64,000 nt of DNA. Source: Flavobacteriales bacterium (GTDB lineage: Bacteria; Bacteroidota; Bacteroidia; Flavobacteriales; JASBRU01). Location of the stretch: the NCBI GenBank assembly GCA_030149285.1, contig JASBRU010000002.1, positions 124,001-188,000 of the forward strand. Reading direction: 5' to 3'. Shown here piece by piece: positions 1 to 64,000 of this stretch (positions are counted from its first letter, which is position 1; each line of letters begins with the position of its first letter). Below the pieces are notes generated by a model. That model worked only from the letters and a program-made list of their open reading frames with translations. It made no database searches and had not been told where the DNA came from. Made by a program: the position numbers and the translations under genes.

Positions 1-2418
1 TCATGGACACCGGGTTCGGCCACTGATTGGTTAGTAGAATATGGACCGTCTGGGTTTTCAATTGGAACGGGGACAAAACTTACCGTAAGTGGAACCCCAA
101 TGGTTAATTTGACAAGCTTATCTAACTCCACACAGTATGATGTGTATATAACTGATAGTTGTGGGGCCTCTGACTATAGTCTACCACTACAAACATCTTT
201 AAATACATTGTGCAATACTGTTTTTTCTGCTCCATATACTGAAGATTTTGATGGTTCCACATGGGTAGCAGGTGGCGGGGCAACTAGTCAAGTAGATCCT
301 TGTTGGGTTGCTACACCTCCTCCTACTGTTGGTACATCAATAATTTTTAAATGGATACCAAGTCCGGGTCTCGGTAATGGTCCTACAGTTGATTATACAG
401 GAAATAATTTTATGTATGCTCCGCAAGATGCAGGATTGGTTTCGGGTTTAGTAGCAGATTTAATTAGCCCACCTATTGATATAAGCTCACTTAGTATACC
501 AACTTTGTTTTTTCATCAGCATAGGTATATAGGGCCGGGTGTTTCTAACTTGGCAGATATGGATGTTGATGTAACTAATGATGGGGGTGTTACATGGACC
601 AATGTATATAGTATTAATACGCCCACGCATCCATCTGCTACATCACCTTGGACAGAGGTTGTGGTAAATTTAAATGCCTTTATTGGGGATACGGTTCGGG
701 TTAGGTTTAGGCAAACTTCAAAAGGTTGCTGTGGAGATCCTTCTATTGATAACATAAGGTTAGATGAAGGACCATGTCCGCCATCAACAAATATTTCTGT
801 AACCCATGTTACAGCTACAACTGCGGATGTTTCATGGATACCTGTGATAGCTACATCTTGGATGGTTGAATACGGTCCTGCCGGTTTTACGCCAGGCTCA
901 GGTACTTTTATTCATGTAACCCCTACGCCAAGTGTAACCCTAACAAGCTTGTCTAATGGAACACACTATGATGTATATGTTTATGATAGTTGTGCGGTAG
1001 TTGGTTTAAGTGACCCAATTAAGGAGTCTTTTACTACTGTTTGTACAACGGTTTACCCGGCTCCATTTGTAGAAGATTTTGATGGGGCAAACTGGTTAGC
1101 TACGGCAGATGCAGTTGGTAATGTTATTGATCCTTGTTGGACCTCTAATCCTCCTACAAGCACAGGTCTTTCGTCTATTTTCAAATGGATTCCATCATTT
1201 GGACTAGGTAATGGCCCTGTTAGTGATTTTACTGGAGGACGATTTATGTATAGTCCACAAGACGCAGGGTTAGTTTCGGGTTTGATATCAGATTTAATTA
1301 CTCCGCAAATTGATGTAAGCACACTCATTGCTCCAACTTTATATTTTCATCAACATAGATATAGAGGAGGAGGAACTTCTTCTATAGCAGATATGGATGT
1401 CGATGTAACTAATGATGGGGGAGCTACATGGACTAATGTATATAGTATTACAGGGCAAACTCATTCATCTGCATCCTCTCCATGGACAGAAATAATGGTT
1501 GATCTTAGTTCATATGCTGGAGATACAATTCAGGTAAGGTTTAGACAAACCTCAAAAGGTTGCTGTGGAGACCCTTCTATTGATAATGTACGAGTTGAAG
1601 ATGCTCCTTGTGACGAGTCGACAAGTTTGATGGCTTCTAATATTACTAACAGTAGTGCTTTATTAAGCTGGAATTCTGGTGGCGCAAGTAACTGGATTGT
1701 AGAGTATGGGGTGCAGGGCTTTACTTTAGGCACAGGAACAAGAGTATCTACTTCTTCTAAGCCTATACTTATTACTTCACTCGCTCAAGGGACTTGCTAT
1801 GACTTTTATGTGCAAGATAGTTGTGGGCCTAATAGTTTAAGTATTTTTTCTGGCCCAACTACATTTTGTACGGATGCCTGCAACCCTATAGCATCTTTTG
1901 TAATTAACCCTTCTAGTCCTGTAAGTGGAGATAGTATTTTTAGTTTTGTAGCAAGCACATCTGTACAAGCAGACTCAATTTATTGGGACTTTGGCGATGG
2001 TACATTTAATCCTAACGGATCTTTAAATGAGTCTCATACATATGATACTACTGCTAATGGAGGTGTTACAGTTACATTAACTGTCTGTGCTAAATGCTCT
2101 GACGGTACAATTTTATGTGATAATGTATCTAGAAATATAAATATTAATGGAATTGGTATTTGGGAGGATGATTTTGGTTCATCTTTTAATCTTTACCCTA
2201 ACCCTACTAGTGGAAGTTTCATTATTGACTTAGGGAAGTATTATCAGTCTTTAACTGTTAAAGTTACCAATATGTATGGTCAGCTTGTTTCTGAAAGCGA
2301 AATGACTAATATTGAGAGTATATCTATTGATTTACTTGGTGCAACAGGTGTTTATTTTGTTGAGTTAGTTACTGATGGAGGTCAGTCTAAGACGTTTAAA
2401 GTATTTAAAAGCGAGTAA
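1..2418 (+). CDS. Modular T9SS type A cargo protein (Fn3 / MAM-like / PKD), 5' truncated
   Basis: The frame is open from base 1, so the ATG at 100 in the ORF track is internal and the true start lies outside the window. About 805 residues are visible. In order they are a partial Fn3 domain, a MAM-like lectin-fold module (visible residues about 71-258), Fn3, a second near-copy MAM-like module (348-535), Fn3, a PKD domain with the WDFGDG motif (about 627-715), and a C-terminal type A T9SS sorting domain beginning LYPNPTSG. Both MAM-like modules carry GCCGDPSIDN. Such proteins are exported through the outer membrane by T9SS and anchored or released at the surface. An adhesive or polymer-binding role is inferred from the domains. 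No catalytic domain is visible. A hairpin terminator follows. Confidence 0.9.
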   Translation, partial: SWTPGSATDWLVEYGPSGFSIGTGTKLTVSGTPMVNLTSLSNSTQYDVYITDSCGASDYSLPLQTSLNTLCNTVFSAPYTEDFDGSTWVAGGGATSQVDPCWVATPPPTVGTSIIFKWIPSPGLGNGPTVDYTGNNFMYAPQDAGLVSGLVADLISPPIDISSLSIPTLFFHQHRYIGPGVSNLADMDVDVTNDGGVTWTNVYSINTPTHPSATSPWTEVVVNLNAFIGDTVRVRFRQTSKGCCGDPSIDNIRLDEGPCPPSTNISVTHVTATTADVSWIPVIATSWMVEYGPAGFTPGSGTFIHVTPTPSVTLTSLSNGTHYDVYVYDSCAVVGLSDPIKESFTTVCTTVYPAPFVEDFDGANWLATADAVGNVIDPCWTSNPPTSTGLSSIFKWIPSFGLGNGPVSDFTGGRFMYSPQDAGLVSGLISDLITPQIDVSTLIAPTLYFHQHRYRGGGTSSIADMDVDVTNDGGATWTNVYSITGQTHSSASSPWTEIMVDLSSYAGDTIQVRFRQTSKGCCGDPSIDNVRVEDAPCDESTSLMASNITNSSALLSWNSGGASNWIVEYGVQGFTLGTGTRVSTSSKPILITSLAQGTCYDFYVQDSCGPNSLSIFSGPTTFCTDACNPIASFVINPSSPVSGDSIFSFVASTSVQADSIYWDFGDGTFNPNGSLNESHTYDTTANGGVTVTLTVCAKCSDGTILCDNVSRNININGIGIWEDDFGSSFNLYPNPTSGSFIIDLGKYYQSLTVKVTNMYGQLVSESEMTNIESISIDLLGATGVYFVELVTDGGQSKTFKVFKSE
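211..1680 (+). repeat. Two long tandem coding modules (period about 831 bp)
   Basis: The MAM-like plus Fn3 block that begins at 211 starts again at 1042. The copies share long identical or near-identical protein stretches, for example DMDVDVTNDGG, FRQTSKGCCGDPSIDN and QDAGLVSGL, and similar DNA. This is intragenic duplication of a surface-protein module. Further copies may lie upstream of the window edge. Confidence 0.85.
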
Positions 2419-2433
2419 TTACTTTCATAAAAT

Positions 2434-2464
2434 AAAAAAGCCGATTCAGCAGAATCGGCTTTTT
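2434..2464 (+). terminator. Rho-independent terminator of the T9SS cargo gene
   Basis: A perfect 9-bp stem AGCCGATTC/GAATCGGCT with a 4-base loop is preceded by an A-run and followed by a T-run. It lies just downstream of the stop codon at 2418. Confidence 0.9.
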
Positions 2465-2510
2465 CATAGAATATAATGTAAAATATTTTTTACATTGAGT
2501 ATAATTTATT

Positions 2511-2518
2511 TAACTTTG
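2511..2518 (+). promoter_or_regulatory. Candidate promoter -7 element for the 2546 cluster
   Basis: TAACTTTG matches the Bacteroidota sigma-A -7 consensus TAnnTTTG exactly and lies 27 bases before the ATG at 2546. No good -33 TTG is seen at the usual spacing, so only the -7 element supports the call. Confidence 0.5.
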
Positions 2519-2545
2519 CGTAAATAATTATATACATCTATAAAA

Positions 2546-3019
2546 ATGAATAATCAAGAAGAAGAGAAAATGTCTTATCAAGAAAGGCGAACAATTATGT
2601 CTATGCTTAGCGGAATAATAATTTTTGTGGGATATAGTCTATATATCTACCAAAAGTATAACGACCGTTTATTTGGCAATGAGATAGACCTTAAGTTTTG
2701 GGCAACTGCTATATTAATGATGATTCCGGTTTCTATTGTTGCTAGAATTGTAATTCACATAATATTTTCAATCATAAATGAAGTAACTAGCAGAGAAAAG
2801 GATCCTAAAATAACTGATGAAAGAGATAAGCTTATAGATTTAAGAGCAGGCAGGAACTCTCATTATGTATTTGGTCTTGGTTTTATGCTAGGCATGTTAT
2901 CGCTTTTATTTGAAGGCACACCAACTTACATGATGTTTGTATGTTTTGTTTTATTTGGTTTTTTATCAGAGATGATAGAGGGTATTACAAGACTATATTA
3001 TTACAGAAGGGGATTTTAA
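2546..3019 (+). CDS. Small integral membrane protein paired with an XRE regulator
   Basis: The 157-residue protein has about four hydrophobic segments (roughly residues 18-35, 48-75, 105-122 and 124-142). A charged cytoplasmic stretch in the middle contains KITDERDKLIDLRAGR. The layout and the ITDERD segment resemble DUF2178-type membrane proteins, which are commonly encoded next to a small HTH regulator. The XRE gene follows after one base, so the two are surely co-transcribed. The biochemical role of such proteins is unknown. The DUF2178 assignment is by resemblance only. Confidence 0.75.
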   Translation: MNNQEEEKMSYQERRTIMSMLSGIIIFVGYSLYIYQKYNDRLFGNEIDLKFWATAILMMIPVSIVARIVIHIIFSIINEVTSREKDPKITDERDKLIDLRAGRNSHYVFGLGFMLGMLSLLFEGTPTYMMFVCFVLFGFLSEMIEGITRLYYYRRGF

Positions 3020-3020
3020 G

Positions 3021-3260
3021 ATGCCAAAAAATCATATATCAAATAACATCAGAACACTACGGTTTTTGAATGAGGAGTTGACCCAGCAGCAGTTGGCTGA
3101 TAAAGTAGGTGTTACCAGACAAACAATTGTAGCTATAGAAAAAGCAAAGTATTCGCCAACATTAGAGCTGGCTTTTAAAATAGCGGCAGTTTTTAATGTG
3201 CCCTTAAACGAGGTGTTTACTTATAATCCTGATGCTGGAGCAAAAGATTCTAAGAAATAA
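3021..3260 (+). CDS. XRE-family HTH regulator
   Basis: This 79-residue protein is essentially a lone Cro/CI-type helix-turn-helix. QQLADKVGVTRQTIVAIEKAK is the recognition region (residues about 23-43). The tail ends PLNEVFTYNPD, as in the YozG-like small regulators. It starts one base after the stop of the membrane-protein gene and probably regulates its own operon. No clear operator palindrome was found upstream of 2546. Confidence 0.85.
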   Translation: MPKNHISNNIRTLRFLNEELTQQQLADKVGVTRQTIVAIEKAKYSPTLELAFKIAAVFNVPLNEVFTYNPDAGAKDSKK

Positions 3261-3277
3261 TCTAATACTAGATTGTG

Positions 3278-3499
3278 ATGAATAATATATTGTTATTTAA
3301 AACGGATATAAAGACTAAAAAAAGTCTAAAAACCGTAAAACCGGTATTTAACAATCATCCATATATTGATAACTGGTATGTTGATACCGAAGACATAGAT
3401 AATGTTTTAAAAATTTATGCCTTAAATAATGTAACTGAAAATGAGGTTATAAAACTTGTAAATGGTATTGGTTTTTACTGCGAGGTTTTAGAAGACTAA
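3278..3499 (+). CDS. Small protein, possibly HMA-like fold without metal site
   Basis: The ORF track starts at a GTG (3275), but the adjacent ATG at 3278 is the better start and gives 73 residues. The pattern (short strand LLFKTDI, helix, NWYVDTEDIDNVLKI strands, helix, GFYCEVLED strand) looks like the beta-alpha-beta-beta-alpha-beta fold of heavy-metal-associated domains. The metal-binding CxxC is absent and only one cysteine remains. Function is unknown. It sits 17 bases after the XRE gene and before a terminator, so it is likely the third gene of that operon. Confidence 0.65.
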   Translation: MNNILLFKTDIKTKKSLKTVKPVFNNHPYIDNWYVDTEDIDNVLKIYALNNVTENEVIKLVNGIGFYCEVLED

Positions 3500-3511
3500 T
3501 TATTGATAAAA

Positions 3512-3544
3512 TAAAAAAGCCGAGACATTGTCTCGGCTTTTTTT
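3512..3544. terminator. Bidirectional terminator between the 3278 gene and tRNA-Phe
   Basis: The hairpin AGCCGAGA/TCTCGGCT (5-base loop) is flanked by an A-run on the left and a T-run on the right. It can therefore stop plus-strand transcripts and the minus-strand tRNA-Phe transcript. Confidence 0.85.
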
Positions 3545-3549
3545 AGATG

Positions 3550-3622
3550 TGGTGCCACCAGGAATCGAACCGGGGACACAAGGATTTTCAGTCCTTTGCT
3601 CTACCAACTGAGCTATGGCACC
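3550..3622 (-). tRNA. tRNA-Phe (GAA)
   Basis: The reverse complement begins GGTGCCATAGCTCAGTTGG and folds as a 73-base tRNA. It has a 7-bp acceptor, a D-arm, an anticodon stem AAGGA/TCCTT with loop CTGAAAA (anticodon GAA) and a T-loop TTCGATT. The discriminator is A and CCA is not encoded. One C.U mismatch lies in the middle of the T-stem. Confidence 0.97.
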
Positions 3623-3638
3623 AATCGTTTGAGGGATG

Positions 3639-3646
3639 CAAATGTA
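3639..3646 (-). promoter_or_regulatory. Promoter -7 element of tRNA-Phe
   Basis: On the minus strand TACATTTG followed by C matches TAnnTTTG and lies 16 bases upstream of the tRNA 5' end. The -33 box is not clear. Confidence 0.6.
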
Positions 3647-3692
3647 CTACTTTTTATTTTTTACACACAAAAAAAATCAAATTCTCGTTTTG

Positions 3693-3700
3693 TATTTTTG
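3693..3700 (+). promoter_or_regulatory. Promoter -7 element of the coaX operon
   Basis: TATTTTTG followed by C is an exact TAnnTTTG match, 21 bases upstream of the coaX TTG start. It would drive the long coaX-to-CorC run of overlapping genes. Confidence 0.6.
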
Positions 3701-3721
3701 CTAAAACTAAAAACACACTAG

Positions 3722-4447
3722 TTGAACTTAATTATAGATATTGGTAATACGCGCACTAAACTTGCTTTGTTTGAGCAATATAGCATGCGAAAAACAGAAA
3801 CCTTTGACCAGTTAACTATAGAGGCTATTACCTCTTTTTTTGGTCAAGAAAAAATAGAAAATTGCATTTTATCTGCTGTAAAGGGGTATGATAGTTCAAT
3901 AAAGGACTACTTAAATACCTTTCCGTTTTTTATTGAGCTAAGCTCAGATACTCCTTTGCCTTATACAAATACCTACAGTACTCCAAAAACATTAGGTAAA
4001 GATCGCTTAGCATTAGTATCAGGGGCAATGGCTGCATATCCTGAGCAGGATGTGTTAGTTATAGATTCTGGTACTTGCGTAACGTATGATTTGCTAACAG
4101 CTGGTAAAGTTTATACAGGCGGAGCAATTTCTCCGGGCATAGATATACGATTTAAGTCTTTAAACACGTTTACCAACCAATTGCCGCAAATTGAGTACAG
4201 AGAAATAGATAATATAGTGGGTAAAAGCACAGAAGAGTCTATATTATCTGGTGTGGTTTTTGGTTTGATAAGTGAGGTAGACGGCATGATAGAGCGGTAT
4301 ACAGAACTTTACAAAAACTTAACAGTGGTAATTACCGGGGGTAATGCCCATTTTTTTGTTAAGAAGCTAAAAAATAGCATCTTTGCACACCCTTTTATTT
4401 TAGTAGAAGGACTTAATCATATTTTGCTCTTTAATGCAAAAAAATAA
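3722..4447 (+). CDS. coaX: Type III pantothenate kinase
   Basis: CoaX phosphorylates pantothenate, the first step of coenzyme A synthesis, in the cytoplasm. The 241-residue length is normal. The ASKHA-type phosphate-1 motif is LIIDIGNTRTKLAL at the N-terminus. The DRLALVSGA and VIDSGTCVTYDLL motifs and GGAISPGIDIRF follow in family order, and VITGGNA lies near the end. The start is TTG (3722), because the next in-frame ATG would remove the DIGNT motif. The gene overlaps the following outer-membrane protein gene by 14 bases. Confidence 0.95.
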   Translation: MNLIIDIGNTRTKLALFEQYSMRKTETFDQLTIEAITSFFGQEKIENCILSAVKGYDSSIKDYLNTFPFFIELSSDTPLPYTNTYSTPKTLGKDRLALVSGAMAAYPEQDVLVIDSGTCVTYDLLTAGKVYTGGAISPGIDIRFKSLNTFTNQLPQIEYREIDNIVGKSTEESILSGVVFGLISEVDGMIERYTELYKNLTVVITGGNAHFFVKKLKNSIFAHPFILVEGLNHILLFNAKK

Positions 4448-5729
4448 AATAGCATTTTTATTCAGTTTAGTGGTACTGCCTGTGCTAATGTACGGACAGT
4501 TGGCCACCGTTTCTCCATACTCTCGTTTTGGCTTGGGTGATATCAATAACAATGCATTGATATTTAACTCTAGCATGGGAGGTATAGGGCAAGGTTTGCG
4601 CTCAGATAACAACATCAACATCAATAATCCTGCATCCTATTCTGCACTAACAACAACAGTTTTTGCACTGGGTATGAGTAATAAGTTGGTTAACCAATCT
4701 ACAAGCACAATTTCAGAGTCTAATAGCACTTCTACTTTAGGGTATTTGTCTTTTGGTTTTCCAATTGGTAAGAAGTTTGGTTTTAGTGCTACTCTATTAC
4801 CATACTCATCTGTGGGGTATTCATTGTCATCGCCAGGATTTAATAACGATTTTGGTGGTTTGACTTATGATTTTAAAGGTTCCGGCGGAATTAATGAACT
4901 CTTATTTGGTTTGGGCTACTCTATAAACGACAATTGGTCGGTAGGAGTAAATGCTTCATATCTATTTGGTAACTATGATAGAACTACAACAGTTCGTTTT
5001 GATTCATCAGGCTTTTATAATTCTGCCATTGTAAACTCAGAAAGTTTAAGTGATGTTCAGTTTAATTTAGGTTTGCAGTATCAAAAAGAATTAAAGAATG
5101 AGCTTATACTGGTTGCAGGTTTAAACTATGCACCTCAGGCAAATATCAATACCAAGTCTAGTAGGTTTGAGTATACTTTTACTGAAAACTCATCGGGTAT
5201 ACAAAACCCAAAAGATACCGCAGTAAATATAAGCGGCGTTTCATCTGAATTTGTATTCCCTCAAGAAGCATCATTTGGATTAAGTATTGCCAATAATAAA
5301 GATCGCTCTAATTGGCTATTGGGTGCAGAATTGTCATGGAAAAATTGGAAAGAGTTTACAGGCTCTAATATAGATACCGAGTTTGCCAATAGTTATCGTT
5401 TTTCTGTAGGAGGTTATATAATACCACATTTAAATCCACCACGTGGAGAGTATTGGAAACGAATTCGTTACAGTGCCGGATTACATTTTGAAAGAAGCTA
5501 TTTGGTGTTTGATGGAGAGCAGTTAAATGATTATGGCATAAGTTTTGGACTAAGCTTACCGTTGCGTAAGTCAAAAATTAATCCGCAACAGTATGGCAGA
5601 GTTAAAATAGGAGCCACATTTGGTATTAGAGGTACAACCGATAATAACTTAATTAAAGAAGAATATTTAGGACTAAATATAGGCATAACCATAAGTGATA
5701 AATGGTTTAGAAAACGTAAGTACAATTAA
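4434..5729 (+). CDS. Outer-membrane beta-barrel protein downstream of coaX
   Basis: A signal peptide (MQKNKIAFLFSLVVLPVLMYGQ) precedes a mature protein rich in alternating aromatic and small residues, as in porin-like barrels. The N-terminal motif SPYSRFGLGD is typical of a Bacteroidota family often found next to coaX and lptC. The 431-residue size suits a 12-16-stranded barrel. No substrate can be named, and FadL-like lipid or hydrophobe transport is only a guess. It overlaps coaX, so it is transcribed with the envelope operon. Confidence 0.75.
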   Translation: MQKNKIAFLFSLVVLPVLMYGQLATVSPYSRFGLGDINNNALIFNSSMGGIGQGLRSDNNININNPASYSALTTTVFALGMSNKLVNQSTSTISESNSTSTLGYLSFGFPIGKKFGFSATLLPYSSVGYSLSSPGFNNDFGGLTYDFKGSGGINELLFGLGYSINDNWSVGVNASYLFGNYDRTTTVRFDSSGFYNSAIVNSESLSDVQFNLGLQYQKELKNELILVAGLNYAPQANINTKSSRFEYTFTENSSGIQNPKDTAVNISGVSSEFVFPQEASFGLSIANNKDRSNWLLGAELSWKNWKEFTGSNIDTEFANSYRFSVGGYIIPHLNPPRGEYWKRIRYSAGLHFERSYLVFDGEQLNDYGISFGLSLPLRKSKINPQQYGRVKIGATFGIRGTTDNNLIKEEYLGLNIGITISDKWFRKRKYN

Positions 5730-5761
5730 TAAGAATGAACAATAAACTAAGATTAAATAAA

Positions 5762-7204
5762 ATGAAAACACGTATTTTGAAATCAGCATTAGTTGTAGTG
5801 ACTTTGTTTGCAACACAGGGGCTATTTGCACAGTCTAAATACGGACAGGATAGTACTGAGTGTTTCAATAACCTTTCAGTATATATAGAGTTTTACAAGC
5901 AAAAAAATTATAAAGATGCTTACCCTGCATGGTCATATTGTTATGAGAACTGCCCTGCATCTACAAAGAACTTATACATTCACGGACCAAATATCGTAGA
6001 GTATCAAATAAAAGCTAATAAGGCTAACCCAGCTGAAGCAAAAAAGTATACCGATATTTTATTAGGTACAGAAACTACACCGGGGGTGTATGATAACAGA
6101 TTGAAATACTTTCCTGATCCTAAAAAAACAGGATATGTATATTCTAGTAAAGGCTTAGATATGCTTAAGTATCGTTCTGATGACCCACAAGCTGCATATG
6201 ATGTGTTTAAAAAAGCATATGAGGCAGAAGGTAAAGAAATGAGCGCTGCTGGTTTAAACGGTTACTTTGTGGCTGTAATTAAGCTTTTCCAAGAGAAAAC
6301 ATTACAAATAGAAGATGTATTTGAGCAATATGATGTGGTTATTGAAGCAGTTGACTTTAATGTAGCTAATTTGAAAACTACTGTTGCTGAATTGTCTGCA
6401 AAGAAAGAAGAGGCTACTATTACTGATAAAGAAGAAAAAGAGTTGGCAAGAGCTGAGCGCGAATTGAAAGCATATGGTAACCTACAAAGTAACATCGAGA
6501 CACAAATAGGACCAATTGCTACTTGCGATAGATTAGTAAAAATTTATACCGAGGGTTTTGAAGCCCATCAAGCCGATGCTACATGGATGAAACGTGCTAT
6601 ACGTATGATGGCTAAAGACAGAAAAGGTGATGATGGAGAGAAAGTAAACTGTACTGATGACCCAATGTTCTTTAAGTTGGCAGAAACTTTATATGCCCTA
6701 GAGCCATCTGCAGCATCTGCAACAGGTATGGGTAAAATGTTCTATCAAAGAAAAGACTTTGCAAAAGCAATAGAGTATTTTAAAGAAGCAGCTGAGCAAG
6801 AAGAAGATGTAAACAAAAAAGCAGAAAACTATTTAAGTGCTGCTTCTGCTTACCAAAAAATGGGACAATTAGCATCTGCTAGATCGTATGCTCAAAAGGC
6901 AGCAGCTATCCGTAAAGGATGGGGAGACCCATACATCCTAATTGGTTCTTTATATGCACAAAGTGCTGATGGTAATTGCGGGTCTGATGAATTTGAAATT
7001 AGAGCAGTTTACTGGGCAGCTATAGATAAGTTTAATTATGCAGCTGCTATTGACGAAGAAGTACGTGCAAAAGCAAATAAATTTGCTGCTGCTTACAAAG
7101 CACAAGTTCCAAGTAGAGAGCTTATCTTTGGAAAAAGTATGCAAGGCAAAACGTATACAGTTGGATGTTGGATAAACGAAACTGTAAAAGTTCCGAATTT
7201 ATAA
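5762..7204 (+). CDS. Exported TPR-repeat protein
   Basis: The ORF track starts at 5735. The ATG at 5762 is preferred because it begins a clean signal peptide (MKTRILKSALVVVTLFATQGLFAQ), leaving 480 residues. The C-terminal half holds TPR helices such as AIEYFKEAAEQEE, AENYLSAASAYQKMG and ARSYAQKAAAIRK, ending GDPYILIGSLYA. A charged helical stretch (SAKKEEATITDKEEKELARAE) lies mid-protein. It probably serves as a periplasmic scaffold. Its place between the barrel gene and lptC suggests envelope assembly, but the partner is unknown. Confidence 0.8.
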   Translation: MKTRILKSALVVVTLFATQGLFAQSKYGQDSTECFNNLSVYIEFYKQKNYKDAYPAWSYCYENCPASTKNLYIHGPNIVEYQIKANKANPAEAKKYTDILLGTETTPGVYDNRLKYFPDPKKTGYVYSSKGLDMLKYRSDDPQAAYDVFKKAYEAEGKEMSAAGLNGYFVAVIKLFQEKTLQIEDVFEQYDVVIEAVDFNVANLKTTVAELSAKKEEATITDKEEKELARAERELKAYGNLQSNIETQIGPIATCDRLVKIYTEGFEAHQADATWMKRAIRMMAKDRKGDDGEKVNCTDDPMFFKLAETLYALEPSAASATGMGKMFYQRKDFAKAIEYFKEAAEQEEDVNKKAENYLSAASAYQKMGQLASARSYAQKAAAIRKGWGDPYILIGSLYAQSADGNCGSDEFEIRAVYWAAIDKFNYAAAIDEEVRAKANKFAAAYKAQVPSRELIFGKSMQGKTYTVGCWINETVKVPNL

Positions 7205-7213
7205 TAAAGTAGT

Positions 7214-7795
7214 TTGAGTACACTTAACTCTACATACAAAGCTATAACCGCCCTGCTAGTCGGGGCGGCTTTTTTTATTGCCTGTGAAAATGATTTAGCT
7301 AAGGTTAATGAAATCACAAAGCAAGATAATTTGCCTGTAGAGAAAATGAATGATGTAGTATTGGAGTACACAGATTCAGCACGACTGAAAGTAAAGCTAC
7401 TAGCCCCAATAATTGCTAAGTATATACCCGAAGAGGACCCCTATATTGAGTTTGAAGAGGGTATAGAAGTGTTTTTTTATGATAAGGAAGAAGCACTAGA
7501 TGCTGAGTTAAGTGCAGAGTATGCCATACAGTATCCTGAAAGACATATGACAGAAGCCAAACAAAATGTGGTGGCTATAAATAGTAAAGGAGAGCGGCTG
7601 AATACTGAGCATTTGATTTGGGATGACCAAAAAGAAATTATATATTCGGAAGAGTTTGTAACAATAACTACCGATAATCAAGTAATTATGGGTGAGGGAT
7701 TTGAGGCAGATCAAAACTTTTCTAATTATAAAATAAAAAACGTAACCGGAACAATTACATTAGACGAAGAAGATGAGGTCAAAGAAGATAATTAG
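7214..7795 (+). CDS. lptC: LptC-like LPS export protein
   Basis: LptC passes lipopolysaccharide from the inner-membrane LptBFG extractor to the periplasmic LptA bridge. The 193-residue protein starts at TTG (7214). It has a lipoprotein-like leader ending FFIACEND, where the cysteine may be lipidated, and then the LptC/OstA-type repeated beta pattern with LNTEHLIWDDQKEIIYSEEFVTI and VIMGEGFEAD. The C-terminus is acidic. It lies 9 bases after the TPR gene and overlaps the next gene by 23 bases. The family call rests on motifs and the conserved neighbourhood. Confidence 0.85.
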   Translation: MSTLNSTYKAITALLVGAAFFIACENDLAKVNEITKQDNLPVEKMNDVVLEYTDSARLKVKLLAPIIAKYIPEEDPYIEFEEGIEVFFYDKEEALDAELSAEYAIQYPERHMTEAKQNVVAINSKGERLNTEHLIWDDQKEIIYSEEFVTITTDNQVIMGEGFEADQNFSNYKIKNVTGTITLDEEDEVKEDN

Positions 7796-7994
7796 TTATG
7801 TTTGGCTGTTGTTGGCAGCTGTTTGTACGGTAGAGATATACTTGGCGTGGACTAAAGGTGAATTCAACACTAGGTTTTATGCGCTTGTTTTTGGCTTTGT
7901 TGTCTCTATATTTATGTTTAATTTTCGCAAAAGAGAAGCCCGAAAAATGGAGGCAAGGCGAAGAGAAAAGAATATTAATCAAAGCGATACTTAA
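7773..7994 (+). CDS. Small two-TM protein between lptC and the CorC-like gene
   Basis: The 73-residue protein has hydrophobic segments at about 7-23 and 35-50 and a strongly basic tail (RKREARKMEARRREK). It overlaps lptC by 23 bases, and its stop overlaps the next start (TAATG). This tight packing supports a real gene even though no family is recognised. The role is unknown, perhaps an accessory of the envelope operon. Confidence 0.7.
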   Translation: MRSKKIISYVWLLLAAVCTVEIYLAWTKGEFNTRFYALVFGFVVSIFMFNFRKREARKMEARRREKNINQSDT

Positions 7995-9256
7995 TGGAAA
8001 ATGGTTTGCTCATTATTGGGCTTACATTATTATTTTCGGCTTTCTTTTCGGGGATGGAAATAGCATTTATTTCGTCCAATAAGCTACAAATAGAGTTAGA
8101 GAGCAAAAAAGGTAATTTTTCATCCAAGCTACTTTCTAAATTACTTAAAAACCCAGCCAATTTTATTGCAACCATGTTGGTTGGTAATAACATAGCCCTA
8201 GTTATCTATGGTATTTTTATGGCTGCTTTGCTAGAGCCCTGGCTAGCCAATTATTTTGAGAGCGATTTATGGATACTTACCCTTCAAACCATACTTTCTA
8301 CTTTGCTTATACTAGTTACCGCAGAGTTTTTACCTAAAACAGTTTTTAGGATAAGTGCCAATCAAATGCTTAGGATATTTGCTTTGCCTGCCCGATTTTT
8401 TTATGCTGTATTTTATCCTATAATGTGGATAATTATGAAAATATCTAATGGGATACTTACTAAGGTAATGAAGCTAAACATTGATGAAGAAGAACAGGTG
8501 TTTGGAAGGATAGATTTAGACCATTTTATACGTGAGCATAAAGAAACTATAGAGGAGCAGGATGAAGTAGAAACTGAAATTCAGATTTTTCAGAACGCAT
8601 TAGACTTTTCTAATATAAAAGCTAGAGAATGTATGGTTCCTCGTACAGAGGTAATAGCTGTTGATGTTGAAGACTCTATACAAAACCTAAGAGATAAGTT
8701 TATAGAATCCGGCTTAGCAAAAATATTGGTGTATAAAGAGTCTACAGATAATATGATAGGTTATGTACACTCCTTTGAGCTTTTTAAAAGACCCGAAAAT
8801 ATTCGCTCTATACTAATACCAGTTCCATTATTACCGGAGAGTATGCCTGCAAATGAGGTGTTAGACTTACTAATTAAAGAACGTAAGAGTATAGCTGTTG
8901 TGTTAGATGAGTTTGGTGGGACTTCCGGTATTATTACTGTAGAGGATGTAATGGAAGAGATATTTGGAGAGATAGAGGATGAGCACGATACAATGGAACT
9001 TATTGAAAAAGAAATAAGTGATGGGGAATTTGAATTTTCTGCCAGACATGAAATAGATTACCTAAACGAAAAATATAAATTAAAGCTACCGGAGTCGGAT
9101 TCCTATGAAACATTAGGAGGTATGGTAGTGAGTTTTAATGGTAATATTCCTGAAAAAGGAGAACATATAACAATAGAAGGTTTCTCATTTACGGTTTTAG
9201 ATGCTTCAAATACTAGAATTGAAAGGCTAAAACTTACCTTAATTGACGAAAACTAA
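7994..9256 (+). CDS. Hemolysin-family CNNM/CorC protein
   Basis: The 420-residue protein has the CNNM (DUF21) membrane domain at about residues 3-180. A CBS pair follows at about 205-325, containing ECMVPRTEVIAVD and VLDEFGGTSGIITVEDVMEEIFGEI, and a CorC_HlyC C-terminal domain lies at about 340-415. CNNM/CorC proteins are linked to Mg2+ export or to cation and heavy-metal tolerance. The historic hemolysin label is not supported as a toxin. GldE of gliding bacteria belongs to the same superfamily, but gldD is absent here. Confidence 0.9.
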   Translation: MENGLLIIGLTLLFSAFFSGMEIAFISSNKLQIELESKKGNFSSKLLSKLLKNPANFIATMLVGNNIALVIYGIFMAALLEPWLANYFESDLWILTLQTILSTLLILVTAEFLPKTVFRISANQMLRIFALPARFFYAVFYPIMWIIMKISNGILTKVMKLNIDEEEQVFGRIDLDHFIREHKETIEEQDEVETEIQIFQNALDFSNIKARECMVPRTEVIAVDVEDSIQNLRDKFIESGLAKILVYKESTDNMIGYVHSFELFKRPENIRSILIPVPLLPESMPANEVLDLLIKERKSIAVVLDEFGGTSGIITVEDVMEEIFGEIEDEHDTMELIEKEISDGEFEFSARHEIDYLNEKYKLKLPESDSYETLGGMVVSFNGNIPEKGEHITIEGFSFTVLDASNTRIERLKLTLIDEN

Positions 9257-9282
9257 GTCTTTTATAAATCGTTTGGGAGTTG

Positions 9283-9290
9283 TATCTTCG
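9283..9290 (+). promoter_or_regulatory. Candidate -7 element for ppiD
   Basis: TATCTTCG followed by C matches TAnnTTTG with one mismatch, 30 bases upstream of the ppiD ATG in a 64-base gap. This suggests ppiD has its own promoter besides read-through from the coaX operon. Confidence 0.4.
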
Positions 9291-9320
9291 CAATCTTAAT
9301 TTTTAAATACTGTTCATAAT

Positions 9321-11492
9321 ATGGCAATTTTAAACAGGTTACGCAGTCCTTGGATAATGTTTGGAGCTATTGGTTTAGCAATGGTGGCATTTATACTTAC
9401 TGACCAATTTAGTAATATAGGTAATCCACAACAAGCAAGTAACGCAGGGGTGATAGATGGTGATGTAGTAACTACTCAGGAGTTTCAAAACGCATTGACC
9501 TTTAAAGAAGAGTCTTACAGAAGGACTACCGGAGATAATGAAATGCAACGTACAAGCAGTCATCAATTAAATCAGCAATTGTGGGATGAGATGGTGCGCG
9601 AGAAATTGCAAGGAAACGAGTATGATAAGCTAGGTATTGCAGTCACTAATAAAGAATTGTTCAATATCATTATCAACTTTGATGGGATTAAAAACGATTC
9701 AAGCTTTATAAATCCTAATACAGGTCAGTTTGATCCATTATTGTTTGAGCGTCAATTAGAAGAAGTACTATCCAATGACTCTGAAGACGAGCAAGTAAGA
9801 TTTGTAAAAAGAAAATGGAAGCAAGATGAAGAGGATACTAGAGATGGTAGACTTAATGAGAAATACTTTGCTCTTATTCAAAAAGGTTTATATGTAACTA
9901 ATGCTGAAGCTAAGAAAGCTTACTTTGAAAGTGGTCAAACAGTTTCTTTCAATTACATACAAAAGCCTTATACAACAGATGAAAGTGTAGAAGTGTCAGA
10001 GTCTGATATTAAAAAATACTATAATGCACATAAAAATGAGTATAAGGTTACAGAACCAACTCGCTCTTTTGAGTATGTATTAATTCAAGTTGAACCATCT
10101 GAAGAAGATAAGCAAGTAATTTTAGATGAGCTTACGGGCTTAATGAATGATAGAGTAGTATTTAATAAAACTAATGAATTAGCTGATACAATAGTAGGTT
10201 TAAAAAATACTACAGAGGATTCATTGTTTGTTGAGGATAACTCTGACTTTGGTTTTGACCCAACTTATTATCCAAAAGACAGAATGCCTAGTCCTATAGA
10301 TAGCATTTTTGAAACAGCTGCAATAGGAACTACTTATGGTCCGTATGAATTTGGAAACAGAACTTATGCTATAAGTAAATTATTAGATACTAAAACTACA
10401 GCAGATTCTGCAAGGGCTCGCCATATTTTAATTGCCTATCAAGGTGCAGAAAGAGTAAACCCTGCAGTTACTAGAAATGCAGAAGAAGCTAAAGTTTTTG
10501 CTGATAGTCTACTGAATGTGGTTAAGAATGATCGTTCTAAGTTTGATGAAATAGCAAAAACTTTATCAGATGGTCCATCAGGTAAAGACGGAGGAGACCT
10601 TAAGTGGTTTGGACAAGCTCAAATGACACCTAAGTTTAGCGAGTTTGTTTTTAATGGTAACAAAGGAGACTTAGATGTAGTTGAAACTGAATTTGGTTTC
10701 CACATTATAGAAGTTACTGATATTAGTGCTACAACTTCTAAGCAGTATAAAATGGCTCACATAGTAAGAAAATTAGAAGTAGGAGAAAAGACAGAAGAGG
10801 AAAAATACAACGAAGCATTTTCAATTGCACAAAGTGAGAGTTTTGAAGATTTCCAAACCAAAGTACAAGAGCAAGGTTTGCAAATTCGTCCTGTGCAAGA
10901 CTTAAAACCTTTTGACCAACTTATTAGAGGTTTAGGTAATAACCGAGATATGGTAAGATGGGCATTTAATGCCGATGTAAATGAAGGAGACTTTAAATTA
11001 TTTGATTTAGATGAGCAGTTTATTGTAGCTCATTTATCTGCTAAGATTGAAGGTGAGTACAAAACTTTAGATCAGGTAAGAGGTGAAGTAGAACGTAAGG
11101 TTAGAAAAGAAAAGCAAGCAGATGTATTTATAAAAGAATTTGCTGATGCATCAGGTGCCGGTAACTTAGAGCAAATAGCTACTTCTATAGGTTTAACCGT
11201 AAAAAGTCAAGGTGCTACATTTGGTAACAGTACATTAGAATCTATAGGTGCTGAGCCAAAAGTTATTGGAACTGTATTCGGATTAGCTCCGGGTGTTGTT
11301 TCAGAGCCAATTGAAGGTGAGTTTGGAGTGTACTTAGTATCTGTTACAGCAAGTACCCCACAAGCTGCTAAAGAAGATTATAGTGCAGAAAAAACTAGCT
11401 TAACAGGTAGAAACTCAACATTAGTAAATGGTGTTTTCCAAATGCTAAAAGATGAATACCAAGTTGAAGATAATCGTTACCAATTCTATTAA
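9321..11492 (+). CDS. ppiD: PpiD/SurA-type periplasmic peptidyl-prolyl isomerase
   Basis: The 723-residue protein has one N-terminal transmembrane anchor (about 12-30), a SurA_N-like chaperone region, and a parvulin domain. The parvulin domain (about 365-475) starts ARHILIAYQG and contains GGDLKWFGQAQM and ETEFGFHIIEV. A second, degenerate rotamase-like segment and a helical C-terminal region follow. It should be anchored in the inner membrane and help fold outer-membrane and exported proteins, which fits the envelope operon just upstream. A bidirectional terminator follows. Confidence 0.9.
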   Translation: MAILNRLRSPWIMFGAIGLAMVAFILTDQFSNIGNPQQASNAGVIDGDVVTTQEFQNALTFKEESYRRTTGDNEMQRTSSHQLNQQLWDEMVREKLQGNEYDKLGIAVTNKELFNIIINFDGIKNDSSFINPNTGQFDPLLFERQLEEVLSNDSEDEQVRFVKRKWKQDEEDTRDGRLNEKYFALIQKGLYVTNAEAKKAYFESGQTVSFNYIQKPYTTDESVEVSESDIKKYYNAHKNEYKVTEPTRSFEYVLIQVEPSEEDKQVILDELTGLMNDRVVFNKTNELADTIVGLKNTTEDSLFVEDNSDFGFDPTYYPKDRMPSPIDSIFETAAIGTTYGPYEFGNRTYAISKLLDTKTTADSARARHILIAYQGAERVNPAVTRNAEEAKVFADSLLNVVKNDRSKFDEIAKTLSDGPSGKDGGDLKWFGQAQMTPKFSEFVFNGNKGDLDVVETEFGFHIIEVTDISATTSKQYKMAHIVRKLEVGEKTEEEKYNEAFSIAQSESFEDFQTKVQEQGLQIRPVQDLKPFDQLIRGLGNNRDMVRWAFNADVNEGDFKLFDLDEQFIVAHLSAKIEGEYKTLDQVRGEVERKVRKEKQADVFIKEFADASGAGNLEQIATSIGLTVKSQGATFGNSTLESIGAEPKVIGTVFGLAPGVVSEPIEGEFGVYLVSVTASTPQAAKEDYSAEKTSLTGRNSTLVNGVFQMLKDEYQVEDNRYQFY

Positions 11493-11513
11493 TAGATAGA
11501 AAAAAATACTAAA

Positions 11514-11548
11514 AGAAAAGCCGCTCAACTGAGCGGCTTTTCTTTTTT
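11514..11548. terminator. Bidirectional terminator between ppiD and rodA
   Basis: AAAAGCCGCTC/GAGCGGCTTTT forms an 11-bp stem with a 4-base loop, flanked by A-rich and T-rich tracts. It serves the convergent ppiD and rodA transcripts. Confidence 0.9.
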
Positions 11549-12806
11549 ATAATATTTCCATTCTGTAGGAGTCTAACCGAATAAATATAAATAGCAGCAA
11601 AGTAAAACCCCATAATGAGGATCCTCCTGCGCTAAAAAATGGTAAAGGAATACCAATTACAGGTGCCAAGCCAACAGTCATGGCTATATTTATGGTAAAG
11701 TGTATGAATATTACTGAAGCCACTCCGTACCCATATATTCTGCTAAAAGCAGATTTTTGCCTCTCTGCTATTTGAATAATCCTAAACAGGAGTACCATAA
11801 ATAGTACAATAACAAATGTGCTTCCTATAAAGCCCCATTCTTCTCCTACAGTGCAAAAAATAAAGTCTGTACTCTGTTCAGGAACAAAATCAAACTTTGT
11901 TTGCGTGCCTTCTAAAAAGCCTTTTCCGCTAAAGCCACCGGAGCCAATTGCAATTTTAGACTGTTCGGTATTATAACCTATGCCTGAAGGGTCTTCTTCT
12001 ATACCCAATACAATGTTTATACGCCTTTGTTGGTACTCTTTTAGTAGATTATGAAAACCATAGTCTATGGTTTGTAAAAAGCCAATACTTAATGCAATAA
12101 AAAAGCCTATACGAACAATCATTCTTTTGCTTTTTCTGGCAAAGAAGATGAGTATTGCCCCCAAGCCTAATAAACAATAAGTAATAATGAGCGCATCATA
12201 CAATAATGCGAGTACTGATAGTACAGCTACAGCAATTCCAATAGCTATATAGTTTGCAGATAGCCCTTCTCTGTACAAAACAAGAATAAACGCTGTAAAA
12301 ACAAGTGCAGATCCTTTATCATTTTGCAATACAATTAAAGCCATTGGTAATAGAAAAATACCAAAACTGATAAGTTTGGTTTTTAATCTGCCCATATTTA
12401 TATTCAGGGTGCTGAGGTATTTGGCTAAAGCCAAACCAGTACCAAACTTGGCAAATTCTGAGGGTTGTATACTAAAGCCTCCAAAGCTAAACCATGAACG
12501 AGCACCTGATATTTCTCTACCAAAGAGTAACACTAGCACTAGTAGTAATACAGTGGATATAAAAATAGGGTAGGCCAGCTTTTCAAATATACTGCCATCT
12601 GTAGCCAAAATAACAAGTATTAGTATAACTGCTGCACCAATACTTATGAGCTGTTTGCCATACTTTTGGCTCATATCCAGTATGCTGCTATGTTCTTCAT
12701 TATAAACAGCTGCATAAATGTTTATCCACCCTAAAAAAACCAATAGGAAATAGAGTAGTACCAGTAGCCAATCTATATTATATAAGATGTTTTTACTCTG
12801 TCGCAA
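11547..12806 (-). CDS. rodA: RodA peptidoglycan glycosyltransferase (SEDS)
   Basis: RodA polymerises glycan strands with PBP2 in the elongasome. The 419-residue protein has about ten hydrophobic segments. SEDS motifs include GARSWFSFGGFSIQPSEFAK and, near the C-terminus, GIPLPFFSAGGSS. The periplasmic loop carries QSKIAIGSGGFSGKGFLEGTQ. It is the last gene of the purH-mreBCD-mrdA-rodA run and overlaps mrdA by 14 bases, matching the known PBP2-RodA partnership. Confidence 0.96.
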   Translation of the reverse strand: MRQSKNILYNIDWLLVLLYFLLVFLGWINIYAAVYNEEHSSILDMSQKYGKQLISIGAAVILILVILATDGSIFEKLAYPIFISTVLLLVLVLLFGREISGARSWFSFGGFSIQPSEFAKFGTGLALAKYLSTLNINMGRLKTKLISFGIFLLPMALIVLQNDKGSALVFTAFILVLYREGLSANYIAIGIAVAVLSVLALLYDALIITYCLLGLGAILIFFARKSKRMIVRIGFFIALSIGFLQTIDYGFHNLLKEYQQRRINIVLGIEEDPSGIGYNTEQSKIAIGSGGFSGKGFLEGTQTKFDFVPEQSTDFIFCTVGEEWGFIGSTFVIVLFMVLLFRIIQIAERQKSAFSRIYGYGVASVIFIHFTINIAMTVGLAPVIGIPLPFFSAGGSSLWGFTLLLFIFIRLDSYRMEIL

Positions 12807-14673
12807 GTTGTAGTTCTCTTTTTCGTTTTTCTTCTGCTTTTTTAATCAGTTGTTCCAGTTGCAATTCGTACTCATCACTTAAGTCTCCTTCTAGCATCCT
12901 TTTTTCAAGCGCTTCTCTACTTATTTCACCGGTAATATATTGTTCAATTAATAAACTGGTAATGGGTGCAGCCCATCTTGAGCCCCAATAACCGTTCTCT
13001 ACAACTATGGCAATAGCAATTTTTGGGTTGTCTTTTGGTGCAAAAGCTATAAAAATAGAGTGGTCTTGCCCATGTGGGTTTTCTGCCGTACCGGTTTTTC
13101 CACACATTTCTATTCCTTCTAGTCTAGAGCCCCTTGCAGTACCATTTTCAAAAACATCATACATACCCTCTATTACCTTTTCAAAGTGTACAGAATCTAT
13201 GGTTGTATATTTAGGTTTTGTAAAGTTTTCATCATCAATAGGTTTGCCATCAATAGATTTTACAATATGAGGTGTGTAGTAATATCCTCTATTAGCAATT
13301 GTAGCCGTAAAGTTGGCCAATTGTATAGGACTAGTTAATATTTCTCCTTGCCCAATAGCATTAGAAATTGTAGTTACAGCTCTCCAGCTAGTTCCACCAT
13401 ATACAGCATTGTAGTAATCTACATCCGGTATTTTTCCTTTGGTGCCCGTTGGTAAGTCGTTATTTAAAAATTTACCTAAACCAAAACTAGTAACGTGGTC
13501 ATGCCAAACCATAAAGCCTTCAGCAGTAGTATGGTATTTTTCTATTACTCCTTTATATACATTGCAATAGTAGTTGTTGCAAGATTTAGAGATGGATGTT
13601 TTTAAGGCAATAGGGTGGTGTGTGTCGCAATGGCAACTTACATGCAATGATCCATAATGGAAGCCATGCCTGCATGTAAATGTTGTGTTCTCGGTAATAG
13701 TGCCTTCTTGTAAACCAATTAGCGCATTCATTAACTTAAATGGTGACCCTGGTGGATAGGTAGCTAATAAGCCTCTATCAAAAAGAGGTTTGTTGATGGA
13801 GTCGTTATAAAGCTTTGTGTAATTTTTAGAACGAATTCTACCAACTAATAGGTTGGGGTCATAAGTAGGGCTAGAGATGAGGGCAAGTATTTCTCCGGTA
13901 GAAGGTTCTATAGCTACAATACTACCTCTTTTGTTTTTCATGAGGCGCTCTCCATAAGCCTGTAATACGATGTCTATTGTACTGGTTACATCAGAGCCAG
14001 GAGTAGCCAAAGTATCGTACTTACCACCCTGAAAAGAACCCACAACATTGTTATGAACATCTACCATTACACGCTTTACACCTCTGCTTCCGCGTAAGTA
14101 TTCTTCATAAGATTTTTCTATACCGGCTTCACCAATATTGTCTCCTTTTTGGTAATAGGGCTCTTTTTCTAAGGTTCGTTGAGACACCTCATTTACATAA
14201 CCCAATACATTTGCTGCAGAATGAATAGGGTACTCTCTTAGTGTACGGCTCTGTGCAAAAAAGCCTTCGTATTTATATAGCTTCTCTTTAAAAATTGCAT
14301 AGTCTCCTTTAGACATCTCCTTGATAAAGATGGATGGCTTGCGAGGAGAGTTTGGTTTTTTTCTGGCTTTTTTCATTTTTAAAATGAACTCCTCTTTTGT
14401 AATGTTTGCCAACTCACAAAACTCATTTGTGTCTAAGGTTTTTACATTGTTGGGAGTAACCATTATGTCATAGGCAGGTTGGTTTGCAACCAATAACTGC
14501 CCGTTTCTATCATATATAAAACCACGGTCTGGGTAGAGAGTAATTGTACGCCTAGAGTTATTTTCTGCTGATAATTTATAACTATCATCTATAACTTGTA
14601 TATAGAACAGGCGCACCGTAAATACGATAGCTATAAAAATAAATAAAAAGTATACTAGGTGTTTTCGCTCCAC
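12793..14673 (-). CDS. mrdA: Penicillin-binding protein 2 (elongation transpeptidase)
   Basis: The 626-residue class B PBP has an N-terminal membrane anchor (about 5-25), a PBP dimer domain and a transpeptidase domain. The three active-site motifs are visible: SPFK (SxxK, in TYPPGSPFKLMN), SCN (SxN, in SKSCNNYYC) and KTGTAEN (KTG). It cross-links the glycan made by RodA. It lies 4 bases from mreD and overlaps rodA, so the elongasome genes form one operon. Confidence 0.96.
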   Translation of the reverse strand: MERKHLVYFLFIFIAIVFTVRLFYIQVIDDSYKLSAENNSRRTITLYPDRGFIYDRNGQLLVANQPAYDIMVTPNNVKTLDTNEFCELANITKEEFILKMKKARKKPNSPRKPSIFIKEMSKGDYAIFKEKLYKYEGFFAQSRTLREYPIHSAANVLGYVNEVSQRTLEKEPYYQKGDNIGEAGIEKSYEEYLRGSRGVKRVMVDVHNNVVGSFQGGKYDTLATPGSDVTSTIDIVLQAYGERLMKNKRGSIVAIEPSTGEILALISSPTYDPNLLVGRIRSKNYTKLYNDSINKPLFDRGLLATYPPGSPFKLMNALIGLQEGTITENTTFTCRHGFHYGSLHVSCHCDTHHPIALKTSISKSCNNYYCNVYKGVIEKYHTTAEGFMVWHDHVTSFGLGKFLNNDLPTGTKGKIPDVDYYNAVYGGTSWRAVTTISNAIGQGEILTSPIQLANFTATIANRGYYYTPHIVKSIDGKPIDDENFTKPKYTTIDSVHFEKVIEGMYDVFENGTARGSRLEGIEMCGKTGTAENPHGQDHSIFIAFAPKDNPKIAIAIVVENGYWGSRWAAPITSLLIEQYITGEISREALEKRMLEGDLSDEYELQLEQLIKKAEEKRKRELQLATE

Positions 14674-14677
14674 AATA

Positions 14678-15181
14678 CTAGCGAGATCTATTGGTTAAGA
14701 ACTGCAAAATTAAAATTATTAGTACAGAAAACACTGTACTTGCCAAGGCTCTTAACAAGGTAGGGAATAACTCACTAAACCTAAAGGCTTCTATAAAAAA
14801 AAGTATAAAATGATGGGTAAGTACTGCAATAACTGTATAGGTAATAAAGCTACCTAACCCTATGCTTTTCATATCAGCCTTTTCAAATTCCGAACCACCT
14901 TGTGTGGAAATTAAACGCAAGATTGCAGGCCTAAAGTATGCCAAGAAAACTGTAGCTGCAGCATGAAGTCCACCTGTACTTTGAAACATGTCTATTGTTA
15001 TACCAATTACAAATGCATTCAACAAAACTGTTGTTCTGCTGTAAGATGTAGGTAGTAACATAATATATAAAATGTAGATATACGGATTGATATATCCGCT
15101 TAGATGAATGTTGTTTAGAATTAGTACTTGCAACAATACTAAACCAATAAATTGGGCAATATGTTGTCCAATATTATTCAT
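14678..15181 (-). CDS. mreD: Rod shape-determining protein MreD
   Basis: This 167-residue, highly hydrophobic protein has about five transmembrane segments. The call rests on its position between mreC and mrdA, its usual MreD length and the segment IGITIDMFQSTGGLHAAATV, a typical MreD stretch. MreD is an inner-membrane part of the elongasome that works with MreC. It overlaps mreC by 8 bases. Confidence 0.9.
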   Translation of the reverse strand: MNNIGQHIAQFIGLVLLQVLILNNIHLSGYINPYIYILYIMLLPTSYSRTTVLLNAFVIGITIDMFQSTGGLHAAATVFLAYFRPAILRLISTQGGSEFEKADMKSIGLGSFITYTVIAVLTHHFILFFIEAFRFSELFPTLLRALASTVFSVLIILILQFLTNRSR

Positions 15182-16007
15182 CTCTTTCGTCGCTATTTTC
15201 TAGTTCCAATCGCTCAATTTTCATCAAGTCTTTTACAGCGTATACATGTTTTATGTTGCTATAGTCTTCGGTGAATTTTATAGTAATGTTATGAAAGTTA
15301 TTGTTTTCTCCTAGTGTGTGTTCTTCTACAATACCAATTGGTATACCCTCTGGGAAAAGGGTAGAGTTACTGCCTGTAATTATTGTATCGCCTGTGGCAA
15401 CATCTTGTTGTTTTTGAATTTCATTGAGTTTAGCATATCTGTAGTTGCCACCCTGCCATTCTACTGTTCCGTATCTATTGCTCTTTTTAAATCGGGCATT
15501 AATTTGCTGCTTTTTATGAAGCACGCTCATTACAGTAGCATAGTTGTCTGATACTTCGGTAACTACTCCAATAATACCATTGTTGCTAATTACACCCATA
15601 TCCTTTTCTATTCCGTGCTTTTTACCCTTGTTTAGCGTTAAAAAATTATTGCGGTTAGAGTAGGAGTTACTAATTACTTTGGCAGCTATAAAGGTGTATT
15701 GCTGCATATACAATGAGTCTGAAACCGTATCTGCAGTTGCATTAGTGGCAAAATAGGAGCTCTTTACTACAGATCGTAGCCGGGCATTTTCTTCTGCTAA
15801 ACTCTCATTTTTATCTTTTAGAGAAAAATATTCGGTAAATGAGCTGTAGCTGTTTAGTACAGAACCACTAAGAGCATTAGATGAGTTGATAACTGTAGCT
15901 CTTTGGTAAGAGTTACTTTGAAAAATAAAAAGGAAACAAATAACCTCTAGCAATAAGAATAGCAAAAAGTTGCGGCTTCGGGATATGAATGCCAGAAGTT
16001 TATTCAT
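15174..16007 (-). CDS. mreC: Rod shape-determining protein MreC
   Basis: The 277-residue protein has an N-terminal transmembrane helix (about 12-28), a coiled-coil stretch (SLKDKNESLAEENARLRS) and the two beta-barrel lobes of MreC. Typical motifs are NKGKKHGIEKDMGVISNNGIIG and GDTIITGSNSTLFPEGIPIG. MreC is the periplasmic scaffold that activates PBP2-RodA. It sits 15 bases after mreB. Confidence 0.95.
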   Translation of the reverse strand: MNKLLAFISRSRNFLLFLLLEVICFLFIFQSNSYQRATVINSSNALSGSVLNSYSSFTEYFSLKDKNESLAEENARLRSVVKSSYFATNATADTVSDSLYMQQYTFIAAKVISNSYSNRNNFLTLNKGKKHGIEKDMGVISNNGIIGVVTEVSDNYATVMSVLHKKQQINARFKKSNRYGTVEWQGGNYRYAKLNEIQKQQDVATGDTIITGSNSTLFPEGIPIGIVEEHTLGENNNFHNITIKFTEDYSNIKHVYAVKDLMKIERLELENSDERDE

Positions 16008-16022
16008 TCACTTAAATCGTTT

Positions 16023-17045
16023 TTAGAGTAAGAAGTTAAACTTATCCATATTTTTTAGTGCAATGCCGGTACCTCTTACAACGGCACGCAATGGATCTTC
16101 TGCAATATAAACGGGTAGTTCTGTTTTCTGAGAAATACGCTTGTCTAATCCTCTAAGCATAGAGCCACCACCAGCCATGTAAATACCGGTATTGTATATA
16201 TCAGCAGCCAATTCCGGTGGAGTCATAGATAAAGCTTCCATAATGGCATCTTCAATACGTAATATTGATTTGTCTAATGCCTTGGCTATTTCTTTATAAG
16301 TAACTACAATTTGTTTTGGTTTACCCGTAAGTAAGTCTCTACCTTGTACAGCAAAGTCATCCGGTGGGTTTTCTAATTCATCAGTAGCAGCACCAACCAC
16401 AATTTTTATACGCTCTGCAGTACGCTCGCCAATATATAAGTTGTGTTGGGTACGCATGTAATAGCTAATATCGTTTGTAAAAACGTCTCCTGCTACTTTT
16501 ATAGATTTATCGGCAACAATACCACCCAATGCAATAACTGCAATTTCTGTAGTACCACCACCAATATCAATAATCATGTTTCCTTTTGGTTCCTGTACGT
16601 CAATACCAATACCTATTGCCGCAGCCATCGGTTCCAAAATCATTTTTACTTCTTTTGCTCCGGCATGTTGTGCCGAATCTTTTACAGCACGCTTTTCTAC
16701 TTCGGTTATACCTGATGGGATACAGATAACCATACGTAATGATGGGGCAAATAATTTATTTTTAAGGGTAGGGATACTTTTTATCATTTCCCTAATCATA
16801 TATTCAGAAGCATTAAAGTCAGCAATAACACCATCTTTCAATGGACGAATAGTTTTAATATTCTCGTGTGTTTTACCGTGCATAGAGCGAGCTTCTTTAC
16901 CCACTGCTATTACTTTATTTGTATTTCTGTCTATTGCTACAATAGAAGGCGCATCAACCACAACCTTATCGTTGTGTATGATAAGTGTATTGGCCGTTCC
17001 AAGGTCAATAGCAATATCTTCTGTCATGAAATTAAAAAGTCCCAT
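16023..17045 (-). CDS. mreB: Actin-like cell shape protein MreB
   Basis: The 340-residue protein matches MreB along its length. An N-terminal amphipathic MGLFNFM precedes the phosphate-1 motif IAIDLGTANTLI. The phosphate-2 region is MIIDIGGGTTEIAVI and the adenosine motif is IYMAGGGSMLRGL. It forms membrane-bound filaments that orient wall synthesis, suggesting a rod-shaped cell. It starts only 8 bases after purH. Confidence 0.97.
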   Translation of the reverse strand: MGLFNFMTEDIAIDLGTANTLIIHNDKVVVDAPSIVAIDRNTNKVIAVGKEARSMHGKTHENIKTIRPLKDGVIADFNASEYMIREMIKSIPTLKNKLFAPSLRMVICIPSGITEVEKRAVKDSAQHAGAKEVKMILEPMAAAIGIGIDVQEPKGNMIIDIGGGTTEIAVIALGGIVADKSIKVAGDVFTNDISYYMRTQHNLYIGERTAERIKIVVGAATDELENPPDDFAVQGRDLLTGKPKQIVVTYKEIAKALDKSILRIEDAIMEALSMTPPELAADIYNTGIYMAGGGSMLRGLDKRISQKTELPVYIAEDPLRAVVRGTGIALKNMDKFNFLL

Positions 17046-17053
17046 ACCTGCTT

Positions 17054-18574
17054 TTAGTGTTTAAAGTGGCGAGTTCCTGTAAATACCATTGCCATGTTAT
17101 GTTCATTACAATAGTCAATAGAATTTTGATCTTTAATAGAACCTCCAGGTTGAATTACCGCCTTTATTCCTGCATTATCAGCAATCTCTACACAGTCAGG
17201 GAAAGGGAAAAAAGCATCTGATGCCATTACTGCACCGTTTAAGTCAAAGCCAAATGCTTCTGCTTTTGCAATAGCTTGTCTCAATGCGTCAACTCTACTT
17301 GTTTGTCCTGTGCCGCTGGCTAACAATTGCCTGCCTTTAGCCAGTACTATTGTATTAGATTTAGTGTGTTTACATATTTTAGAGGCAAACTCTAAATCTA
17401 ATTTTTGTTCTTCAGTAGGAGCTGTATTAGTTGCAGTTTTCATATCTGCAATCGCATCAGTTTTTATATCCTTATCCTGCTCTAGTACACCATTAAGTGC
17501 TGTACGAAATTGCTTAGTTGGCAAGGTAATGTTTTTCTGAACTAAAATAATGCGGTTTTTCTTAGATTTTAATATTTCTAATGCATCCTCATTATAGCCA
17601 GGTGCAATTACTACTTCGCAAAAAAGCTTGTTTATTTCTTCTGCAGTAGCAACGTCAATAGTTTTGTTGGTGATTAAGACACCACCAAAGGCTGATACAG
17701 GGTCTCCGGCTAGGGCATCTTTCCATGCGTCTAACAACTCTGGTCTAGATGCTACACCACATGCATTGTTGTGCTTTAATACTGCAAATGTTGTATCAGT
17801 AAACTCAGACATTAGGTTTACGGCTGCGTCAACATCCAATAGGTTGTTGTACGATAATTCTTTGCCGTGTAATTTATCAAACAGTTCGTCTAAATTTCCA
17901 TAAAAACGACCTTCTTGATGTGGGTTTTCACCATATCTAAGTGATGTGCTTTCAGTAATACTTTGCTTTAGGGTATGCTCATCTTTATTAAAATAATTGA
18001 AGATGGCAGTATCATAATGAGAAGATACGTTAAATGCTCTTGAAGCTAATTTTTTACGGTCTTCAATGCTTGTTTGCCCGTCTTTTTCATTTAAGATGTC
18101 TAATACTGTACCGTAATCATCCATAGAAGGCACAATCAATACATCATTAAAGTTTTTGGCAGCAGCACGTATCAATGAAATACCACCAATGTCAATTTTT
18201 TCTATAATATCTTGCTCAGAAGCTCCTGATGCAACAGTTTTTTCAAAAGGATATAAGTCTACAACAACAATATCCATCTCTGGAATTTCATATTCCTCTA
18301 ACTGTGTAACATCACCCGCCAATGAACGTCTAGATAATATACCACCAAATACTTTTGGGTGTAATGTTTTTACACGACCACCTAAAATAGATGGATAACC
18401 GGTTAGGTCTTCCACCGCATTTACGGGTATATTAAGTTGTTCTATAAAATTTTGGGTTCCTCCGGTAGAGTAAATTTCAATTCCAAGCTCATGAAATTTT
18501 CTTACTAAGGGTTCTAATCCATCTTTGTGAAATACGGATACCAGTGCGCTTTTCGCCTTTTTTAATTCGTTCAT
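17054..18574 (-). CDS. purH: Bifunctional AICAR transformylase / IMP cyclohydrolase
   Basis: PurH carries out the last two steps of de novo IMP synthesis in the cytosol. The 506-residue protein has the N-terminal MGS-like cyclohydrolase domain (KSALVSVFHKDGLEP, EIYSTGGT) and the transformylase domain. The catalytic Lys-His lies in VLKHNNACGVA, and the protein ends AVIQPGGSIKDQNSIDYCNEH. It is the first gene of the minus-strand run leading into mreB, so purine and wall genes probably share a transcript. Confidence 0.97.
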   Translation of the reverse strand: MNELKKAKSALVSVFHKDGLEPLVRKFHELGIEIYSTGGTQNFIEQLNIPVNAVEDLTGYPSILGGRVKTLHPKVFGGILSRRSLAGDVTQLEEYEIPEMDIVVVDLYPFEKTVASGASEQDIIEKIDIGGISLIRAAAKNFNDVLIVPSMDDYGTVLDILNEKDGQTSIEDRKKLASRAFNVSSHYDTAIFNYFNKDEHTLKQSITESTSLRYGENPHQEGRFYGNLDELFDKLHGKELSYNNLLDVDAAVNLMSEFTDTTFAVLKHNNACGVASRPELLDAWKDALAGDPVSAFGGVLITNKTIDVATAEEINKLFCEVVIAPGYNEDALEILKSKKNRIILVQKNITLPTKQFRTALNGVLEQDKDIKTDAIADMKTATNTAPTEEQKLDLEFASKICKHTKSNTIVLAKGRQLLASGTGQTSRVDALRQAIAKAEAFGFDLNGAVMASDAFFPFPDCVEIADNAGIKAVIQPGGSIKDQNSIDYCNEHNMAMVFTGTRHFKH

Positions 18575-18596
18575 TTAAAGCATCTTAATGAGCTTG

Positions 18597-18627
18597 CAAT
18601 TTTAACTAATTTAGCCGCCAATAGCAA
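18597..18627 (-). promoter_or_regulatory. Candidate purH-mre operon promoter
   Basis: On the minus strand a TTG (-33) is followed after 20 bases by TAAAATTG, one mismatch from TAnnTTTG, about 22 bases upstream of purH. The spacing is right for a Bacteroidota sigma-A promoter. Confidence 0.4.
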
Positions 18628-18699
18628 TAGTAAAAGGCGGTTATTTTTGAGACTTATTAAAGGTTTATTGTTTAATTTTAGCCGATAGATAGAGTAATT

Positions 18700-19953
18700 A
18701 TGGTTTTTATAAGACTTCTTATAGAGAGTGTATTGTTTGCTACCCATGCCTTGGTGGTAAATAAGTTGCGTACTTTTTTATCTCTTTTAGGGGTAGCCAT
18801 TGGTATCTTTTCTATCATTTTAGTGCTTACTGCTGTAGACTCATTAGAAAATAACATTAAAGAGAGTATTAATAAACTTGGAAGTGATGTTATTTATGTT
18901 CAAAAATGGCCTTGGGGTGGAGAAGGAGGAGAATATGCTTGGTGGGAGTATTGGAAACGCCCGCAACCTAAGTACCGAGAGTTTGAACAATTAAGTGATA
19001 GAATACAAAATGCAGAGGCTGTAGCTTACGGAGCAGGTACGTCTGAAACTGTAAAGTATAGTAATAAAACATTGCAAAATGTAACTTTATTAGCCGCGTC
19101 ACATTCTTATAATGATATATGGGGCTTTGAGCTGAGTAATGGTAGGATGTTTACCACATCAGAATCTGCTGGAGGTGCAAACGTAGCTATTGTTGGTTAT
19201 GAAGTTGCAGATGCTTTATTTGGCTCTACAAATCCTATAGGTAAAGAAATAAAAACAATGGGCAGAAAGCTTATTGTTATAGGAGTATTTAAAAAAGTGG
19301 GCTCAACTTTGGTAGGACAAAGTACAGATGAGCAGATTATTATCCCAGTTAATTTTTTACAGAAAATAGTAAATGTTGGTACTGAAGAGTACGGACCTTT
19401 TATTATGGTTAAAGCTAAAGAAGGGGTAACCTCTCTGCAAATAAAGGATGAGATTACCGGTATTATGCGAAAAATTAGGAGGCTAAAACCTAAAGCTAAT
19501 AATGATTTTTCTTTAAACGAAATCAGTGTTATCTCAGAAGGGATAGGGCAGTTATTTGGTGTGGTAAGCTTTGCAGGTGCTATTATTGGTGGTTTTGCAC
19601 TGTTGGTTGGTGGTTTTAGTATTGCCAATATTATGTTTGTTTCGGTAAAAGAGCGCACTAACCAAATTGGTATTCAAAAATCTTTAGGTGCTAAGAATCA
19701 CTTTATATTATTGCAGTTTATTTTCGAGTCGGTATTTTTATCAGTAGTAGGGGGTGCCTGTGGTTTGTTGTTGGTATACATATCTGTGTTAATAGCAAAT
19801 TCTGCTTTTGAGTCATTTACCATTACACTTACATTAGATAACATAGTTTTAGCACTTATTATATCATTTATTATTGGTGTTTTATCAGGTATTATTCCGG
19901 CATTTCTTGCTTCACGCCTCAATCCTGTTGATGCTATTCGTCAAGGCAATTAA
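18700..19953 (+). CDS. MacB/FtsX-type ABC transporter permease
   Basis: The 417-residue protein has one N-terminal transmembrane helix (about 20-42), a large periplasmic MacB_PCD-type domain (about 45-245), and a C-terminal FtsX domain with three helices (about 283-410) ending ASRLNPVDAIRQGN. Members of this family move lipoproteins, peptides or drugs, or act as mechanotransmission devices. No ATPase gene is adjacent, so its partner must be encoded elsewhere. Substrate is unknown. It is followed by a gap of 164 bases before marR. Confidence 0.88.
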   Translation: MVFIRLLIESVLFATHALVVNKLRTFLSLLGVAIGIFSIILVLTAVDSLENNIKESINKLGSDVIYVQKWPWGGEGGEYAWWEYWKRPQPKYREFEQLSDRIQNAEAVAYGAGTSETVKYSNKTLQNVTLLAASHSYNDIWGFELSNGRMFTTSESAGGANVAIVGYEVADALFGSTNPIGKEIKTMGRKLIVIGVFKKVGSTLVGQSTDEQIIIPVNFLQKIVNVGTEEYGPFIMVKAKEGVTSLQIKDEITGIMRKIRRLKPKANNDFSLNEISVISEGIGQLFGVVSFAGAIIGGFALLVGGFSIANIMFVSVKERTNQIGIQKSLGAKNHFILLQFIFESVFLSVVGGACGLLLVYISVLIANSAFESFTITLTLDNIVLALIISFIIGVLSGIIPAFLASRLNPVDAIRQGN

Positions 19954-20072
19954 ATTACTGTTATTGATGTCCATACTATTGATACACAAATACTTTATTT
20001 TTATATATTGCATTACCAAGAACAATAATTCATGAATTAGAACGCCTATTTTATTAGGTTTTTGTCCTCATG

Positions 20073-20096
20073 TATTAGTAACAAACATTACTAATA
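20073..20096. promoter_or_regulatory. Inverted-repeat operator candidate for the MarR regulator
   Basis: TATTAGTAA-CAAACA-TTACTAATA is a perfect 9-bp inverted repeat with a 6-base spacer, ending 21 bases before the marR ATG. MarR dimers usually bind such palindromes in their own promoter. A second palindrome, AATTCATGAATT (20027-20038), lies further upstream. Confidence 0.6.
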
Positions 20097-20117
20097 ACAC
20101 TATATTAATAAACCATA

Positions 20118-20570
20118 ATGGAACTTGAAAAAGAGATTAAGCAAAAAGCTTTTAAAAACCCGTATCAAAAAGCTATTGTAAATATCTTGTATACAGGAAA
20201 TTGGGTAAATCTATTGCATACCCATTTTTTAAAGGAATACGGTATTAGTACACAACAATACAATGTCTTAAGAATTTTAAGAGGAAGAAAGCCTGAGGCT
20301 GCATCTGTAAAGTTGCTAAATGAGCGTATGCTAGATAAAATGTCTAATGTATCTCGTTTAATAGATAAATTAGTTGCCAAAGATTTGGTTACTAGAGATT
20401 TTTCTAAGCACGACAGGAGGCAAGTAGATATATACATTACAAGCCATGGTGAAAAAGTACTCGCTGAGCTCGATATAAAAATGGAGGGCTTTTTGCAAGA
20501 AAATTTCCATACGATTACTGAGTCTGAAGTAGTTGAACTCAATAGAATTTTAGATAAGCTTAGAGGGTAA
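20118..20570 (+). CDS. MarR-family transcriptional regulator
   Basis: The 150-residue winged-helix protein has the MarR recognition region LLNERMLDKMSNVSRLIDKL and the wing motif SKHDRRQVDIYITSHGEKVL. MarR proteins are dimeric repressors released by small ligands, often phenolics or oxidants. The downstream nitroreductase and pirin genes are common MarR targets. A perfect inverted repeat lies just upstream, consistent with autoregulation. The ligand cannot be read from the sequence. Confidence 0.93.
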   Translation: MELEKEIKQKAFKNPYQKAIVNILYTGNWVNLLHTHFLKEYGISTQQYNVLRILRGRKPEAASVKLLNERMLDKMSNVSRLIDKLVAKDLVTRDFSKHDRRQVDIYITSHGEKVLAELDIKMEGFLQENFHTITESEVVELNRILDKLRG

Positions 20571-20674
20571 GTTTCTGTTTTTCAGTGCTTTTTGTGCTAA
20601 ACTTTTTTTGATTAACATTGTTATATGTGTGTATATACATCAAATGATGTGTTGTTTGATTTAAACTAAACAAA

Positions 20675-21253
20675 ATGAGTAAAGTAGAAATACAACCACT
20701 AATTGCAAACAGATATAGCCCAGTTGCATTTAGCGATAAAGAAGTAGACAATGAAAAGTTAATGAGTTTATTTGAAGCTGCAGGTAAAGCAGCATCAAGC
20801 TATAATGACCAACCTTGGCGATATATATATGCAAAAAAAAGTGAAGAAGGTTTTAAAAAAATAGCAAGTTTATTATCCGATAGTAATCAACTATGGGCGC
20901 CAAATGCAGCCATATTGGTAATGGCTGTTGCAAGAAAGACATTAACAAGAAATGAAAAACCCAATAGAAACAGCTTTCATGATCTAGGTTTATCTGTAGC
21001 AAACCTAACTTATCAGGCAAATCACTTAGGATTATTTTTGCATCAAATGGGCGGTTTTGATTATAAAAAAGCACAAGAAATATTTGCAATACCAGATAAT
21101 TATGAAGCTCATTCAGTAATAGCAATAGGTTATCCTGGGGATGTAAATTCATTAGAGGGTGTGGTTTATACAAAAGCAACAAAACCAAGTGTAAGAAAAG
21201 GTGTAAATGAAATAGCTTTTCATGGTGAGTGGAAAGAAGAAACTAATCATTAA
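20675..21253 (+). CDS. Nitroreductase-family flavoprotein
   Basis: The 192-residue protein has the nitroreductase fold signatures: NRYSPVAFSDKEVD at the N-terminus (FMN phosphate contact), AASSYNDQPWRYIYA, a central helix and AIGYPGDV near the C-terminus. Such enzymes use FMN and NAD(P)H to reduce quinones or nitroaromatics. It lies 104 bases after marR and 14 bases before the pirin gene. The 20634-20663 region upstream holds short inverted repeats (ACATCA-AA-TGATGT) that may be regulatory. Confidence 0.92.
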   Translation: MSKVEIQPLIANRYSPVAFSDKEVDNEKLMSLFEAAGKAASSYNDQPWRYIYAKKSEEGFKKIASLLSDSNQLWAPNAAILVMAVARKTLTRNEKPNRNSFHDLGLSVANLTYQANHLGLFLHQMGGFDYKKAQEIFAIPDNYEAHSVIAIGYPGDVNSLEGVVYTKATKPSVRKGVNEIAFHGEWKEETNH

Positions 21254-21267
21254 GAAAGGAAATACTG

Positions 21268-21993
21268 ATGAATAAGAAAGTGATTTCGGCAATGAGTAGA
21301 GGAAGAGCTGATTATGGTTGGCTTAAGGCTAATTACTCATTTAGTTTTGCAAACTATTATAACCCGGAGAATATCCACTTTGGAACATTAAGAGTTTTGA
21401 ATGAAGATTATATTGCTCCATCAATGGGTTTTGGTACGCATCCACATGATAATATGGAAATTGTAACGATTCCTATATCAGGTGGTGGTTTATTACATAG
21501 AGATAGTGAGGGGCATGAAGGTGTAATAAAACCGGGTGATGTGCAGGTAATGTCTGCCGGTACAGGAATAGAACATTCTGAAGAGAATGCATCTAAAGAT
21601 CTTACAACAAATTTAATGCAGATATGGGTTTTTCCGCGTAGAAGAGGGTATGAGCCTAGGTATGATCAGAAAGCATTTGATGTAAAAGAAAATCCAAATA
21701 AACTTCATTTAGTGGTTTCACCTGAAGGTAGAGATGGTTCTTTATGGGTTAATCAAGATGCATTTTTTTCATTAGGAGCCTTTACAGAAGATAAGAGTTT
21801 AGAATATAAAGTTCAGCATTCTGGCAATGGCTTATATATTTTTGTAGTTGATGGACCGATAGAGGTTGAAGGAGAAAGATTAAGTAACAGGGATGCAATA
21901 TCTATTAGCGAAGCCGATAGTGTAACTATAAATGCTTCGGCAGGGAGTTATTTTTTAATAATGGATATACCTATGCATATAAATGCTAACTAA
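21268..21993 (+). CDS. Pirin-family protein (quercetinase-like bicupin)
   Basis: The 241-residue bicupin carries the pirin metal-site motifs: GTHPHDNMEI for the first two histidines, and AGTGIEHSE for the third histidine and the glutamate. YhhW-like pirins bind Fe and can cleave quercetin. Others act as redox sensors. An AAAGGA ribosome-binding-like sequence precedes the ATG. Its stop codon overlaps the stop codon of the convergent dehydrogenase gene. Confidence 0.92.
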   Translation: MNKKVISAMSRGRADYGWLKANYSFSFANYYNPENIHFGTLRVLNEDYIAPSMGFGTHPHDNMEIVTIPISGGGLLHRDSEGHEGVIKPGDVQVMSAGTGIEHSEENASKDLTTNLMQIWVFPRRRGYEPRYDQKAFDVKENPNKLHLVVSPEGRDGSLWVNQDAFFSLGAFTEDKSLEYKVQHSGNGLYIFVVDGPIEVEGERLSNRDAISISEADSVTINASAGSYFLIMDIPMHINAN

Positions 21994-22895
21994 ATATTTG
22001 ATGCAATATAGCTTGCAGACTTTTTGAGATTAGTAATTTCATCATCAGTAAGTAAAAAGTCATTAATAACAGTTAGTTGCTTATTAGCTATTTTAACAGG
22101 GAGGCTCATGCATAAATCTTTATTTATGTTGAGTCTCTTTTTATAGGAGCTGTTTAATGGAATACTAACAGGTACAATTGTTTCCTCAGTAGATTCAAAC
22201 GCACAAAACAAATAATACATGCATGCAGATATTGCATAATAAGTAGCGCTTTGTGTTTCCTTAACTTTTTTAGCAGCATTTAATACTTCTTCTGTTAGGT
22301 TTACATTGTTAGCTGTGTTAGAATAAGGTTTGTCTTTAATTTTACACATAGAGAAGATTGGAACGGCAGTTTCTCCATGCTCACCCAATACCAATGCTTT
22401 ACAATCTGCATAGTTGGTGTTGCTTTGCTGAGATAATATATATTGTAAACGTAGCGTGTCTAATAAAGTACCTGTACCAAGTACTGTGTTGGTTTGTTTG
22501 CCAATTAAATCAATACATTTTTGAGTGATAATATCTACAGGGTTTGTAGTAACTATAACTATTGGCTTCTTTTTGAAGTGAACTGTAGAGAAAATTTGTT
22601 CTGTGAGCTTTGTATTTTCTGTAGCCAAAGCCATTCTGGATGATGTGATTTTTTTACCAATTCCGGCTGTATGAAAAACATAATCTGCATTTTCAAATGC
22701 TTCTTTATCATTACTTACAATGGTATGATTTGTTAGGCCAATAAAATGAAGAGTATCTAGTAGTGCACCATTGCGTTTATCAGCAGGCTCTATAATATTT
22801 AATGTTATACGTTGCTTAGTATGCATTAATAAATGCTGAGCAAATGTAGCGCCTACATTACCGTAGCCAATAAGTGTAATGTTTAAGGTATTCAT
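21990..22895 (-). CDS. Lactate/malate dehydrogenase-family enzyme with unusual specificity residue
   Basis: The 301-residue protein has the NAD-binding GYGNVG motif and the LDH/MDH catalytic set: Arg in SSRMAL (Arg109 equivalent), NPVD (Asn138), the Asp-Arg pair in LLDTLRLQ, and His in LGEHGETAVP (His195). The residue that distinguishes lactate (Gln) from malate (Arg) enzymes aligns with the first Lys of GIGKKITSS, so the substrate cannot be assigned. The mobile-loop PGE/PGM residues are also replaced. It forms a convergent pair with the pirin gene. Confidence 0.85.
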   Translation of the reverse strand: MNTLNITLIGYGNVGATFAQHLLMHTKQRITLNIIEPADKRNGALLDTLHFIGLTNHTIVSNDKEAFENADYVFHTAGIGKKITSSRMALATENTKLTEQIFSTVHFKKKPIVIVTTNPVDIITQKCIDLIGKQTNTVLGTGTLLDTLRLQYILSQQSNTNYADCKALVLGEHGETAVPIFSMCKIKDKPYSNTANNVNLTEEVLNAAKKVKETQSATYYAISACMYYLFCAFESTEETIVPVSIPLNSSYKKRLNINKDLCMSLPVKIANKQLTVINDFLLTDDEITNLKKSASYIASNI

Positions 22896-22939
22896 ACTTG
22901 CAATTTAAAACCCTTCTTGCAATAAAACTATGAGATTAA

Positions 22940-23389
22940 TCATAGAGTTTGTGAGCACAAGGCACAAACCTCTTTTAAGAAAGACTCATCTTCATTAGTA
23001 AAAGCAGCAATGGTGTTAGAGTCTATATCTATCTGCCCTATTAGTTTTCCATTTTTAAACATCGGAACAACAATTTCAGATTTCACATCAATACTACAGG
23101 CTATGTAATTGTCTTGGCTATGAACATCTTCTACCAAAAATGTTTCATGGCTGTTAGCTACCTGTCCGCAAATACCTTTTCCGTAAGGTATTTGTGTGTG
23201 TTCTGTCCTTTCTCCTACATACGGACCAAGGTTTAATACTTTATGAGTATCATCATTAAAATAAAAACCTACCCAATTATAATATTCAATGGAGTTGTGC
23301 AGTAAGCTGCAAACGGCTTTAAGTTTTTCATCAGTGGTACTGTCCTGACTGATAAGAGAACGAATCTCCTGTAGTAGTTCTTTATACAT
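22940..23389 (-). CDS. msrC: GAF-domain free methionine-(R)-sulfoxide reductase
   Basis: The 149-residue GAF protein has the fRMsr signature: SIEYYNWVGFYF, then YGKGICGQVA, DNYIACS and SEIVVPMF. It reduces free L-methionine-(R)-sulfoxide using cysteines. Two of the three family cysteines are present, in GICG and IACS. The first, about ten residues before GICG, is replaced by His. It overlaps dgkA by 8 bases and is transcribed with it. Confidence 0.87.
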   Translation of the reverse strand: MYKELLQEIRSLISQDSTTDEKLKAVCSLLHNSIEYYNWVGFYFNDDTHKVLNLGPYVGERTEHTQIPYGKGICGQVANSHETFLVEDVHSQDNYIACSIDVKSEIVVPMFKNGKLIGQIDIDSNTIAAFTNEDESFLKEVCALCSQTL

Positions 23390-23753
23390 TAAATAATGCG
23401 ATAATCTTTGGAATAAAAATTAATAAACCAATTACAAATGCTGCAATTGCAGACAATAAAACTCCGGCTGCTGCTACATCTTTCACTTTTCCGGCCTTTT
23501 CATTCCAGTCTGGCGAAACAATATCTGTTAACTTTTCTATAGCAGTATTAATAGCTTCAGCAGTAAAAACAATTGCAATACACAGTATAAGTATAAACCA
23601 TTCAGTTTTGTTCACATTAAAATAAAAACCCAATGTAATAACTACAATAGTTGCTATTAAATGGATTTTGCTGTTTGGCTGTTTTAGTAGCTCTATTAAA
23701 CCTTTAAAGGCATAAACAAAGCTGTTTTTTCTATTCTTTATTGTTCTCTTCAT
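23382..23753 (-). CDS. dgkA: Diacylglycerol/undecaprenol kinase family protein
   Basis: The 123-residue integral membrane kinase has three transmembrane helices. Its catalytic signature is FTAEAINTAIEKLTD followed by KVKDVAAAGVLL. Proteins of this type recycle diacylglycerol or phosphorylate undecaprenol. In a Gram-negative envelope either use is possible. The N-terminal basic segment NRKNSFVYAFKGL is typical. A promoter-like element lies just upstream. Confidence 0.92.
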   Translation of the reverse strand: MKRTIKNRKNSFVYAFKGLIELLKQPNSKIHLIATIVVITLGFYFNVNKTEWFILILCIAIVFTAEAINTAIEKLTDIVSPDWNEKAGKVKDVAAAGVLLSAIAAFVIGLLIFIPKIIALFNV

Positions 23754-24067
23754 ATCTTATGAATACTCAATTAAATGTAAAAATAAAGTAACTCAGCCAA
23801 CCAATAACATATTTTTTCCGTCTAATATAGTAGCCTTTGGGTATGTGTTATCGTAAAATAATAGTATACAGTCTTTTGCTCACTGAAACTTATATTTGAA
23901 TAATAACACCCCTCTTAGACTTAATAGATGTTAACAAACTAACATGCTGTTGTTAATATTTTTTATATTGCAGGGCAGTATAGCCTTAGTAATGAGATAA
24001 TTTTGAAAAGAGACTAATTTCGGCTAATTATAAATATTGAAATAAAACACCATCTAATAATAAACTT
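23754..24067. other. 314-base divergent intergenic region
   Basis: This gap lies between dgkA (minus) and the type B cargo gene (plus). Besides the dgkA promoter candidate it holds a 7-bp inverted repeat TTAACAA/TTGTTAA (23931-23956) and two -7-like sequences facing the cargo gene (TAATTTTG at 23998 and TAATTTCG at 24015). Neither has a convincing -33 box. No RNA gene or small ORF was recognised. Confidence 0.5.
23772..23800 (-). promoter_or_regulatory. Candidate dgkA-msrC promoter
   Basis: On the minus strand TTG is followed after 18 bases by TACATTTA, one mismatch from TAnnTTTG, about 18 bases before the dgkA ATG. Confidence 0.4.
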
Positions 24068-26044
24068 ATGAAACTAGCAAGATATTCACTACTTCTATTT
24101 TTAACCCTAGGAGTGGGATTTGCATCTAAAGCACAATCAATTAGTTCACCAACAGTAATAGGTACAAGTTTCTGTGCAGGAGATTTAATGAACATTAATC
24201 ATGGTGCTTGTACAGGACCATATAATGGAGGTAACCAGTTTATCTATGAACTATCTGATGGTACTGGAGATTTTTCAAATTCTGATACATTAGCTACTGT
24301 ATCAACTGCAACTTGTCCTGCAGGACCTGCAGGTTTAGTTTTACCTGAAGATTTGCCTTTGGGTTCTAATTATAGAGTTAGAATTTTAGCAACAGACCCT
24401 GCAACAGTTGGTACAGCGTCGGCATCATTTACGATATTGCCATTGCCAAATGTTACTATAACTGTTCTTAACCCAACAGCGCCAGGTACAAATGTGGCTT
24501 GTGTAGGAGACTCTGTGAGGCTTACTGCGGTATTTAGCTTAGGTAACACTTACCAATGGAAAAGAAATGGTGGTCCAATAGCCGCTGCTGATGGAGGTGA
24601 TAATGATACTATATGGATAGTAGATGATGGAGGAGTATCTACAGGTATTTATACAATAGAAGTTGATAACGGACTTTGTACACATGAAACTCCAATAGGA
24701 GAGTTTATACAGTTTTATACTCCACCAACAACAGTTATTTCAACAAACCAAACACCGGTTGGACCTCATTTATATGAAATTTGCTTTGGAGATTCTGTTG
24801 TACTTCAAGCACCAACACCAATAGCTCCAAATGTGTTTTTTTATGAGTGGCAAATAGACACTAACGGAACATTTATGACTATACCTACAGCAACCAACTC
24901 TAGCTACAGAGCTGTTATTTCTGGAGATTATCAGGTAATAGTTACAGATACATTATGTACTGATACATCTGTAGTAGATATAGTAGTAGTAGATAGTTTC
25001 CCTAATGCATCTGTGGTAAATAATTTGCCTACTATTTTATGTTTAGGAGATTCAACAATATTATCTGCTATAGATACTGTAGCAGGATGGAGATATCAAT
25101 GGCAAATTGATAGTGTAGGTGTTCCAGGTGGATTTAAGAATATAGCTTTGGCAGATGGTGGAGAGGATCCTTTTATACAATTAGACACTACTTTGTTGCA
25201 ACCACCAGTTGGTTCTGCTTCAATTACTACTAATATTAGATTGATAGTTTCCAATGCTAGTTGTAGAGATACATCTATTATAATACCTATTCAAATGTTT
25301 GGACCTCCAAATATTAGAATTGTAGATGGTACAGGAGCAGCTGTAGATACAGTGTCTAGATGCTTTGGAGACTCTGCATTAGTTGTTGCAACAGGAGGTC
25401 TAAGTTATATATGGAATGGGGGAGTAAGCTTTAATGCAAACATTACTCTTACAACACCAGGTTTGTATACGGTAGAAGGTACAGGTCCAAATGGATGTAC
25501 AAATACTGCTTCTGTGTTCTTTGAATTTAATAACCCTACAGTAGATGCTGGTTCAGATCAAACTATTAATCCAGGGGGTAGCGCACAATTAGGTGCTACT
25601 ACTACAGCTGATAATCCAACTTATTTCTGGATACCAACAAATACAGTTACCAACTTTGCAAGTCCAAGCCCTATAGCGCAACCATCTGAAACAACTACTT
25701 ATATAGTAGCAATGACAGATGCAAATGGATGTACTGCTTATGACACGGTTGTGGTAAATGTAGTGGCAGATCCAAATTTAAGTGTGTCTATTATGAACTT
25801 AATATCTCCCAATGCTGATGGATTGAATGATGTATGGGATATTTCTGGAATTGTAGGTGGTGAAAGAGGAGATCTAGTAATTATGAATAGATGGGGATCT
25901 GAAGTATACTCTGATCCAGCATATAATAATAATTGGGGTGGCACTAATGATGGAGGTGATGAGCTACCTGATGGTACATACTATTATGTATTAAAATTAC
26001 CGAGTGGTACGGAATTAACAGGTGCCATAACAATCATTAGATAA
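24068..26044 (+). CDS. T9SS type B cargo protein (gliding-motility-associated C-terminal domain)
   Basis: The 658-residue protein has a signal peptide ending FASKAQ and several Ig-like domains marked by repeated CxGDS or CFGDS motifs. A type B (CHU_C) T9SS sorting domain at about residues 575-658 includes ISPNADGLNDVW, MNRWGSEVY and LPDGTYYYVL. Type B cargos are usually cell-surface adhesins or filaments, and their export depends on an SprF-like protein encoded beside them. That gene follows 34 bases downstream. The ligand is unknown. Confidence 0.92.
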   Translation: MKLARYSLLLFLTLGVGFASKAQSISSPTVIGTSFCAGDLMNINHGACTGPYNGGNQFIYELSDGTGDFSNSDTLATVSTATCPAGPAGLVLPEDLPLGSNYRVRILATDPATVGTASASFTILPLPNVTITVLNPTAPGTNVACVGDSVRLTAVFSLGNTYQWKRNGGPIAAADGGDNDTIWIVDDGGVSTGIYTIEVDNGLCTHETPIGEFIQFYTPPTTVISTNQTPVGPHLYEICFGDSVVLQAPTPIAPNVFFYEWQIDTNGTFMTIPTATNSSYRAVISGDYQVIVTDTLCTDTSVVDIVVVDSFPNASVVNNLPTILCLGDSTILSAIDTVAGWRYQWQIDSVGVPGGFKNIALADGGEDPFIQLDTTLLQPPVGSASITTNIRLIVSNASCRDTSIIIPIQMFGPPNIRIVDGTGAAVDTVSRCFGDSALVVATGGLSYIWNGGVSFNANITLTTPGLYTVEGTGPNGCTNTASVFFEFNNPTVDAGSDQTINPGGSAQLGATTTADNPTYFWIPTNTVTNFASPSPIAQPSETTTYIVAMTDANGCTAYDTVVVNVVADPNLSVSIMNLISPNADGLNDVWDISGIVGGERGDLVIMNRWGSEVYSDPAYNNNWGGTNDGGDELPDGTYYYVLKLPSGTELTGAITIIR

Positions 26045-26078
26045 CAGAAAACACACTAAGAACTATTACCCTACTAAT

Positions 26079-27599
26079 ATGAAAAAAATTGCAATAATAG
26101 CTTTGTTTTTGATGAGTGGCTTGATGATGAAGGCCCAACAAATTCCGCTATACAGCCAATACTATTTTAATCCACAAATTTACAACCCAGCATTATCTGG
26201 CTCTGAAGGTGTAACTGAGGCATCTATATTTCATAGACGCCAATGGAGCGGAGTACAAGGTTCGCCAGAAACTTCGGCGCTTACATTAAATGGAGCTCTA
26301 AACACAGAAAAAGTGGGTTACAGCATCTATTTATTTAAAGATGTTACTGATATTATTGAAAGATATGGTGTATACGGTTCGTATGCATATCACTTAAAAT
26401 TATCTGACAAAACTGTATTATCATTTGGTTTAGCTGCCGGAGTTATAAATAATGGTATAAACCAAGCAGGTGTTACAGTAACGCATTTAAATGACCCTAT
26501 TTTATTATCAAGTATAGATAATAGAACTGCATTTGATATGAATTTAGGTGCAAACTTAAAGGTAGATAACTTTCAGTTTGGTGCTTCTGTAGTACAGCTT
26601 TTAGGTGCTCCAATTAAGTACAGCGAAAACTTTGCTACTGATGTTGAGTACAACATGATTCGTCACTTTATATTCTCAGGTAAGTATAATGTAGAAATTA
26701 AAGGTGATGATATGAGACTAGAGCCAATGGTATTGGTTAGAGCTTCAGAAACAGGTGTGCCTGCACAAATTGATGCAGGAGCTTATTTTAGAGCTAAAAA
26801 AATAGGTTGGATTGGTGCTATGTTCCGTTCAGGGTATGGTGTTACTGCTAACTTAGGATATAACATTAATGATAACCTATCTGTAGGTTATGCACATGAT
26901 TTTTCTATCAAAAGCTTTGCTAGTTCATTAGGTACTTCAAACGAAGTAATGCTTACATATCGTTTTGGAAGTAACAAAGAAAATGAACGTATGAAGAATG
27001 AGCTTAAGAAAATTAAGCGTGATCAAAGACGTATACAAGAAGAGAACGAAGAATTGATTAACGATAAGTTTGATGAGTTGAGAGACGAGTTAAAAGGAAA
27101 CTTAGAGAACCAACCAACCAATCAAGGCGGTAATACCGGAAATCAAGATGGTAATGCTGGAAGCCAAGATGGCAATACCGGAAACAACGGTAACACTGGA
27201 AACAATGGCAATACAGGAAATAATGGCAATACAGGAAATAATGGAAACACCGGAAATCAAGGAAATGCCGGAAACAACCAAGGTGGAAATCAAACAGGTA
27301 ACAATACCAACAATAACCAAGCAGGTTTTGGAAATGGCCAAACAGCAGATAATGTTACCCCAGGTAGTACAGGTTTCTATTTAGTTGCTGGTGTATTTAG
27401 CCAAAAAGAAAATGCTATTTCTTTAGCTCAAAAAATTGAGCGTCAAGGATACCAAGTAAGTTTCTTCCAAGATCGTAACAATGGTTATTTCTATGTGTTC
27501 TTAGCTAAGTTTAACAACTATAACGAAGCTAATAATGTGAAGAGCAATAGAATTGATGGTAAATTCTCTGAAGAACTATGGATTAAAGAAGTGAAGTAA
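26079..27599 (+). CDS. PorP/SprF-like T9SS barrel fused to coiled coil, GN repeats and SPOR domain
   Basis: Residues 1-18 are a signal peptide (cleaved after MMKA). Residues about 20-297 are a PorP/SprF barrel, with YSQYYFNPQIYNPALSGSEG, FHRRQWSGVQGSP and the closing YGVTANLGYNINDNLSVGY. Residues about 298-345 are a charged coiled coil, 351-400 are GNTGNN repeats, and 430-505 form a SPOR domain (GFYLVAGVFSQKENA to LWIKEV). SPOR domains bind denuded peptidoglycan. Ordinary SprF proteins stop at about 300-330 residues. The fusion could tie the outer-membrane T9SS partner of the adjacent type B cargo to the cell wall. A terminator follows. Confidence 0.92.
   Translation: MKKIAIIALFLMSGLMMKAQQIPLYSQYYFNPQIYNPALSGSEGVTEASIFHRRQWSGVQGSPETSALTLNGALNTEKVGYSIYLFKDVTDIIERYGVYGSYAYHLKLSDKTVLSFGLAAGVINNGINQAGVTVTHLNDPILLSSIDNRTAFDMNLGANLKVDNFQFGASVVQLLGAPIKYSENFATDVEYNMIRHFIFSGKYNVEIKGDDMRLEPMVLVRASETGVPAQIDAGAYFRAKKIGWIGAMFRSGYGVTANLGYNINDNLSVGYAHDFSIKSFASSLGTSNEVMLTYRFGSNKENERMKNELKKIKRDQRRIQEENEELINDKFDELRDELKGNLENQPTNQGGNTGNQDGNAGSQDGNTGNNGNTGNNGNTGNNGNTGNNGNTGNQGNAGNNQGGNQTGNNTNNNQAGFGNGQTADNVTPGSTGFYLVAGVFSQKENAISLAQKIERQGYQVSFFQDRNNGYFYVFLAKFNNYNEANNVKSNRIDGKFSEELWIKEVK
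27129..27278 (+). repeat. 18-bp tandem repeat coding for GNTGNN units
   Basis: Eight 18-bp units of the form GGNAAYRCNGGAAAYMAN encode G-N-T/A-G-N/S-N/Q. Two GAT insertions flank the second unit. Two adjacent copies (27207-27224 and 27225-27242) are identical, so the array is recent and prone to slippage. It forms the linker between the coiled coil and the SPOR domain. Confidence 0.9.
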
Positions 27600-27627
27600 T
27601 TCACTTTACAGACTATAATCGAAAACG

Positions 27628-27657
27628 AAAAAGGGGAGCATTTTGCTCCCCTTTTTT
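27628..27657. terminator. Bidirectional terminator after the SprF-SPOR gene
   Basis: AAAAGGGGAGCA/TGCTCCCCTTTT forms a strong stem with a 3-base loop, flanked by A- and T-runs. On the other strand it reaches the stop codon of the convergent DinB gene. Confidence 0.92.
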
Positions 27658-28246
27658 ATTTAGTCATTTCTTTTAATACGTTTTGGGCTTGTATAATATG
27701 CCTTTGTGTGTGCCCAACCATAAATGTAAAGGCATCGCCTAGTTTAAAGAGTAGCCAACTGCCAAGCGCAGATTTGATTCTTATTTTTTCTAGGTTCACT
27801 AATCTGCTTTCTTCTAGTAATACCAAAAGCTTCTTTTGTTCTTTTAAAAAGTAATTAATGGCTTTATGCCCATTTATAGTAGATAAAGAACCGGTTTCAG
27901 TACTTGGCTTGAATTTTTTTACAGTTTTAGTAGGCTTACCTAAATCACCATTAATTGGCTTAAGCATTTTTGTAAAGTACAAACCCATTCTGCCAGACTT
28001 AAAAGTTTCTTTTTGGGTGTTTTTAGGGTACTTACCAATCTTTTTTTCAAAAAGCCTGTGGTAATGTTCATTTGAAATATTTATGTGTTCAAAGCATTCT
28101 GCAATACTCCATTTTTCAGGGCTAATTTTATAATTAAGCTCAGCCTCACTTAACTTTAAAAAAGTGTTTTCTACAGTATCTATAGATGCTTTGGTTTCTT
28201 CAATTAATTGATCAATGAGTTTGTTGCTGTTTCTGATAGTAGCCAT
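27656..28246 (-). CDS. DinB-superfamily protein
   Basis: The 196-residue protein has the DinB_2 four-helix layout. NTFLKLSEAELNYKISPEKWSIAECFEHINISNEHY supplies the first His ligand region, and MVGHTQRHIIQAQNVL supplies the C-terminal His-xxx-His pair. DinB-like proteins bind a divalent metal, and some are thiol-S-transferases using bacillithiol-type thiols. The substrate here is unknown. It is the last of the minus-strand genes before the shared terminator. Confidence 0.85.
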   Translation of the reverse strand: MATIRNSNKLIDQLIEETKASIDTVENTFLKLSEAELNYKISPEKWSIAECFEHINISNEHYHRLFEKKIGKYPKNTQKETFKSGRMGLYFTKMLKPINGDLGKPTKTVKKFKPSTETGSLSTINGHKAINYFLKEQKKLLVLLEESRLVNLEKIRIKSALGSWLLFKLGDAFTFMVGHTQRHIIQAQNVLKEMTK

Positions 28247-28325
28247 ATTTAATACTTATGATTATATAGGCAAAAGTACACCACGGACAACTTATAAAAG
28301 TTGACATATATCAAGAATGGGTTTG

Positions 28326-28895
28326 TTATAATTTTGTTTTCTTTCTTAATCGGCTAAAAGTTTCTGCAGACATGCCTAAATAGGAGGCTAAGTGTTTTTG
28401 AGGTACAAGCTGAATCATATGAGGGCTTTCTCTTAAAAGTCTCTCAAAACGCTCTTCAGCTGTGTAAGAAAGCACGTTAATCTCATGAAACCCTTTTTTA
28501 AATAAAATTTCTTGGTTAAACAACCTACCCCAGCGCTCTACATCTTTGTGTTTGTCATACATTAGCTCAAGGTCAGATTTACTTATTCTATAGAGTTTAC
28601 AGTCGGTTAAAGCTTCTAGATAAAATAGAGAGGGTTTTCTGGTTAAAAAAGAATCGTATGCTCCAGAGTAATCACCATCATAAGTAAAGCCAACAGACCT
28701 ATCTTGTCCATCCTTTATAAAGTAAGCGCGTAAAACACCTTTCTCTACATAATAGAAATAGTTTTCTACTTTCCCTGCTTCGCTAATAAACTCTCCTTTA
28801 GTAATTTCTAGTGGATGCCAATAGCTCATAAAGTCTCTTAAGACTTCGTTGTTCATTTCTACATTTTTACATAATGTTTCTTTTAAGCTAGGCAT
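28326..28895 (-). CDS. Crp/Fnr-family transcriptional regulator
   Basis: The ORF track starts at 28919, inside the terminator of the upstream VOC gene. The ATG at 28895 (MPSLKETLCKN) gives 189 residues and is preferred. The N-terminal two thirds form a cNMP-like sensor domain (EKGVLRAYFIKDGQDRSVGF), and the short HTH at the C-terminus is VPQKHLASYLGMSAETFSRLR. No Fe-S cysteines are seen, so it is unlikely to be an oxygen-sensing FNR. The target is unknown; the nearby DinB and VOC genes are candidates. Confidence 0.88.
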   Translation of the reverse strand: MPSLKETLCKNVEMNNEVLRDFMSYWHPLEITKGEFISEAGKVENYFYYVEKGVLRAYFIKDGQDRSVGFTYDGDYSGAYDSFLTRKPSLFYLEALTDCKLYRISKSDLELMYDKHKDVERWGRLFNQEILFKKGFHEINVLSYTAEERFERLLRESPHMIQLVPQKHLASYLGMSAETFSRLRKKTKL

Positions 28896-28900
28896 GCCTA

Positions 28901-28931
28901 AAAATAAGAAAAGCCCCAATATTTGGGGCTT
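28901..28931 (-). terminator. Terminator of the VOC gene
   Basis: On the minus strand AAGCCCCAA/TTGGGGCTT forms a 9-bp stem with a 3-base loop. It is followed by TTCTTATTTTT and lies 6 bases after the VOC stop. Confidence 0.85.
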
Positions 28932-28937
28932 TAATAT

Positions 28938-29288
28938 TTAATAATGTTGGTCTATTAAAATGGGGTTACCGTCGGGGTCAATTAAAGTAATGTGTTCTGG
29001 CCCGGTAGTAGATTCATCTGCCTCTTTTACTAGTTGTAACCCATTTTGTTTGAGTGCCTTTTGTATATCTCGTACTTCTGTTGGTGCTTGAGGGTTAAAT
29101 GTAAGTACATTGTCTTCAAACATTCCTTCAAATAAACCTAGTTTTACTTCATGGTGCTTAATCATTAACCATTTTTGATCAATACCACCTTCACCATCAA
29201 TAGCTTTAAAGCCAAGCTTTTCATAAAAAGCTAATGACTTTTTAATGTCTTTTACGGCTAAAGCCATATAAAATTTTCCTAAATCCAT
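28938..29288 (-). CDS. VOC (glyoxalase/bleomycin-resistance fold) protein
   Basis: This 116-residue single VOC module begins FYMALAVKDIKKSLAFYEKLGF and ends GPEHITLIDPDGNPILIDQH, the classic pair of beta-alpha-beta-beta-beta units. The family includes glyoxalase, dioxygenases and antibiotic-binding proteins. The substrate cannot be assigned. It has its own terminator downstream. Confidence 0.88.
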   Translation of the reverse strand: MDLGKFYMALAVKDIKKSLAFYEKLGFKAIDGEGGIDQKWLMIKHHEVKLGLFEGMFEDNVLTFNPQAPTEVRDIQKALKQNGLQLVKEADESTTGPEHITLIDPDGNPILIDQHY

Positions 29289-29387
29289 TCTTTAATTTTT
29301 TTAGTGGATAAATTATTTTAATAGCACAAACCTAGCTGACACTAGTATAAATAGGCTCACACGAAAGTATGAAATGTAAAAATGGAC

Positions 29388-29861
29388 TTAAATATTATAG
29401 GATGTATCCTCAAAATCCGGAGAACGAATTTCTTCGTGAATGATTTGTCCACCAGAGTTTGCTGCTAGTAACTGTACCCCAAAAGAAGACAAGCCTGCTA
29501 AAAGAAGGAATAAGTAGATAATAGTAGAGTTGGTATTCTCTTTCCTAGATAATACCAAGCCCACTACAGATAGAGCGCCTAATATTAGGCTTACTAATAC
29601 AGCAGTTTCAGCTGCTTCCTCATGCTCATGAATAAGTGTGTGGGTTAAGGTAGTAGCACCTTCTTCAACAATGTGCTCAGCTTTTTCACCTGTTTTATCT
29701 GCTATAACGCTAAAAATTGCTGCAAAAATAAAGGTGTAGAGCCCTGTCTTTTTTAGTGTGATATTTTTCGAAATAATCCCAATGGCTAATAAGATTGAAC
29801 CGAATAAAGTACCAATAATAGGGAAATGATTTACTAGTAGATGTATATGTACTGCATTCAT
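29388..29861 (-). CDS. DUF2231-like four-TM membrane protein
   Basis: The 157-residue protein has about four hydrophobic segments and the family-like motifs NHFPIIGTLFG near the start and DKTGEKAEHIVEEG after the second helix. A histidine/glutamate-rich loop, THTLIHEHEEAAE, precedes the third. DUF2231-type proteins are suspected of binding heme or metal through such histidines, but their role is not established. It stands alone with 59 bases before mfd. Confidence 0.75.
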   Translation of the reverse strand: MNAVHIHLLVNHFPIIGTLFGSILLAIGIISKNITLKKTGLYTFIFAAIFSVIADKTGEKAEHIVEEGATTLTHTLIHEHEEAAETAVLVSLILGALSVVGLVLSRKENTNSTIIYLFLLLAGLSSFGVQLLAANSGGQIIHEEIRSPDFEDTSYNI

Positions 29862-29920
29862 GGGAGAAATTTTTTACTAAGTAACAAAAAAATAAAAAAA
29901 GAGGAGTATTAAATTATTGT

Positions 29921-32900
29921 TTACACCTCTACAGCAACCATTGGTTTAATGGCTTTTATCGCATCGTCTACTTTTGTAATGTTATCAAAAGCAAGGCTTA
30001 ATCTATTATTCTTTTCGCGCATACGAGCAAGTCTTGGGTTTTGTTGCACAAATTGGAGTACGTTGGTAAATGCTTCTGACTGGTAGTAAGGAGACTCTTG
30101 ATTGGTTGTGAACTGCCCAATCATTTTTCCTTTTTTCAAGATAATTTTTTCAAAACCAATTTCCTTGCCCAGCCATCGTAAACGCATAGAGTTTAGTAGG
30201 TCATAAACAGGTTTAGGGAAAGAGCCAAAGCGGTCTACAAGGTTTGTTTCAAAAATGTATAACTGATCTTCGTTTTCAACTTCGTTTAATTCTTTATATA
30301 ATCGTAAACGCTCATCTACTTTATTTACATAATCATCCGGGATGAGTATTTCAAAATCAGTGTCTAGTTGGCAATCATCTACAAAGTCTTTTTTCTGCTT
30401 TTTAGCATCAGGTAAACTATCGTAAAGTTCTTTAAACTCTGTTTCTTTTAATTCGTTTATGGCTTCGTCTAATATCTTTTGGTAAGTATCAAAACCCATA
30501 TCAGCCATAAAGCCACTTTGCTCACCACCCAATAAGTCTCCGGCTCCTCTAATTTCAAGGTCGCGCATAGCTATGTTCATCCCACTGCCTAGGTCGCTAA
30601 ACTGCTCTAAAGCCTGCAATCTTTTTCTTGCTTCTTCGGTCATAGAAGAGTAAGGAGGGGCAATTAGTTTACAAAATGCCTTTTTGTTTGAACGACCAAC
30701 TCTACCGCGCATCTGATGTAAATCGCTCAAGCCAAAGTTTTGTGCATTGTTAATGATAATGGTATTTGCATTAGGAATATCCAAACCACTTTCAATAATA
30801 GTAGTAGAAATCAATACATCAAACTCACCTTCAATAAAAGCTAGCATTAGTTCTTCTAGCTTTTTACCATCCATTTGTCCATGACCAATACCAATTTTTA
30901 TACTTGGTAAAAGCCTTTGTAGCATGCCTGCTACTTCCTTAATATTCTCAATACGGTTGTGTACAAAAAACACTTGCCCACCACGAGATACTTCGTACAT
31001 GATAGCATCCCTAATTAGTTCTTCATTAAAAGGCATTACCTGCGTTTCTACAGGGTATCTGTTAGGAGGTGGAGTAGTCATTACCGATAAATCTCTTGCC
31101 GCCATTAATGAAAATTGTAAGGTACGAGGGATAGGGGTAGCGGTTAAGGTAAGCGTGTCTACATTCGCTTTAAAATTCTTGAGTTTGTCTTTTACGGCTA
31201 CACCAAATTTTTGTTCTTCATCTACTATTAATAAACCTAAATCTTTAAACTTTACATCATTACCAACAATACGATGTGTGCCGATAAGGATGTCAATTTT
31301 CCCTTCTTCTAATTTTTTAAGGGTTTCGGTTTGTTGCTTACGTGTTTTAAAACGATTAATATAATCAATGTTACAAGGTAGGTCTTTTAAACGCTTGCTA
31401 AAAGTTTTATAATGCTGAAAAGCTAAAATAGTAGTAGGTACTAATATGGCTACTTGTTTACTGTCGGCCACAGCTTTAAAAGCAGCTCTTACAGCAATTT
31501 CTGTTTTACCAAAACCAACATCACCACATACCAATCTATCCATTGGCATAGCACTTTCCATATCCGCTTTTACATCTTGGGTTGCTTTAACCTGATCGGG
31601 AGTATCTTCATATATAAACGAAGCCTCTAATTCATGCTGTAAGTAGGTATCCGGTGCATACTGAAAACCTTTACTGGTTTTACGCTTTGCATACAGCTTT
31701 ATTAAGTCATAAGCTATTTCCTTAACTCTCTTCTTGGTCTTCTGCTTTAGCTTAGCCCATTGTTGTGAGCCTAGTTTATGTATGCTTGGTGCAGTGCCTT
31801 CTTTGCTATTATACTTAGCAATTTTATGTAAAGAGTGAATGCTGATGTAAAGGATATCATTATCTCTATAAATTAGCTTTATAGCTTCTTGCGTCTTTCC
31901 TTCAACATCAATTTTTTGTAGTCCACCAAACTTACCAATACCATGGTCTATATGCGTAACATAGTCTCCATACTGCAGGCTGGTTAGTTCCTTAAGAGTA
32001 ATGGCTTGCTTTTTCTCAAAACCGGTTTTTAAACGGAACTTATGGTAGCGTTCAAAAATTTGATGATCTGTATAACAAGCTATTTTATTGTGAGGGTCTA
32101 TAAAACCTTCGTGCAAGGTAAAGAGTAGGGGTGCGTAGCTTACATCGGCTCCAATATCTTTAAATATTGAGTGGAAACGCTCTACCTGCTTAGCCGCACC
32201 ACAAAGTATTACATTGTCAATGCCATTACCTGTGTTACTATTTAGGTTGTCAACTAGTAAATCAAATTGTTTATTGAAAGAGGGTTGCGGTTTAGACTGA
32301 CTTTCTATAACATGGTTGGGGGTAAAATGACTTACCTGACCAAACTCAATTACTCCAAAGTCTTCAAGTTCTTTTTCAAAAAGTTTGGCTCCCGTAAATA
32401 AGTCTTCCGGTTCATCATGCTGAATTTCGGTGCTTAGCTTTCCAAATTCTTCAACCGCCTTTTCAAATAGTTGTTCTAAACGCTTAGAAGTTAGGCTTAC
32501 GTTCTTACACCAAATTGCTGTGTTGTGTGGGATGTAGCGTAAAAATGATTCTCTACTTTCCTGAATCATTTTGTTCTCCACATTGGGCATCAACATCAAT
32601 CGCTTTACCGGATTGATGGATAACTGGCTCTCCACATCAAAGGTTCTGATGCTCTCTACATCATCACCAAAAAACTCTATACGGTAGGGGTTTTCATTAG
32701 AGAATGAGAATACATCTACAATACCCCCTCTTACTGAAAATTGACCCGGTTCAACTACAAAATCTACACGTTCAAAATGGTATTCAAACAACGTTTCGTT
32801 GATGAAGTCGATACTTAACTTATCGCCTTCAGAAATTTTAAGTGTATTCTTAGTCAGTTCTTTTCTGGTAATTACCTTTTCAAATAAGGCATCGGGATAA

Positions 32901-33271
32901 GAAACGATTACCGAAGGCTTGCGTCTGCTGTTTATTCGGTTTAATACCTCTGCTCTTAATAGCACATTGGCATTATCTGTTTCTTCTATTTGATAAGGCC
33001 TCCTGTATGAGCCGGGGAAGAACAAAGTGTTTTTCTCACCTAATATTTGCTCAATATCATTTAAGAAATAAGCGGCTTCTTCTTTATCGTTTAAGATGAA
33101 TAGGTGGGTACGGTCAGTTTGCTCAAAAACGGCACTACCAATAAGTGTGTGTAGAGATCCTGCAAGACCTTTTAAATGAATATGAGGCGTAATTTCCCCT
33201 GCTAAAATCGCTGCAAGCTGCTGCGTTCGGCTATCATTTTTGTAAGTCTGTAAAAAGTCTTGTACAGTCAA
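29921..33271 (-). CDS. mfd: Transcription-repair coupling factor
   Basis: Mfd removes RNA polymerase stalled at DNA lesions and recruits UvrA. The 1116-residue protein has the UvrB-like N-terminal domains (FPGSYRRPYQIEETDNANVL), the CarD-like RNA-polymerase-interacting domain (LTSLQYGDYVTHIDHGIGKFGGL), a RecG-like translocase with Walker A GDVGFGKTEIAVRAA, DEEQ (VDEEQKFGV) and TATPIPRTLQFS, and a C-terminal TRCF domain. It starts 3 bases after the fbp stop, so the two share a transcript. Confidence 0.97.
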   Translation of the reverse strand: MTVQDFLQTYKNDSRTQQLAAILAGEITPHIHLKGLAGSLHTLIGSAVFEQTDRTHLFILNDKEEAAYFLNDIEQILGEKNTLFFPGSYRRPYQIEETDNANVLLRAEVLNRINSRRKPSVIVSYPDALFEKVITRKELTKNTLKISEGDKLSIDFINETLFEYHFERVDFVVEPGQFSVRGGIVDVFSFSNENPYRIEFFGDDVESIRTFDVESQLSINPVKRLMLMPNVENKMIQESRESFLRYIPHNTAIWCKNVSLTSKRLEQLFEKAVEEFGKLSTEIQHDEPEDLFTGAKLFEKELEDFGVIEFGQVSHFTPNHVIESQSKPQPSFNKQFDLLVDNLNSNTGNGIDNVILCGAAKQVERFHSIFKDIGADVSYAPLLFTLHEGFIDPHNKIACYTDHQIFERYHKFRLKTGFEKKQAITLKELTSLQYGDYVTHIDHGIGKFGGLQKIDVEGKTQEAIKLIYRDNDILYISIHSLHKIAKYNSKEGTAPSIHKLGSQQWAKLKQKTKKRVKEIAYDLIKLYAKRKTSKGFQYAPDTYLQHELEASFIYEDTPDQVKATQDVKADMESAMPMDRLVCGDVGFGKTEIAVRAAFKAVADSKQVAILVPTTILAFQHYKTFSKRLKDLPCNIDYINRFKTRKQQTETLKKLEEGKIDILIGTHRIVGNDVKFKDLGLLIVDEEQKFGVAVKDKLKNFKANVDTLTLTATPIPRTLQFSLMAARDLSVMTTPPPNRYPVETQVMPFNEELIRDAIMYEVSRGGQVFFVHNRIENIKEVAGMLQRLLPSIKIGIGHGQMDGKKLEELMLAFIEGEFDVLISTTIIESGLDIPNANTIIINNAQNFGLSDLHQMRGRVGRSNKKAFCKLIAPPYSSMTEEARKRLQALEQFSDLGSGMNIAMRDLEIRGAGDLLGGEQSGFMADMGFDTYQKILDEAINELKETEFKELYDSLPDAKKQKKDFVDDCQLDTDFEILIPDDYVNKVDERLRLYKELNEVENEDQLYIFETNLVDRFGSFPKPVYDLLNSMRLRWLGKEIGFEKIILKKGKMIGQFTTNQESPYYQSEAFTNVLQFVQQNPRLARMREKNNRLSLAFDNITKVDDAIKAIKPMVAVEV

Positions 33272-33274
33272 TTT

Positions 33275-34246
33275 TTATAAATAACTCTCCGCCTTTTCTA
33301 CCATCTTTGTAGAGCCTACATAGTAAGGCACACGCTGATGCAATTCAGTCGGATCAATCTCCATAATTCTGTTTTTGCCATCACTGGCTTTTCCACCTGC
33401 TTGTTCAGCAAGCATTGCTAGCGGGCTACATTCGTATAACAAACGTAGTTTACCGTTTGGCGCTTTTTCTGTAGCAGGGTAAATATATATACCGCCTTTT
33501 AATAAGTTACGGTGAAAATCTGCTACTAAAGAACCTATATATCTTGCACTAAATAATTGCTCTTGGCAATCTTGCACGTACTCTTTTACACCTTTTGTGC
33601 TTATGTTGATATTCCCTTCGTTGATGGAATAAATCTTGCCATCTTCCTTAATTTTCATATCAGGATGTGATAAGCAAAATTCACCAATAGATGGGTCTAA
33701 AGTAAAGCCGTTTACTCCACTACCAGTTGTGTATACCAACATAGTTGACGAGCCATAAATAACATAGCCTGCTGCAACTTGTTCAATACCCTTACGTAAA
33801 AACTCATCTCTTGTTACGGGAACTGATGTGTCTTTTCTTTTAAAGATAGAGAAGATAGTACCGATAGATACATTTACATCAATGTTAGATGAACCATCTA
33901 ATGGATCCATTGCTACTAAATATTTGCTGTTGGCAGAAGGGCCGTCTAAAATTACAATATCCTCATCTTCTTCAGATGCTATAGCTGCACACTCTCCACC
34001 ATTACGTAAAGCACCAATAAAAATTTCATTGGCATAAACATCCAATTTTTGCTGAGCTTCGCCTTGTACATTCTCGGTACCGTAAGCGCCTGTAATGTCT
34101 ACTAATCCGGCTTTGTTTACCTCACGGTTTATGATTTTTGCAGCAATGGTAATATCTCCAAACAACCTAGAAAATTCTCCGGTTGCATTGTGATGCTCGC
34201 TTTGTTTCTCAATAATAAACTCGTTCAGTGTTTTAAGGGTAGCCAT
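33275..34246 (-). CDS. fbp: Class 1 fructose-1,6-bisphosphatase
   Basis: FBPase converts fructose-1,6-bisphosphate to fructose-6-phosphate in gluconeogenesis. The 323-residue protein has the metal- and substrate-binding motif [22 protein letters not shown], the SEEDED acidic site and the C-terminal [24 protein letters not shown]. It is upstream of mfd and reads into it. A GATATTTG sequence upstream is a weak promoter candidate. Confidence 0.97.
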
Positions 34247-34355
34247 AGTACTAGTTTTAAGGCTGCAAATATCGGTAATTAAAGCTAAATGAGAAACTAG
34301 AGTTTCAGAATACTAGTAGACATGATAAATCGTTTTAGATTGTATAGTTTACAAA

Positions 34356-34628
34356 ATGGATAAAAGAGCCAAAATCTTTACAGCCACTAATATCATTCTT
34401 TATATAATAGCATTTATGCTATCAGCATACTCAAATAGCCAATTCATTATATTGTTATTACTATCAATTGTGCTTGCTCTTTTATTATCAATATTTTTTA
34501 TGGTTTGGTATAAAGGTAGTTTTAAGGAGAGATTTAAAATAATAATTGGTTATTCACTTTTCTTAGTAGTTGTAGCCTACATAGGGGGGTACTTTTACGA
34601 AACATTTTATATTCTGTATCAATGGTAA
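34356..34628 (+). CDS. Small three-TM protein
   Basis: This 90-residue, very hydrophobic protein has three predicted membrane helices (about 10-25, 28-50 and 62-80) separated by short basic loops. It overlaps the next gene by 7 bases, which supports it as a real translated gene. No family is recognised and the codon use is AT-rich. Function is unknown. Confidence 0.65.
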   Translation: MDKRAKIFTATNIILYIIAFMLSAYSNSQFIILLLLSIVLALLLSIFFMVWYKGSFKERFKIIIGYSLFLVVVAYIGGYFYETFYILYQW

Positions 34629-35020
34629 GACAGTTTCTAAGAATATTTTCAATACCAATTATTTTGCTTTCATTTTATTTGGCATTTTCTTTTGGAAGAG
34701 CACCATTAATTGAGGGTAGGCATATAATTGACCCTTACATTGATACTCATTTTTCAGATAAATATACCCCAGAGAAATTTGAAAATATTGAGTTAGGAAT
34801 GACATTGCAAGAAGTGGTTGATGAGTTAGGGCAACCATTTTTTATAACCCCAGCTTATGGAGATAGTTTAAATACTCAATATCGTTATACAGCTGATGGT
34901 AAGTTGTTAAGTAAAAGAACCGGGCAAGCCTATTCTGATTGTGCCTGGTACAGGTCGTCTGTTACTTTTGATACTACATGGATTGTCATCAGTATTGATA
35001 AGGGATGGTCGTATGATTAG
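34622..35020 (+). CDS. Membrane-anchored small protein with BamE/OmlA-like segment
   Basis: The 132-residue protein has an N-terminal membrane anchor (about 6-24) and a small extracytoplasmic domain. The segment FENIELGMTLQEVVDELGQPF matches the helix-turn typical of BamE/OmlA-like folds (GMt..eV...lG.P), and a beta-rich end follows (RYTADGKLLSKR, WIVISIDKGW). No lipobox is seen, unlike true BamE. It is translationally coupled to the three-TM protein. The function is not known. Confidence 0.65.
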   Translation: MVRQFLRIFSIPIILLSFYLAFSFGRAPLIEGRHIIDPYIDTHFSDKYTPEKFENIELGMTLQEVVDELGQPFFITPAYGDSLNTQYRYTADGKLLSKRTGQAYSDCAWYRSSVTFDTTWIVISIDKGWSYD

Positions 35021-35071
35021 TCTTTAATACTCATCCTATAATTCCTCTCTCAAAAATTTTACATTTGTTTT

Positions 35072-35551
35072 ATGAGTACACATATACAATTACGAAAAGC
35101 AAATGCCAATGATTTACCTGCAGTATTAGAGCTGATAAAGGAACTGGCCATCTATGAAAAAGCCCCTGATGAGGTGACAATAACTATAGAGGAGTTAGAA
35201 AAGGATGGCTTTGGAGCAAACCCAATGTTTAGCATTATACTTGCTGAAAATGAAGGTAGAGTAGTAGGAATGGCTTTTTATTACCCTAGGTATTCTACTT
35301 GGAAAGGGAAATGTATTTATTTAGAAGATATAATTGTTACAGATGCAGAGCGGGGCAATGGAATAGGTAAACTGTTATTTGATGCCGTGGTGGTGGAGTC
35401 TAAGCAATTTGGTGCAAAAAGATTGGAGTGGCAAGCTTTGGACTGGAATACTCCGGCTATAAATTTTTACGAAAAAAGAGGTGCAATTTTAGATGGCGAA
35501 TGGATAAACTGTAAGTTTACCGAAGAACAAATAAAAAATTACAAAGGATGA
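35072..35551 (+). CDS. GNAT N-acetyltransferase (diamine acetyltransferase-like)
   Basis: The 159-residue protein has the acetyl-CoA loop motif VTDAERGNGIGKLLF and a C-terminal FYEKRGAILDGEWINCKF. The N-terminal region LRKANANDLPAVLELIKELAIYEKAPDEV is typical of spermidine/spermine acetyltransferase-like enzymes, so an amine substrate is likely but not proven. Its stop overlaps the lysC start (ATGA), so the two genes are coupled. Confidence 0.88.
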   Translation: MSTHIQLRKANANDLPAVLELIKELAIYEKAPDEVTITIEELEKDGFGANPMFSIILAENEGRVVGMAFYYPRYSTWKGKCIYLEDIIVTDAERGNGIGKLLFDAVVVESKQFGAKRLEWQALDWNTPAINFYEKRGAILDGEWINCKFTEEQIKNYKG

Positions 35552-36801
35552 AGGTATTTAAGTTTGGAGGAGCATCGGTAAAAGATGCAGATGGAGTAAG
35601 AAATGTGGCCAAGGTATTGGAAAACTTTAAGGATGAGGAGCTGATGTTGGTGGTTTCGGCAATGGGTAAAACAACCAATGCCTTAGAGCAAGTAGTAAAT
35701 GCTTTTTACAACCAAACAGAAGATTTGACACATAGCCTAACTTATGTGTATGATTTTCACATGAAAATTATAGAAAAGCTTTTCAAAGAACCAACACACC
35801 CTATATATAACGAGGTTGCTATTTTATGCAATAAGCTAAATATAATGACCGACCATAAACCAACGAAAGACTATGATTTTATTTACGATCAGTTGGTAAG
35901 TGTTGGCGAGTTACTTTCTACAAAAATTGTAGCTGCTTACTTAAATGAAGTAGGAATTGAAACGGAATGGCTAGATGCCAGAAGATTGGTTAAAACCGAT
36001 AGCACGTATAGAGATGCTCAAGTAAACTGGACAGAAACTGTGCGAAGGATTAAAAAAGCTTATAAGCCAAATGTTTTACAAATTACACAAGGCTTTATTG
36101 GTTCTGATGAAGATAGCGAACCCACTACTTTGGGTAGAGAAGGATCAGATTACTCTGCAGCTATATTGGCTTATGCTTTAAATGCTGATGAGGTGGTGAT
36201 ATGGAAAGATGTACCCGGTGTTTTAAATGGAGACCCTAGACATTTTTCGGACACTAAATTGTTACCGGAAATCTCTTATTACGAAGCAATAGAGTTGGCT
36301 TATTACGGAGCTTCAGTAATTCACCCTAAAACTATACAGCCCCTACAGCGCAAAAAAATAACATTAAGTGTAAAGTCGTTTTTAGATATAAATAAACCGG
36401 GAACTAAGGTTTTTGAAGCGGCCGATATGACACTAATTCCGCCTTGTTTTATTCTAAAACCCAATCAGGTATTAATTACCATTGCCGCTAAAGACTTCTC
36501 ATTTATTGTTGAGGATAATTTGAGTGAGATTTTTGGTTTATTCTCAGATATGGGTATAAAAGTAAACTTAACTCAGAATTCAGCTATTAGTACTTCTTTT
36601 TGTGTAGATAATGCACCAATGCGTTTACCAAAACTCATTACTGAGTTACAGAAAAAGTACAATGTTAAATACAATGATGAGGGATTGAGCTTATACACCA
36701 TTCGTCATTATACTCCGGAAACAGAAGAGCAAGTATTAGAAGGGAAAAAGCTGTTTTTAGAGCAAAAAAGTAGGCATACAGTACAGTTAGTACTCAAATA
36801 A
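35548..36801 (+). CDS. lysC: Aspartate kinase (monofunctional)
   Basis: Aspartate kinase begins synthesis of lysine, threonine, methionine and isoleucine. The 417-residue protein starts with the catalytic MKVFKFGGASVKDADGVRN. It contains QGFIGSDEDSEPTTLGREGSDYSA and VIWKDVPGVLNGDPR, and ends in an ACT-like regulatory region (ITIAAKDFSFIVEDNLSEIFGLFSDMGIKVN). No homoserine dehydrogenase domain is fused. It is coupled to the GNAT gene upstream. Confidence 0.95.
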   Translation: MKVFKFGGASVKDADGVRNVAKVLENFKDEELMLVVSAMGKTTNALEQVVNAFYNQTEDLTHSLTYVYDFHMKIIEKLFKEPTHPIYNEVAILCNKLNIMTDHKPTKDYDFIYDQLVSVGELLSTKIVAAYLNEVGIETEWLDARRLVKTDSTYRDAQVNWTETVRRIKKAYKPNVLQITQGFIGSDEDSEPTTLGREGSDYSAAILAYALNADEVVIWKDVPGVLNGDPRHFSDTKLLPEISYYEAIELAYYGASVIHPKTIQPLQRKKITLSVKSFLDINKPGTKVFEAADMTLIPPCFILKPNQVLITIAAKDFSFIVEDNLSEIFGLFSDMGIKVNLTQNSAISTSFCVDNAPMRLPKLITELQKKYNVKYNDEGLSLYTIRHYTPETEEQVLEGKKLFLEQKSRHTVQLVLK

Positions 36802-36803
36802 TC

Positions 36804-37742
36804 TTATCGAAAAGCTTCAATAATTTTATTAGCTAATACGGTAGCCATTTTTTCATTCGATTCGTGTGTCCAACCGGCAATATGTGAAGATAGGATTACT
36901 TTATCAGACTTTATTAAGTATTCAAAGTCTTTTGGTAGTTGTTGGCTATACAAGTTTTCAAAGGAGCTTTTTTCGTACTCCAATACATCTAGGCAAGCAC
37001 CTTTTATTTTACCTGATTTTAGATGTTTTACTAAGGCTGTAGTTTCAACTACTTTTCCTCTGGCTGTATTTATTAGGTAAATATCCTTTTTAAAATTACT
37101 GAGGAAGTCATCATTTACTAGGTAATGGTTTTCATTAGTATGAGGGATGTGTAGACTTAGAATATCGGCTTGTTCAAATATATCTTCCATTGAAGCTTCG
37201 GTAGCGTACTCGTTTCCATAAGAAGTTTTGTATTTATCGTATGCCAATATATTACAATTAAAACCGGCTAAACGTTGGGCAAATGCAGTACCCATATTTC
37301 CATAACCGATAATGCCTACAGTTTTTCCTGTTACTTCATGTCCACGGTTTTCTTCACGTTTCCATATACCATTTCTTACTTCGGTATCAGCTTTATTAAG
37401 GTTGTTAAATAGGCTTAATATCATGGCTAAAGCATGTTCGCCAACCGCATCTCTGTTGCCTTCCGGTGCTCCAAAACATTGTATGTTTTTAGCTTGCGCG
37501 TAATCAAGATCTATGTTTTCCAGTCCGGCACCAACTCTGCCTATAAATTTTAAGTTGCTAGCACAATCAAGGAATTCTTTGTCTATAGCAAACCTGCTAC
37601 GGATGATAATACCATCGTATTTATGAAGGATGTTTTGTATTTCGCTTTTGGTTGAGGTATAGTCTTCATCACAAATAAAGCCTGCATTCTTAAGCTTTAT
37701 TAGTAGTAATGGGTGTGTTGTATCTATAAAAAGTACTCGCAA
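36804..37742 (-). CDS. D-isomer 2-hydroxyacid dehydrogenase (phosphoglycerate dehydrogenase-like)
   Basis: The 312-residue NAD-dependent enzyme has the Rossmann motif GIIGYGNMGTAFAQRLAGF, the substrate-arginine region IGRVGAGLENID, INTARGKVVETTALV and the catalytic His in LSSHIAGWTHES. It lacks the C-terminal ACT domain of long SerA enzymes. A role in serine synthesis is likely but other 2-hydroxyacids are possible. It converges with lysC with only 2 bases between stops. Confidence 0.88.
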   Translation of the reverse strand: MRVLFIDTTHPLLLIKLKNAGFICDEDYTSTKSEIQNILHKYDGIIIRSRFAIDKEFLDCASNLKFIGRVGAGLENIDLDYAQAKNIQCFGAPEGNRDAVGEHALAMILSLFNNLNKADTEVRNGIWKREENRGHEVTGKTVGIIGYGNMGTAFAQRLAGFNCNILAYDKYKTSYGNEYATEASMEDIFEQADILSLHIPHTNENHYLVNDDFLSNFKKDIYLINTARGKVVETTALVKHLKSGKIKGACLDVLEYEKSSFENLYSQQLPKDFEYLIKSDKVILSSHIAGWTHESNEKMATVLANKIIEAFR

Positions 37743-37758
37743 GGGACTAATTTTTTTA

Positions 37759-37766
37759 CAAAGATA
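37759..37766 (-). promoter_or_regulatory. -7 element of the 2-hydroxyacid dehydrogenase gene
   Basis: On the minus strand TATCTTTG is an exact TAnnTTTG match, 16 bases upstream of the start at 37742. No -33 TTG is seen at the usual distance. The structured inverted repeat at 37786 begins just upstream. Confidence 0.55.
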
Positions 37767-37785
37767 CAGTTTAAAGAAGTGAATA

Positions 37786-37902
37786 ATAAGTCTCTGTCAA
37801 CTAAAGCTATCAAGAGCCGAGCGTTTTTAAAAAAGAACGAATTTATTTTTTTGGAGCTAAGTTGACAGAAGACTTATAGCTATGAGAATTAAAAACGCTC
37901 TT
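37786..37902. repeat. Interleaved long inverted repeats in a divergent intergenic region
   Basis: Arm A (37786-37808, beginning ATAAGTCTCTGTCAACT) pairs with A' (37855-37877) with one or two bulges over about 22 bp. Arm B (37814-37830, AAGAGccgagCGTTTTTAA) pairs with B' (37889-37902, TTAAAAACGCTCTT), leaving a 5-base bulge. The order A-B-A'-B' makes the two stems mutually interlocked (pseudoknot-like) or alternative. The rest of the 294-base gap to 38036 is AT-rich and holds no gene that I can see. It could be a decayed small mobile element, a regulatory site or a structured RNA. Confidence 0.75.
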
Positions 37903-38036
37903 ACATCTAATACGCAAAAAAAGTGCCATTAGTTTGTAGAGATGTGAAAAAAGTCAATAAAATCAAGGGTTTTAATCATAAGCTTCTGTAAATTAGTGGT
38001 GTTAAAGGATAATAAAATTTAGAAAGATAATCCTGA

Positions 38037-38930
38037 ATGAAAAAAATACTACCTATTGTCATATTTTCTTTGCTTTTTGTAAAGATGTCAGCTCAGCCAA
38101 CACCACCACATTTATATGTTCCATTGGCTGTAGATAGTGCAAACTGGATAGTATCTTATGAATCATCCGCCGAAAGTAGTCCTTATCAATACAATGTGTA
38201 TTCTGTAGTTGGCGATACAAATGTTGCTAATACTGACTATAAAAAAATATATCTAACACAATTGTCAAGAGTTTCACAAACTCCCCCTCAATATTCTGTA
38301 GGTAATACTCAATTATTTGCTTTTGTAAGAGACAGTTTTCAAGTAGCATCTGTTTTTGCTATGCACCCTACTGCCGGGTTTTTATGTGAGCCAAATAGTA
38401 ATACAGAGTATTTGTTATATGATTTTTCTGTACTTAAAACAGATACCTTGAATAATTGCCTAACCAATAACACAGATTATATTGTTGATAGTACCTATTT
38501 GCAGTTTGAAAGCGCAAAAAGTAGACGGTTTTATGTGAATAACAACAGTAGTATGTATTTTATAGAAGGTATAGGTTCTACTAGAGGTTTGTTTGAACCA
38601 AACTTTGATTTGACAAATGATACCACTTCTTCAAATGAATATTGTTATGGTACATTAGCAAGTTGCATTAGTGTTGCATTAACTACAGAAGAATTGGCTT
38701 TTTCTAAGCTTTCAATATACCCCAATCCGACTTCCAGTAACATTCTCGTAAAAGGTTTAGATGAGAATTATAGCGGGTTTATTGTCAATTCATTTGGGCA
38801 GCTTGTAAAAAGTATTGCAAGTTTTAGTACTGAAATTAATTTATCGGGTTTACCAAAAGGGGTGTATTTTTTAAGAATATATCATGCTAAAAATAATGAG
38901 TCTACTATGAAAAAAATAATAGTGTATTAA
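38037..38930 (+). CDS. Small T9SS type A cargo protein
   Basis: The 297-residue protein has a signal peptide (MKKILPIVIFSLLFVKMSAQ), a beta-rich body with no known domain and a C-terminal type A sorting domain (LSIYPNPTSSNILVKG to KGVYFLRIYHAKN). The latter directs it through T9SS. The body contains two cysteine-bearing segments (FLCEPNSNTEY, YCYGTLASC). Function is unknown. Its stop codon directly abuts the stop codon of the convergent gene. Confidence 0.88.
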   Translation: MKKILPIVIFSLLFVKMSAQPTPPHLYVPLAVDSANWIVSYESSAESSPYQYNVYSVVGDTNVANTDYKKIYLTQLSRVSQTPPQYSVGNTQLFAFVRDSFQVASVFAMHPTAGFLCEPNSNTEYLLYDFSVLKTDTLNNCLTNNTDYIVDSTYLQFESAKSRRFYVNNNSSMYFIEGIGSTRGLFEPNFDLTNDTTSSNEYCYGTLASCISVALTTEELAFSKLSIYPNPTSSNILVKGLDENYSGFIVNSFGQLVKSIASFSTEINLSGLPKGVYFLRIYHAKNNESTMKKIIVY

Positions 38931-39287
38931 TTACTCATTTATATCGTTGGGTTTTTCTTTTGCCAATAAGAGTATCTCATGATTCTTGCTTAGTTGTACC
39001 CCAATAAAAGGAGGCGGGTTTTTAGGTAGTAATACTTGTTTGTTTTCAATTTGAATAACAACCTTATCTAGTTTAGTGCTTTTAATAGTATGTGAGTCAG
39101 CTAAATTAAGTTCAGGTACAGTGCTTATTGTTTTTATATACTCAACATCTCCGTCAACCAGTATTATTACTTCAGTAGAGTCAAAGCCTCCCTGAAAACT
39201 AATGGTTAGGCTGTCGAGTTGAGGTGCTGTGTGTGCTGATGCTGCATAACAAATAAAGCATAAGCCAATTGTAAGTAGGGCTTTCAT
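38931..39287 (-). CDS. Secreted small protein of unknown function
   Basis: The 118-residue protein has a signal peptide (MKALLTIGLCFICYAASAH) and a beta-rich mature part (LTISFQGGFDSTEVIILVDGD, KLDKVVIQIENKQVLLP). No family is recognised. It has no T9SS C-terminal domain, so it is probably periplasmic. It converges with the T9SS gene with no gap. Confidence 0.7.
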   Translation of the reverse strand: MKALLTIGLCFICYAASAHTAPQLDSLTISFQGGFDSTEVIILVDGDVEYIKTISTVPELNLADSHTIKSTKLDKVVIQIENKQVLLPKNPPPFIGVQLSKNHEILLLAKEKPNDINE

Positions 39288-39330
39288 GATGATAGGGTTA
39301 GCTTTGGGTTGCTAACAATATGACGAAAGA

Positions 39331-40272
39331 CTAGCTATTTTGTTGCGTTGGTTCTTCCTTTTCAACAGCTGTATTAGCAGAAGATTTCATGTTTTTTAAT
39401 TCGTGGTGTGCTCTATTGATGTGCTCAAAAAGTACAACTTTAAAACTTTCAGGGTCTGGTGCAGATTGCAATATGTCGGGTACAAATTGTAAATTAAAGA
39501 GTGCATATTCTAGGTCTTTTAGTTCCTTTTCACTCCAGCCTTTTATCATTTTTGCTAACTTTTTTTGCTCTGCTTCTGCAAACTGTCTAGCAAGTTTTTC
39601 TGCTTTAAATTTCTTACGGTAGTTGGGTATAATTTTTTGCATTAAGAAGGGGATATACTTTACTCCAAAAAAGACTAATAGTGCTACAGCTGCATAACTA
39701 AATCCTAAATATTTAGAATTATGAAAAACTAAAATATTAAAAACATAAGTCCCTGTAATCCATAGAGCTATGTAGCTCAAGTATTTTTGTTTTTTATCAG
39801 TATTTCTACTAATAGCAATAACCCATGCTAAGGCAATTAAAAAGGGAATGAGGTATCCGAGTAATAATATTAAAAAGCTAAAAAAACCGCCAGCTCCTTC
39901 CCAATAAAAGTTACCTGAGTCATAGGCGTATTTTTGATCGTATTTTATGTCAGTAATGTATAGGTACCCTTCATTGTCGTACCTGTTGATGTGGGTTACA
40001 GTATTGTAATCGGGGTTTTCAAAGCCGGTTAAGGAAACTCTTTCATTGTTATACGGAATACTTGTTGGCTCTGAAAAAACTAAAACCAATCGTTTTTCAT
40101 CATCATTAGATGCCTCAAGTTGCTGAATCTCGGTACTAATTGGTTCTTCAAAATACCTGACACTATATGAAGGAATTAACCCCCACTTATCAAGATAAGT
40201 AGGGGAAACCTTTAATAGCATAACTATTAGTAGTATAATTAATGAAAAGAGTATTTTTTTATCTCTAACCAT
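39331..40272 (-). CDS. Polytopic membrane protein of unknown function
   Basis: The 313-residue protein has an N-terminal helix (about 7-22), an extracytoplasmic domain (about 25-125) and four central helices (about 130-230). It ends in a cytoplasmic charged tail with coiled-coil character (KAEKLARQFAEAEQKKLAKMIKGWSEKELKDLEYAL). No domain is recognised. The short gene at 40265 overlaps its start by 8 bases, suggesting a two-gene operon. Confidence 0.7.
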   Translation of the reverse strand: MVRDKKILFSLIILLIVMLLKVSPTYLDKWGLIPSYSVRYFEEPISTEIQQLEASNDDEKRLVLVFSEPTSIPYNNERVSLTGFENPDYNTVTHINRYDNEGYLYITDIKYDQKYAYDSGNFYWEGAGGFFSFLILLLGYLIPFLIALAWVIAISRNTDKKQKYLSYIALWITGTYVFNILVFHNSKYLGFSYAAVALLVFFGVKYIPFLMQKIIPNYRKKFKAEKLARQFAEAEQKKLAKMIKGWSEKELKDLEYALFNLQFVPDILQSAPDPESFKVVLFEHINRAHHELKNMKSSANTAVEKEEPTQQNS

Positions 40273-40489
40273 GGTGAGGGTGACCGCCGCCAGCGTTTTT
40301 TACTTTAAATTTTTTTCTTTGAGTTTCTTCACCAGATGAATCTGGTATGTGTTGTAAGTTGGTAAAATCAATTTCAATAATGGGGTCTTCAGTTGAAGTT
40401 TTAATGAATTTAATTTTATCCGGATGAGTTTCTGTTCCCTCATTACAAGAAACAACAATTTCTACTCTATTACAATGTTCTTGGCTCAT
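40265..40489 (-). CDS. Small protein with histidine-rich tail
   Basis: The ORF track gives a start at 40522. The internal ATG at 40489 (MSQEHCNRVEIVVSC) is a plausible alternative giving 74 residues, but neither start can be proven. The C-terminus is GGGHPHHG, a possible metal-binding tail. No family is recognised. It overlaps the polytopic membrane protein gene downstream by 8 bases and is likely co-transcribed with it. Confidence 0.55.
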   Translation of the reverse strand: MSQEHCNRVEIVVSCNEGTETHPDKIKFIKTSTEDPIIEIDFTNLQHIPDSSGEETQRKKFKVKNAGGGHPHHG

Positions 40490-40550
40490 ATTAGTTAAAT
40501 TTAGTTGGTAATTTTTCTGCAAACAATATATATATTACTTATTTGCGAAG

Positions 40551-40558
40551 CAAATGTA
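40551..40558 (-). promoter_or_regulatory. Candidate -7 element for the 40489/40272 operon
   Basis: On the minus strand TACATTTG followed by C matches TAnnTTTG. It overlaps a small perfect inverted repeat ATTTGC-GAA-GCAAAT (40541-40555). A -33 box is not evident. Confidence 0.45.
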
Positions 40559-40698
40559 ATTGTACGGTTTATTATAATAATAATGTGCCTCTAGGTAATA
40601 AATTTTTAATTTTTTATGTGTTAAAGAATCTGTTTTGAGAGGCTTTTTTACTGCATTTGTTTAATATTACATCACAAAAATTACTAATTACAGTAGAA

Positions 40699-41232
40699 AT
40701 GAAATTTGATAATTACACCATTCGCTTACTGAGAGCCGATGACTATGAGGCTTATTTTTCTATGGTAGAGAGCAATAGACCTAGACTTGAAGATTATTTT
40801 GCAGGCACTGTTTCTAAAACCAAAACCATAGAAGATACCAAGGCCTTCTTGCAAGAGTCAATGCAAAAGATTGAGAATAGAATGTATTTTCCGCATGTAA
40901 TTATTGATGATACTACAGGGCAGTTTATAGGCTTTATGGATTTGAAAAATGTAGATTGGTCTATACCAAAATCTGAAGTTGGTTGCTATATTGATGGAAA
41001 CTATGCAGGAAAAGGAATTACTTCTAAAGCCTTTGAATTATTTGTGAATCATTGTTTTGAAACCTATGAGTTCAGTAAACTATATTTAAGAACTCACCCA
41101 ACTAATACTGCTGCTAAAAGATTGGCAGAGAAGTATGGTTTTGTAAAAGAGGGCTTGATAACAATGGAGTATAGAACTACTGCAGGTGTTGTGGTAGATA
41201 TGTTGTATTATGGGAGGTTAAGGGAAGTTTAA
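40699..41232 (+). CDS. RimJ/RimL-like GNAT acetyltransferase
   Basis: The ATG at 40699 (MKFDNYTIRLLRADDYEAYF) is preferred over the track start at 40657 because it begins at the conserved first strand. The 177-residue protein has the RimL-type pattern: GFMDLKNVDWSIPKSEVGCYIDGNYAGKGIT with the acetyl-CoA loop, then LRTHPTNTAAKRLAEKYGFVKEG. Substrates of this group are ribosomal N-termini or other amines. The target is not known here. The 3' end overlaps the convergent propeller gene by 15 bases. Confidence 0.88.
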   Translation: MKFDNYTIRLLRADDYEAYFSMVESNRPRLEDYFAGTVSKTKTIEDTKAFLQESMQKIENRMYFPHVIIDDTTGQFIGFMDLKNVDWSIPKSEVGCYIDGNYAGKGITSKAFELFVNHCFETYEFSKLYLRTHPTNTAAKRLAEKYGFVKEGLITMEYRTTAGVVVDMLYYGRLREV

Positions 41233-42327
41233 TCTATTCCCATTTCGGGTAACACTAACTATAGTGTCTCCTTTGTAATGGAATAGACCTTTATAGCCTC
41301 CAAACCAAAACTTTCCTTCATTATCTTCATAAATGCATTGTATGGCACCACTTTCTAGACCATCATTTGCGTTGAAATTTGTAAAGGATTCTCCATTATA
41401 CTGATAAACTCCATGATGTTCTGCCGGAAACCAAATGTTTCCTTTGTTGTCTTTAAATATACTCCATACTTCATCGCCAGTAATAACTCCGTCTTGGGTA
41501 AAATTTGTAAACGATTTTCCATCGTACATACTTATGCCTTTATAATGTGTGGCAAACCAAATGTTTCCATTATTATCTTCTAGTATATCATTTACACCAT
41601 TATTGCTTAGTCCATCTTTCTCCGAAAGATTAGTTAAAGATTTTCCATCATAGATAAAAGCACCACCATTGGTGCCAAACCACATATTTCCTTTGCTATC
41701 TTCTGTAATGCTGTGTACAAGTTTAGCACCTGTAACACCTCTATTAGGATCAGGTTTAGTATCTGGGAGCGTAAAAGGGATGAATTTCTCTCCATCAAAA
41801 TAACATACTCCGCCATGAGTAGCAATCCATAGTTTTCCTTTACTGTCTATTACAATGCTCCAAATATCATTATGAACTAAACCATCCTTCTCGGTGAAGT
41901 TTGTGAATGATTTCCCGTCATATTTACTTAGTCCGCTATTCGTGCCGAACCATAGATTGCCTTCTTTATCTTCTACAATACCTCTTACAGCCACCCCAGC
42001 AAACCCCTCATCAATAGATAAGTATTCTAGAGAGTCTCCATTGTAGCGTATTACACCATCGCCATTAGTACCAAACCAGAAGTCTCCGTTTTTATCTTCA
42101 AATATTCTTCGTACAAATCTGCTTATAGGTTCAGGTTTAGGTAAAAGAGGTCCGTTATAGCTCGGGTTTTCATCTGTAAGCTTTGGATCTGCTTTGGTTT
42201 CACTACTATCATCTTGGGTAATAGTATTTGTTTGCCCTTTACAAGAACTTATTAAAATTGAAAATAGTAATAGGAGACAGATAGACGCACCTGTCTTATG
42301 CCACTTAGTGCCAAATATTGTTTTCAT
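41218..42327 (-). CDS. Stand-alone seven-bladed propeller lipoprotein (Reg_prop repeats)
   Basis: The 369-residue protein has a lipoprotein leader with lipobox ISSC followed by KGQ. Seven two-component-regulator propeller blades follow, each of the form xxxIxEDxxGxxWFGTNxG (for example GIVEDKEGNLWFGTNSG and SITEDSKGNMWFGTNGG). Such blades normally form the periplasmic sensor of hybrid histidine kinases. Here no kinase, TM or DNA-binding domain follows, so this is a free surface or periplasmic propeller, perhaps a polysaccharide-binding or signalling partner. Confidence 0.88.
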   Translation of the reverse strand: MKTIFGTKWHKTGASICLLLLFSILISSCKGQTNTITQDDSSETKADPKLTDENPSYNGPLLPKPEPISRFVRRIFEDKNGDFWFGTNGDGVIRYNGDSLEYLSIDEGFAGVAVRGIVEDKEGNLWFGTNSGLSKYDGKSFTNFTEKDGLVHNDIWSIVIDSKGKLWIATHGGVCYFDGEKFIPFTLPDTKPDPNRGVTGAKLVHSITEDSKGNMWFGTNGGAFIYDGKSLTNLSEKDGLSNNGVNDILEDNNGNIWFATHYKGISMYDGKSFTNFTQDGVITGDEVWSIFKDNKGNIWFPAEHHGVYQYNGESFTNFNANDGLESGAIQCIYEDNEGKFWFGGYKGLFHYKGDTIVSVTRNGNRLNFP

Positions 42328-42396
42328 AGGTTTAAGATAAGGTTTTTCTTTATTCGTTTTGTTGAAAAATTAAATGGGATGAAGATTTGAAAGTAT

Positions 42397-42906
42397 TTAA
42401 TAGTCCCAACTTTTATATTCTTCATTTTTATTTTTCATGTCCTCAAAGAGCCATACCATTCTATCTAAATACCAGCTCTTGCCTAAATATGCTAGTGCTA
42501 TACCTAGTATAGCACCCCAAATAGAATATTGTACAACTGCCCATATAGATAATAGCATGCCGATAGACGAAATCAGGTTTAATAGTTTAAAAATTATACC
42601 ATTATGTATTTCAGGGATGTCAACTTTATCTCGATTGAGGTAAACACGCTCACCCATAACAGACTTTGAGGCCCAGTTTTTAGTTGATTTAGGTTTTTTA
42701 AATAATATAGGATTAAAAAACATCCATAGAATTGATAAAATACCTGGTATTAAACACCACCAACCTATCCAAATTCTACTCCAAAAGGAAAATACAATAA
42801 TTGGGAGTACAGAATATCGTGTCCAAACACTCCATGGGTTAGAGTGTTTCATCCAATTTTCATCAGTTAAGCGAAATACATTGGCTACTTTTCTTTCTAG
42901 TGTCAT
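42397..42906 (-). CDS. DUF6653-like membrane protein
   Basis: The 169-residue protein begins with an amphipathic segment and the conserved-looking stretch NWMKHSNPWSVWTRYSVLPIIVFSFWSRIWIGWW. It then has further hydrophobic segments around 58-68 and 108-140. NPWSVWTR and WSRxWIGWW are characteristic of the uncharacterised DUF6653 family, a recollection I hold with moderate confidence. It is single and not tightly linked to neighbours. Confidence 0.7.
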   Translation of the reverse strand: MTLERKVANVFRLTDENWMKHSNPWSVWTRYSVLPIIVFSFWSRIWIGWWCLIPGILSILWMFFNPILFKKPKSTKNWASKSVMGERVYLNRDKVDIPEIHNGIIFKLLNLISSIGMLLSIWAVVQYSIWGAILGIALAYLGKSWYLDRMVWLFEDMKNKNEEYKSWDY

Positions 42907-42991
42907 AGAAGGTGTTTCTTTATTTTTAGATTTTAGTACAAATCAAAAATACCACTGTACCATTACACCAGCAAGAAAGCAACAAAATTAA

Positions 42992-43861
42992 TCACCCCAA
43001 CTCAAAGGTGGTAATGCCAAATACTTTATTGATGTCTACAACTGGAGGATTACCATAGTACATCCTGGCACATTCAAATACATAAGTAGCATTGTACTTT
43101 TTAATGAGGTTCACTGCAGCTTCATTTATTACCGGTATGTCTAAGTACAAGGGTTTACCAATTACTGAGTTTAGGCAGGCTTTGTACAGTTCTTCGGCAA
43201 TATTTGAGTTATCAGCAAAAAGGGGGCATACTTTATAACCTGTATTGGCTTTTCTTACGACGGCGAAACCTTTAAGTGATCCTCCCTCAACATATTTAAA
43301 AGTTTTAGTTTCGGGTAGTTTTAGCCAAGGTTTTAAAAACTGCGGGCGTGCAAAACCAAAGCATTGTTTGTCATAAGCTAATACAGAATCTATGTCGCTG
43401 TCTTCTATTTCGGAGATTTTTTTGTCAATATCAAATGCCTCTCCTATCTTTTCATAACGTTCATCTCTAAAAGCTATTTTAAAGCCACCTTTTTCATAAA
43501 AGGGTTGCATAGCCAACACACCGTCCATGCCAATTGCAGCGTCTTTGTGGAGTCTATTTAATAAGGTGTCTCTACGCTGATACCACAGCTGTTTACCGAT
43601 ACCGGCTGAGCGATACTCCGGCTTTACAATAAAAAAGCCCATAAAGCCAAATTCAGCATTGTAAGAAACAATAGAGCCACCTCCAATTAATTCATTATCG
43701 TAGTAATACCCATAAAACCCTTCAGGGTCGGTATTCCAATAAACTTCAGCATCATAGGGGCCAGGATTCCAGCCTTCATCTTCTGCCCACTGCACAAGGG
43801 TCTTGAGGTCTTCAAAATCTAGTTTTTTGAAATGTAAATCGGATATATTGATAGGGATCAC
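42992..43861 (-). CDS. Two-domain GNAT acetyltransferase (YitH/HolE2-like)
   Basis: The 289-residue protein has an N-terminal GNAT domain with the acetyl-CoA loop VKPEYRSAGIGKQLWYQRRD and FYEKGGFKIAFRDERYE. A C-terminal second acetyltransferase-like domain (about 150-285, FGFARPQFLKPWLKLPETKTF) matches the YitH/HolE2 layout. The substrate is unknown. It is divergently placed from the cytochrome gene. Confidence 0.85.
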   Translation of the reverse strand: MIPINISDLHFKKLDFEDLKTLVQWAEDEGWNPGPYDAEVYWNTDPEGFYGYYYDNELIGGGSIVSYNAEFGFMGFFIVKPEYRSAGIGKQLWYQRRDTLLNRLHKDAAIGMDGVLAMQPFYEKGGFKIAFRDERYEKIGEAFDIDKKISEIEDSDIDSVLAYDKQCFGFARPQFLKPWLKLPETKTFKYVEGGSLKGFAVVRKANTGYKVCPLFADNSNIAEELYKACLNSVIGKPLYLDIPVINEAAVNLIKKYNATYVFECARMYYGNPPVVDINKVFGITTFELG

Positions 43862-44026
43862 TTTAGGGGTTTAATTTTATGATATGAGTATAAATCAAAA
43901 ATATCAATTAACAGTATTACTGTCAATAATATAAAGCTAAGGATTTTTTTGTATTTTTCATTTCTCTAAAATCGATATAACAGTCTTTTTTACAGTGAAT
44001 TAGAATACTAATAAACCCATATCATC

Positions 44027-45004
44027 ATGAAAAAAGTATTTAAAGTACTGCTTGTAATTGTTGGCTTATTGTTACTGGTAGTAATAGCCGGATTGTCGTA
44101 CATTAAGTTAGCCTTGCCTAATGTTGGCGAACCCCAAGAGATCACCATTAATCACTCTGAAAAACTAGTAAAACAAGGCGAGTACCTTGCAAATAATGTA
44201 ATGGTGTGTATGGACTGTCATTCCGAGAGAGATTGGACAAAATTTTCTGCACCGCTTGTAGAAGGGACTCTTGGAAAAGGGGGTGAAGTGTTTGACCAAA
44301 ATTTGGGCTTCCCCGGAGTTTTTATTTCTAAAAACATAACGCCGTATGCATTATCATCGTGGACTGACGAAGAGATTTTTCATACGATAACAACCGGTGT
44401 TTCTAAAAACGGAGATGCTCTGTTCCCTGTTATGCCCTATAGCCATTATGGTAAGCTCGACCAAAAAGATGTAGAAGCTATCATTGCCTATTTAAGAACA
44501 TTACCTTCTATAGAGGCTGAAAACAAAAAGTCGGTGCCCGATTTCCCAATGAACTTTATCATCAATACCATACCTAAAAAAGCTGAATTAGTTACGAAGC
44601 CGGATGCAAGCGATCGTATAGCTTATGGAAAGTATATGGTAAATGCAGCTGCTTGTTATGATTGTCATACAAAACAAGAAAAAGGTCAGTTTATTGGAGA
44701 AGACTTTGCGGGCGGTATGGAGTTTCGCTTGCATGATGGTTCAGTTGTTCGTTCTCTAAATATTACTCCTCATGAAACGGGCTTAGGTAAATGGACTGAA
44801 GAGCAATTTGTGGGACTGTTCAAATCATATGTAGATAGTGGATATGTACCTTCGGCTGTTGAAAAGGGCTCATTTCAGACAGTAATGCCTTGGGTGATGT
44901 ATGGAGGAATGAAAGAAGAAGATTTAAAGGCAATGTATGCCTACTTAATGACTTTAGAACCTGTAGATAATACGGTAATCAGATTTACAAGTTCTATGGA
45001 ATGA
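44027..45004 (+). CDS. Diheme cytochrome c
   Basis: The 325-residue protein is anchored by an N-terminal helix (about 5-25) and carries two class I heme sites, CMDCH (about 62-66) and CYDCH (about 208-212). Each is followed by an MP-type axial methionine segment (LFPVMPYSHYG and TVMPWVMYGGM). It resembles the cytochrome subunits that accept electrons from periplasmic dehydrogenases, but no dehydrogenase gene is adjacent. It is probably periplasmic and inner-membrane bound. Confidence 0.92.
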   Translation: MKKVFKVLLVIVGLLLLVVIAGLSYIKLALPNVGEPQEITINHSEKLVKQGEYLANNVMVCMDCHSERDWTKFSAPLVEGTLGKGGEVFDQNLGFPGVFISKNITPYALSSWTDEEIFHTITTGVSKNGDALFPVMPYSHYGKLDQKDVEAIIAYLRTLPSIEAENKKSVPDFPMNFIINTIPKKAELVTKPDASDRIAYGKYMVNAAACYDCHTKQEKGQFIGEDFAGGMEFRLHDGSVVRSLNITPHETGLGKWTEEQFVGLFKSYVDSGYVPSAVEKGSFQTVMPWVMYGGMKEEDLKAMYAYLMTLEPVDNTVIRFTSSME

Positions 45005-45044
45005 TACTTTTAGTATAATTATTTGATGATGTTCTGTAAATAAA

Positions 45045-45875
45045 ATGATAGAGGATAGATATTATATATTCTGTGAGTCATGGTCTTTAACTATTGGCCA
45101 ATGGGGAATATTACTTACATTTTTAAGTATAGTATCTGCATATATTCTATATTATAAACAGAGGAGAGATAACGCTAAAGAGGCATATCTTTTTTTTAAA
45201 AGTAGTATAGACCAGTTAGCTAGTAAAGTAGATATAGCAATAAGTCAATTAAGTAGTTTTAAAATATCATTAGATAATCCAAATGATAATTTTGGGTCGC
45301 CTAGTATCCCAGCATCTATAAATGATAAATTTTTAGATAAAATTAATATTGTTGCATTAAGTAGATACTTCTCTAAGAGTAATAAGGATTATAAAAACTT
45401 TCAAAAATTTCTAACAGACTCTAGTTTTTTTGGGGATTACCATAACTTTTTCATCAATGAATTTAATTACTTCAGGGAGAACTATTTAGTTTATGAGAAT
45501 AAATACATAGAATGGAAGCAGTTAGTAACTGTAAAATATTATGATTGCCTTAAATCTGTTGAAAATAGTGATGCTTTCAAAGAAGAATACATTTCATGGC
45601 ACGATAGTTTAATGAAAGATGAAAGTGTAATTAAGGATGGCGCGGTTATTAATAGAGAAAGGCTTATTAAAGAATATGTAATACAACTTGGGAAAATATC
45701 TGCTAAACACATTGCAGATAAGTCAACAGGTATTGATATTTCAATGCATGTAAAAAGGGTTGTAGACGCCTATAATAATATGATTAATCTAAAGAAGCAT
45801 TTTTCAGATTTTATAGAAAAAGATATAAAAATGTTTGAAAAACTTAAGGAACTAATAATATTACTTGTTAAATAG
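45045..45875 (+). CDS. AT-rich orphan: one-TM protein with long helical cytoplasmic domain
   Basis: The 276-residue protein has a single transmembrane helix at about 18-37 (IGQWGILLTFLSIVSAYILYY) and a long, probably all-helical and mainly charged C-terminal part, ending KDIKMFEKLKELIILL. I recognise no family. Three 60-base lines I counted average about 27% G+C, against 38% for one line of the neighbouring era gene. It sits between the cytochrome gene and the 3' end of tRNA-fMet, a typical insertion site, so transfer is possible. A terminator follows. Confidence 0.75.
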   Translation: MIEDRYYIFCESWSLTIGQWGILLTFLSIVSAYILYYKQRRDNAKEAYLFFKSSIDQLASKVDIAISQLSSFKISLDNPNDNFGSPSIPASINDKFLDKINIVALSRYFSKSNKDYKNFQKFLTDSSFFGDYHNFFINEFNYFRENYLVYENKYIEWKQLVTVKYYDCLKSVENSDAFKEEYISWHDSLMKDESVIKDGAVINRERLIKEYVIQLGKISAKHIADKSTGIDISMHVKRVVDAYNNMINLKKHFSDFIEKDIKMFEKLKELIILLVK

Positions 45876-45888
45876 ATAGTCCATAAAC

Positions 45889-45921
45889 AAAAAATCCCCT
45901 CTCAAATGAGAAGGGATTTTT
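45889..45921. terminator. Bidirectional terminator between the 45045 gene and tRNA-fMet
   Basis: AAAATCCC/GGGATTTT with inner CTC/GAG pairs and a small internal mismatch forms a hairpin flanked by A- and T-tracts. It can end both the plus-strand gene and the minus-strand tRNA. Confidence 0.85.
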
Positions 45922-45927
45922 ATCTAG

Positions 45928-46000
<73 letters not shown>

Positions 46001-46010
46001 ATGTGGACGG

Positions 46011-46040
46011 CAAAGGTAATAATTATTACCTTGCAGCCAA
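46011..46040 (-). promoter_or_regulatory. tRNA-fMet promoter overlapping a palindrome
   Basis: On the minus strand TTG, 19 bases, then TACCTTTG forms a near-ideal Bacteroidota promoter ending 10 bases before the tRNA. It overlaps the perfect 16-bp palindrome GGTAATAATTATTACC (46015-46030). The right half of that palindrome, continued as TACCTTGC, forms a weaker -7-like element facing era. The two genes may share one control site. Confidence 0.65.
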
Positions 46041-46064
46041 ATTAAATCGTAAAAATAAGTTTCA

Positions 46065-46940
46065 GTGCATAAAGCAGGTTTTGTAAACATCATTGGCAAC
46101 CCCAATGTGGGTAAGTCTACCCTCATGAATGCCATGGTGGGTCAGCGTTTAAGTATTATTACTAATAAGGCGCAAACTACCCGTCATCGTATTATGGGTA
46201 TCGTTAATGAAGAAGATTATCAAATTGTATTTTCCGATACACCGGGTGTAATTCAGCCCGCTTATGCCTTACAAGAGTCTATGATGTCTTTTGTGAAGTC
46301 GGCTTTTGAAGATGCAGATGTATTATTATACATGGTAGAAATTGGCGAAAAAGCCTTGAAAGATGAGAGTTTCTTCAGAAAAATACAGCATAGTAAGGTT
46401 TCGGTAATTCTATTATTAAATAAAATAGATTTATCTGATCAAGAGAAATTAGAGAAAGCAGTTACTTATTGGAAAGAAATATTGCCCAATGCAGAGATTT
46501 TACCCATTTCTGCCTTAACCAAGTTCAACACCAAAGAGCTGTTTGATAGAATAGTAGAATTGCTACCGGAATCGCCTGCTTTTTTTGATAAAGAGGCTTT
46601 GACGGATAAGACAGAACGCTTTATTGTAGGCGAAATCATCAGAGAAAAAATATTGATGAATTACAAAAAAGAGATTCCGTATGCTGTTGAGGTAGTTGTA
46701 GAGGAGTTTAAAGAGGAAGAAAACATCATTAGAATGCGTGCAGAAATCTTTGTAGAGAGAGATTCGCAAAAGGGAATTATTATAGGCCATAAAGGCGAAG
46801 CCCTGAAAAGAGTGGGTATACAGGCCCGAAAAGAGATGGAATCGTTCTTTGGGAAACAGGTTCATATAGAATTGTTTGTGAAAGTGAATAAAAATTGGCG
46901 AGATAAGGACAACCAGTTAAAAAGATACGGATATTTGTAG
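46065..46940 (+). CDS. era: GTPase Era
   Basis: Era assists 16S rRNA maturation and 30S assembly. The 291-residue protein has G1 [13 protein letters not shown]3 DTPGV, G4 NKID, and a C-terminal KH domain with [21 protein letters not shown]. It starts at GTG (46065); the upstream sequence offers no ATG in frame before the tRNA promoter. It is one base from der, so the two are co-transcribed. Confidence 0.97.
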
Positions 46941-46941
46941 C

Positions 46942-48246
46942 ATGGGAAATTTAGTAGCCATTATAGGAAGACCAAACGTAGGAAAATCTACATTTTTTAA
47001 CCGTTTAGCACAGCGCCGTCAGGCAATTGTAGATTCTGTGAGCGGTGTAACCCGTGATAGACATTACGGAAAAACAGATTGGAACGGTAAAGAGTTCTCG
47101 ATAATTGATACCGGTGGGTACATTACGGGCTCTGATGATGTGTTTGAAGAAGAGATTCGTCGTCAGGTGAAAATTGCGATGGACGAGGCAAGTATTTTAA
47201 TTTTTGTGGTAGACGTAGAAACGGGTATCACAGATTTAGATAATGATATTGCTACCATCTTACGCCGTACAGATAAGCCGGTTTTTGTTGCAGTAAATAA
47301 AGTGGATAATGCCATGCGCCAGCAAGAGGCATCGGAGTTTTATGCTTTGGGACTGGGTGAATATTATACCATATCTTCTATCAATGGTAGTGGAACAGGA
47401 GAATTATTAGATGCCGTAGCTGCCGAACTTGAAGAGACAGATAATATACCGGAGGAAGAGATTCCGAGGTTTGCCATTGCGGGTAGACCAAACGTAGGTA
47501 AGTCTTCTTTAATTAATGCTTTAGTAGGTGAAGAGCGAAATATTGTTACAGATATTGCCGGAACCACTAGAGATTCTATTGATACACGTTTTACCAAATT
47601 TGGGCATGACTTTATATTGGTAGATACAGCCGGTTTACGTAAGAAAAGTAAGGTGCATGAAGACCTAGAGTTTTACTCGGTAATGCGTACCATTAGAGCT
47701 ATAGAGCATTGTGATGTTGTAATATTAATGGTAGATGCTACTGAGGGCTTTGAGGCTCAAGATATAAACGTACTGCATTTAGCTGAGCGTAATAAAAAAG
47801 GAATTGTAATACTGGTAAATAAATGGGATTTAGTAGAAAAGGATACCATGACTACCAAACGTTTTGAGGAACATATCTTAAAACGTATTGCACCTACCTG
47901 GGATGTACCTATCTTCTTTACATCAGCAACTACCAAGCAACGTATTTTTAAGGCATTAGAAGAAGCTGTAAATGTTTATGAGCGAAGAAAGACTAGAATT
48001 CCTACTCATAAGCTAAATGATGTGATGTTGGAGATTTTTAAAGAAAACCCTCCACCTGCAATTAAAGGAAAGTACATCAAGATTAAATATTGCACACAGT
48101 TGCCTACACGTACACCACAGTTTGCCTTTTTTGCAAACTTACCACAGTATGTAAAGGATCCGTATAAACGATATGTAGAAACGCAAATGCGTAAGCGTTT
48201 TGACTTACGTGGAGTGCCTATTCAAATATTTATGAGGAAGAAGTAG
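46942..48246 (+). CDS. der: GTPase Der (double-Era)
   Basis: Der helps assemble the 50S subunit. The 434-residue protein has two GTPase domains, with G1 motifs GRPNVGKST (about 8-16) and GRPNVGKSS (about 179-187) and DTGG and DTAG G3 motifs. The C-terminal KH-like domain ([23 protein letters not shown]) binds RNA. It converges with a lipoprotein gene; no strong terminator is seen between them. Confidence 0.97.
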
Positions 48247-48256
48247 GAAGTAGTAA

Positions 48257-48865
48257 TTACTTTAACAGATTAAGAAAACCTATATCAGATAGTTTTTGGA
48301 TTTCTTGCTGATAGTCTTTTGATGATAATGATAACATATGTTCGTAATCATCTCTATTATCATCTTTCATTTTAAGTGAAAACGTATAGCGGTCACTACA
48401 AAAAGCTTGAGCTGTGTATTTGAGAGGTGATGGAGTAATAACAGTATCTTTTAAAAAATAGTCTATGGCAGATGAATCCATTTCGTGCTCCCAATTGTAC
48501 TCATTAATGATGCAAACTTTATTATAGTCTAATGTAAGAGTATTACCCGATAAAGAATACTTACCAGTTCTAAAGTAGTCGTCAGCTATACAAGTTGATA
48601 CATCATAAAAAGTAGAGTCTGGATTAAAAACTAATCTGTCAGCACAACAATCGCAAGCAAAATAAAAAGAGCATGTACTATCAATAAATAGATGTCTACT
48701 TCCACCATCAAAAACTTTACCTGCTAAGTCAGTAAATCTGTGCTTAACTTGCTCATCTTCAGTAATGGTTGTGTCATTAGAGGTAACAACATCAATTTCT
48801 TTTTGAGTATTGCTCTTGCAAGCAAACAACAATAGTGAAGACAGTATAATTAGGTTTTTAATCAT
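48257..48865 (-). CDS. Cysteine-containing lipoprotein of unknown function
   Basis: The 202-residue protein has a lipoprotein leader (LIILSSLLLFAC with the lipidated cysteine at about 16). A body with an uncommon FACDCC cluster follows, and further cysteines at CIADD, CIIN and CSDR, with strands such as GKYSLSGNTLTLDYNKV. No family is recognised. It lies 12 bases after metK on the same strand and may be co-transcribed with it. Confidence 0.75.
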   Translation of the reverse strand: MIKNLIILSSLLLFACKSNTQKEIDVVTSNDTTITEDEQVKHRFTDLAGKVFDGGSRHLFIDSTCSFYFACDCCADRLVFNPDSTFYDVSTCIADDYFRTGKYSLSGNTLTLDYNKVCIINEYNWEHEMDSSAIDYFLKDTVITPSPLKYTAQAFCSDRYTFSLKMKDDNRDDYEHMLSLSSKDYQQEIQKLSDIGFLNLLK

Positions 48866-48877
48866 GTCAATTGGTAA

Positions 48878-50167
48878 TTACAAACCAAAAGCTTCTTTTA
48901 CTTTATCTACGTAGTCTAGTTTTTCCCATGGGAAAAGCTCTACGTCTAGTGTTTTTAATTCACCACTAGGTGATTTGAATGTTTTGCTTACCACACGGTT
49001 AGAGCGTCCCATATGTCCGTAGGCAGCAGTTTCTTGGTAAATAGGGTTGCGTAGCTTTAAACGCTGTTCTATCATACCCGGGCGCATATCAAAAATGCCT
49101 TCTACTTTTTTGGCAATTTCACCATCGTTCATGTCTACATTGGCACTACCGTAAGTATCCACAAAAATACCCATTGGTTCTACTACACCAATTGCATAAG
49201 ATACTTGTACCAATACTTGGTCTGCCACACCTGCAGCTACTAAGTTTTTAGCAATATGGCGTGTAGCATAAGCCGCAGAGCGGTCTACTTTACTAGGGTC
49301 TTTACCCGAGAAAGCACCACCACCATGAGCACCTTTGCCACCGTAGGTATCTACAATAATTTTACGACCCGTTAAGCCTGTATCACCATGAGGACCACCA
49401 ATAACAAACTTACCAGTAGGGTTGATGTGGTACTTAATTTTATCTGTAAATAATTGCTGAATATGGGCTGGTAATTTTGCTACCATTCTTGGGATAACAT
49501 TGTTTACCAAGTCAGTTTTAATCTTAGCCAACATCTCTGTTTCAGCAGCCTCAATATCAGCTTTGCTATCAGATTTTGGTGTTACAAAAGAATCATGTTG
49601 AGTAGAAACCACAATAGAGTCTATACGAATAGGATTGTGATTATCATCATACTCAATCGTTACCTGAGATTTAGCATCTGGGCGTAAATATTTGATATCC
49701 GTCATTTCACGGCGAACATCAGCCAATTCGCGCAATATTTTATGAGATAGGTCTAATGCCAACGGCATATAGTTATCCGTTTCTTTAGATGCATAGCCAA
49801 ACATCATGCCTTGGTCGCCTGCACCTTGGTCTTCCGGGTTTCCTCTGTCAACACCACGGTTGATGTCGTCAGATTGCTCATGTATAGCAGAGAATACACC
49901 GCAAGAATTACCATCAAATTGATATTCACTTTTGGTGTAGCCAATTTTATTAATCACATCTCTGGTAATTTGCTGAACATCCAAATAGGTATTTGATTTT
50001 ACTTCTCCGGCCAATACTACTTGTCCTGTGGTAACCAGTGTTTCGCAAGCCACCTTAGAGTTAGGGTCAAAGGCTAAGAAGTTATCAATTAATGCGTCAG
50101 AAATTTGGTCGGCAATTTTATCGGGATGTCCTTCAGAAACAGATTCTGATGTAAATAAATAGGGCAT
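48878..50167 (-). CDS. metK: S-adenosylmethionine synthase
   Basis: MetK makes SAM from methionine and ATP. The 429-residue protein has [16 protein letters not shown], the second-domain DQGMMFGYA, the P-loop-like [21 protein letters not shown] and the Lys/Asp active-site segment [19 protein letters not shown]. The usual length is about 380-430. The 115-base leader upstream holds one inverted repeat but I do not recognise a SAM riboswitch. Confidence 0.97.
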
Positions 50168-50200
50168 ATGGTTCTATGAGTTATGTCAAACAATAATTAA

Positions 50201-50241
50201 AAATCGGCGCTTAAAAATATCATTTTATCTACAGCCGATTT
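50201..50241. repeat. Inverted repeat between gldA and metK
   Basis: AAATCGGC (50201-50208) and GCCGATTT (50234-50241) are perfect 8-bp arms with a 25-base loop. In the minus-strand transcript the hairpin ends in TTTTTAATT, so it may act as a weak gldA terminator or as part of the metK leader. Confidence 0.55.
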
Positions 50242-50282
50242 CTGTATACAAAACGTAGACGAATGCGAATATAAAAAATTAA

Positions 50283-51188
50283 TTATTGGTTTTGAGTAAG
50301 CTGCTGAAATACGTTTTCTAAACTTTGAGTCTCTTGTTTAACCTGTAAAATGGTACGGCTTTTACTTACAGCAAAGTTAAATATCTCCGGGCGTAAATCT
50401 TTTTTACTACTGCTTTCTACCTTCCAAATGTTGCCTTTTATATTCTCAGCAGCTATAACGCCTTTTATACGTTTTAGTTCTGCCAGTACAACTTCTCCGT
50501 CAAACTCCACAGTAACAATTTGCTTAGTGCCAGATAGTTGTTGTATCTCTTCGGTAGGCTTATCCGCTACAATTTTTCCCTTATTGATGATAATTACTCT
50601 ATCACATATAGCTTCTACCTCCTGCATAATATGTGTAGAAAGCATAACGGTTTTTTCTTTCCCAATTTCTTTTATTAAGCCACGTATTTCTGTTAGTTGA
50701 TTAGGGTCTAAACCGGTTGTAGGCTCATCCAGTATCAATACTTTTGGGTCGTGTATTAAAGCTTGTGCCAATCCCACACGTTGGCGATACCCCTTAGATA
50801 ATGCTCCAATTTTTTTATGACTTTCAGATGTTAGCCCTGTCATTTTTATCATTTCAGGCACTCGCTTTTTAGAGGTTTTTTGTAGCCCTGCCATAAACTC
50901 TAAGTATTCCTTTACATACATGTCTAGGTACAAAGGGTTATGCTCGGGTAGGTAACCTACATTTTTGCGTACATCAATAGGGTTTTCGTTTACATCAAAA
51001 TTGCAAACAGAAACAGAACCTTCATTTTGTGGAATAAAACAAGTGATAATTTTCATCATTGTAGATTTTCCGGCACCGTTTGGTCCTAAAAAACCTACTA
51101 CTTCACCTGCAGGTATACTAAAAGAAACATTGTCTAAGGCTTTTTGTGAGCCATAGCGTTTCGTTACATTTTTTACATCAATCGACAT
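50283..51188 (-). CDS. gldA: GldA-type ABC transporter ATPase
   Basis: The start at 51188 (MSIDVKNVTKRYGSQKALDN) is preferred over the track start at 51233, giving 301 residues. Walker A is GPNGAGKST, the signature is LSKGYRQRVGLAQALIHDP and Walker B is LILDEPTTGLD. GldA is the ATPase of the GldAFG transporter linked to gliding motility in flavobacteria. The gldF and gldG genes are not in the window. Whether this organism glides cannot be decided from the gene alone. Confidence 0.88.
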   Translation of the reverse strand: MSIDVKNVTKRYGSQKALDNVSFSIPAGEVVGFLGPNGAGKSTMMKIITCFIPQNEGSVSVCNFDVNENPIDVRKNVGYLPEHNPLYLDMYVKEYLEFMAGLQKTSKKRVPEMIKMTGLTSESHKKIGALSKGYRQRVGLAQALIHDPKVLILDEPTTGLDPNQLTEIRGLIKEIGKEKTVMLSTHIMQEVEAICDRVIIINKGKIVADKPTEEIQQLSGTKQIVTVEFDGEVVLAELKRIKGVIAAENIKGNIWKVESSSKKDLRPEIFNFAVSKSRTILQVKQETQSLENVFQQLTQNQ

Positions 51189-51206
51189 GGTTTCATCTAT
51201 TTGTAG

Positions 51207-51233
51207 CGAAGTTAATAAATCATTAGTATACAA
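51207..51233 (-). promoter_or_regulatory. Candidate gldA promoter
   Basis: On the minus strand TTG, 16 bases, then TAACTTCG (one mismatch from TAnnTTTG) lies 18 bases upstream of the preferred GldA start. Its position downstream of the track start supports the shorter protein. Confidence 0.4.
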
Positions 51234-51250
51234 CGTTTGGCTACGATTGT

Positions 51251-51258
51251 TATTTTTG
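51251..51258 (+). promoter_or_regulatory. rsgA -7 element, possibly giving a leaderless transcript
   Basis: TATTTTTG followed by C is an exact TAnnTTTG match ending only 4 bases before the rsgA ATG. If transcription starts at the usual distance, the mRNA would begin at or very near the start codon. Confidence 0.5.
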
Positions 51259-51262
51259 CTCT

Positions 51263-52207
51263 ATGCAAGGAACATTATTAAAATCCACAGGCAGTTGGTA
51301 TATCGTTAGATTAGACGATGGAAAGTTGATGGAATGCCGCATTCGTGGTAAGTTCCGTACCAAAGGCATTAAGAGTACTAACCCGGTTGCTGTAGGCGAT
51401 AGAGTAGAAGTGCTGCAAGAAGAAAACGAAGAAACAGGCATTATTACCGCTATAGAAGAGCGCAAAAACTACATTATTCGTAAATCTGTAAACTTATCTA
51501 AGCAAACGCATATCATAGCCGCTAATATAGATCAGGCATTATTGATGGTTACTGTAGCGCACCCCAAAACCTTTACGGGTTTTATAGATCGGTTTTTGGT
51601 AACTGCCGAAGCTTACTCAATACCAGTAGTGCTTATCTTTAATAAGATTGACCTTTTTACAGATGATGAATTAGGAGAGTTGGCTCTGCTGTTAGATACC
51701 TATGAGCGTATTGGCTACAAATGCATAGATATATCTGTAAACACGGGTTATCATTTAGAGGAGGTAAAAGCCTTAATGAAAGATAAAGTTTCTATGATTT
51801 CGGGGAATTCGGGAGTTGGAAAGTCATCTTTGATTAATAAAATTGATAATCAACTGGATTTGAAAACAAATACCGTTTCAGAGTCCAACAGAAGCGGACA
51901 ACATACAACCACTTTTGCCGAAATGCACGAATTACAAATGGGTGGTTTTATTATAGATACACCGGGTATTAAAGGTTTTGGATTGGTAGATATGGAGCCT
52001 GAAGAAATTGGCGACTATTTCCCGGAGATATTTGCTTTGAAAGCAGAATGTAAGTTTCATAACTGCAAACATACAGATGAACCTCAATGTGCTGTAAAAG
52101 CAGCCGTTGAAGATGGTGAAATAGCTTGGAGTAGATATGAGAGTTATGTGAAGTTTTTGGCAGGAGATGATGAGACGTCTTTCCGTAAAGATACATATGC
52201 CGAATGA
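51263..52207 (+). CDS. rsgA: Ribosome small subunit-dependent GTPase RsgA
   Basis: RsgA checks and matures the 30S subunit. The 314-residue circularly permuted GTPase has an N-terminal OB fold (TGSWYIVRLDDGKLMECRIRGKFR), G4 FNKIDLF before G1 [14 protein letters not shown]3 DTPGIKGFG, and a zinc site ECKFHNCKHTDEPQC near the C-terminus. Its stop overlaps the dtd start. Confidence 0.97.
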   Translation: MQGTLLKSTGSWYIVRLDDGKLMECRIRGKFRTKGIKSTNPVAVGDRVEVLQEENEETGIITAIEERKNYIIRKSVNLSKQTHIIAANIDQALLMVTVAHPKTFTGFIDRFLVTAEAYSIPVVLIFNKIDLFTDDELGELALLLDTYERIGYKCIDISVNTGYHLEEVKALMKDKVSMISGNSGVGKSSLINKIDNQLDLKTNTVSESNRSGQHTTTFAEMHELQMGGFIIDTPGIKGFGLVDMEPEEIGDYFPEIFALKAECKFHNCKHTDEPQCAVKAAVEDGEIAWSRYESYVKFLAGDDETSFRKDTYAE

Positions 52208-52656
52208 GAGCAGTTATACAACGTGTAAGTGAAGCGTCAGTAACCATTGATGGTGCTGTGAAAAGCCAAATAGGCAAGGGTTATTTAGTATTACTAGGCA
52301 TAGAAGAAGCAGATACCCAAGAAGATATTAATTGGTTGGCTGCCAAAATAGTGGCCTTACGCATTTTTGGCGATGAAGAAGGTTTGATGAATTTATCGGT
52401 AAAGGATGTAGATGGTGATGTGATTGTAGTAAGCCAATTTACCCTGCATGCCAAAGTAAAAAAGGGAACAAGACCTTCTTTTATTAGAGCGGCTAAACCA
52501 GATGTTGCCATACCCATGTATGAGCAATTTGTAAAGGCATTAGAAAACGAATTAGGTAAGAAAGTACAAACTGGTGAGTTTGGTGCAGATATGAAAGTAG
52601 CTTTGGTAAATGACGGACCTGTAACCATAACAATAGACACAAAAAACAAAGAATAA
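52204..52656 (+). CDS. dtd: D-aminoacyl-tRNA deacylase
   Basis: Dtd removes D-amino acids mischarged on tRNA. The 150-residue protein has the two active-site motifs SQFTLHA and the C-terminal NDGPVTI, and begins MRAVIQRVSEASVTID. It overlaps rsgA by 4 bases and its stop overlaps the next start (TAATG). Confidence 0.96.
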   Translation: MRAVIQRVSEASVTIDGAVKSQIGKGYLVLLGIEEADTQEDINWLAAKIVALRIFGDEEGLMNLSVKDVDGDVIVVSQFTLHAKVKKGTRPSFIRAAKPDVAIPMYEQFVKALENELGKKVQTGEFGADMKVALVNDGPVTITIDTKNKE

Positions 52657-52982
52657 TGGATATACAAAATGCACAAGCTGTTGTAGACCAATGGATAAAA
52701 GAACATGGCGTACGCTACTTTAATGAGCTGACCAATATGGCACAACTAACAGAAGAAGTAGGCGAGGTAGCCCGCATTATAGCTCGCAGGTATGGTGAGC
52801 AATCTGAAAAGGAAAGTGATAAGGGTAAAGACCTTGGGGAAGAGTTGGCAGATGTACTTTTTGTACTGTTATGCCTTGCCAACCAAACCGGTGTAGACTT
52901 ACAAGAAAGCTTTGATAAGCGTATGGATAAAAAAGCCAAACGCGACCATGACCGCCACCACAATAATGAGAAGTTGAAGTGA
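52656..52982 (+). CDS. MazG-like nucleotide pyrophosphohydrolase
   Basis: The 108-residue all-helical protein has the metal-binding EEVGEVARIIARRYGEQ motif and the second acidic helix DLGEELADVLFVLLCLANQ. Such MazG-like enzymes hydrolyse non-canonical or excess NTPs. It is the third gene of the rsgA-dtd run, translationally coupled to dtd. Confidence 0.9.
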   Translation: MDIQNAQAVVDQWIKEHGVRYFNELTNMAQLTEEVGEVARIIARRYGEQSEKESDKGKDLGEELADVLFVLLCLANQTGVDLQESFDKRMDKKAKRDHDRHHNNEKLK

Positions 52983-52995
52983 TTAATTGATTATG

Positions 52996-53325
52996 TTAAT
53001 CGTTAGAAGCTAAGAATTCATCAATAATATCTTTTCTTACACTTAAATCACCATTAATGTCTTTATTCAAAATATCTATTCTACAATTAGAATAATGTTT
53101 AGAAACAAAATCTACTTCATAAATTTTAGTATGTCCTTTTTCAACTATTATTTTTGACCATTCTTTCTTAATTTCAGAAGTATAATAAATTACTGTGTCC
53201 TCTAGCCCAAGTTTTCTTAGCTCTTTTTTTACTGAGTCATACTTAGTCTTTTGAAAAGGTTGAGCTAATTCTTCATCCGTAAATAAGTCCAGTACTTTAG
53301 GCAAAAGGTCTTTTAGATTCATCAT
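52996..53325 (-). CDS. Hypothetical cytoplasmic protein downstream of a small lipoprotein
   Basis: The track start at 53394 would overlap the neighbouring lipoprotein gene. The ATGs at 53325 or 53322 are better starts, giving about 109 residues that begin MNLKDLLPKVLDLFTDEEL. It has alternating helices and strands (LGLEDTVIYYTSEIKKEWSKIIVEKG, KIYEVDFV). No family is recognised. It follows the lipoprotein gene by about 7 bases and is probably transcribed with it. Confidence 0.6.
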   Translation of the reverse strand: MMNLKDLLPKVLDLFTDEELAQPFQKTKYDSVKKELRKLGLEDTVIYYTSEIKKEWSKIIVEKGHTKIYEVDFVSKHYSNCRIDILNKDINGDLSVRKDIIDEFLASND

Positions 53326-53332
53326 ATAAATT

Positions 53333-53527
53333 TTAATTACATATCCAATAATCAACTCCTCCATGGCTAGAGCATGCGCCTGACCCAGTTGCATTACTCA
53401 TTGTTCCGTCATTACATTTAGCTCCAGTGATATTTGGACTGCCAGCTTCGCATCTTTCTTCATCTTCTTCACAACTAATAAATAATAAGCTGCTACTTAA
53501 AATGAGAAATAATATTGCTTTTTTCAT
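53333..53527 (-). CDS. Small DUF3761-like lipoprotein
   Basis: The 64-residue protein has a lipobox (LLFISC) followed by an acidic stretch EEDEERC. A compact cysteine motif, GAKCNDGTMSNATGSGACSSHGG, ends in WICN and resembles the DUF3761 pattern (CxDGTxS...GACSxHGGV). The six cysteines suggest disulfides. The role is unknown. Confidence 0.75.
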   Translation of the reverse strand: MKKAILFLILSSSLLFISCEEDEERCEAGSPNITGAKCNDGTMSNATGSGACSSHGGVDYWICN

Positions 53528-53654
53528 AATAGTTGTTTTGTGAAATATAGTTCAAAAAATCATATAGGTGTTTTTACTTGCTTGTGTTTGTAAGAAAAGT
53601 CTTTCAAGTAATACAACATTTAGTTTATTTCTCCGTCTTTACAACCTAGCACCC

Positions 53655-53676
53655 AAAATATCAAATCAGATATTTT
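53655..53676. promoter_or_regulatory. Inverted repeat upstream of the Asp-box propeller gene
   Basis: AAAATATC-AAATCA-GATATTTT is a perfect 8-bp inverted repeat with a 6-base spacer, ending 23 bases before the ATG at 53700. It is an operator or 5' UTR hairpin candidate. Confidence 0.45.
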
Positions 53677-53699
53677 AATAATTTAAACCAAAAACAAAA

Positions 53700-54773
53700 A
53701 TGAATTTCAAATTCAGATTAGCACTGGCCCTAGTGGTAGGTGTGCTATTAGGTGCTAATGCCCAAAACTACAATTGGGAAAAACTAAACACGGAGCCTTA
53801 CAGAGGCAAACAAGACGACATTACTTTTATTGATGAACAAAACGGCTGGTATGTAAATGGCTACGGAAACATTTATCATACAACCGATGGTGGTACTACT
53901 TGGGAAAAACAATTAGAACAAAAAGGTACTTTTTTTAGAACCATTGCCTTTATAGATGAGAACGTAGGCTTTGCAGGTACGGTAGGCACCGATTATTTCC
54001 CCAATGTTACAGATACTATCCCTTTATACGGCACAAAAGATGGCGGCAAAACTTGGAAGCCAGTAGAGTACCAAGGTCCTTATGTAAAGGGCTTATGCGC
54101 TATAGATGTGGTAAAAGAGCAATACATCAATCATGGAGAGATTGACTATAAATACCATATTTATGCCGTAGGCAGGGTAGGTAGTCCGGCTAATATAATG
54201 GTCTCGCATGATGGTGGCGAAACATGGAAATCATCTAGCATGAATGAAGATTGTAAGATGTTGTTTGACATTAAAATGTTTGATAAAAATACAGGCTATG
54301 TATGTGCAGCAAGCAGTGCAGATGTAACCACCTCTAATGCATTAGTATTAAAAACTACCAATGGGGGCAAAACATGGAAAAAGGTATACCAATCTACTCG
54401 CCCTTTTGAGAATACTTGGAAAATGTCTTTTCCAACAGAAAAGGTGGGCTATGTAACTATACAATCTTATAATCCTAACCCAGCAATAAATCAGCAACGA
54501 GTTGCTAAAACAACGGATGGCGGTAAAACTTGGCAAGAATTAGACTTGGTAAAAGATGCCCGAGGAAGAGAGTTTGGGGTTGGTTTTATAGATGAAAACA
54601 CAGGTTATGTGGGCACCATGAGTAGTGGTTATAAAACCACTGATGGGGGCAAAACTTGGGAAAAAGTAGACCTAGGGATGGCCTGTAATAAGATAAGAAT
54701 ATACAAAACCCCTGAAGGTAAGTTATACGGCTACGCCATAGGCGTAAATGTATTTAAGCTAAATATTGACTAA
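53700..54773 (+). CDS. Secreted Asp-box (BNR / YCF48-like) beta-propeller protein
   Basis: The 357-residue protein has a signal peptide (MNFKFRLALALVVGVLLGANAQ). Six Asp-box repeats of the form TTDGGKTWE (with TKDGG, SHDGG and TTNGG variants) are spaced about 45-70 residues apart, as in sialidase and YCF48-type propellers. It is probably a binding or assembly factor rather than an enzyme; no catalytic residues are visible. It has no T9SS sorting domain. A strong terminator follows. Confidence 0.88.
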   Translation: MNFKFRLALALVVGVLLGANAQNYNWEKLNTEPYRGKQDDITFIDEQNGWYVNGYGNIYHTTDGGTTWEKQLEQKGTFFRTIAFIDENVGFAGTVGTDYFPNVTDTIPLYGTKDGGKTWKPVEYQGPYVKGLCAIDVVKEQYINHGEIDYKYHIYAVGRVGSPANIMVSHDGGETWKSSSMNEDCKMLFDIKMFDKNTGYVCAASSADVTTSNALVLKTTNGGKTWKKVYQSTRPFENTWKMSFPTEKVGYVTIQSYNPNPAINQQRVAKTTDGGKTWQELDLVKDARGREFGVGFIDENTGYVGTMSSGYKTTDGGKTWEKVDLGMACNKIRIYKTPEGKLYGYAIGVNVFKLNID

Positions 54774-54792
54774 AATAGATAGGACAATCAAT

Positions 54793-54820
54793 AAAAAAGG
54801 AGGCAATTGCCTCCTTTTTT
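54793..54820. terminator. Bidirectional terminator after the Asp-box propeller gene
   Basis: AAAAAAGGAGGC-AATT-GCCTCCTTTTTT is a perfect hairpin that ends both the propeller gene and the convergent thioredoxin gene. Confidence 0.93.
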
Positions 54821-55386
54821 TAGTTTAGATAACTGTCAATCAGTTCGTGTACTTTTTCGCTATTCCAGTTGGTAGCACCTGTTTCGCTTACCAATATTTC
54901 ACCATTTGGTGAGATAATATGAGTAGCAGGTATGTTTTGTGAGAATAATGGTGTAGGTAAAGCTCTTACATAGCTATATGATGGAAAGGTATAGTTGTGT
55001 TTTTGTAAAAAAGCAGTTGTTTTATCTGGGTGTTCGCCACTTAAAAAAATAAAAACTACTTGCTCATTATCCTTGTAACTATCATATAGTTTTTGGATGC
55101 TAGGCATCTCTGCTACACAAGGTGGACACCATGTAGCCCATTGGTTAATAAAAACTACTTTGCCTTTAGTATCGCTAAAGCTATGTCGAGTGCCGTCAGC
55201 TTCGCTGTAAGACCATTTGTAGTTCAGTTCGGTTAGTTTATCTGCTTCCTCAACTTTTTCAATATCAGGAGCCCCCATCGTTAATTTATTGATGGCAATT
55301 TTTAGTTGTTTACCCAATGGGGTAAAAAGGAGCACTACTAACAGTGCTCCGAATAGGATATTAGAAATTAACCTTCTTTTATTCAT
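54820..55386 (-). CDS. TlpA-like membrane-anchored thioredoxin
   Basis: The 188-residue protein has an N-terminal helix (about 7-25) and a periplasmic thioredoxin fold with the redox motif WCPPC (about 112-116). KGKVVFINQWATWC precedes it and the cis-proline segment IPATHIISPNGEIL follows. It likely keeps periplasmic thiols reduced, for example in cytochrome c maturation. It lies 12 bases after the TonB receptor gene and is probably in the same operon. Confidence 0.92.
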   Translation of the reverse strand: MNKRRLISNILFGALLVVLLFTPLGKQLKIAINKLTMGAPDIEKVEEADKLTELNYKWSYSEADGTRHSFSDTKGKVVFINQWATWCPPCVAEMPSIQKLYDSYKDNEQVVFIFLSGEHPDKTTAFLQKHNYTFPSYSYVRALPTPLFSQNIPATHIISPNGEILVSETGATNWNSEKVHELIDSYLN

Positions 55387-55398
55387 TTGTATAGTTTC

Positions 55399-57351
55399 TT
55401 AATGATCTATAGACCATCTAAAACCGGCTTTAATCCATCTACCCGGTTGGTTGATGTTGCCAATATCTACATAGTCTTCATCTAGTATATTAGATGCTTC
55501 TACAAAGATAGTGTAATTCTCTCCCATCCAAAATAGGCGGGCATCTAACAACCAAAAAGTAGGGTATTCTACTTCGCCTGTAAATGCATTTGTGTTTGTA
55601 TCATAGAAATTGTAACCACCTTCACGGTTTTGTAAAGATGCTCTCCAGCTCATGTTTAAGCCTTTGTATATTTTATGATCTAGGCTAATGCCAAATTTAT
55701 GACGTAAGAAGTCTAATGCATAAGTAGATTCAAAACCATTACTAGCTGTATCAGCATCCATAAATGTATAGTTAAAGCCTAAGCGGGTAATAAAACCGGT
55801 TGCATCTAACAACACCTTCTTATTTATGTTTATAGCTACTTCAACACCGGTATAGTTGGCTTCTGTTAAGTTCTGAGCTCTAAATGGGTCGCTAGTAGGT
55901 TGGTTGTTAAAACGAATAAAGTCGATTAAGTTTTTACCTCTCCTGTGAAATACAGATCCTGTAGCCTGAAACATTGGAGTATAAATTTTTGTACCCAATT
56001 CATAGGTTTCTGCTTCTTCCGGTTTTAAATCTAGTTTACCAACACTGGTAGGTGTTGCAATATAAATTTCTGTAAAAGAAGGGAAACGAAATGCACGGTT
56101 TACCGAAGAGTAAAGTCTTACTTCATCTGTAATAGCAACACTTACATCTATACCGGGAAAAAACTGTGTGCCAAATGCTGAGTTGTGATTGGCCATTACA
56201 CCACCCGATACTAGCAGTCTTTTATAAGTAAAATTATGTTCTGCGTATAGGCTAATGTTTTCTCTGCTATCACCTTTTGCATATACAGCATTTTCGCCTT
56301 TAACATCTATAGGAGAGTCTAAGTCTTTACCTAAGTTGGTACTGATGATTTCTTCTCTACGGAATTCAGCACCTACAGAAGTAGTACCAAATTTATGAGT
56401 GTATACAGCATTTAACTCTCCACCATAAGCATCAGTCTCATGAAAATTATGACTTGTATACCAAGAGGGTGCGTTATCAAAATGTCTGAATAGCTCAAAC
56501 CTATCATTGTGTCTTCTCCAATATACACGGCGGGTGATTTTTAACTTATCTCCGCTTGTAGCTGTAATGGATGCAAAACGAGTTCTGGTCTCCTCGTACT
56601 GATCTGGGTATACAGATGTATAGTAGCTGTTTGCTCCAAATCTTTTATCTGTTTGTCCTGCATTTATACTAAAGTCAAATTTACCTGCTTTAAAATCGGT
56701 TTGGATAAAGAAGTTACTGGTTCTAAAATCAGTATTCTCTATGTATCCGGCAGATTGCTGCTGCGATAGGCTAATTAGCGTAGAGCTTTTTCCGGTACTA
56801 AAACGTTCAGAAACACCTAAGCCGTATAACTCATTCTCACCTGCTAAACCAGATATGTTTAGCTGACTTTTACCCGAACTTTTGGTGATAATATTAATTG
56901 CTCCACTAAACGCATTAGGACCAAATACTCTGGATGCACTACCGTGTAATACTTCAATGCGCTCTATGTCTTTTAGTGCAACGGGTATATTCATATTATG
57001 ATGACCGGTTTGAGGGTCGGTAAGTTTTACACCATTTAATAAGATAAGGGTTTGCTCAAAGTTGCCGCCTCTAATACTTACATCAGCTTGTAGACCAACG
57101 CTTCCACGTTGTCTTACATCTACATTTAAGCTATACTCTAATAACTCTTGAACAGTTTGTACAGGAGCATCTTCTATCTCTTGTCTGTCTATTACTACTA
57201 CATTTCTAGATAGTTTTTTGAAAGTAGTTTGAGATCGGTTTGCACTTAATACAACACTATTCAACACATTGGTTGTGTCGGTTGTAGTTTCTTGTGCCAC
57301 CAAATTTTGCGCGCATAGGTATATACCCAAGCCAATAATCAGTTTTTTCAT
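55399..57351 (-). CDS. TonB-dependent outer-membrane receptor (BtuB/CirA-like)
   Basis: The start at 57351 (MKKLIIGLGIYLCAQNLVAQ) gives a clean signal peptide and 650 residues. The plug domain carries LNSVVLSANRSQ and VQELLEYSLNVDVRQRG, then IRGGNFEQTLILLNGVKL and EVLHGSASRVFGPNAFSGAINIITK. The barrel ends with an aromatic-rich strand (WIKAGFRWSIDH). No CarboxypepD-like N-terminal domain is present. Ligand unknown; siderophores or cobalamin are possible, but no riboswitch was found. Confidence 0.93.
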   Translation of the reverse strand: MKKLIIGLGIYLCAQNLVAQETTTDTTNVLNSVVLSANRSQTTFKKLSRNVVVIDRQEIEDAPVQTVQELLEYSLNVDVRQRGSVGLQADVSIRGGNFEQTLILLNGVKLTDPQTGHHNMNIPVALKDIERIEVLHGSASRVFGPNAFSGAINIITKSSGKSQLNISGLAGENELYGLGVSERFSTGKSSTLISLSQQQSAGYIENTDFRTSNFFIQTDFKAGKFDFSINAGQTDKRFGANSYYTSVYPDQYEETRTRFASITATSGDKLKITRRVYWRRHNDRFELFRHFDNAPSWYTSHNFHETDAYGGELNAVYTHKFGTTSVGAEFRREEIISTNLGKDLDSPIDVKGENAVYAKGDSRENISLYAEHNFTYKRLLVSGGVMANHNSAFGTQFFPGIDVSVAITDEVRLYSSVNRAFRFPSFTEIYIATPTSVGKLDLKPEEAETYELGTKIYTPMFQATGSVFHRRGKNLIDFIRFNNQPTSDPFRAQNLTEANYTGVEVAININKKVLLDATGFITRLGFNYTFMDADTASNGFESTYALDFLRHKFGISLDHKIYKGLNMSWRASLQNREGGYNFYDTNTNAFTGEVEYPTFWLLDARLFWMGENYTIFVEASNILDEDYVDIGNINQPGRWIKAGFRWSIDH

Positions 57352-57375
57352 GATATTAATTATTGATTTAGCTTC

Positions 57376-57406
57376 AAGAAAAAGGGCATACTTTCGCATG
57401 CCCTTT
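57376..57406 (-). terminator. Terminator of atpDC
   Basis: On the minus strand AAAGGGCAT/ATGCCCTTT forms a 9-bp stem with an 8-base loop. It is followed by TTTTTC and lies about 22 bases after the atpC stop. Confidence 0.75.
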
Positions 57407-57427
57407 CAATAAAATTGTTGGAAAAAT

Positions 57428-57664
57428 TTAGTCCGCTAGAACAATTACTTTATTGTTTAGCATCTCTATCACACCACCTTTAATGTCAAATAGGTGTGTT
57501 TCATTATTTGCATCTTCAATTTTCACACGTCCTTCTGCTAATGAAGAGATAATAGGAGCGTGATTATTTAATAACTGAAATAAACCATCTTTACCAGGTA
57601 GTTGAACAGACTTCACATCTCCGGCAAAAATTGTTGTATCAGGTGTTATAATTTCTAGTTGCAT
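57428..57664 (-). CDS. atpC: ATP synthase F1 epsilon subunit, short form
   Basis: The 78-residue protein has only the N-terminal beta-sandwich domain (MQLEIITPDTTIFAGDVKSVQLPGKDGLFQLL to GVIEMLNNKVIVL). The usual C-terminal helical hairpin, which in E. coli makes epsilon about 139 residues and inhibits ATP hydrolysis, is absent. It lies 10 bases after atpD and ends the pair. Confidence 0.94.
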   Translation of the reverse strand: MQLEIITPDTTIFAGDVKSVQLPGKDGLFQLLNNHAPIISSLAEGRVKIEDANNETHLFDIKGGVIEMLNNKVIVLAD

Positions 57665-57674
57665 AGTAGTAAAA

Positions 57675-59216
<1,542 letters not shown>

Positions 59217-59238
59217 TTAAGCCCTCTCAATTTGCGGG

Positions 59239-59272
59239 CAAAAATACTGTTTTTAATTAAATCTACACAAAA
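59239..59272 (-). promoter_or_regulatory. atpDC promoter
   Basis: On the minus strand TTTTG (-33), 21 bases, then TATTTTTG followed by C matches the Bacteroidota consensus in both boxes. It lies about 55 bases before the atpD ATG. The leader contains a short GGG-CTTAAA-CCC hairpin. Confidence 0.65.
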
Positions 59273-59294
59273 GCTTATCTAATTTTTATTTTTC

Positions 59295-59302
59295 TAATTT
59301 TG
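59295..59302 (+). promoter_or_regulatory. ribF -7 element
   Basis: TAATTTTG is an exact TAnnTTTG match 34 bases before the ribF TTG start. A clear -33 TTG is absent. No FMN riboswitch is seen in the short leader. Confidence 0.5.
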
Positions 59303-59336
59303 AACATCTTTTTAACAGAAAAAAAACGCACCTCTA

Positions 59337-60266
59337 TTGAGAGTATATAATAGCATTGATGAATTTGAGCCTATCCAAGGCGCAGTAGTAACTACAGGCA
59401 CTTTTGATGGTGTGCATATTGGGCATAATACCATTATAAATAGACTGAAAGAAGTTGCAAGAAGAATAAATGGTGAGACTGTGTTGCTTACTTTTTTTCC
59501 GCACCCAAGAAAAGTGCTTCAGCCAAATATGGATTTGTATTTGCTAAATACGCAAGAAGAAAAAATAAAATTACTGGAGGCAGCCGGAATAGACCATTTA
59601 ATTATTCATCCATTTACCATGGAGTTTTCTCGTTTAAAGTCTTTGGACTTTGTAAGGGATATTTTGGTGAATAAAATGGCAACAAAAAAACTGGTAATAG
59701 GTTATGATCATCATTTTGGAAGAAATAGACAGGGTTCATTTGATCACCTTAAGGAGTATGGGCCACTTTATGGCTTTGATGTAGAGGAGATTCCTGCAAA
59801 AGATATAGAGAATGTGGCTGTGAGTTCTACAAAAATACGATCAGCTTTGGCAGAAGGTGATGTAAATACTGCTAATACCTATTTAGGACATGAGTATACT
59901 TTGACAGGCGAAGTTGTAAAAGGAAACAAAATTGGTAATCAATTGGGTTTTCCTACAGCCAACATTCACATAAAAGAAGACTATAAGTTAATACCAGCTG
60001 ATGGTGCCTATGCTGCAAAAGCAATTATTAAAGGGGTAGAGCACTACGGAATGATGAATATAGGTATTCGCCCAACAGTAGACGGATCAAAGCGCGTAAT
60101 AGAAATACACTTATTTGATTTTAATGAGGTTGTTTATGGCGAAACAGTACAACTGAAGTTGGTTGAACACCTACGCCCGGAAAAGAAATTTGACTCTGTG
60201 GAGTTACTCAAAGAACAGCTTCAAAGAGATAACATAAACGCTAAGAATATTTTTGGGCTTTTATAG
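59337..60266 (+). CDS. ribF: Bifunctional riboflavin kinase / FAD synthetase
   Basis: RibF makes FMN and FAD from riboflavin. The 309-residue protein has the adenylyltransferase motif TTGTFDGVHIGH and ISSTKIR-type segment VAVSSTKIRSAL, then the flavokinase domain with GNKIGNQLGFPTANI. The start is TTG (59337), because no upstream in-frame ATG exists and the MRVYNSIDEFEP N-terminus is family-like. Confidence 0.96.
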   Translation: MRVYNSIDEFEPIQGAVVTTGTFDGVHIGHNTIINRLKEVARRINGETVLLTFFPHPRKVLQPNMDLYLLNTQEEKIKLLEAAGIDHLIIHPFTMEFSRLKSLDFVRDILVNKMATKKLVIGYDHHFGRNRQGSFDHLKEYGPLYGFDVEEIPAKDIENVAVSSTKIRSALAEGDVNTANTYLGHEYTLTGEVVKGNKIGNQLGFPTANIHIKEDYKLIPADGAYAAKAIIKGVEHYGMMNIGIRPTVDGSKRVIEIHLFDFNEVVYGETVQLKLVEHLRPEKKFDSVELLKEQLQRDNINAKNIFGLL

Positions 60267-60498
60267 CAAGTTTAGTTTTTCCTTTTTTGCAAAAAACGCA
60301 TCTGTTTTTTGTTAACCATTATGTTAGTTGCAATTATTGCAAAATATTATTATTCAGCACTTTAATTATTAGTATTATTTACGAATAATAGTTTTTGAAT
60401 AATGGTTTTGTGCCATGTTTTAATGTCAAATGAAACCATTCTCTCCCTAATATTACAATGCCTTTACAGCAAATTTATTTACTGCAAAAAGTATTGTG

Positions 60499-61608
60499 AT
60501 GAAAACATATGATAGAAGACAATTTTTAAAAGGTGTAACAGGAGCTACATTTTCATTAGCCTTATTTAACCCCTTTAAATACCTATTTGGCGCTACAAAT
60601 TTATATGACGTTCCAAAATGGAGAGATTTGGTTGAAGTGGCAAGATGGTGCCCTACAGTGCATAATTTACAGGCACATAAATTACAAGTGGTTTCTGATA
60701 CTGTGGCTAATTTATATTACGACCCTAGTAAACTACTACCGGTTGGAGACCCCAAATCTATTTTCTCTACAATAGCCTTAGGTATATTTATAGAGCATCT
60801 TTCTATAGTAGCTGCCGAGAATAATTATAGGGTAATTGTTGATACGGTTTATGATGACCTTGATTATACAAACACTGAGCCTACCGTATTTGCAAAACTT
60901 AAACTGGTTGAAAACAATCAGCAGGAAGAGTTAACCAGTAAGTTGATTAAAAAGAGAAGAACATCTAGACTTGATTATGAAGAAGGACAGTTAGATAAAA
61001 CAGTGCTGGAAAAACTAAAAATGGAGTGTGAGAAATTTGATAATGAGTTTTTTTATACCAATGACAAAGAGTTTATAGACTATCTGGTAAATATAAATCA
61101 GGAAACGCTTTTCAAAGATTTGTCCAATCAAAAAATGCGTGAGGAATTAGATTGGTTGTTTAGATATAACAAAGATGAAGCAGAAGAGCATAAAGATGGT
61201 CTATGGGCAAAATGTATGGGCTTTAAAGGCTCATTACTGAAATCTGTTTTCAGACATCATAAAAGGTGGATAAAGGGATTTAGGAAAAGGATATTGAGAA
61301 AAACCTATTTGTCTTCTTTTGATAATACCCAAACGGTGGCATGGATTGGCGGAGCAATGAGTACTAAATATGATTTGCTAAACAATGGAAGAATGTTGGC
61401 AAGAAATTGGTTGCTAATTACTAAACACAATGCCTATATACAGCCATTTGGTTCTTTAATTACAAATGAGTTGGCTAATAAAAAAATCAATGAAAAATTT
61501 ACTCAACCTTCTAATGGAAAAGAAATATGGTTGATATACAGAGTAGGTTACAGTAAAGAACCTGCTAGGAGTTATAGGTTGAGTACGGATGAAATACTAA
61601 TTAATTAG
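60499..61608 (+). CDS. Tat-signal nitroreductase-like flavoprotein (Acg-type)
   Basis: The ATG at 60499 is preferred over the adjacent GTG at 60496. The 369-residue protein starts with a twin-arginine-like signal (YDRRQFLKGVTGATFS), so it may be exported folded with its cofactor. The body looks like a duplicated or extended nitroreductase: VARWCPTVHNLQAHKLQVV matches the FMN-binding start, IIRKRRTSRLDY-like (KLIKKRRTSRLDYEE) opens the second half, and HNAYIQPFGSLITN resembles the C-terminal half. It is 6 bases from the adenylating-enzyme gene, forming a two-gene operon. Confidence 0.8.
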   Translation: MKTYDRRQFLKGVTGATFSLALFNPFKYLFGATNLYDVPKWRDLVEVARWCPTVHNLQAHKLQVVSDTVANLYYDPSKLLPVGDPKSIFSTIALGIFIEHLSIVAAENNYRVIVDTVYDDLDYTNTEPTVFAKLKLVENNQQEELTSKLIKKRRTSRLDYEEGQLDKTVLEKLKMECEKFDNEFFYTNDKEFIDYLVNINQETLFKDLSNQKMREELDWLFRYNKDEAEEHKDGLWAKCMGFKGSLLKSVFRHHKRWIKGFRKRILRKTYLSSFDNTQTVAWIGGAMSTKYDLLNNGRMLARNWLLITKHNAYIQPFGSLITNELANKKINEKFTQPSNGKEIWLIYRVGYSKEPARSYRLSTDEILIN

Positions 61609-61614
61609 ACTATT

Positions 61615-63093
61615 ATGAAAAATGCATCAATATTATTTTATGACTGGTTATTGAATAGCTACAGGAGTTTTATAATGCTTAGCGATACTACCTTACAATT
61701 AAACTACTTGTCGGGCTTTAATAAACTAAGAGCTTTTAATGCTAGAATAAAGGCTTATGCCGAGTATTTAAAGGCAAGAAAGAGGGTTCCGGCATATAAA
61801 GAGTTTTTAAACAGATTGTCTAAAAAGGCGAGAAGCTTTTCCGATATACCCGAAATAGATAAGGGAAGTTATGTGAAAATATTTACGCTAGACTCAAGAT
61901 GTGTTGGGGGCAAAATACCTTGCTCAGGTGTAGTTATTGACGAGTCATCGGGTAGTACCGGCAGGCCAACAAATTGGGTGAGAGGATACAAAGAAAGAGC
62001 TGTAAATGCTAGGCTGATAAAGTTTGGTATGAGAAAACTATTTGGTAAAGAGCCTTTGTTTATTATTAATGCCTTTGCATTAGGAGCTTGGGCAACAGGA
62101 ATAAATATTACAATGAGCTCATTATCATTTGCAAAAGTAAAATCGCTAGGTCCGGATATTGAAAAGATAGAAAATACCTTGCTTCAATTTGGTAAAAAGC
62201 AACGCTATATAATTATGGGGTATCCTCCTTTTTTAAAGCACTTGGTAGATAACTCTAAAATAGATTGGGAAGAATATAAAGTCTCATTCATTTTTGGAGG
62301 GGAATCAATGTCTGAAGGAATGCGAGATTACTTAACAAAAAAGGGTATTGAAAAAATTTATAGCTCATTTGGCGCATCCGACTTGGAGTTGAATATTGCA
62401 TCAGAAAATGACTTTACCATTAGTTTAAGAAGATTGATAAATACTAATACAGAGTTAAAGAATAGGTTGTTGAAATATACGGGTGCATTACCAATGGTAT
62501 TTCAGTATAATCCTGCAGATTTTTTAATTGAGTCTACGGATAAAGATGAATTGATAATTAGTATTTGTAGACCAAATTATGTTGCTCCAAAGTTGAGGTA
62601 TAATATACATGATAGGGGACACGTAATGGAGTATAAAGAAATAGCAGCGGTACTCAAAGAGCTTGGTTTACAGGATGAGGTAATAAAACCGGCATCAGAT
62701 TTACCTTTGTTGTTTCATTATGGCAGATCTGATATGGCAGTTTCATTTTTTGGCTCAAATATTAGCCCTGAAGATGTGCAAGAAGCATTATATAAAATGC
62801 CGGAGATTTCTAGTATTGTAAATTCTTATAGCTTAATAGTTAATGAAAGTGAAGATGGTGATAAAGAGTTGCTGATATCTTTTGAATTGCAAAAGAATGC
62901 TTCTGCCAAAGGAATTAATATAACAAAGTCTACAGCACAATTTTATGGTTTATTAGCGAGCATAAATCAAGATTTTAGAAAAGGTAGAGAAATGGCAGCC
63001 AATCCAGAACGAATGAAGATATCCTTTGAAGAGTTTGGGGAAGGGCATTTTGCGAATAATGATATAAGAATAAAAGCCAAATACCTAGCTTAA
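61615..63093 (+). CDS. PaaK-like adenylate-forming enzyme
   Basis: The 492-residue protein has the AMP-binding P-loop-type motif DESSGSTGRPTNW (about 109-121), GGESMSEGMRDYL (about 228-240), FGASDLELN and the C-terminal domain start YGRSDMAVSFFGSNISPEDVQ. These match the phenylacetate-CoA ligase / capsular-biosynthesis branch of adenylate-forming enzymes. It should activate a carboxylic acid as an acyl-AMP. No CoA-specific or carrier protein is encoded nearby. The substrate is unknown. Its last codons lie in the stem of the terminator. Confidence 0.82.
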   Translation: MKNASILFYDWLLNSYRSFIMLSDTTLQLNYLSGFNKLRAFNARIKAYAEYLKARKRVPAYKEFLNRLSKKARSFSDIPEIDKGSYVKIFTLDSRCVGGKIPCSGVVIDESSGSTGRPTNWVRGYKERAVNARLIKFGMRKLFGKEPLFIINAFALGAWATGINITMSSLSFAKVKSLGPDIEKIENTLLQFGKKQRYIIMGYPPFLKHLVDNSKIDWEEYKVSFIFGGESMSEGMRDYLTKKGIEKIYSSFGASDLELNIASENDFTISLRRLINTNTELKNRLLKYTGALPMVFQYNPADFLIESTDKDELIISICRPNYVAPKLRYNIHDRGHVMEYKEIAAVLKELGLQDEVIKPASDLPLLFHYGRSDMAVSFFGSNISPEDVQEALYKMPEISSIVNSYSLIVNESEDGDKELLISFELQKNASAKGINITKSTAQFYGLLASINQDFRKGREMAANPERMKISFEEFGEGHFANNDIRIKAKYLA

Positions 63094-63130
63094 AGCATTG
63101 GTATTTGGCTTAGTAATAGTGTTTTTTTTT
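63074..63130 (+). terminator. Terminator whose stem includes the end of the adenylating-enzyme gene
   Basis: AAGCCAAATACC (63074-63085) and GGTATTTGGCTT (63100-63111) are perfect 12-bp arms with a 14-base loop, followed after a short gap by a run of T. The left arm codes for the last residues before the TAA, so the stop codon lies inside the hairpin. Confidence 0.75.
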
Positions 63131-63134
63131 AGAA

Positions 63135-64000
63135 TTAAAACTTAAGACTTAAGCCTGCTAAAAAGTTTGTGCCTGCTTGAGGGTATAAACCTATGAAAGA
63201 TGTTTTTGCACCACCCGAAATGTAATTATAGGTATATCCATTGCTTTCATATTCTTCATCCAATATGTTGTTTATCAATAAAGATAAGCCTAGGCTTTTA
63301 ATACCTTTTAGTTTAAAGGTATAATCAAACTTAAGGTTGTTTACAAAGTAAGCTTCTAATGTGCCTGCTTCGCTTTCTGTATTGTCTAAAAATTGTTCCC
63401 CAACATACTTAGAGAAAATGCTAATGTTAAATCTTTTAAATGGTGTAACCGTAATTTGACTAGCTGCAATAACAGAAGGAGAGAAGCTAATGGTTGTATT
63501 CTCAAATACTTCTCTTACTTGTCCGCCATTATCAAAGTCATCTATAAACTCTACAAATTCTTTAATTTTATTTTGACTCAATGTTACGTTACCAGTCCAT
63601 TGTAGCATGTTGTTAAACCTGTAGCCACCTTCAAGCTCAATACCCATTCTGTAGCTATTGTCAACATTTACACGGGTAAACGCACCAACATCATTTATTT
63701 GTCCATTTAATACCAATTGGTTTTCATACAACATATAGTAGGCATTTGCTGCAAATGAAAACTTATTTGAAGAGGTTCTATAACCTGCTTCAAAATCGGT
63801 TAATACTTCATGTTCCGGTCTGCTTGTTGGGCTAGATTCTGTAAAGTCATTTCGGTTTGGTTCTTTAGAGGCTCTACCAACAGATATATATACATGTGTA
63901 TTGTTTTTAATTGCATAGCTTAAGCCTGCTTTAGGATTGAAAAAAGTAAGAGATGCATTTTGGTCTACATTATCTAAATCTGCATCAAAGCCTAAGTATG
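63135..64000 (-). CDS. TonB-dependent receptor, 3' part (continues beyond the window)
   Basis: The ORF track starts this at an internal Met (63734), but the minus-strand frame remains open to the last base. Its 5' end, with signal peptide and plug, is outside the window. The visible 288 or so residues are outer-membrane beta strands, with ISVGRASKEPNRNDFTESSP, EVLTDFEAGYRTSSN and the usual NNILDEEYESNGY segment near the C-terminus, ending in FLAGLSLKF. The type is a siderophore-style receptor; the ligand is unknown. Confidence 0.9.
   Translation of the reverse strand, partial: YLGFDADLDNVDQNASLTFFNPKAGLSYAIKNNTHVYISVGRASKEPNRNDFTESSPTSRPEHEVLTDFEAGYRTSSNKFSFAANAYYMLYENQLVLNGQINDVGAFTRVNVDNSYRMGIELEGGYRFNNMLQWTGNVTLSQNKIKEFVEFIDDFDNGGQVREVFENTTISFSPSVIAASQITVTPFKRFNISIFSKYVGEQFLDNTESEAGTLEAYFVNNLKFDYTFKLKGIKSLGLSLLINNILDEEYESNGYTYNYISGGAKTSFIGLYPQAGTNFLAGLSLKF

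Follow-up and report, generated by a model that had tools for sequence, protein, structure and literature searches.

A PorP/SprF-type shuttle barrel carrying a C-terminal SPOR domain, encoded next to a type B cargo gene in a Flavobacteriales genome

In the 64,000-nt stretch of Flavobacteriales DNA analyzed here (the window), we found an intact open reading frame of 506 aa (26079-27599, plus strand, translated without internal stop) in which a PorP/SprF outer-membrane barrel of the type IX secretion system (T9SS) is continued by a charged helix, a Gly/Asn-rich linker and a SPOR domain. Domain parsing of homologs (barrel and SPOR in one ORF) yielded 98 distinct PorP/SprF-SPOR proteins, and the fusion is a widespread shuttle architecture and not a one-off. 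No link between PorP/SprF and SPOR was found in the open-access papers searched, in which the fusion is apparently undescribed. The protein is probably a type B shuttle that carries its peptidoglycan tether itself, a single chain that does the job of PorP plus PorE and holds an Ig-like rod statically. Earlier work proposed that type B shuttles are anchored to the wall in trans, by PorP and PorE (PMC9143113, PMC12618676). How type B cargo is held, and why some of it moves and some stays, is a live question in T9SS research. A built-in anchor makes the question of holding testable with one domain deletion, and cultured carriers are available (Schleiferia thermophila, Thermaurantimonas aggregans and Phaeocystidibacter luteus).

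The fused shuttle and its cargo gene

All features of the shuttle lie on the plus strand. A signal peptide (aa 1-19, 26079-26135) was read from the translation, with the mature protein predicted to start at about QQIPLYSQ; Q20, Q21 and P23 are invariant in the alignments A1 and A3. The barrel follows at aa 20-297 (26136-26969). Pfam PorP_SprF (PF11751) matches aa 18-294 with an E value of 1.2e-61 (209 bits, cut-off 22.3) and NCBIfam T9SS_PorP_fam (TIGR03519) matches with 2e-65 (221 bits, curated cut-off 90.55). Both scores are above the curated cut-offs and place the protein in the PorP/SprF family. Foldseek also supports the barrel; its best match is 8gl6 chain F (T9SS substrate-bound complex, E 1.6e-6), a FadL-type barrel that is probably PorV, and FadL comes next. 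Described PorP/SprF shuttles are barrels of about 300 aa, whereas the window protein adds the helix, the linker and the SPOR tail. The helix or coiled coil (aa 299-343, 26973-27107; AlphaFold2) is predicted to be periplasmic, and its residue E308 is invariant in 38 natural fusions. The linker (aa 347-429, 27117-27365) was delimited by AlphaFold2 disorder and Tandem Repeats Finder. It contains 5.9 copies of an 18-bp repeat at 27169-27274, and the coding pattern GGNAAYACNGGNAAYAAY occurs four times against 0.00 expected. In relatives the linker varies freely in length and sequence (for example PN, QP, or nearly absent). The SPOR domain occupies aa 430-505 (27366-27593).

The Pfam SPOR match (PF05036, aa 430-489) has a modest E value of 6.2e-6 (26.9 bits, cut-off 21). 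It is above the cut-off, and the AlphaFold2 model has the beta-alpha-beta-beta-alpha-beta fold of a SPOR domain at aa 432-505, with block pLDDT of 87-97, mostly above 90. This model was built from an alignment of the 38 natural fusions. It also shows a confident barrel, the helix at aa 299-343 (pLDDT about 81-88 over most of its length) and disorder at aa 347-414 (pLDDT below 50). The overall pTM of 0.54 is what domains without a fixed mutual arrangement would be expected to give. The initial annotation had read the order of barrel, coiled coil, GN-repeat linker and SPOR from the sequence; Pfam, NCBIfam, the repeat finder and AlphaFold2 bear it out, and the structure prediction that it had called for finds the SPOR fold in the SPOR region. 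A PDB sequence search with the shuttle matched only the low-complexity linker and designed helices, and a profile search with the SPOR region gave CwlC (1.4e-6) and FtsN (1.5, not significant) among chance matches. Like the shuttle, DamX, FtsN and RlpA carry a C-terminal SPOR fold after a low-complexity linker. These, however, are inner-membrane proteins or lipoproteins of cell division, while the carrier in the window is an outer-membrane barrel.

The gene upstream (24068-26044, plus strand) encodes a 658-aa protein with a signal peptide, a chain of Ig-like beta domains and a type IX type B sorting domain (aa 574-658, about 25787-26041, plus strand; TIGR04131, E 8e-13). Pfam matches are CHU_C (3e-22) and Ig_7 (6e-7). 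The gap between the cargo end and the shuttle start is 34 bases, which agrees with the type B cargo reported earlier at that distance. F. johnsoniae SprF (Fjoh_3951) and P. gingivalis PorP are like the window shuttle in barrel family and in gene position, directly 3' of a type B CTD cargo gene. The AlphaFold2 model of the cargo (21 sequences, mean pLDDT 81.6) is almost all beta, and the predicted chain of Ig-like domains suggests a short adhesin-like rod. Foldseek matched it best to the neck and base of the Aureispira grappling hook protein GhpA with a low whole-chain TM-score, and then to contactin/sidekick Ig arrays. The Ig-like neck and base modules of GhpA resemble the cargo model, but GhpA has about 5000 aa or more against 658 aa for the cargo; the likeness is one of structure.

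The cargo-shuttle pair stands by itself, flanked by a DAGK gene in divergent and a DinB gene in convergent orientation. The gap between the shuttle and the DinB gene contains a hairpin (27628-27656, 13-bp stem, 3-nt loop) resembling an intrinsic terminator. The scan assigns it to the minus strand, and on the plus strand the stem is followed by a T run. As a terminator-like element it closes the two-gene unit. The window genome (76% complete) has six type B CTD genes against three PorP/SprF barrels above 100 bits, and some cargo there may share a shuttle.

Cargo linkage and distribution of fused shuttles

Full-length homologs were collected from relatives, named genomes and 389 class genomes. 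The sampling used a fusion-based query, and the fused fraction of shuttles is accordingly not a census. Record names in the close set include Schleiferiaceae, Cryomorphaceae, Owenweeksia, Phaeocystidibacter luteus, Schleiferia thermophila, Thermaurantimonas aggregans and Ichthyobacteriaceae. For 40 genomes spread over the class, comparison of match positions placed a Pfam SPOR match inside the PorP frame in at least 11, no two of them from the same family of Bacteroidia. The conservation of the fusion, which the earlier reading had left to be checked, is thus established with 98 distinct proteins and at least 11 Bacteroidia families. A chimeric assembly or a frameshift had been named as a possible source of the ORF; it is ruled out because the same ORF architecture recurs in dozens of genomes. 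In the barrel tree the window protein falls in a clade of 51 rows that are all SPOR-fused (51/51, SH-aLRT 97). Over the whole barrel tree the SPOR label requires 10 changes, at least 5 of them forced by supported branches.

Of the 93 assessable SPOR fusions, 90 have a type B CTD gene no more than 150 bp upstream, and two of the other three have cargo at 215 bp. Pairing with a type B cargo, whose constancy the earlier reading had left to be checked, holds for nearly all loci but not for every one. The same linkage is seen in all 16 OmpA fusions (described below) and in 47 of 58 unfused shuttles. Since it is common to fused and unfused proteins, cargo linkage is a property of the whole shuttle family that the fusions have kept. 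In genome G010, no type B cargo was detected upstream of one SPOR-fused shuttle (locus L013/L124, 4665-6155, minus strand), and a collagen-like ORF is found on the opposite strand (L124, 9139-13461).

Several variants of the tail and of the gene order were also observed. In four genomes from one family of the window's order, cargo-linked barrels (L115, 3501-6851; L116, 3681-7175; L117, 346-4929, minus strand; L118, 3638-6550) continue into about 670 to 1140 residues of TolA-like, Lys/Ala/Asp-rich sequence, which as a straight helix would far exceed the depth of the periplasm. Three of these shuttles are SPOR-like at the C-terminus; L118 has its SPOR part in a separate ORF. At L133, L158 and L159, tandem PorP/SprF barrels follow one type B cargo gene, one barrel being SPOR-fused and the other carrying a different tail.

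Wall attachment in cis and in trans

The proposed mechanism borrows its first steps from studied homologs. At the SprA/Sov translocon, the PorP/SprF barrel would recognize the Ig-like rod by its type B CTD, carry this cargo out and remain bound to it in the outer membrane. A cognate PorP/SprF shuttle is needed for type B cargo export (PMC12618676), and the shuttle remains bound at the surface (PMC9143113). We infer that the barrel C-terminus faces the periplasm; by simple arithmetic, the 45-residue helix (about 7 nm) and the flexible linker of about 80 residues would then let the SPOR domain reach peptidoglycan. Shuttle and adhesin would be fixed to the wall and not carried along a gliding track, and PorP and the wall-binding end of PorE would be combined in one protein.

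The mobile alternative is known from SprF, which is driven along the GldJKN track via a twin-cysteine tail bonded to GldK by a disulfide (PMC12635249). The window shuttle has the SPOR tail instead. Its mature form has no cysteine by translation, and none was found in 60 close fusion loci examined; the Cys-X-Cys periplasmic tail of the SprF-type mobile gliding shuttle is therefore absent, and disulfide attachment to the track as in SprF is impossible. The fused protein is free of cysteine and ends in a domain of wall-binding type, which is most economically read as a static wall tether. Lack of cysteine was rejected as a mark of the fusions: it is shared by 40 of 59 unfused shuttles, and cysteine does occur in 19 of 100 SPOR-bearing shuttles, none of which belongs to the close clade.

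Certain lineages have an OmpA domain at the end of the shuttle, where others have SPOR, with or without thrombospondin-type-3 (TSP3) repeats, and a few shuttles carry OmpA plus a SPOR-like tail together. In PorE, it is the OmpA-type domain that binds peptidoglycan (PMC7192894). That SPOR and OmpA recur at one position suggests a theme general to Bacteroidia, the anchoring of type B shuttles to the wall. Examples directly 3' of type B cargo, each with a barrel, TSP3-like Asp-rich repeats and OmpA, are L119 (3522-5153), L120 (3362-5029), L122 (3037-4668, minus strand) and L123 (3688-5142). L121 (2634-4502, minus strand) is a single protein in which the barrel is joined by TSP3-like repeats, an OmpA domain and also a SPOR-like tail.

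PorP-PorE-PG1035 of P. gingivalis and Fjoh_3950-3952 likewise consist of cargo, shuttle and a peptidoglycan-binding module, with a static anchor proposed (PMC9143113, PMC12618676); in the wall-anchor model PorP is static via PorE and peptidoglycan (PMC9143113). The wall binder there is a separate OmpA-type lipoprotein, while the window protein has SPOR in cis. No PorE-like TPR/propeller/OmpA gene is present in the window operon, where the convergent DinB gene comes next. Among cargo-linked loci with at least 2.4 kb available downstream, a PorE-like gene was found downstream of 0 of 67 SPOR- or OmpA-fused shuttles versus 15 of 42 unfused ones; "PorE-like" here means that two tested neighbors score strongly against the PorE model, below its curated cut-off. 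The contrast (Fisher p about 1e-7) comes down to about three phylogenetically independent pairs on the tree, and we rejected it as a statistically independent correlation and treat it as suggestive. It fits a fused domain that replaces the PorE partner. Two PorE-like proteins are encoded at other places in the window genome, and anchoring in trans could therefore operate too.

The SPOR tail might instead serve assembly or stability, by positioning the shuttle near the translocon or PorKN/GldKN or by bracing the outer membrane, with the cargo not fixed. In P. gingivalis, PorK is an interaction partner of PorP (PMC9143113), docking at SprA is required of type B shuttles, and in one family (L135, L138, L139, L141, L145) the barrel-SPOR linker consists of TPR-like repeats, which could mediate protein contacts. 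We consider this role quite unlikely: unfused shuttles are cargo-linked too and presumably dock without such a tail, and what is conserved is the terminal domain of wall-binding type, OmpA or SPOR in alternation, and not the linker sequence. Wall anchoring is well supported as an inference. The initial annotation had suggested a wall-anchored variant of the SprB/SprF system. Wall anchoring stands as the best reading, given the class-wide conservation, the cargo pairing, the OmpA fusions and the lack of an adjacent PorE-like gene; SprB/SprF is a valid parallel as far as the shuttle is concerned, but not with respect to movement on the GldK track.

SPOR ligand residues

In other SPOR domains a Gln (RlpA Q270, FtsN Q251, DamX Q351) is the side chain that most consistently contacts denuded glycan (PMC6895207). 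This position is V, T or I in 100 of 100 fused SPORs (V436 in the window protein). Gln loss was rejected as a shuttle-specific trait: the residue is likewise missing from most of the other SPORs sampled in Bacteroidia. W501, equivalent to DamX W416, is kept in 96 of 100 fused SPORs, Y434 in 92 and F440 (aligned with RlpA F274) in 90; K503, equivalent to DamX K418, is kept in 49 of 51 members of the close clade, where the DamX R380 position is not conserved. The basic patch on the beta-sheet of RlpA (R302/R309/R311) could be only partly placed in the alignment (PMC6895207). Binding of the fused SPOR to denuded glycan is plausible from these residues. Its specificity is in doubt because the glycan-contacting Gln is absent from all 100 fused SPORs, and the domain may bind something other than denuded glycan.

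The same residues bear on a second use of the tail. If SPOR recognizes amidase-processed (denuded) glycan, shuttle and adhesin would be placed at the division site or new pole and not evenly around the cell. The SPOR proteins known so far function in division or morphogenesis, septa are enriched in denuded glycan (PMC6895207), and the retained W501 corresponds to the DamX W416 needed for septal localization, with F440 and K503 pointing the same way. We nevertheless regard such targeting as unlikely, given the missing Gln and the unconserved R380 position; in addition, OmpA fusions at the same position suggest that the shared need is wall anchoring and not septal marking. Selective display of an exported T9SS adhesin at division sites or new poles, by a tail that reads the local wall state, is correspondingly doubtful; if true, it would mean that the chemistry of peptidoglycan dictates where on the cell a secreted surface protein is placed.

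An inherited SPOR that has lost glycan binding and has no role would account for the absent Gln and the modest Pfam score. Such a degenerate passenger is very improbable: the predicted fold is confident, SPOR is retained throughout the window's clade, and Y434 and W501 persist in divergent families even as the linker drifts.

What the first reader, a model, noticed from the sequence alone, without database searches (positions are those of the whole stretch)
37786..37902. Interleaved inverted repeats (A-B-A'-B') in a divergent intergenic region
Two long inverted repeats occupy the 294-base gap: A/A' of about 22 bp with bulges and B/B' of about 14 bp with a 5-base bulge. They are interleaved, so both stems together would form a pseudoknot-like shape or two alternative folds. 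The element ends about 20 bases from the -7 element of the 2-hydroxyacid dehydrogenase gene. It resembles neither a terminator nor a known riboswitch that I can recall. It might be a structured RNA, an operator or a degraded miniature mobile element.
Basis: partly seen in the sequence, partly recalled or inferred. Interest (0 to 1): 0.5.

Follow-up and report, generated by a model that had tools for sequence, protein, structure and literature searches.

The report
Orphan interleaved hairpins between divergent genes
Between two genes that point away from each other in an uncultured Flavobacteriales-like bacterium there are two real, overlapping sets of self-complementary DNA that could fold as a knotted RNA, but this is the only copy found anywhere, so whether it does anything cannot be told from sequence alone.

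Summary
A/A' (37786-37808 / 37855-37877, 21 pairs) and B/B' (37819-37830 / 37889-37900, 12 perfect pairs) are interleaved in the 294-bp divergent gap between a D-2-hydroxyacid dehydrogenase gene (-) and an orphan T9SS-secreted protein gene (+). Both exceed dinucleotide shuffles, and none of the 35 strongest hairpins in 464 kb of the same genome has a comparable crossing stem. It is not a terminator, Rfam family, tRNA or 6S RNA. It is single-copy, lacks a target-site duplication, and has no detectable relative in several hundred genomes of its order and class, or in phages or plasmids. No other genome of its family is held, so covariation could not be tested. The + strand folds better than the - strand, and a second + strand hairpin follows (37925-38000), mildly favouring a structured + strand RNA. 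But no good + strand promoter or terminator was found, and the loop folds no better than shuffled loops. I lean slightly to a lineage-specific structured RNA or leader (0.36) over non-functional local inverted duplications (0.33) and an operator (0.2). A MITE is unlikely. The feature is real and locally rare; its function is unresolved, and interest is low to moderate.

The parts
37786..37808 (+). arm A (5' strand of stem A)
   Evidence: ATAAGTCTCTGTCAACTAAAGCT, 21 pairs with A'
37819..37830 (+). arm B (5' strand of stem B), inside the loop of stem A; alternative register 37814-37830
   Evidence: GAGCGTTTTTAA, 12 perfect pairs with B'
37855..37877 (+). arm A' (3' strand of stem A)
37889..37900 (+). 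arm B' (3' strand of stem B)
   Evidence: TTAAAAACGCTC
37786..37877 (+). 92-nt imperfect hairpin, 35 predicted pairs on the + strand (-33.4 kcal/mol; -25.2 on the - strand)
37925..38000 (+). second predicted hairpin (17-bp outer helix with several G-U pairs), seen on the + strand only; weak
   Evidence: z -2.5; no such fold on -
37760..37767 (-). TATCTTTG, Bacteroidota-type -7 box of the dehydrogenase gene; -33 box absent or poor
   Evidence: 6 of 6 to TAnnTTTG; best -33 match 2 of 4
36804..37742 (-). D-2-hydroxyacid dehydrogenase (phosphoglycerate dehydrogenase-like) gene, TTG start
38037..38930 (+). secreted protein with T9SS type A sorting domain; matches in relatives are weak and lie mostly in the C-terminal sorting region

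Best explanation
A lineage-specific, single-copy structured element read as RNA from the + strand. SHOWN: two crossing stems beyond chance; the + strand gives a predicted 92-nt, 35-pair hairpin whose apical 5' arm (B) is also perfectly complementary to the sequence just 3' of the hairpin (B'). INFERRED: in a + strand transcript the hairpin forms first (A, B, local partner, A'). B' is made last and may either stay free or invade the weak apical part to give an H-type pseudoknot of similar stability (my estimate from the component energies: about -30 against -33 to -35 kcal/mol). The RNA would be the 5' leader of the T9SS-cargo gene at 38037 or a small RNA; acting as a fold switch or as a stable 5' structure is the likely job.
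For: Stems beyond shuffles. Whole-region fold z -4.4 on +, -2.95 on -. + strand hairpin 8 kcal/mol better than - because of G-U pairs. The 294-nt gap folds as + RNA with z -4.0 and 0 of 200 shuffles. A second + strand-only hairpin lies downstream, z -2.5 against 0.05. The strongest fold among divergent gaps in the ORF-defined sample; those ranking near it include tRNA genes.
Against: No + strand TAnnTTTG promoter reaching 6 of 6 in 37600-38100 and no terminator. Given stem A, the loop folds no better than shuffled loops (+ z -1.3, 49 of 500). No Rfam hit. No relative by DNA or covariance model, hence no covariation evidence. No transcript data.
Confidence: 0.36

Rival explanations
1. Functionless DNA: two local inverted duplications (quasi-palindromes) made by polymerase template switching, or a rearranged direct repeat whose spacer was inverted across A/A', not yet decayed.
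For: No relatives, no copies. Template switching is documented to homogenise inverted-repeat arms and to invert spacers (PMC8604942). Long imperfect non-terminator hairpins without shared sequence recur in intergenic regions of this genome. A weak third A-like stretch nearby (37979-37998) suggests local duplication. The A-to-A' and B-to-B' offsets are nearly equal (69 and 70 bp).
Against: Needs two events at one spot, with both products still largely paired. A single switch would give A-B-B'-A' order, not A-B-A'-B'. No other such crossing pair among the 35 strongest stems in 464 kb.
Confidence: 0.33
2. DNA operator region of a divergent promoter pair: A/A' and B/B' are paired binding sites, about 69-70 bp apart in inverted orientation, for regulators that loop DNA and control the dehydrogenase gene and possibly the T9SS gene.
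For: Arm A starts at about -31 of the predicted dehydrogenase start site, just upstream of the -7 box, and the -33 box is poor, as expected of a regulated promoter. Divergent gap. Similar spacing of both pairs.
Against: Arms are 23 and 12 nt with one-base indels between A and A', longer than ordinary half-sites and out of register. 69-70 bp is about 6.6 helical turns, not a whole number. The arms occur nowhere else in the genome sample clearly above background. The promoter of the + gene was not identified.
Confidence: 0.2
3. Degraded miniature mobile element (MITE) or an invertible segment with A/A' as terminal or recombination repeats.
For: Inverted repeats flank a short non-coding segment.
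Against: Single copy in the genome. No TSD at the A or B boundaries; only a chance-level 5-mer TAATA around the whole element. No match in phages, plasmids or viral contigs beyond chance-length words. Arms differ by indels, unlike typical invertase sites.
Confidence: 0.06

Closest known systems
H-type pseudoknot RNAs in general (riboswitch or small-RNA pseudoknots)
   Same: A-B-A'-B' order of complementary segments; close competition between nested and knotted folds
   Different: No Rfam family matched. Stem A is unusually long (21 pairs). No promoter, terminator, relatives or covariation.
6S-Flavo RNA (RF01685)
   Same: Long imperfect hairpin of about 110 nt in Flavobacteriales-type genomes
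   Different: Not matched at this locus even at E 10. The genome has its own weak 6S-Flavo-like candidate elsewhere, contig C5:322126-322258.
Quasi-palindromes formed by template switching
   Same: Nearly identical inverted arms with small indels in non-coding DNA
   Different: Two interleaved pairs rather than one quasi-palindrome

Membership tests
Intrinsic terminator | G+C-rich stem, short loop, followed by a T run | tested here: not met
   0 sites on either strand; the loop of A is 46 nt
Any Rfam 15 family (riboswitch, 6S, ribozyme and others) | covariance-model score at or above the gathering score | tested here: not met
   best hits are chance snoRNA and miRNA models, E 2-10; only two tRNAs elsewhere in the window
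Structured non-coding RNA (new) | fold more stable than dinucleotide shuffles | tested here: met
   z -4.4, + strand; z -2.95, - strand
Structured non-coding RNA (new) | conserved stems with covariation in relatives | not testable with these tools
   no homolog in 398 order genomes (DNA and model), 395 class genomes (model), phages or plasmids; only one genome of its family is held
Structured non-coding RNA (new) | own promoter and transcript | tested here: inconclusive
   no 6-of-6 TAnnTTTG on the + strand; transcription cannot be tested
MITE | multiple copies in the genome | tested here: not met
   (genome 76% complete)
MITE | target-site duplication | tested here: not met
   none at the A or B boundaries; 5-mer TAATA around the whole element is at chance level
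Operator with dispersed sites | arm motif recurs upstream of other genes | tested here: inconclusive
   no match clearly above the reversed-sequence control in 464 kb of the genome; B core at four other places in the whole genome, context not examined

The most novel reading that the evidence does not exclude
A new, lineage-restricted pseudoknotted regulatory RNA (a leader of a T9SS-secreted protein or a small RNA) in a poorly sampled Flavobacteriales-like family.
Probability: 0.2. Interest if true: 0.45.

Novelty: new member of a known kind. Interest (0 to 1): 0.2.

Why it matters
If expressed, it would be an orphan structured RNA of a kind that comparative pipelines miss because it has no sequenced relatives. 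If not, it is a clean example of inverted repeats produced by local rearrangement. Either way one RNA-seq track or one close relative genome would settle it; nothing here changes a general picture.

Tried and rejected
Copies in the own genome by DNA, pattern, Smith-Waterman and covariance model: none. Relatives by DNA in 398 order genomes: only 24-41-bp AT-rich chance hits. Covariance model built from one sequence (given twice) in 398 order and 395 class genomes: only itself. Upstream regions of the dehydrogenase gene in relatives: the neighbours looked at differ and are often co-directional; best stem 36 in 46 regions, weaker than here. Phages and plasmids: chance-length matches. 16-mer of arm A' in viral contigs: 14 hits with at most two bases of extension, about the number expected by chance; B arm: none. 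6S-Flavo: not here, weak candidate elsewhere. Third A-like copy at 37979-37998 and a homologous unit between the two hairpins: 7 of 300 shuffles in one of six comparisons, not convincing. Small ORFs in the gap: at most 28 codons, no sign of a gene. Similarity of this hairpin to other long intergenic hairpins of the genome: none convincing.

Full report
Observation. The gap between the dehydrogenase gene (36804-37742, -) and the T9SS-cargo gene (38037-38930, +) is 294 bp and 29% GC. It holds stem A (37786-37808 with 37855-37877, 21 pairs, interrupted by single-base bulges and one small internal mismatch) and stem B (37819-37830 with 37889-37900, 12 perfect pairs). Order along the + strand is A, B, A', B'. 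Against dinucleotide shuffles of the gap, A scores 39 (mean 23.3, sd 3.0, max 31) and B scores 28 (second-best stem mean 19.2, sd 2.1, max 25). A 12-bp match between the A loop and the next 60 nt is reached in 10 of 5000 shuffles. In 464 kb of the same genome A is among the strongest handful of stems, and none of the other 34 strongest stems examined has a crossing partner above score 19, against 28 here. So the feature is real and locally unusual.

Folding. The + strand of 37770-37920 folds at -37.2 kcal/mol (z -4.4, 0 of 200 shuffles) and the - strand at -31.5 (z -2.95). The nested + strand fold is a 92-nt hairpin of 35 pairs, of which the apical part uses the B arm; the - strand lacks most of that apical part (-33.4 against -25.2). 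Stem B alone is worth -11.6 with its loop, or -15.9 as a duplex, and a bare stem A -23.2. A pseudoknot with both stems would then be within a few kcal/mol of the nested fold (my estimate, not computed with a pseudoknot program). A second hairpin (37925-38000) exists only on the + strand (z -2.5, against 0.05). These strand differences favour a + strand RNA but are modest: with stem A fixed, the loop folds no better than shuffled loops (49 of 500).

Surroundings. TATCTTTG at 37767-37760 on the - strand matches the TAnnTTTG -7 box of flavobacteria, which sits at -12 to -5 (PMC9723704). That puts the dehydrogenase start site near 37755 and arm A at about -31; the -33 element is poor. The element is therefore outside the dehydrogenase transcript from this promoter. 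On the + strand no 6-of-6 -7 box was found between 37600 and 38100 and there is no intrinsic terminator. The + gene is a secreted protein recognised only by its T9SS sorting domain.

Relatives. The genome (2.05 Mb, 9 contigs, 76% complete) is the only one held for its family. That it belongs to Flavobacteriales or near it is an inference from its relatives and was not tested by a tree. The dehydrogenase is conserved in the order (59 of 60 genomes; best relatives 60-65% identical), but the upstream neighbours examined differ. Neither DNA search (398 genomes) nor a covariance model of the hairpin (398 order and 395 class genomes, overlapping sets) finds a relative. Nor do phages, plasmids or viral contigs beyond chance words. 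Rfam has no match. There is one copy in the genome and no TSD.

Reading. A MITE, terminator, known riboswitch and 6S RNA are excluded or very unlikely. What remains is a lineage-specific structured RNA, a functionless pair of local inverted duplications (template switching is known to make and homogenise such arms; PMC8604942), or an operator of the divergent promoter. Long intergenic hairpins that are neither terminators nor tRNAs occur elsewhere in this genome without shared sequence, so stem A alone is not exceptional; the crossing stem B is. I put a structured RNA slightly ahead on strand-specific stability, with low confidence. The call can only be settled by a close relative or by transcript data.

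Noticed in passing
37925-38000: Second hairpin on the + strand with a 17-bp outer helix rich in G-U pairs. Its arms weakly resemble A' and A (37979-37998 reads ATAAGCTTCTGTAAATTAG against ATAAGTCTTCTGTCAACTTAG).
   Followed up: partly
L156:2965-2985 and 3093-3113 (own genome, contig C5): 21-pair inverted repeat between divergent genes (a YceI-like gene on the + side): both arms run into a start codon (CATGTTTTTATTCTTT / AAAGAATAAAAACATG), with a -7-like TATATTTG inside. Looks like a mirrored promoter and leader, or an invertible segment.
   Followed up: partly
own genome contig C5:322126-322258 (-): Weak 6S-Flavo (RF01685) candidate, 38 bits, E 2.6e-4, well below the gathering score of 85; matches in relatives (up to 76 bits) also fall below the cut-off, so the Rfam model may be too narrow for this order.
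   Followed up: no
L159:621-750, L162:1346-1475, L143:5253-5382, L155:10523-10652, L159:15935-16064 (own genome): Other long intergenic hairpins with strong fold z-scores that are not tRNAs; most have no T run after the main stem. None shows convincing similarity to the element studied.
   Followed up: partly
41218-42327 (-): Protein with partial similarity to the T9SS protein PorZ (70 bits against a cut-off of 260).
   Followed up: no
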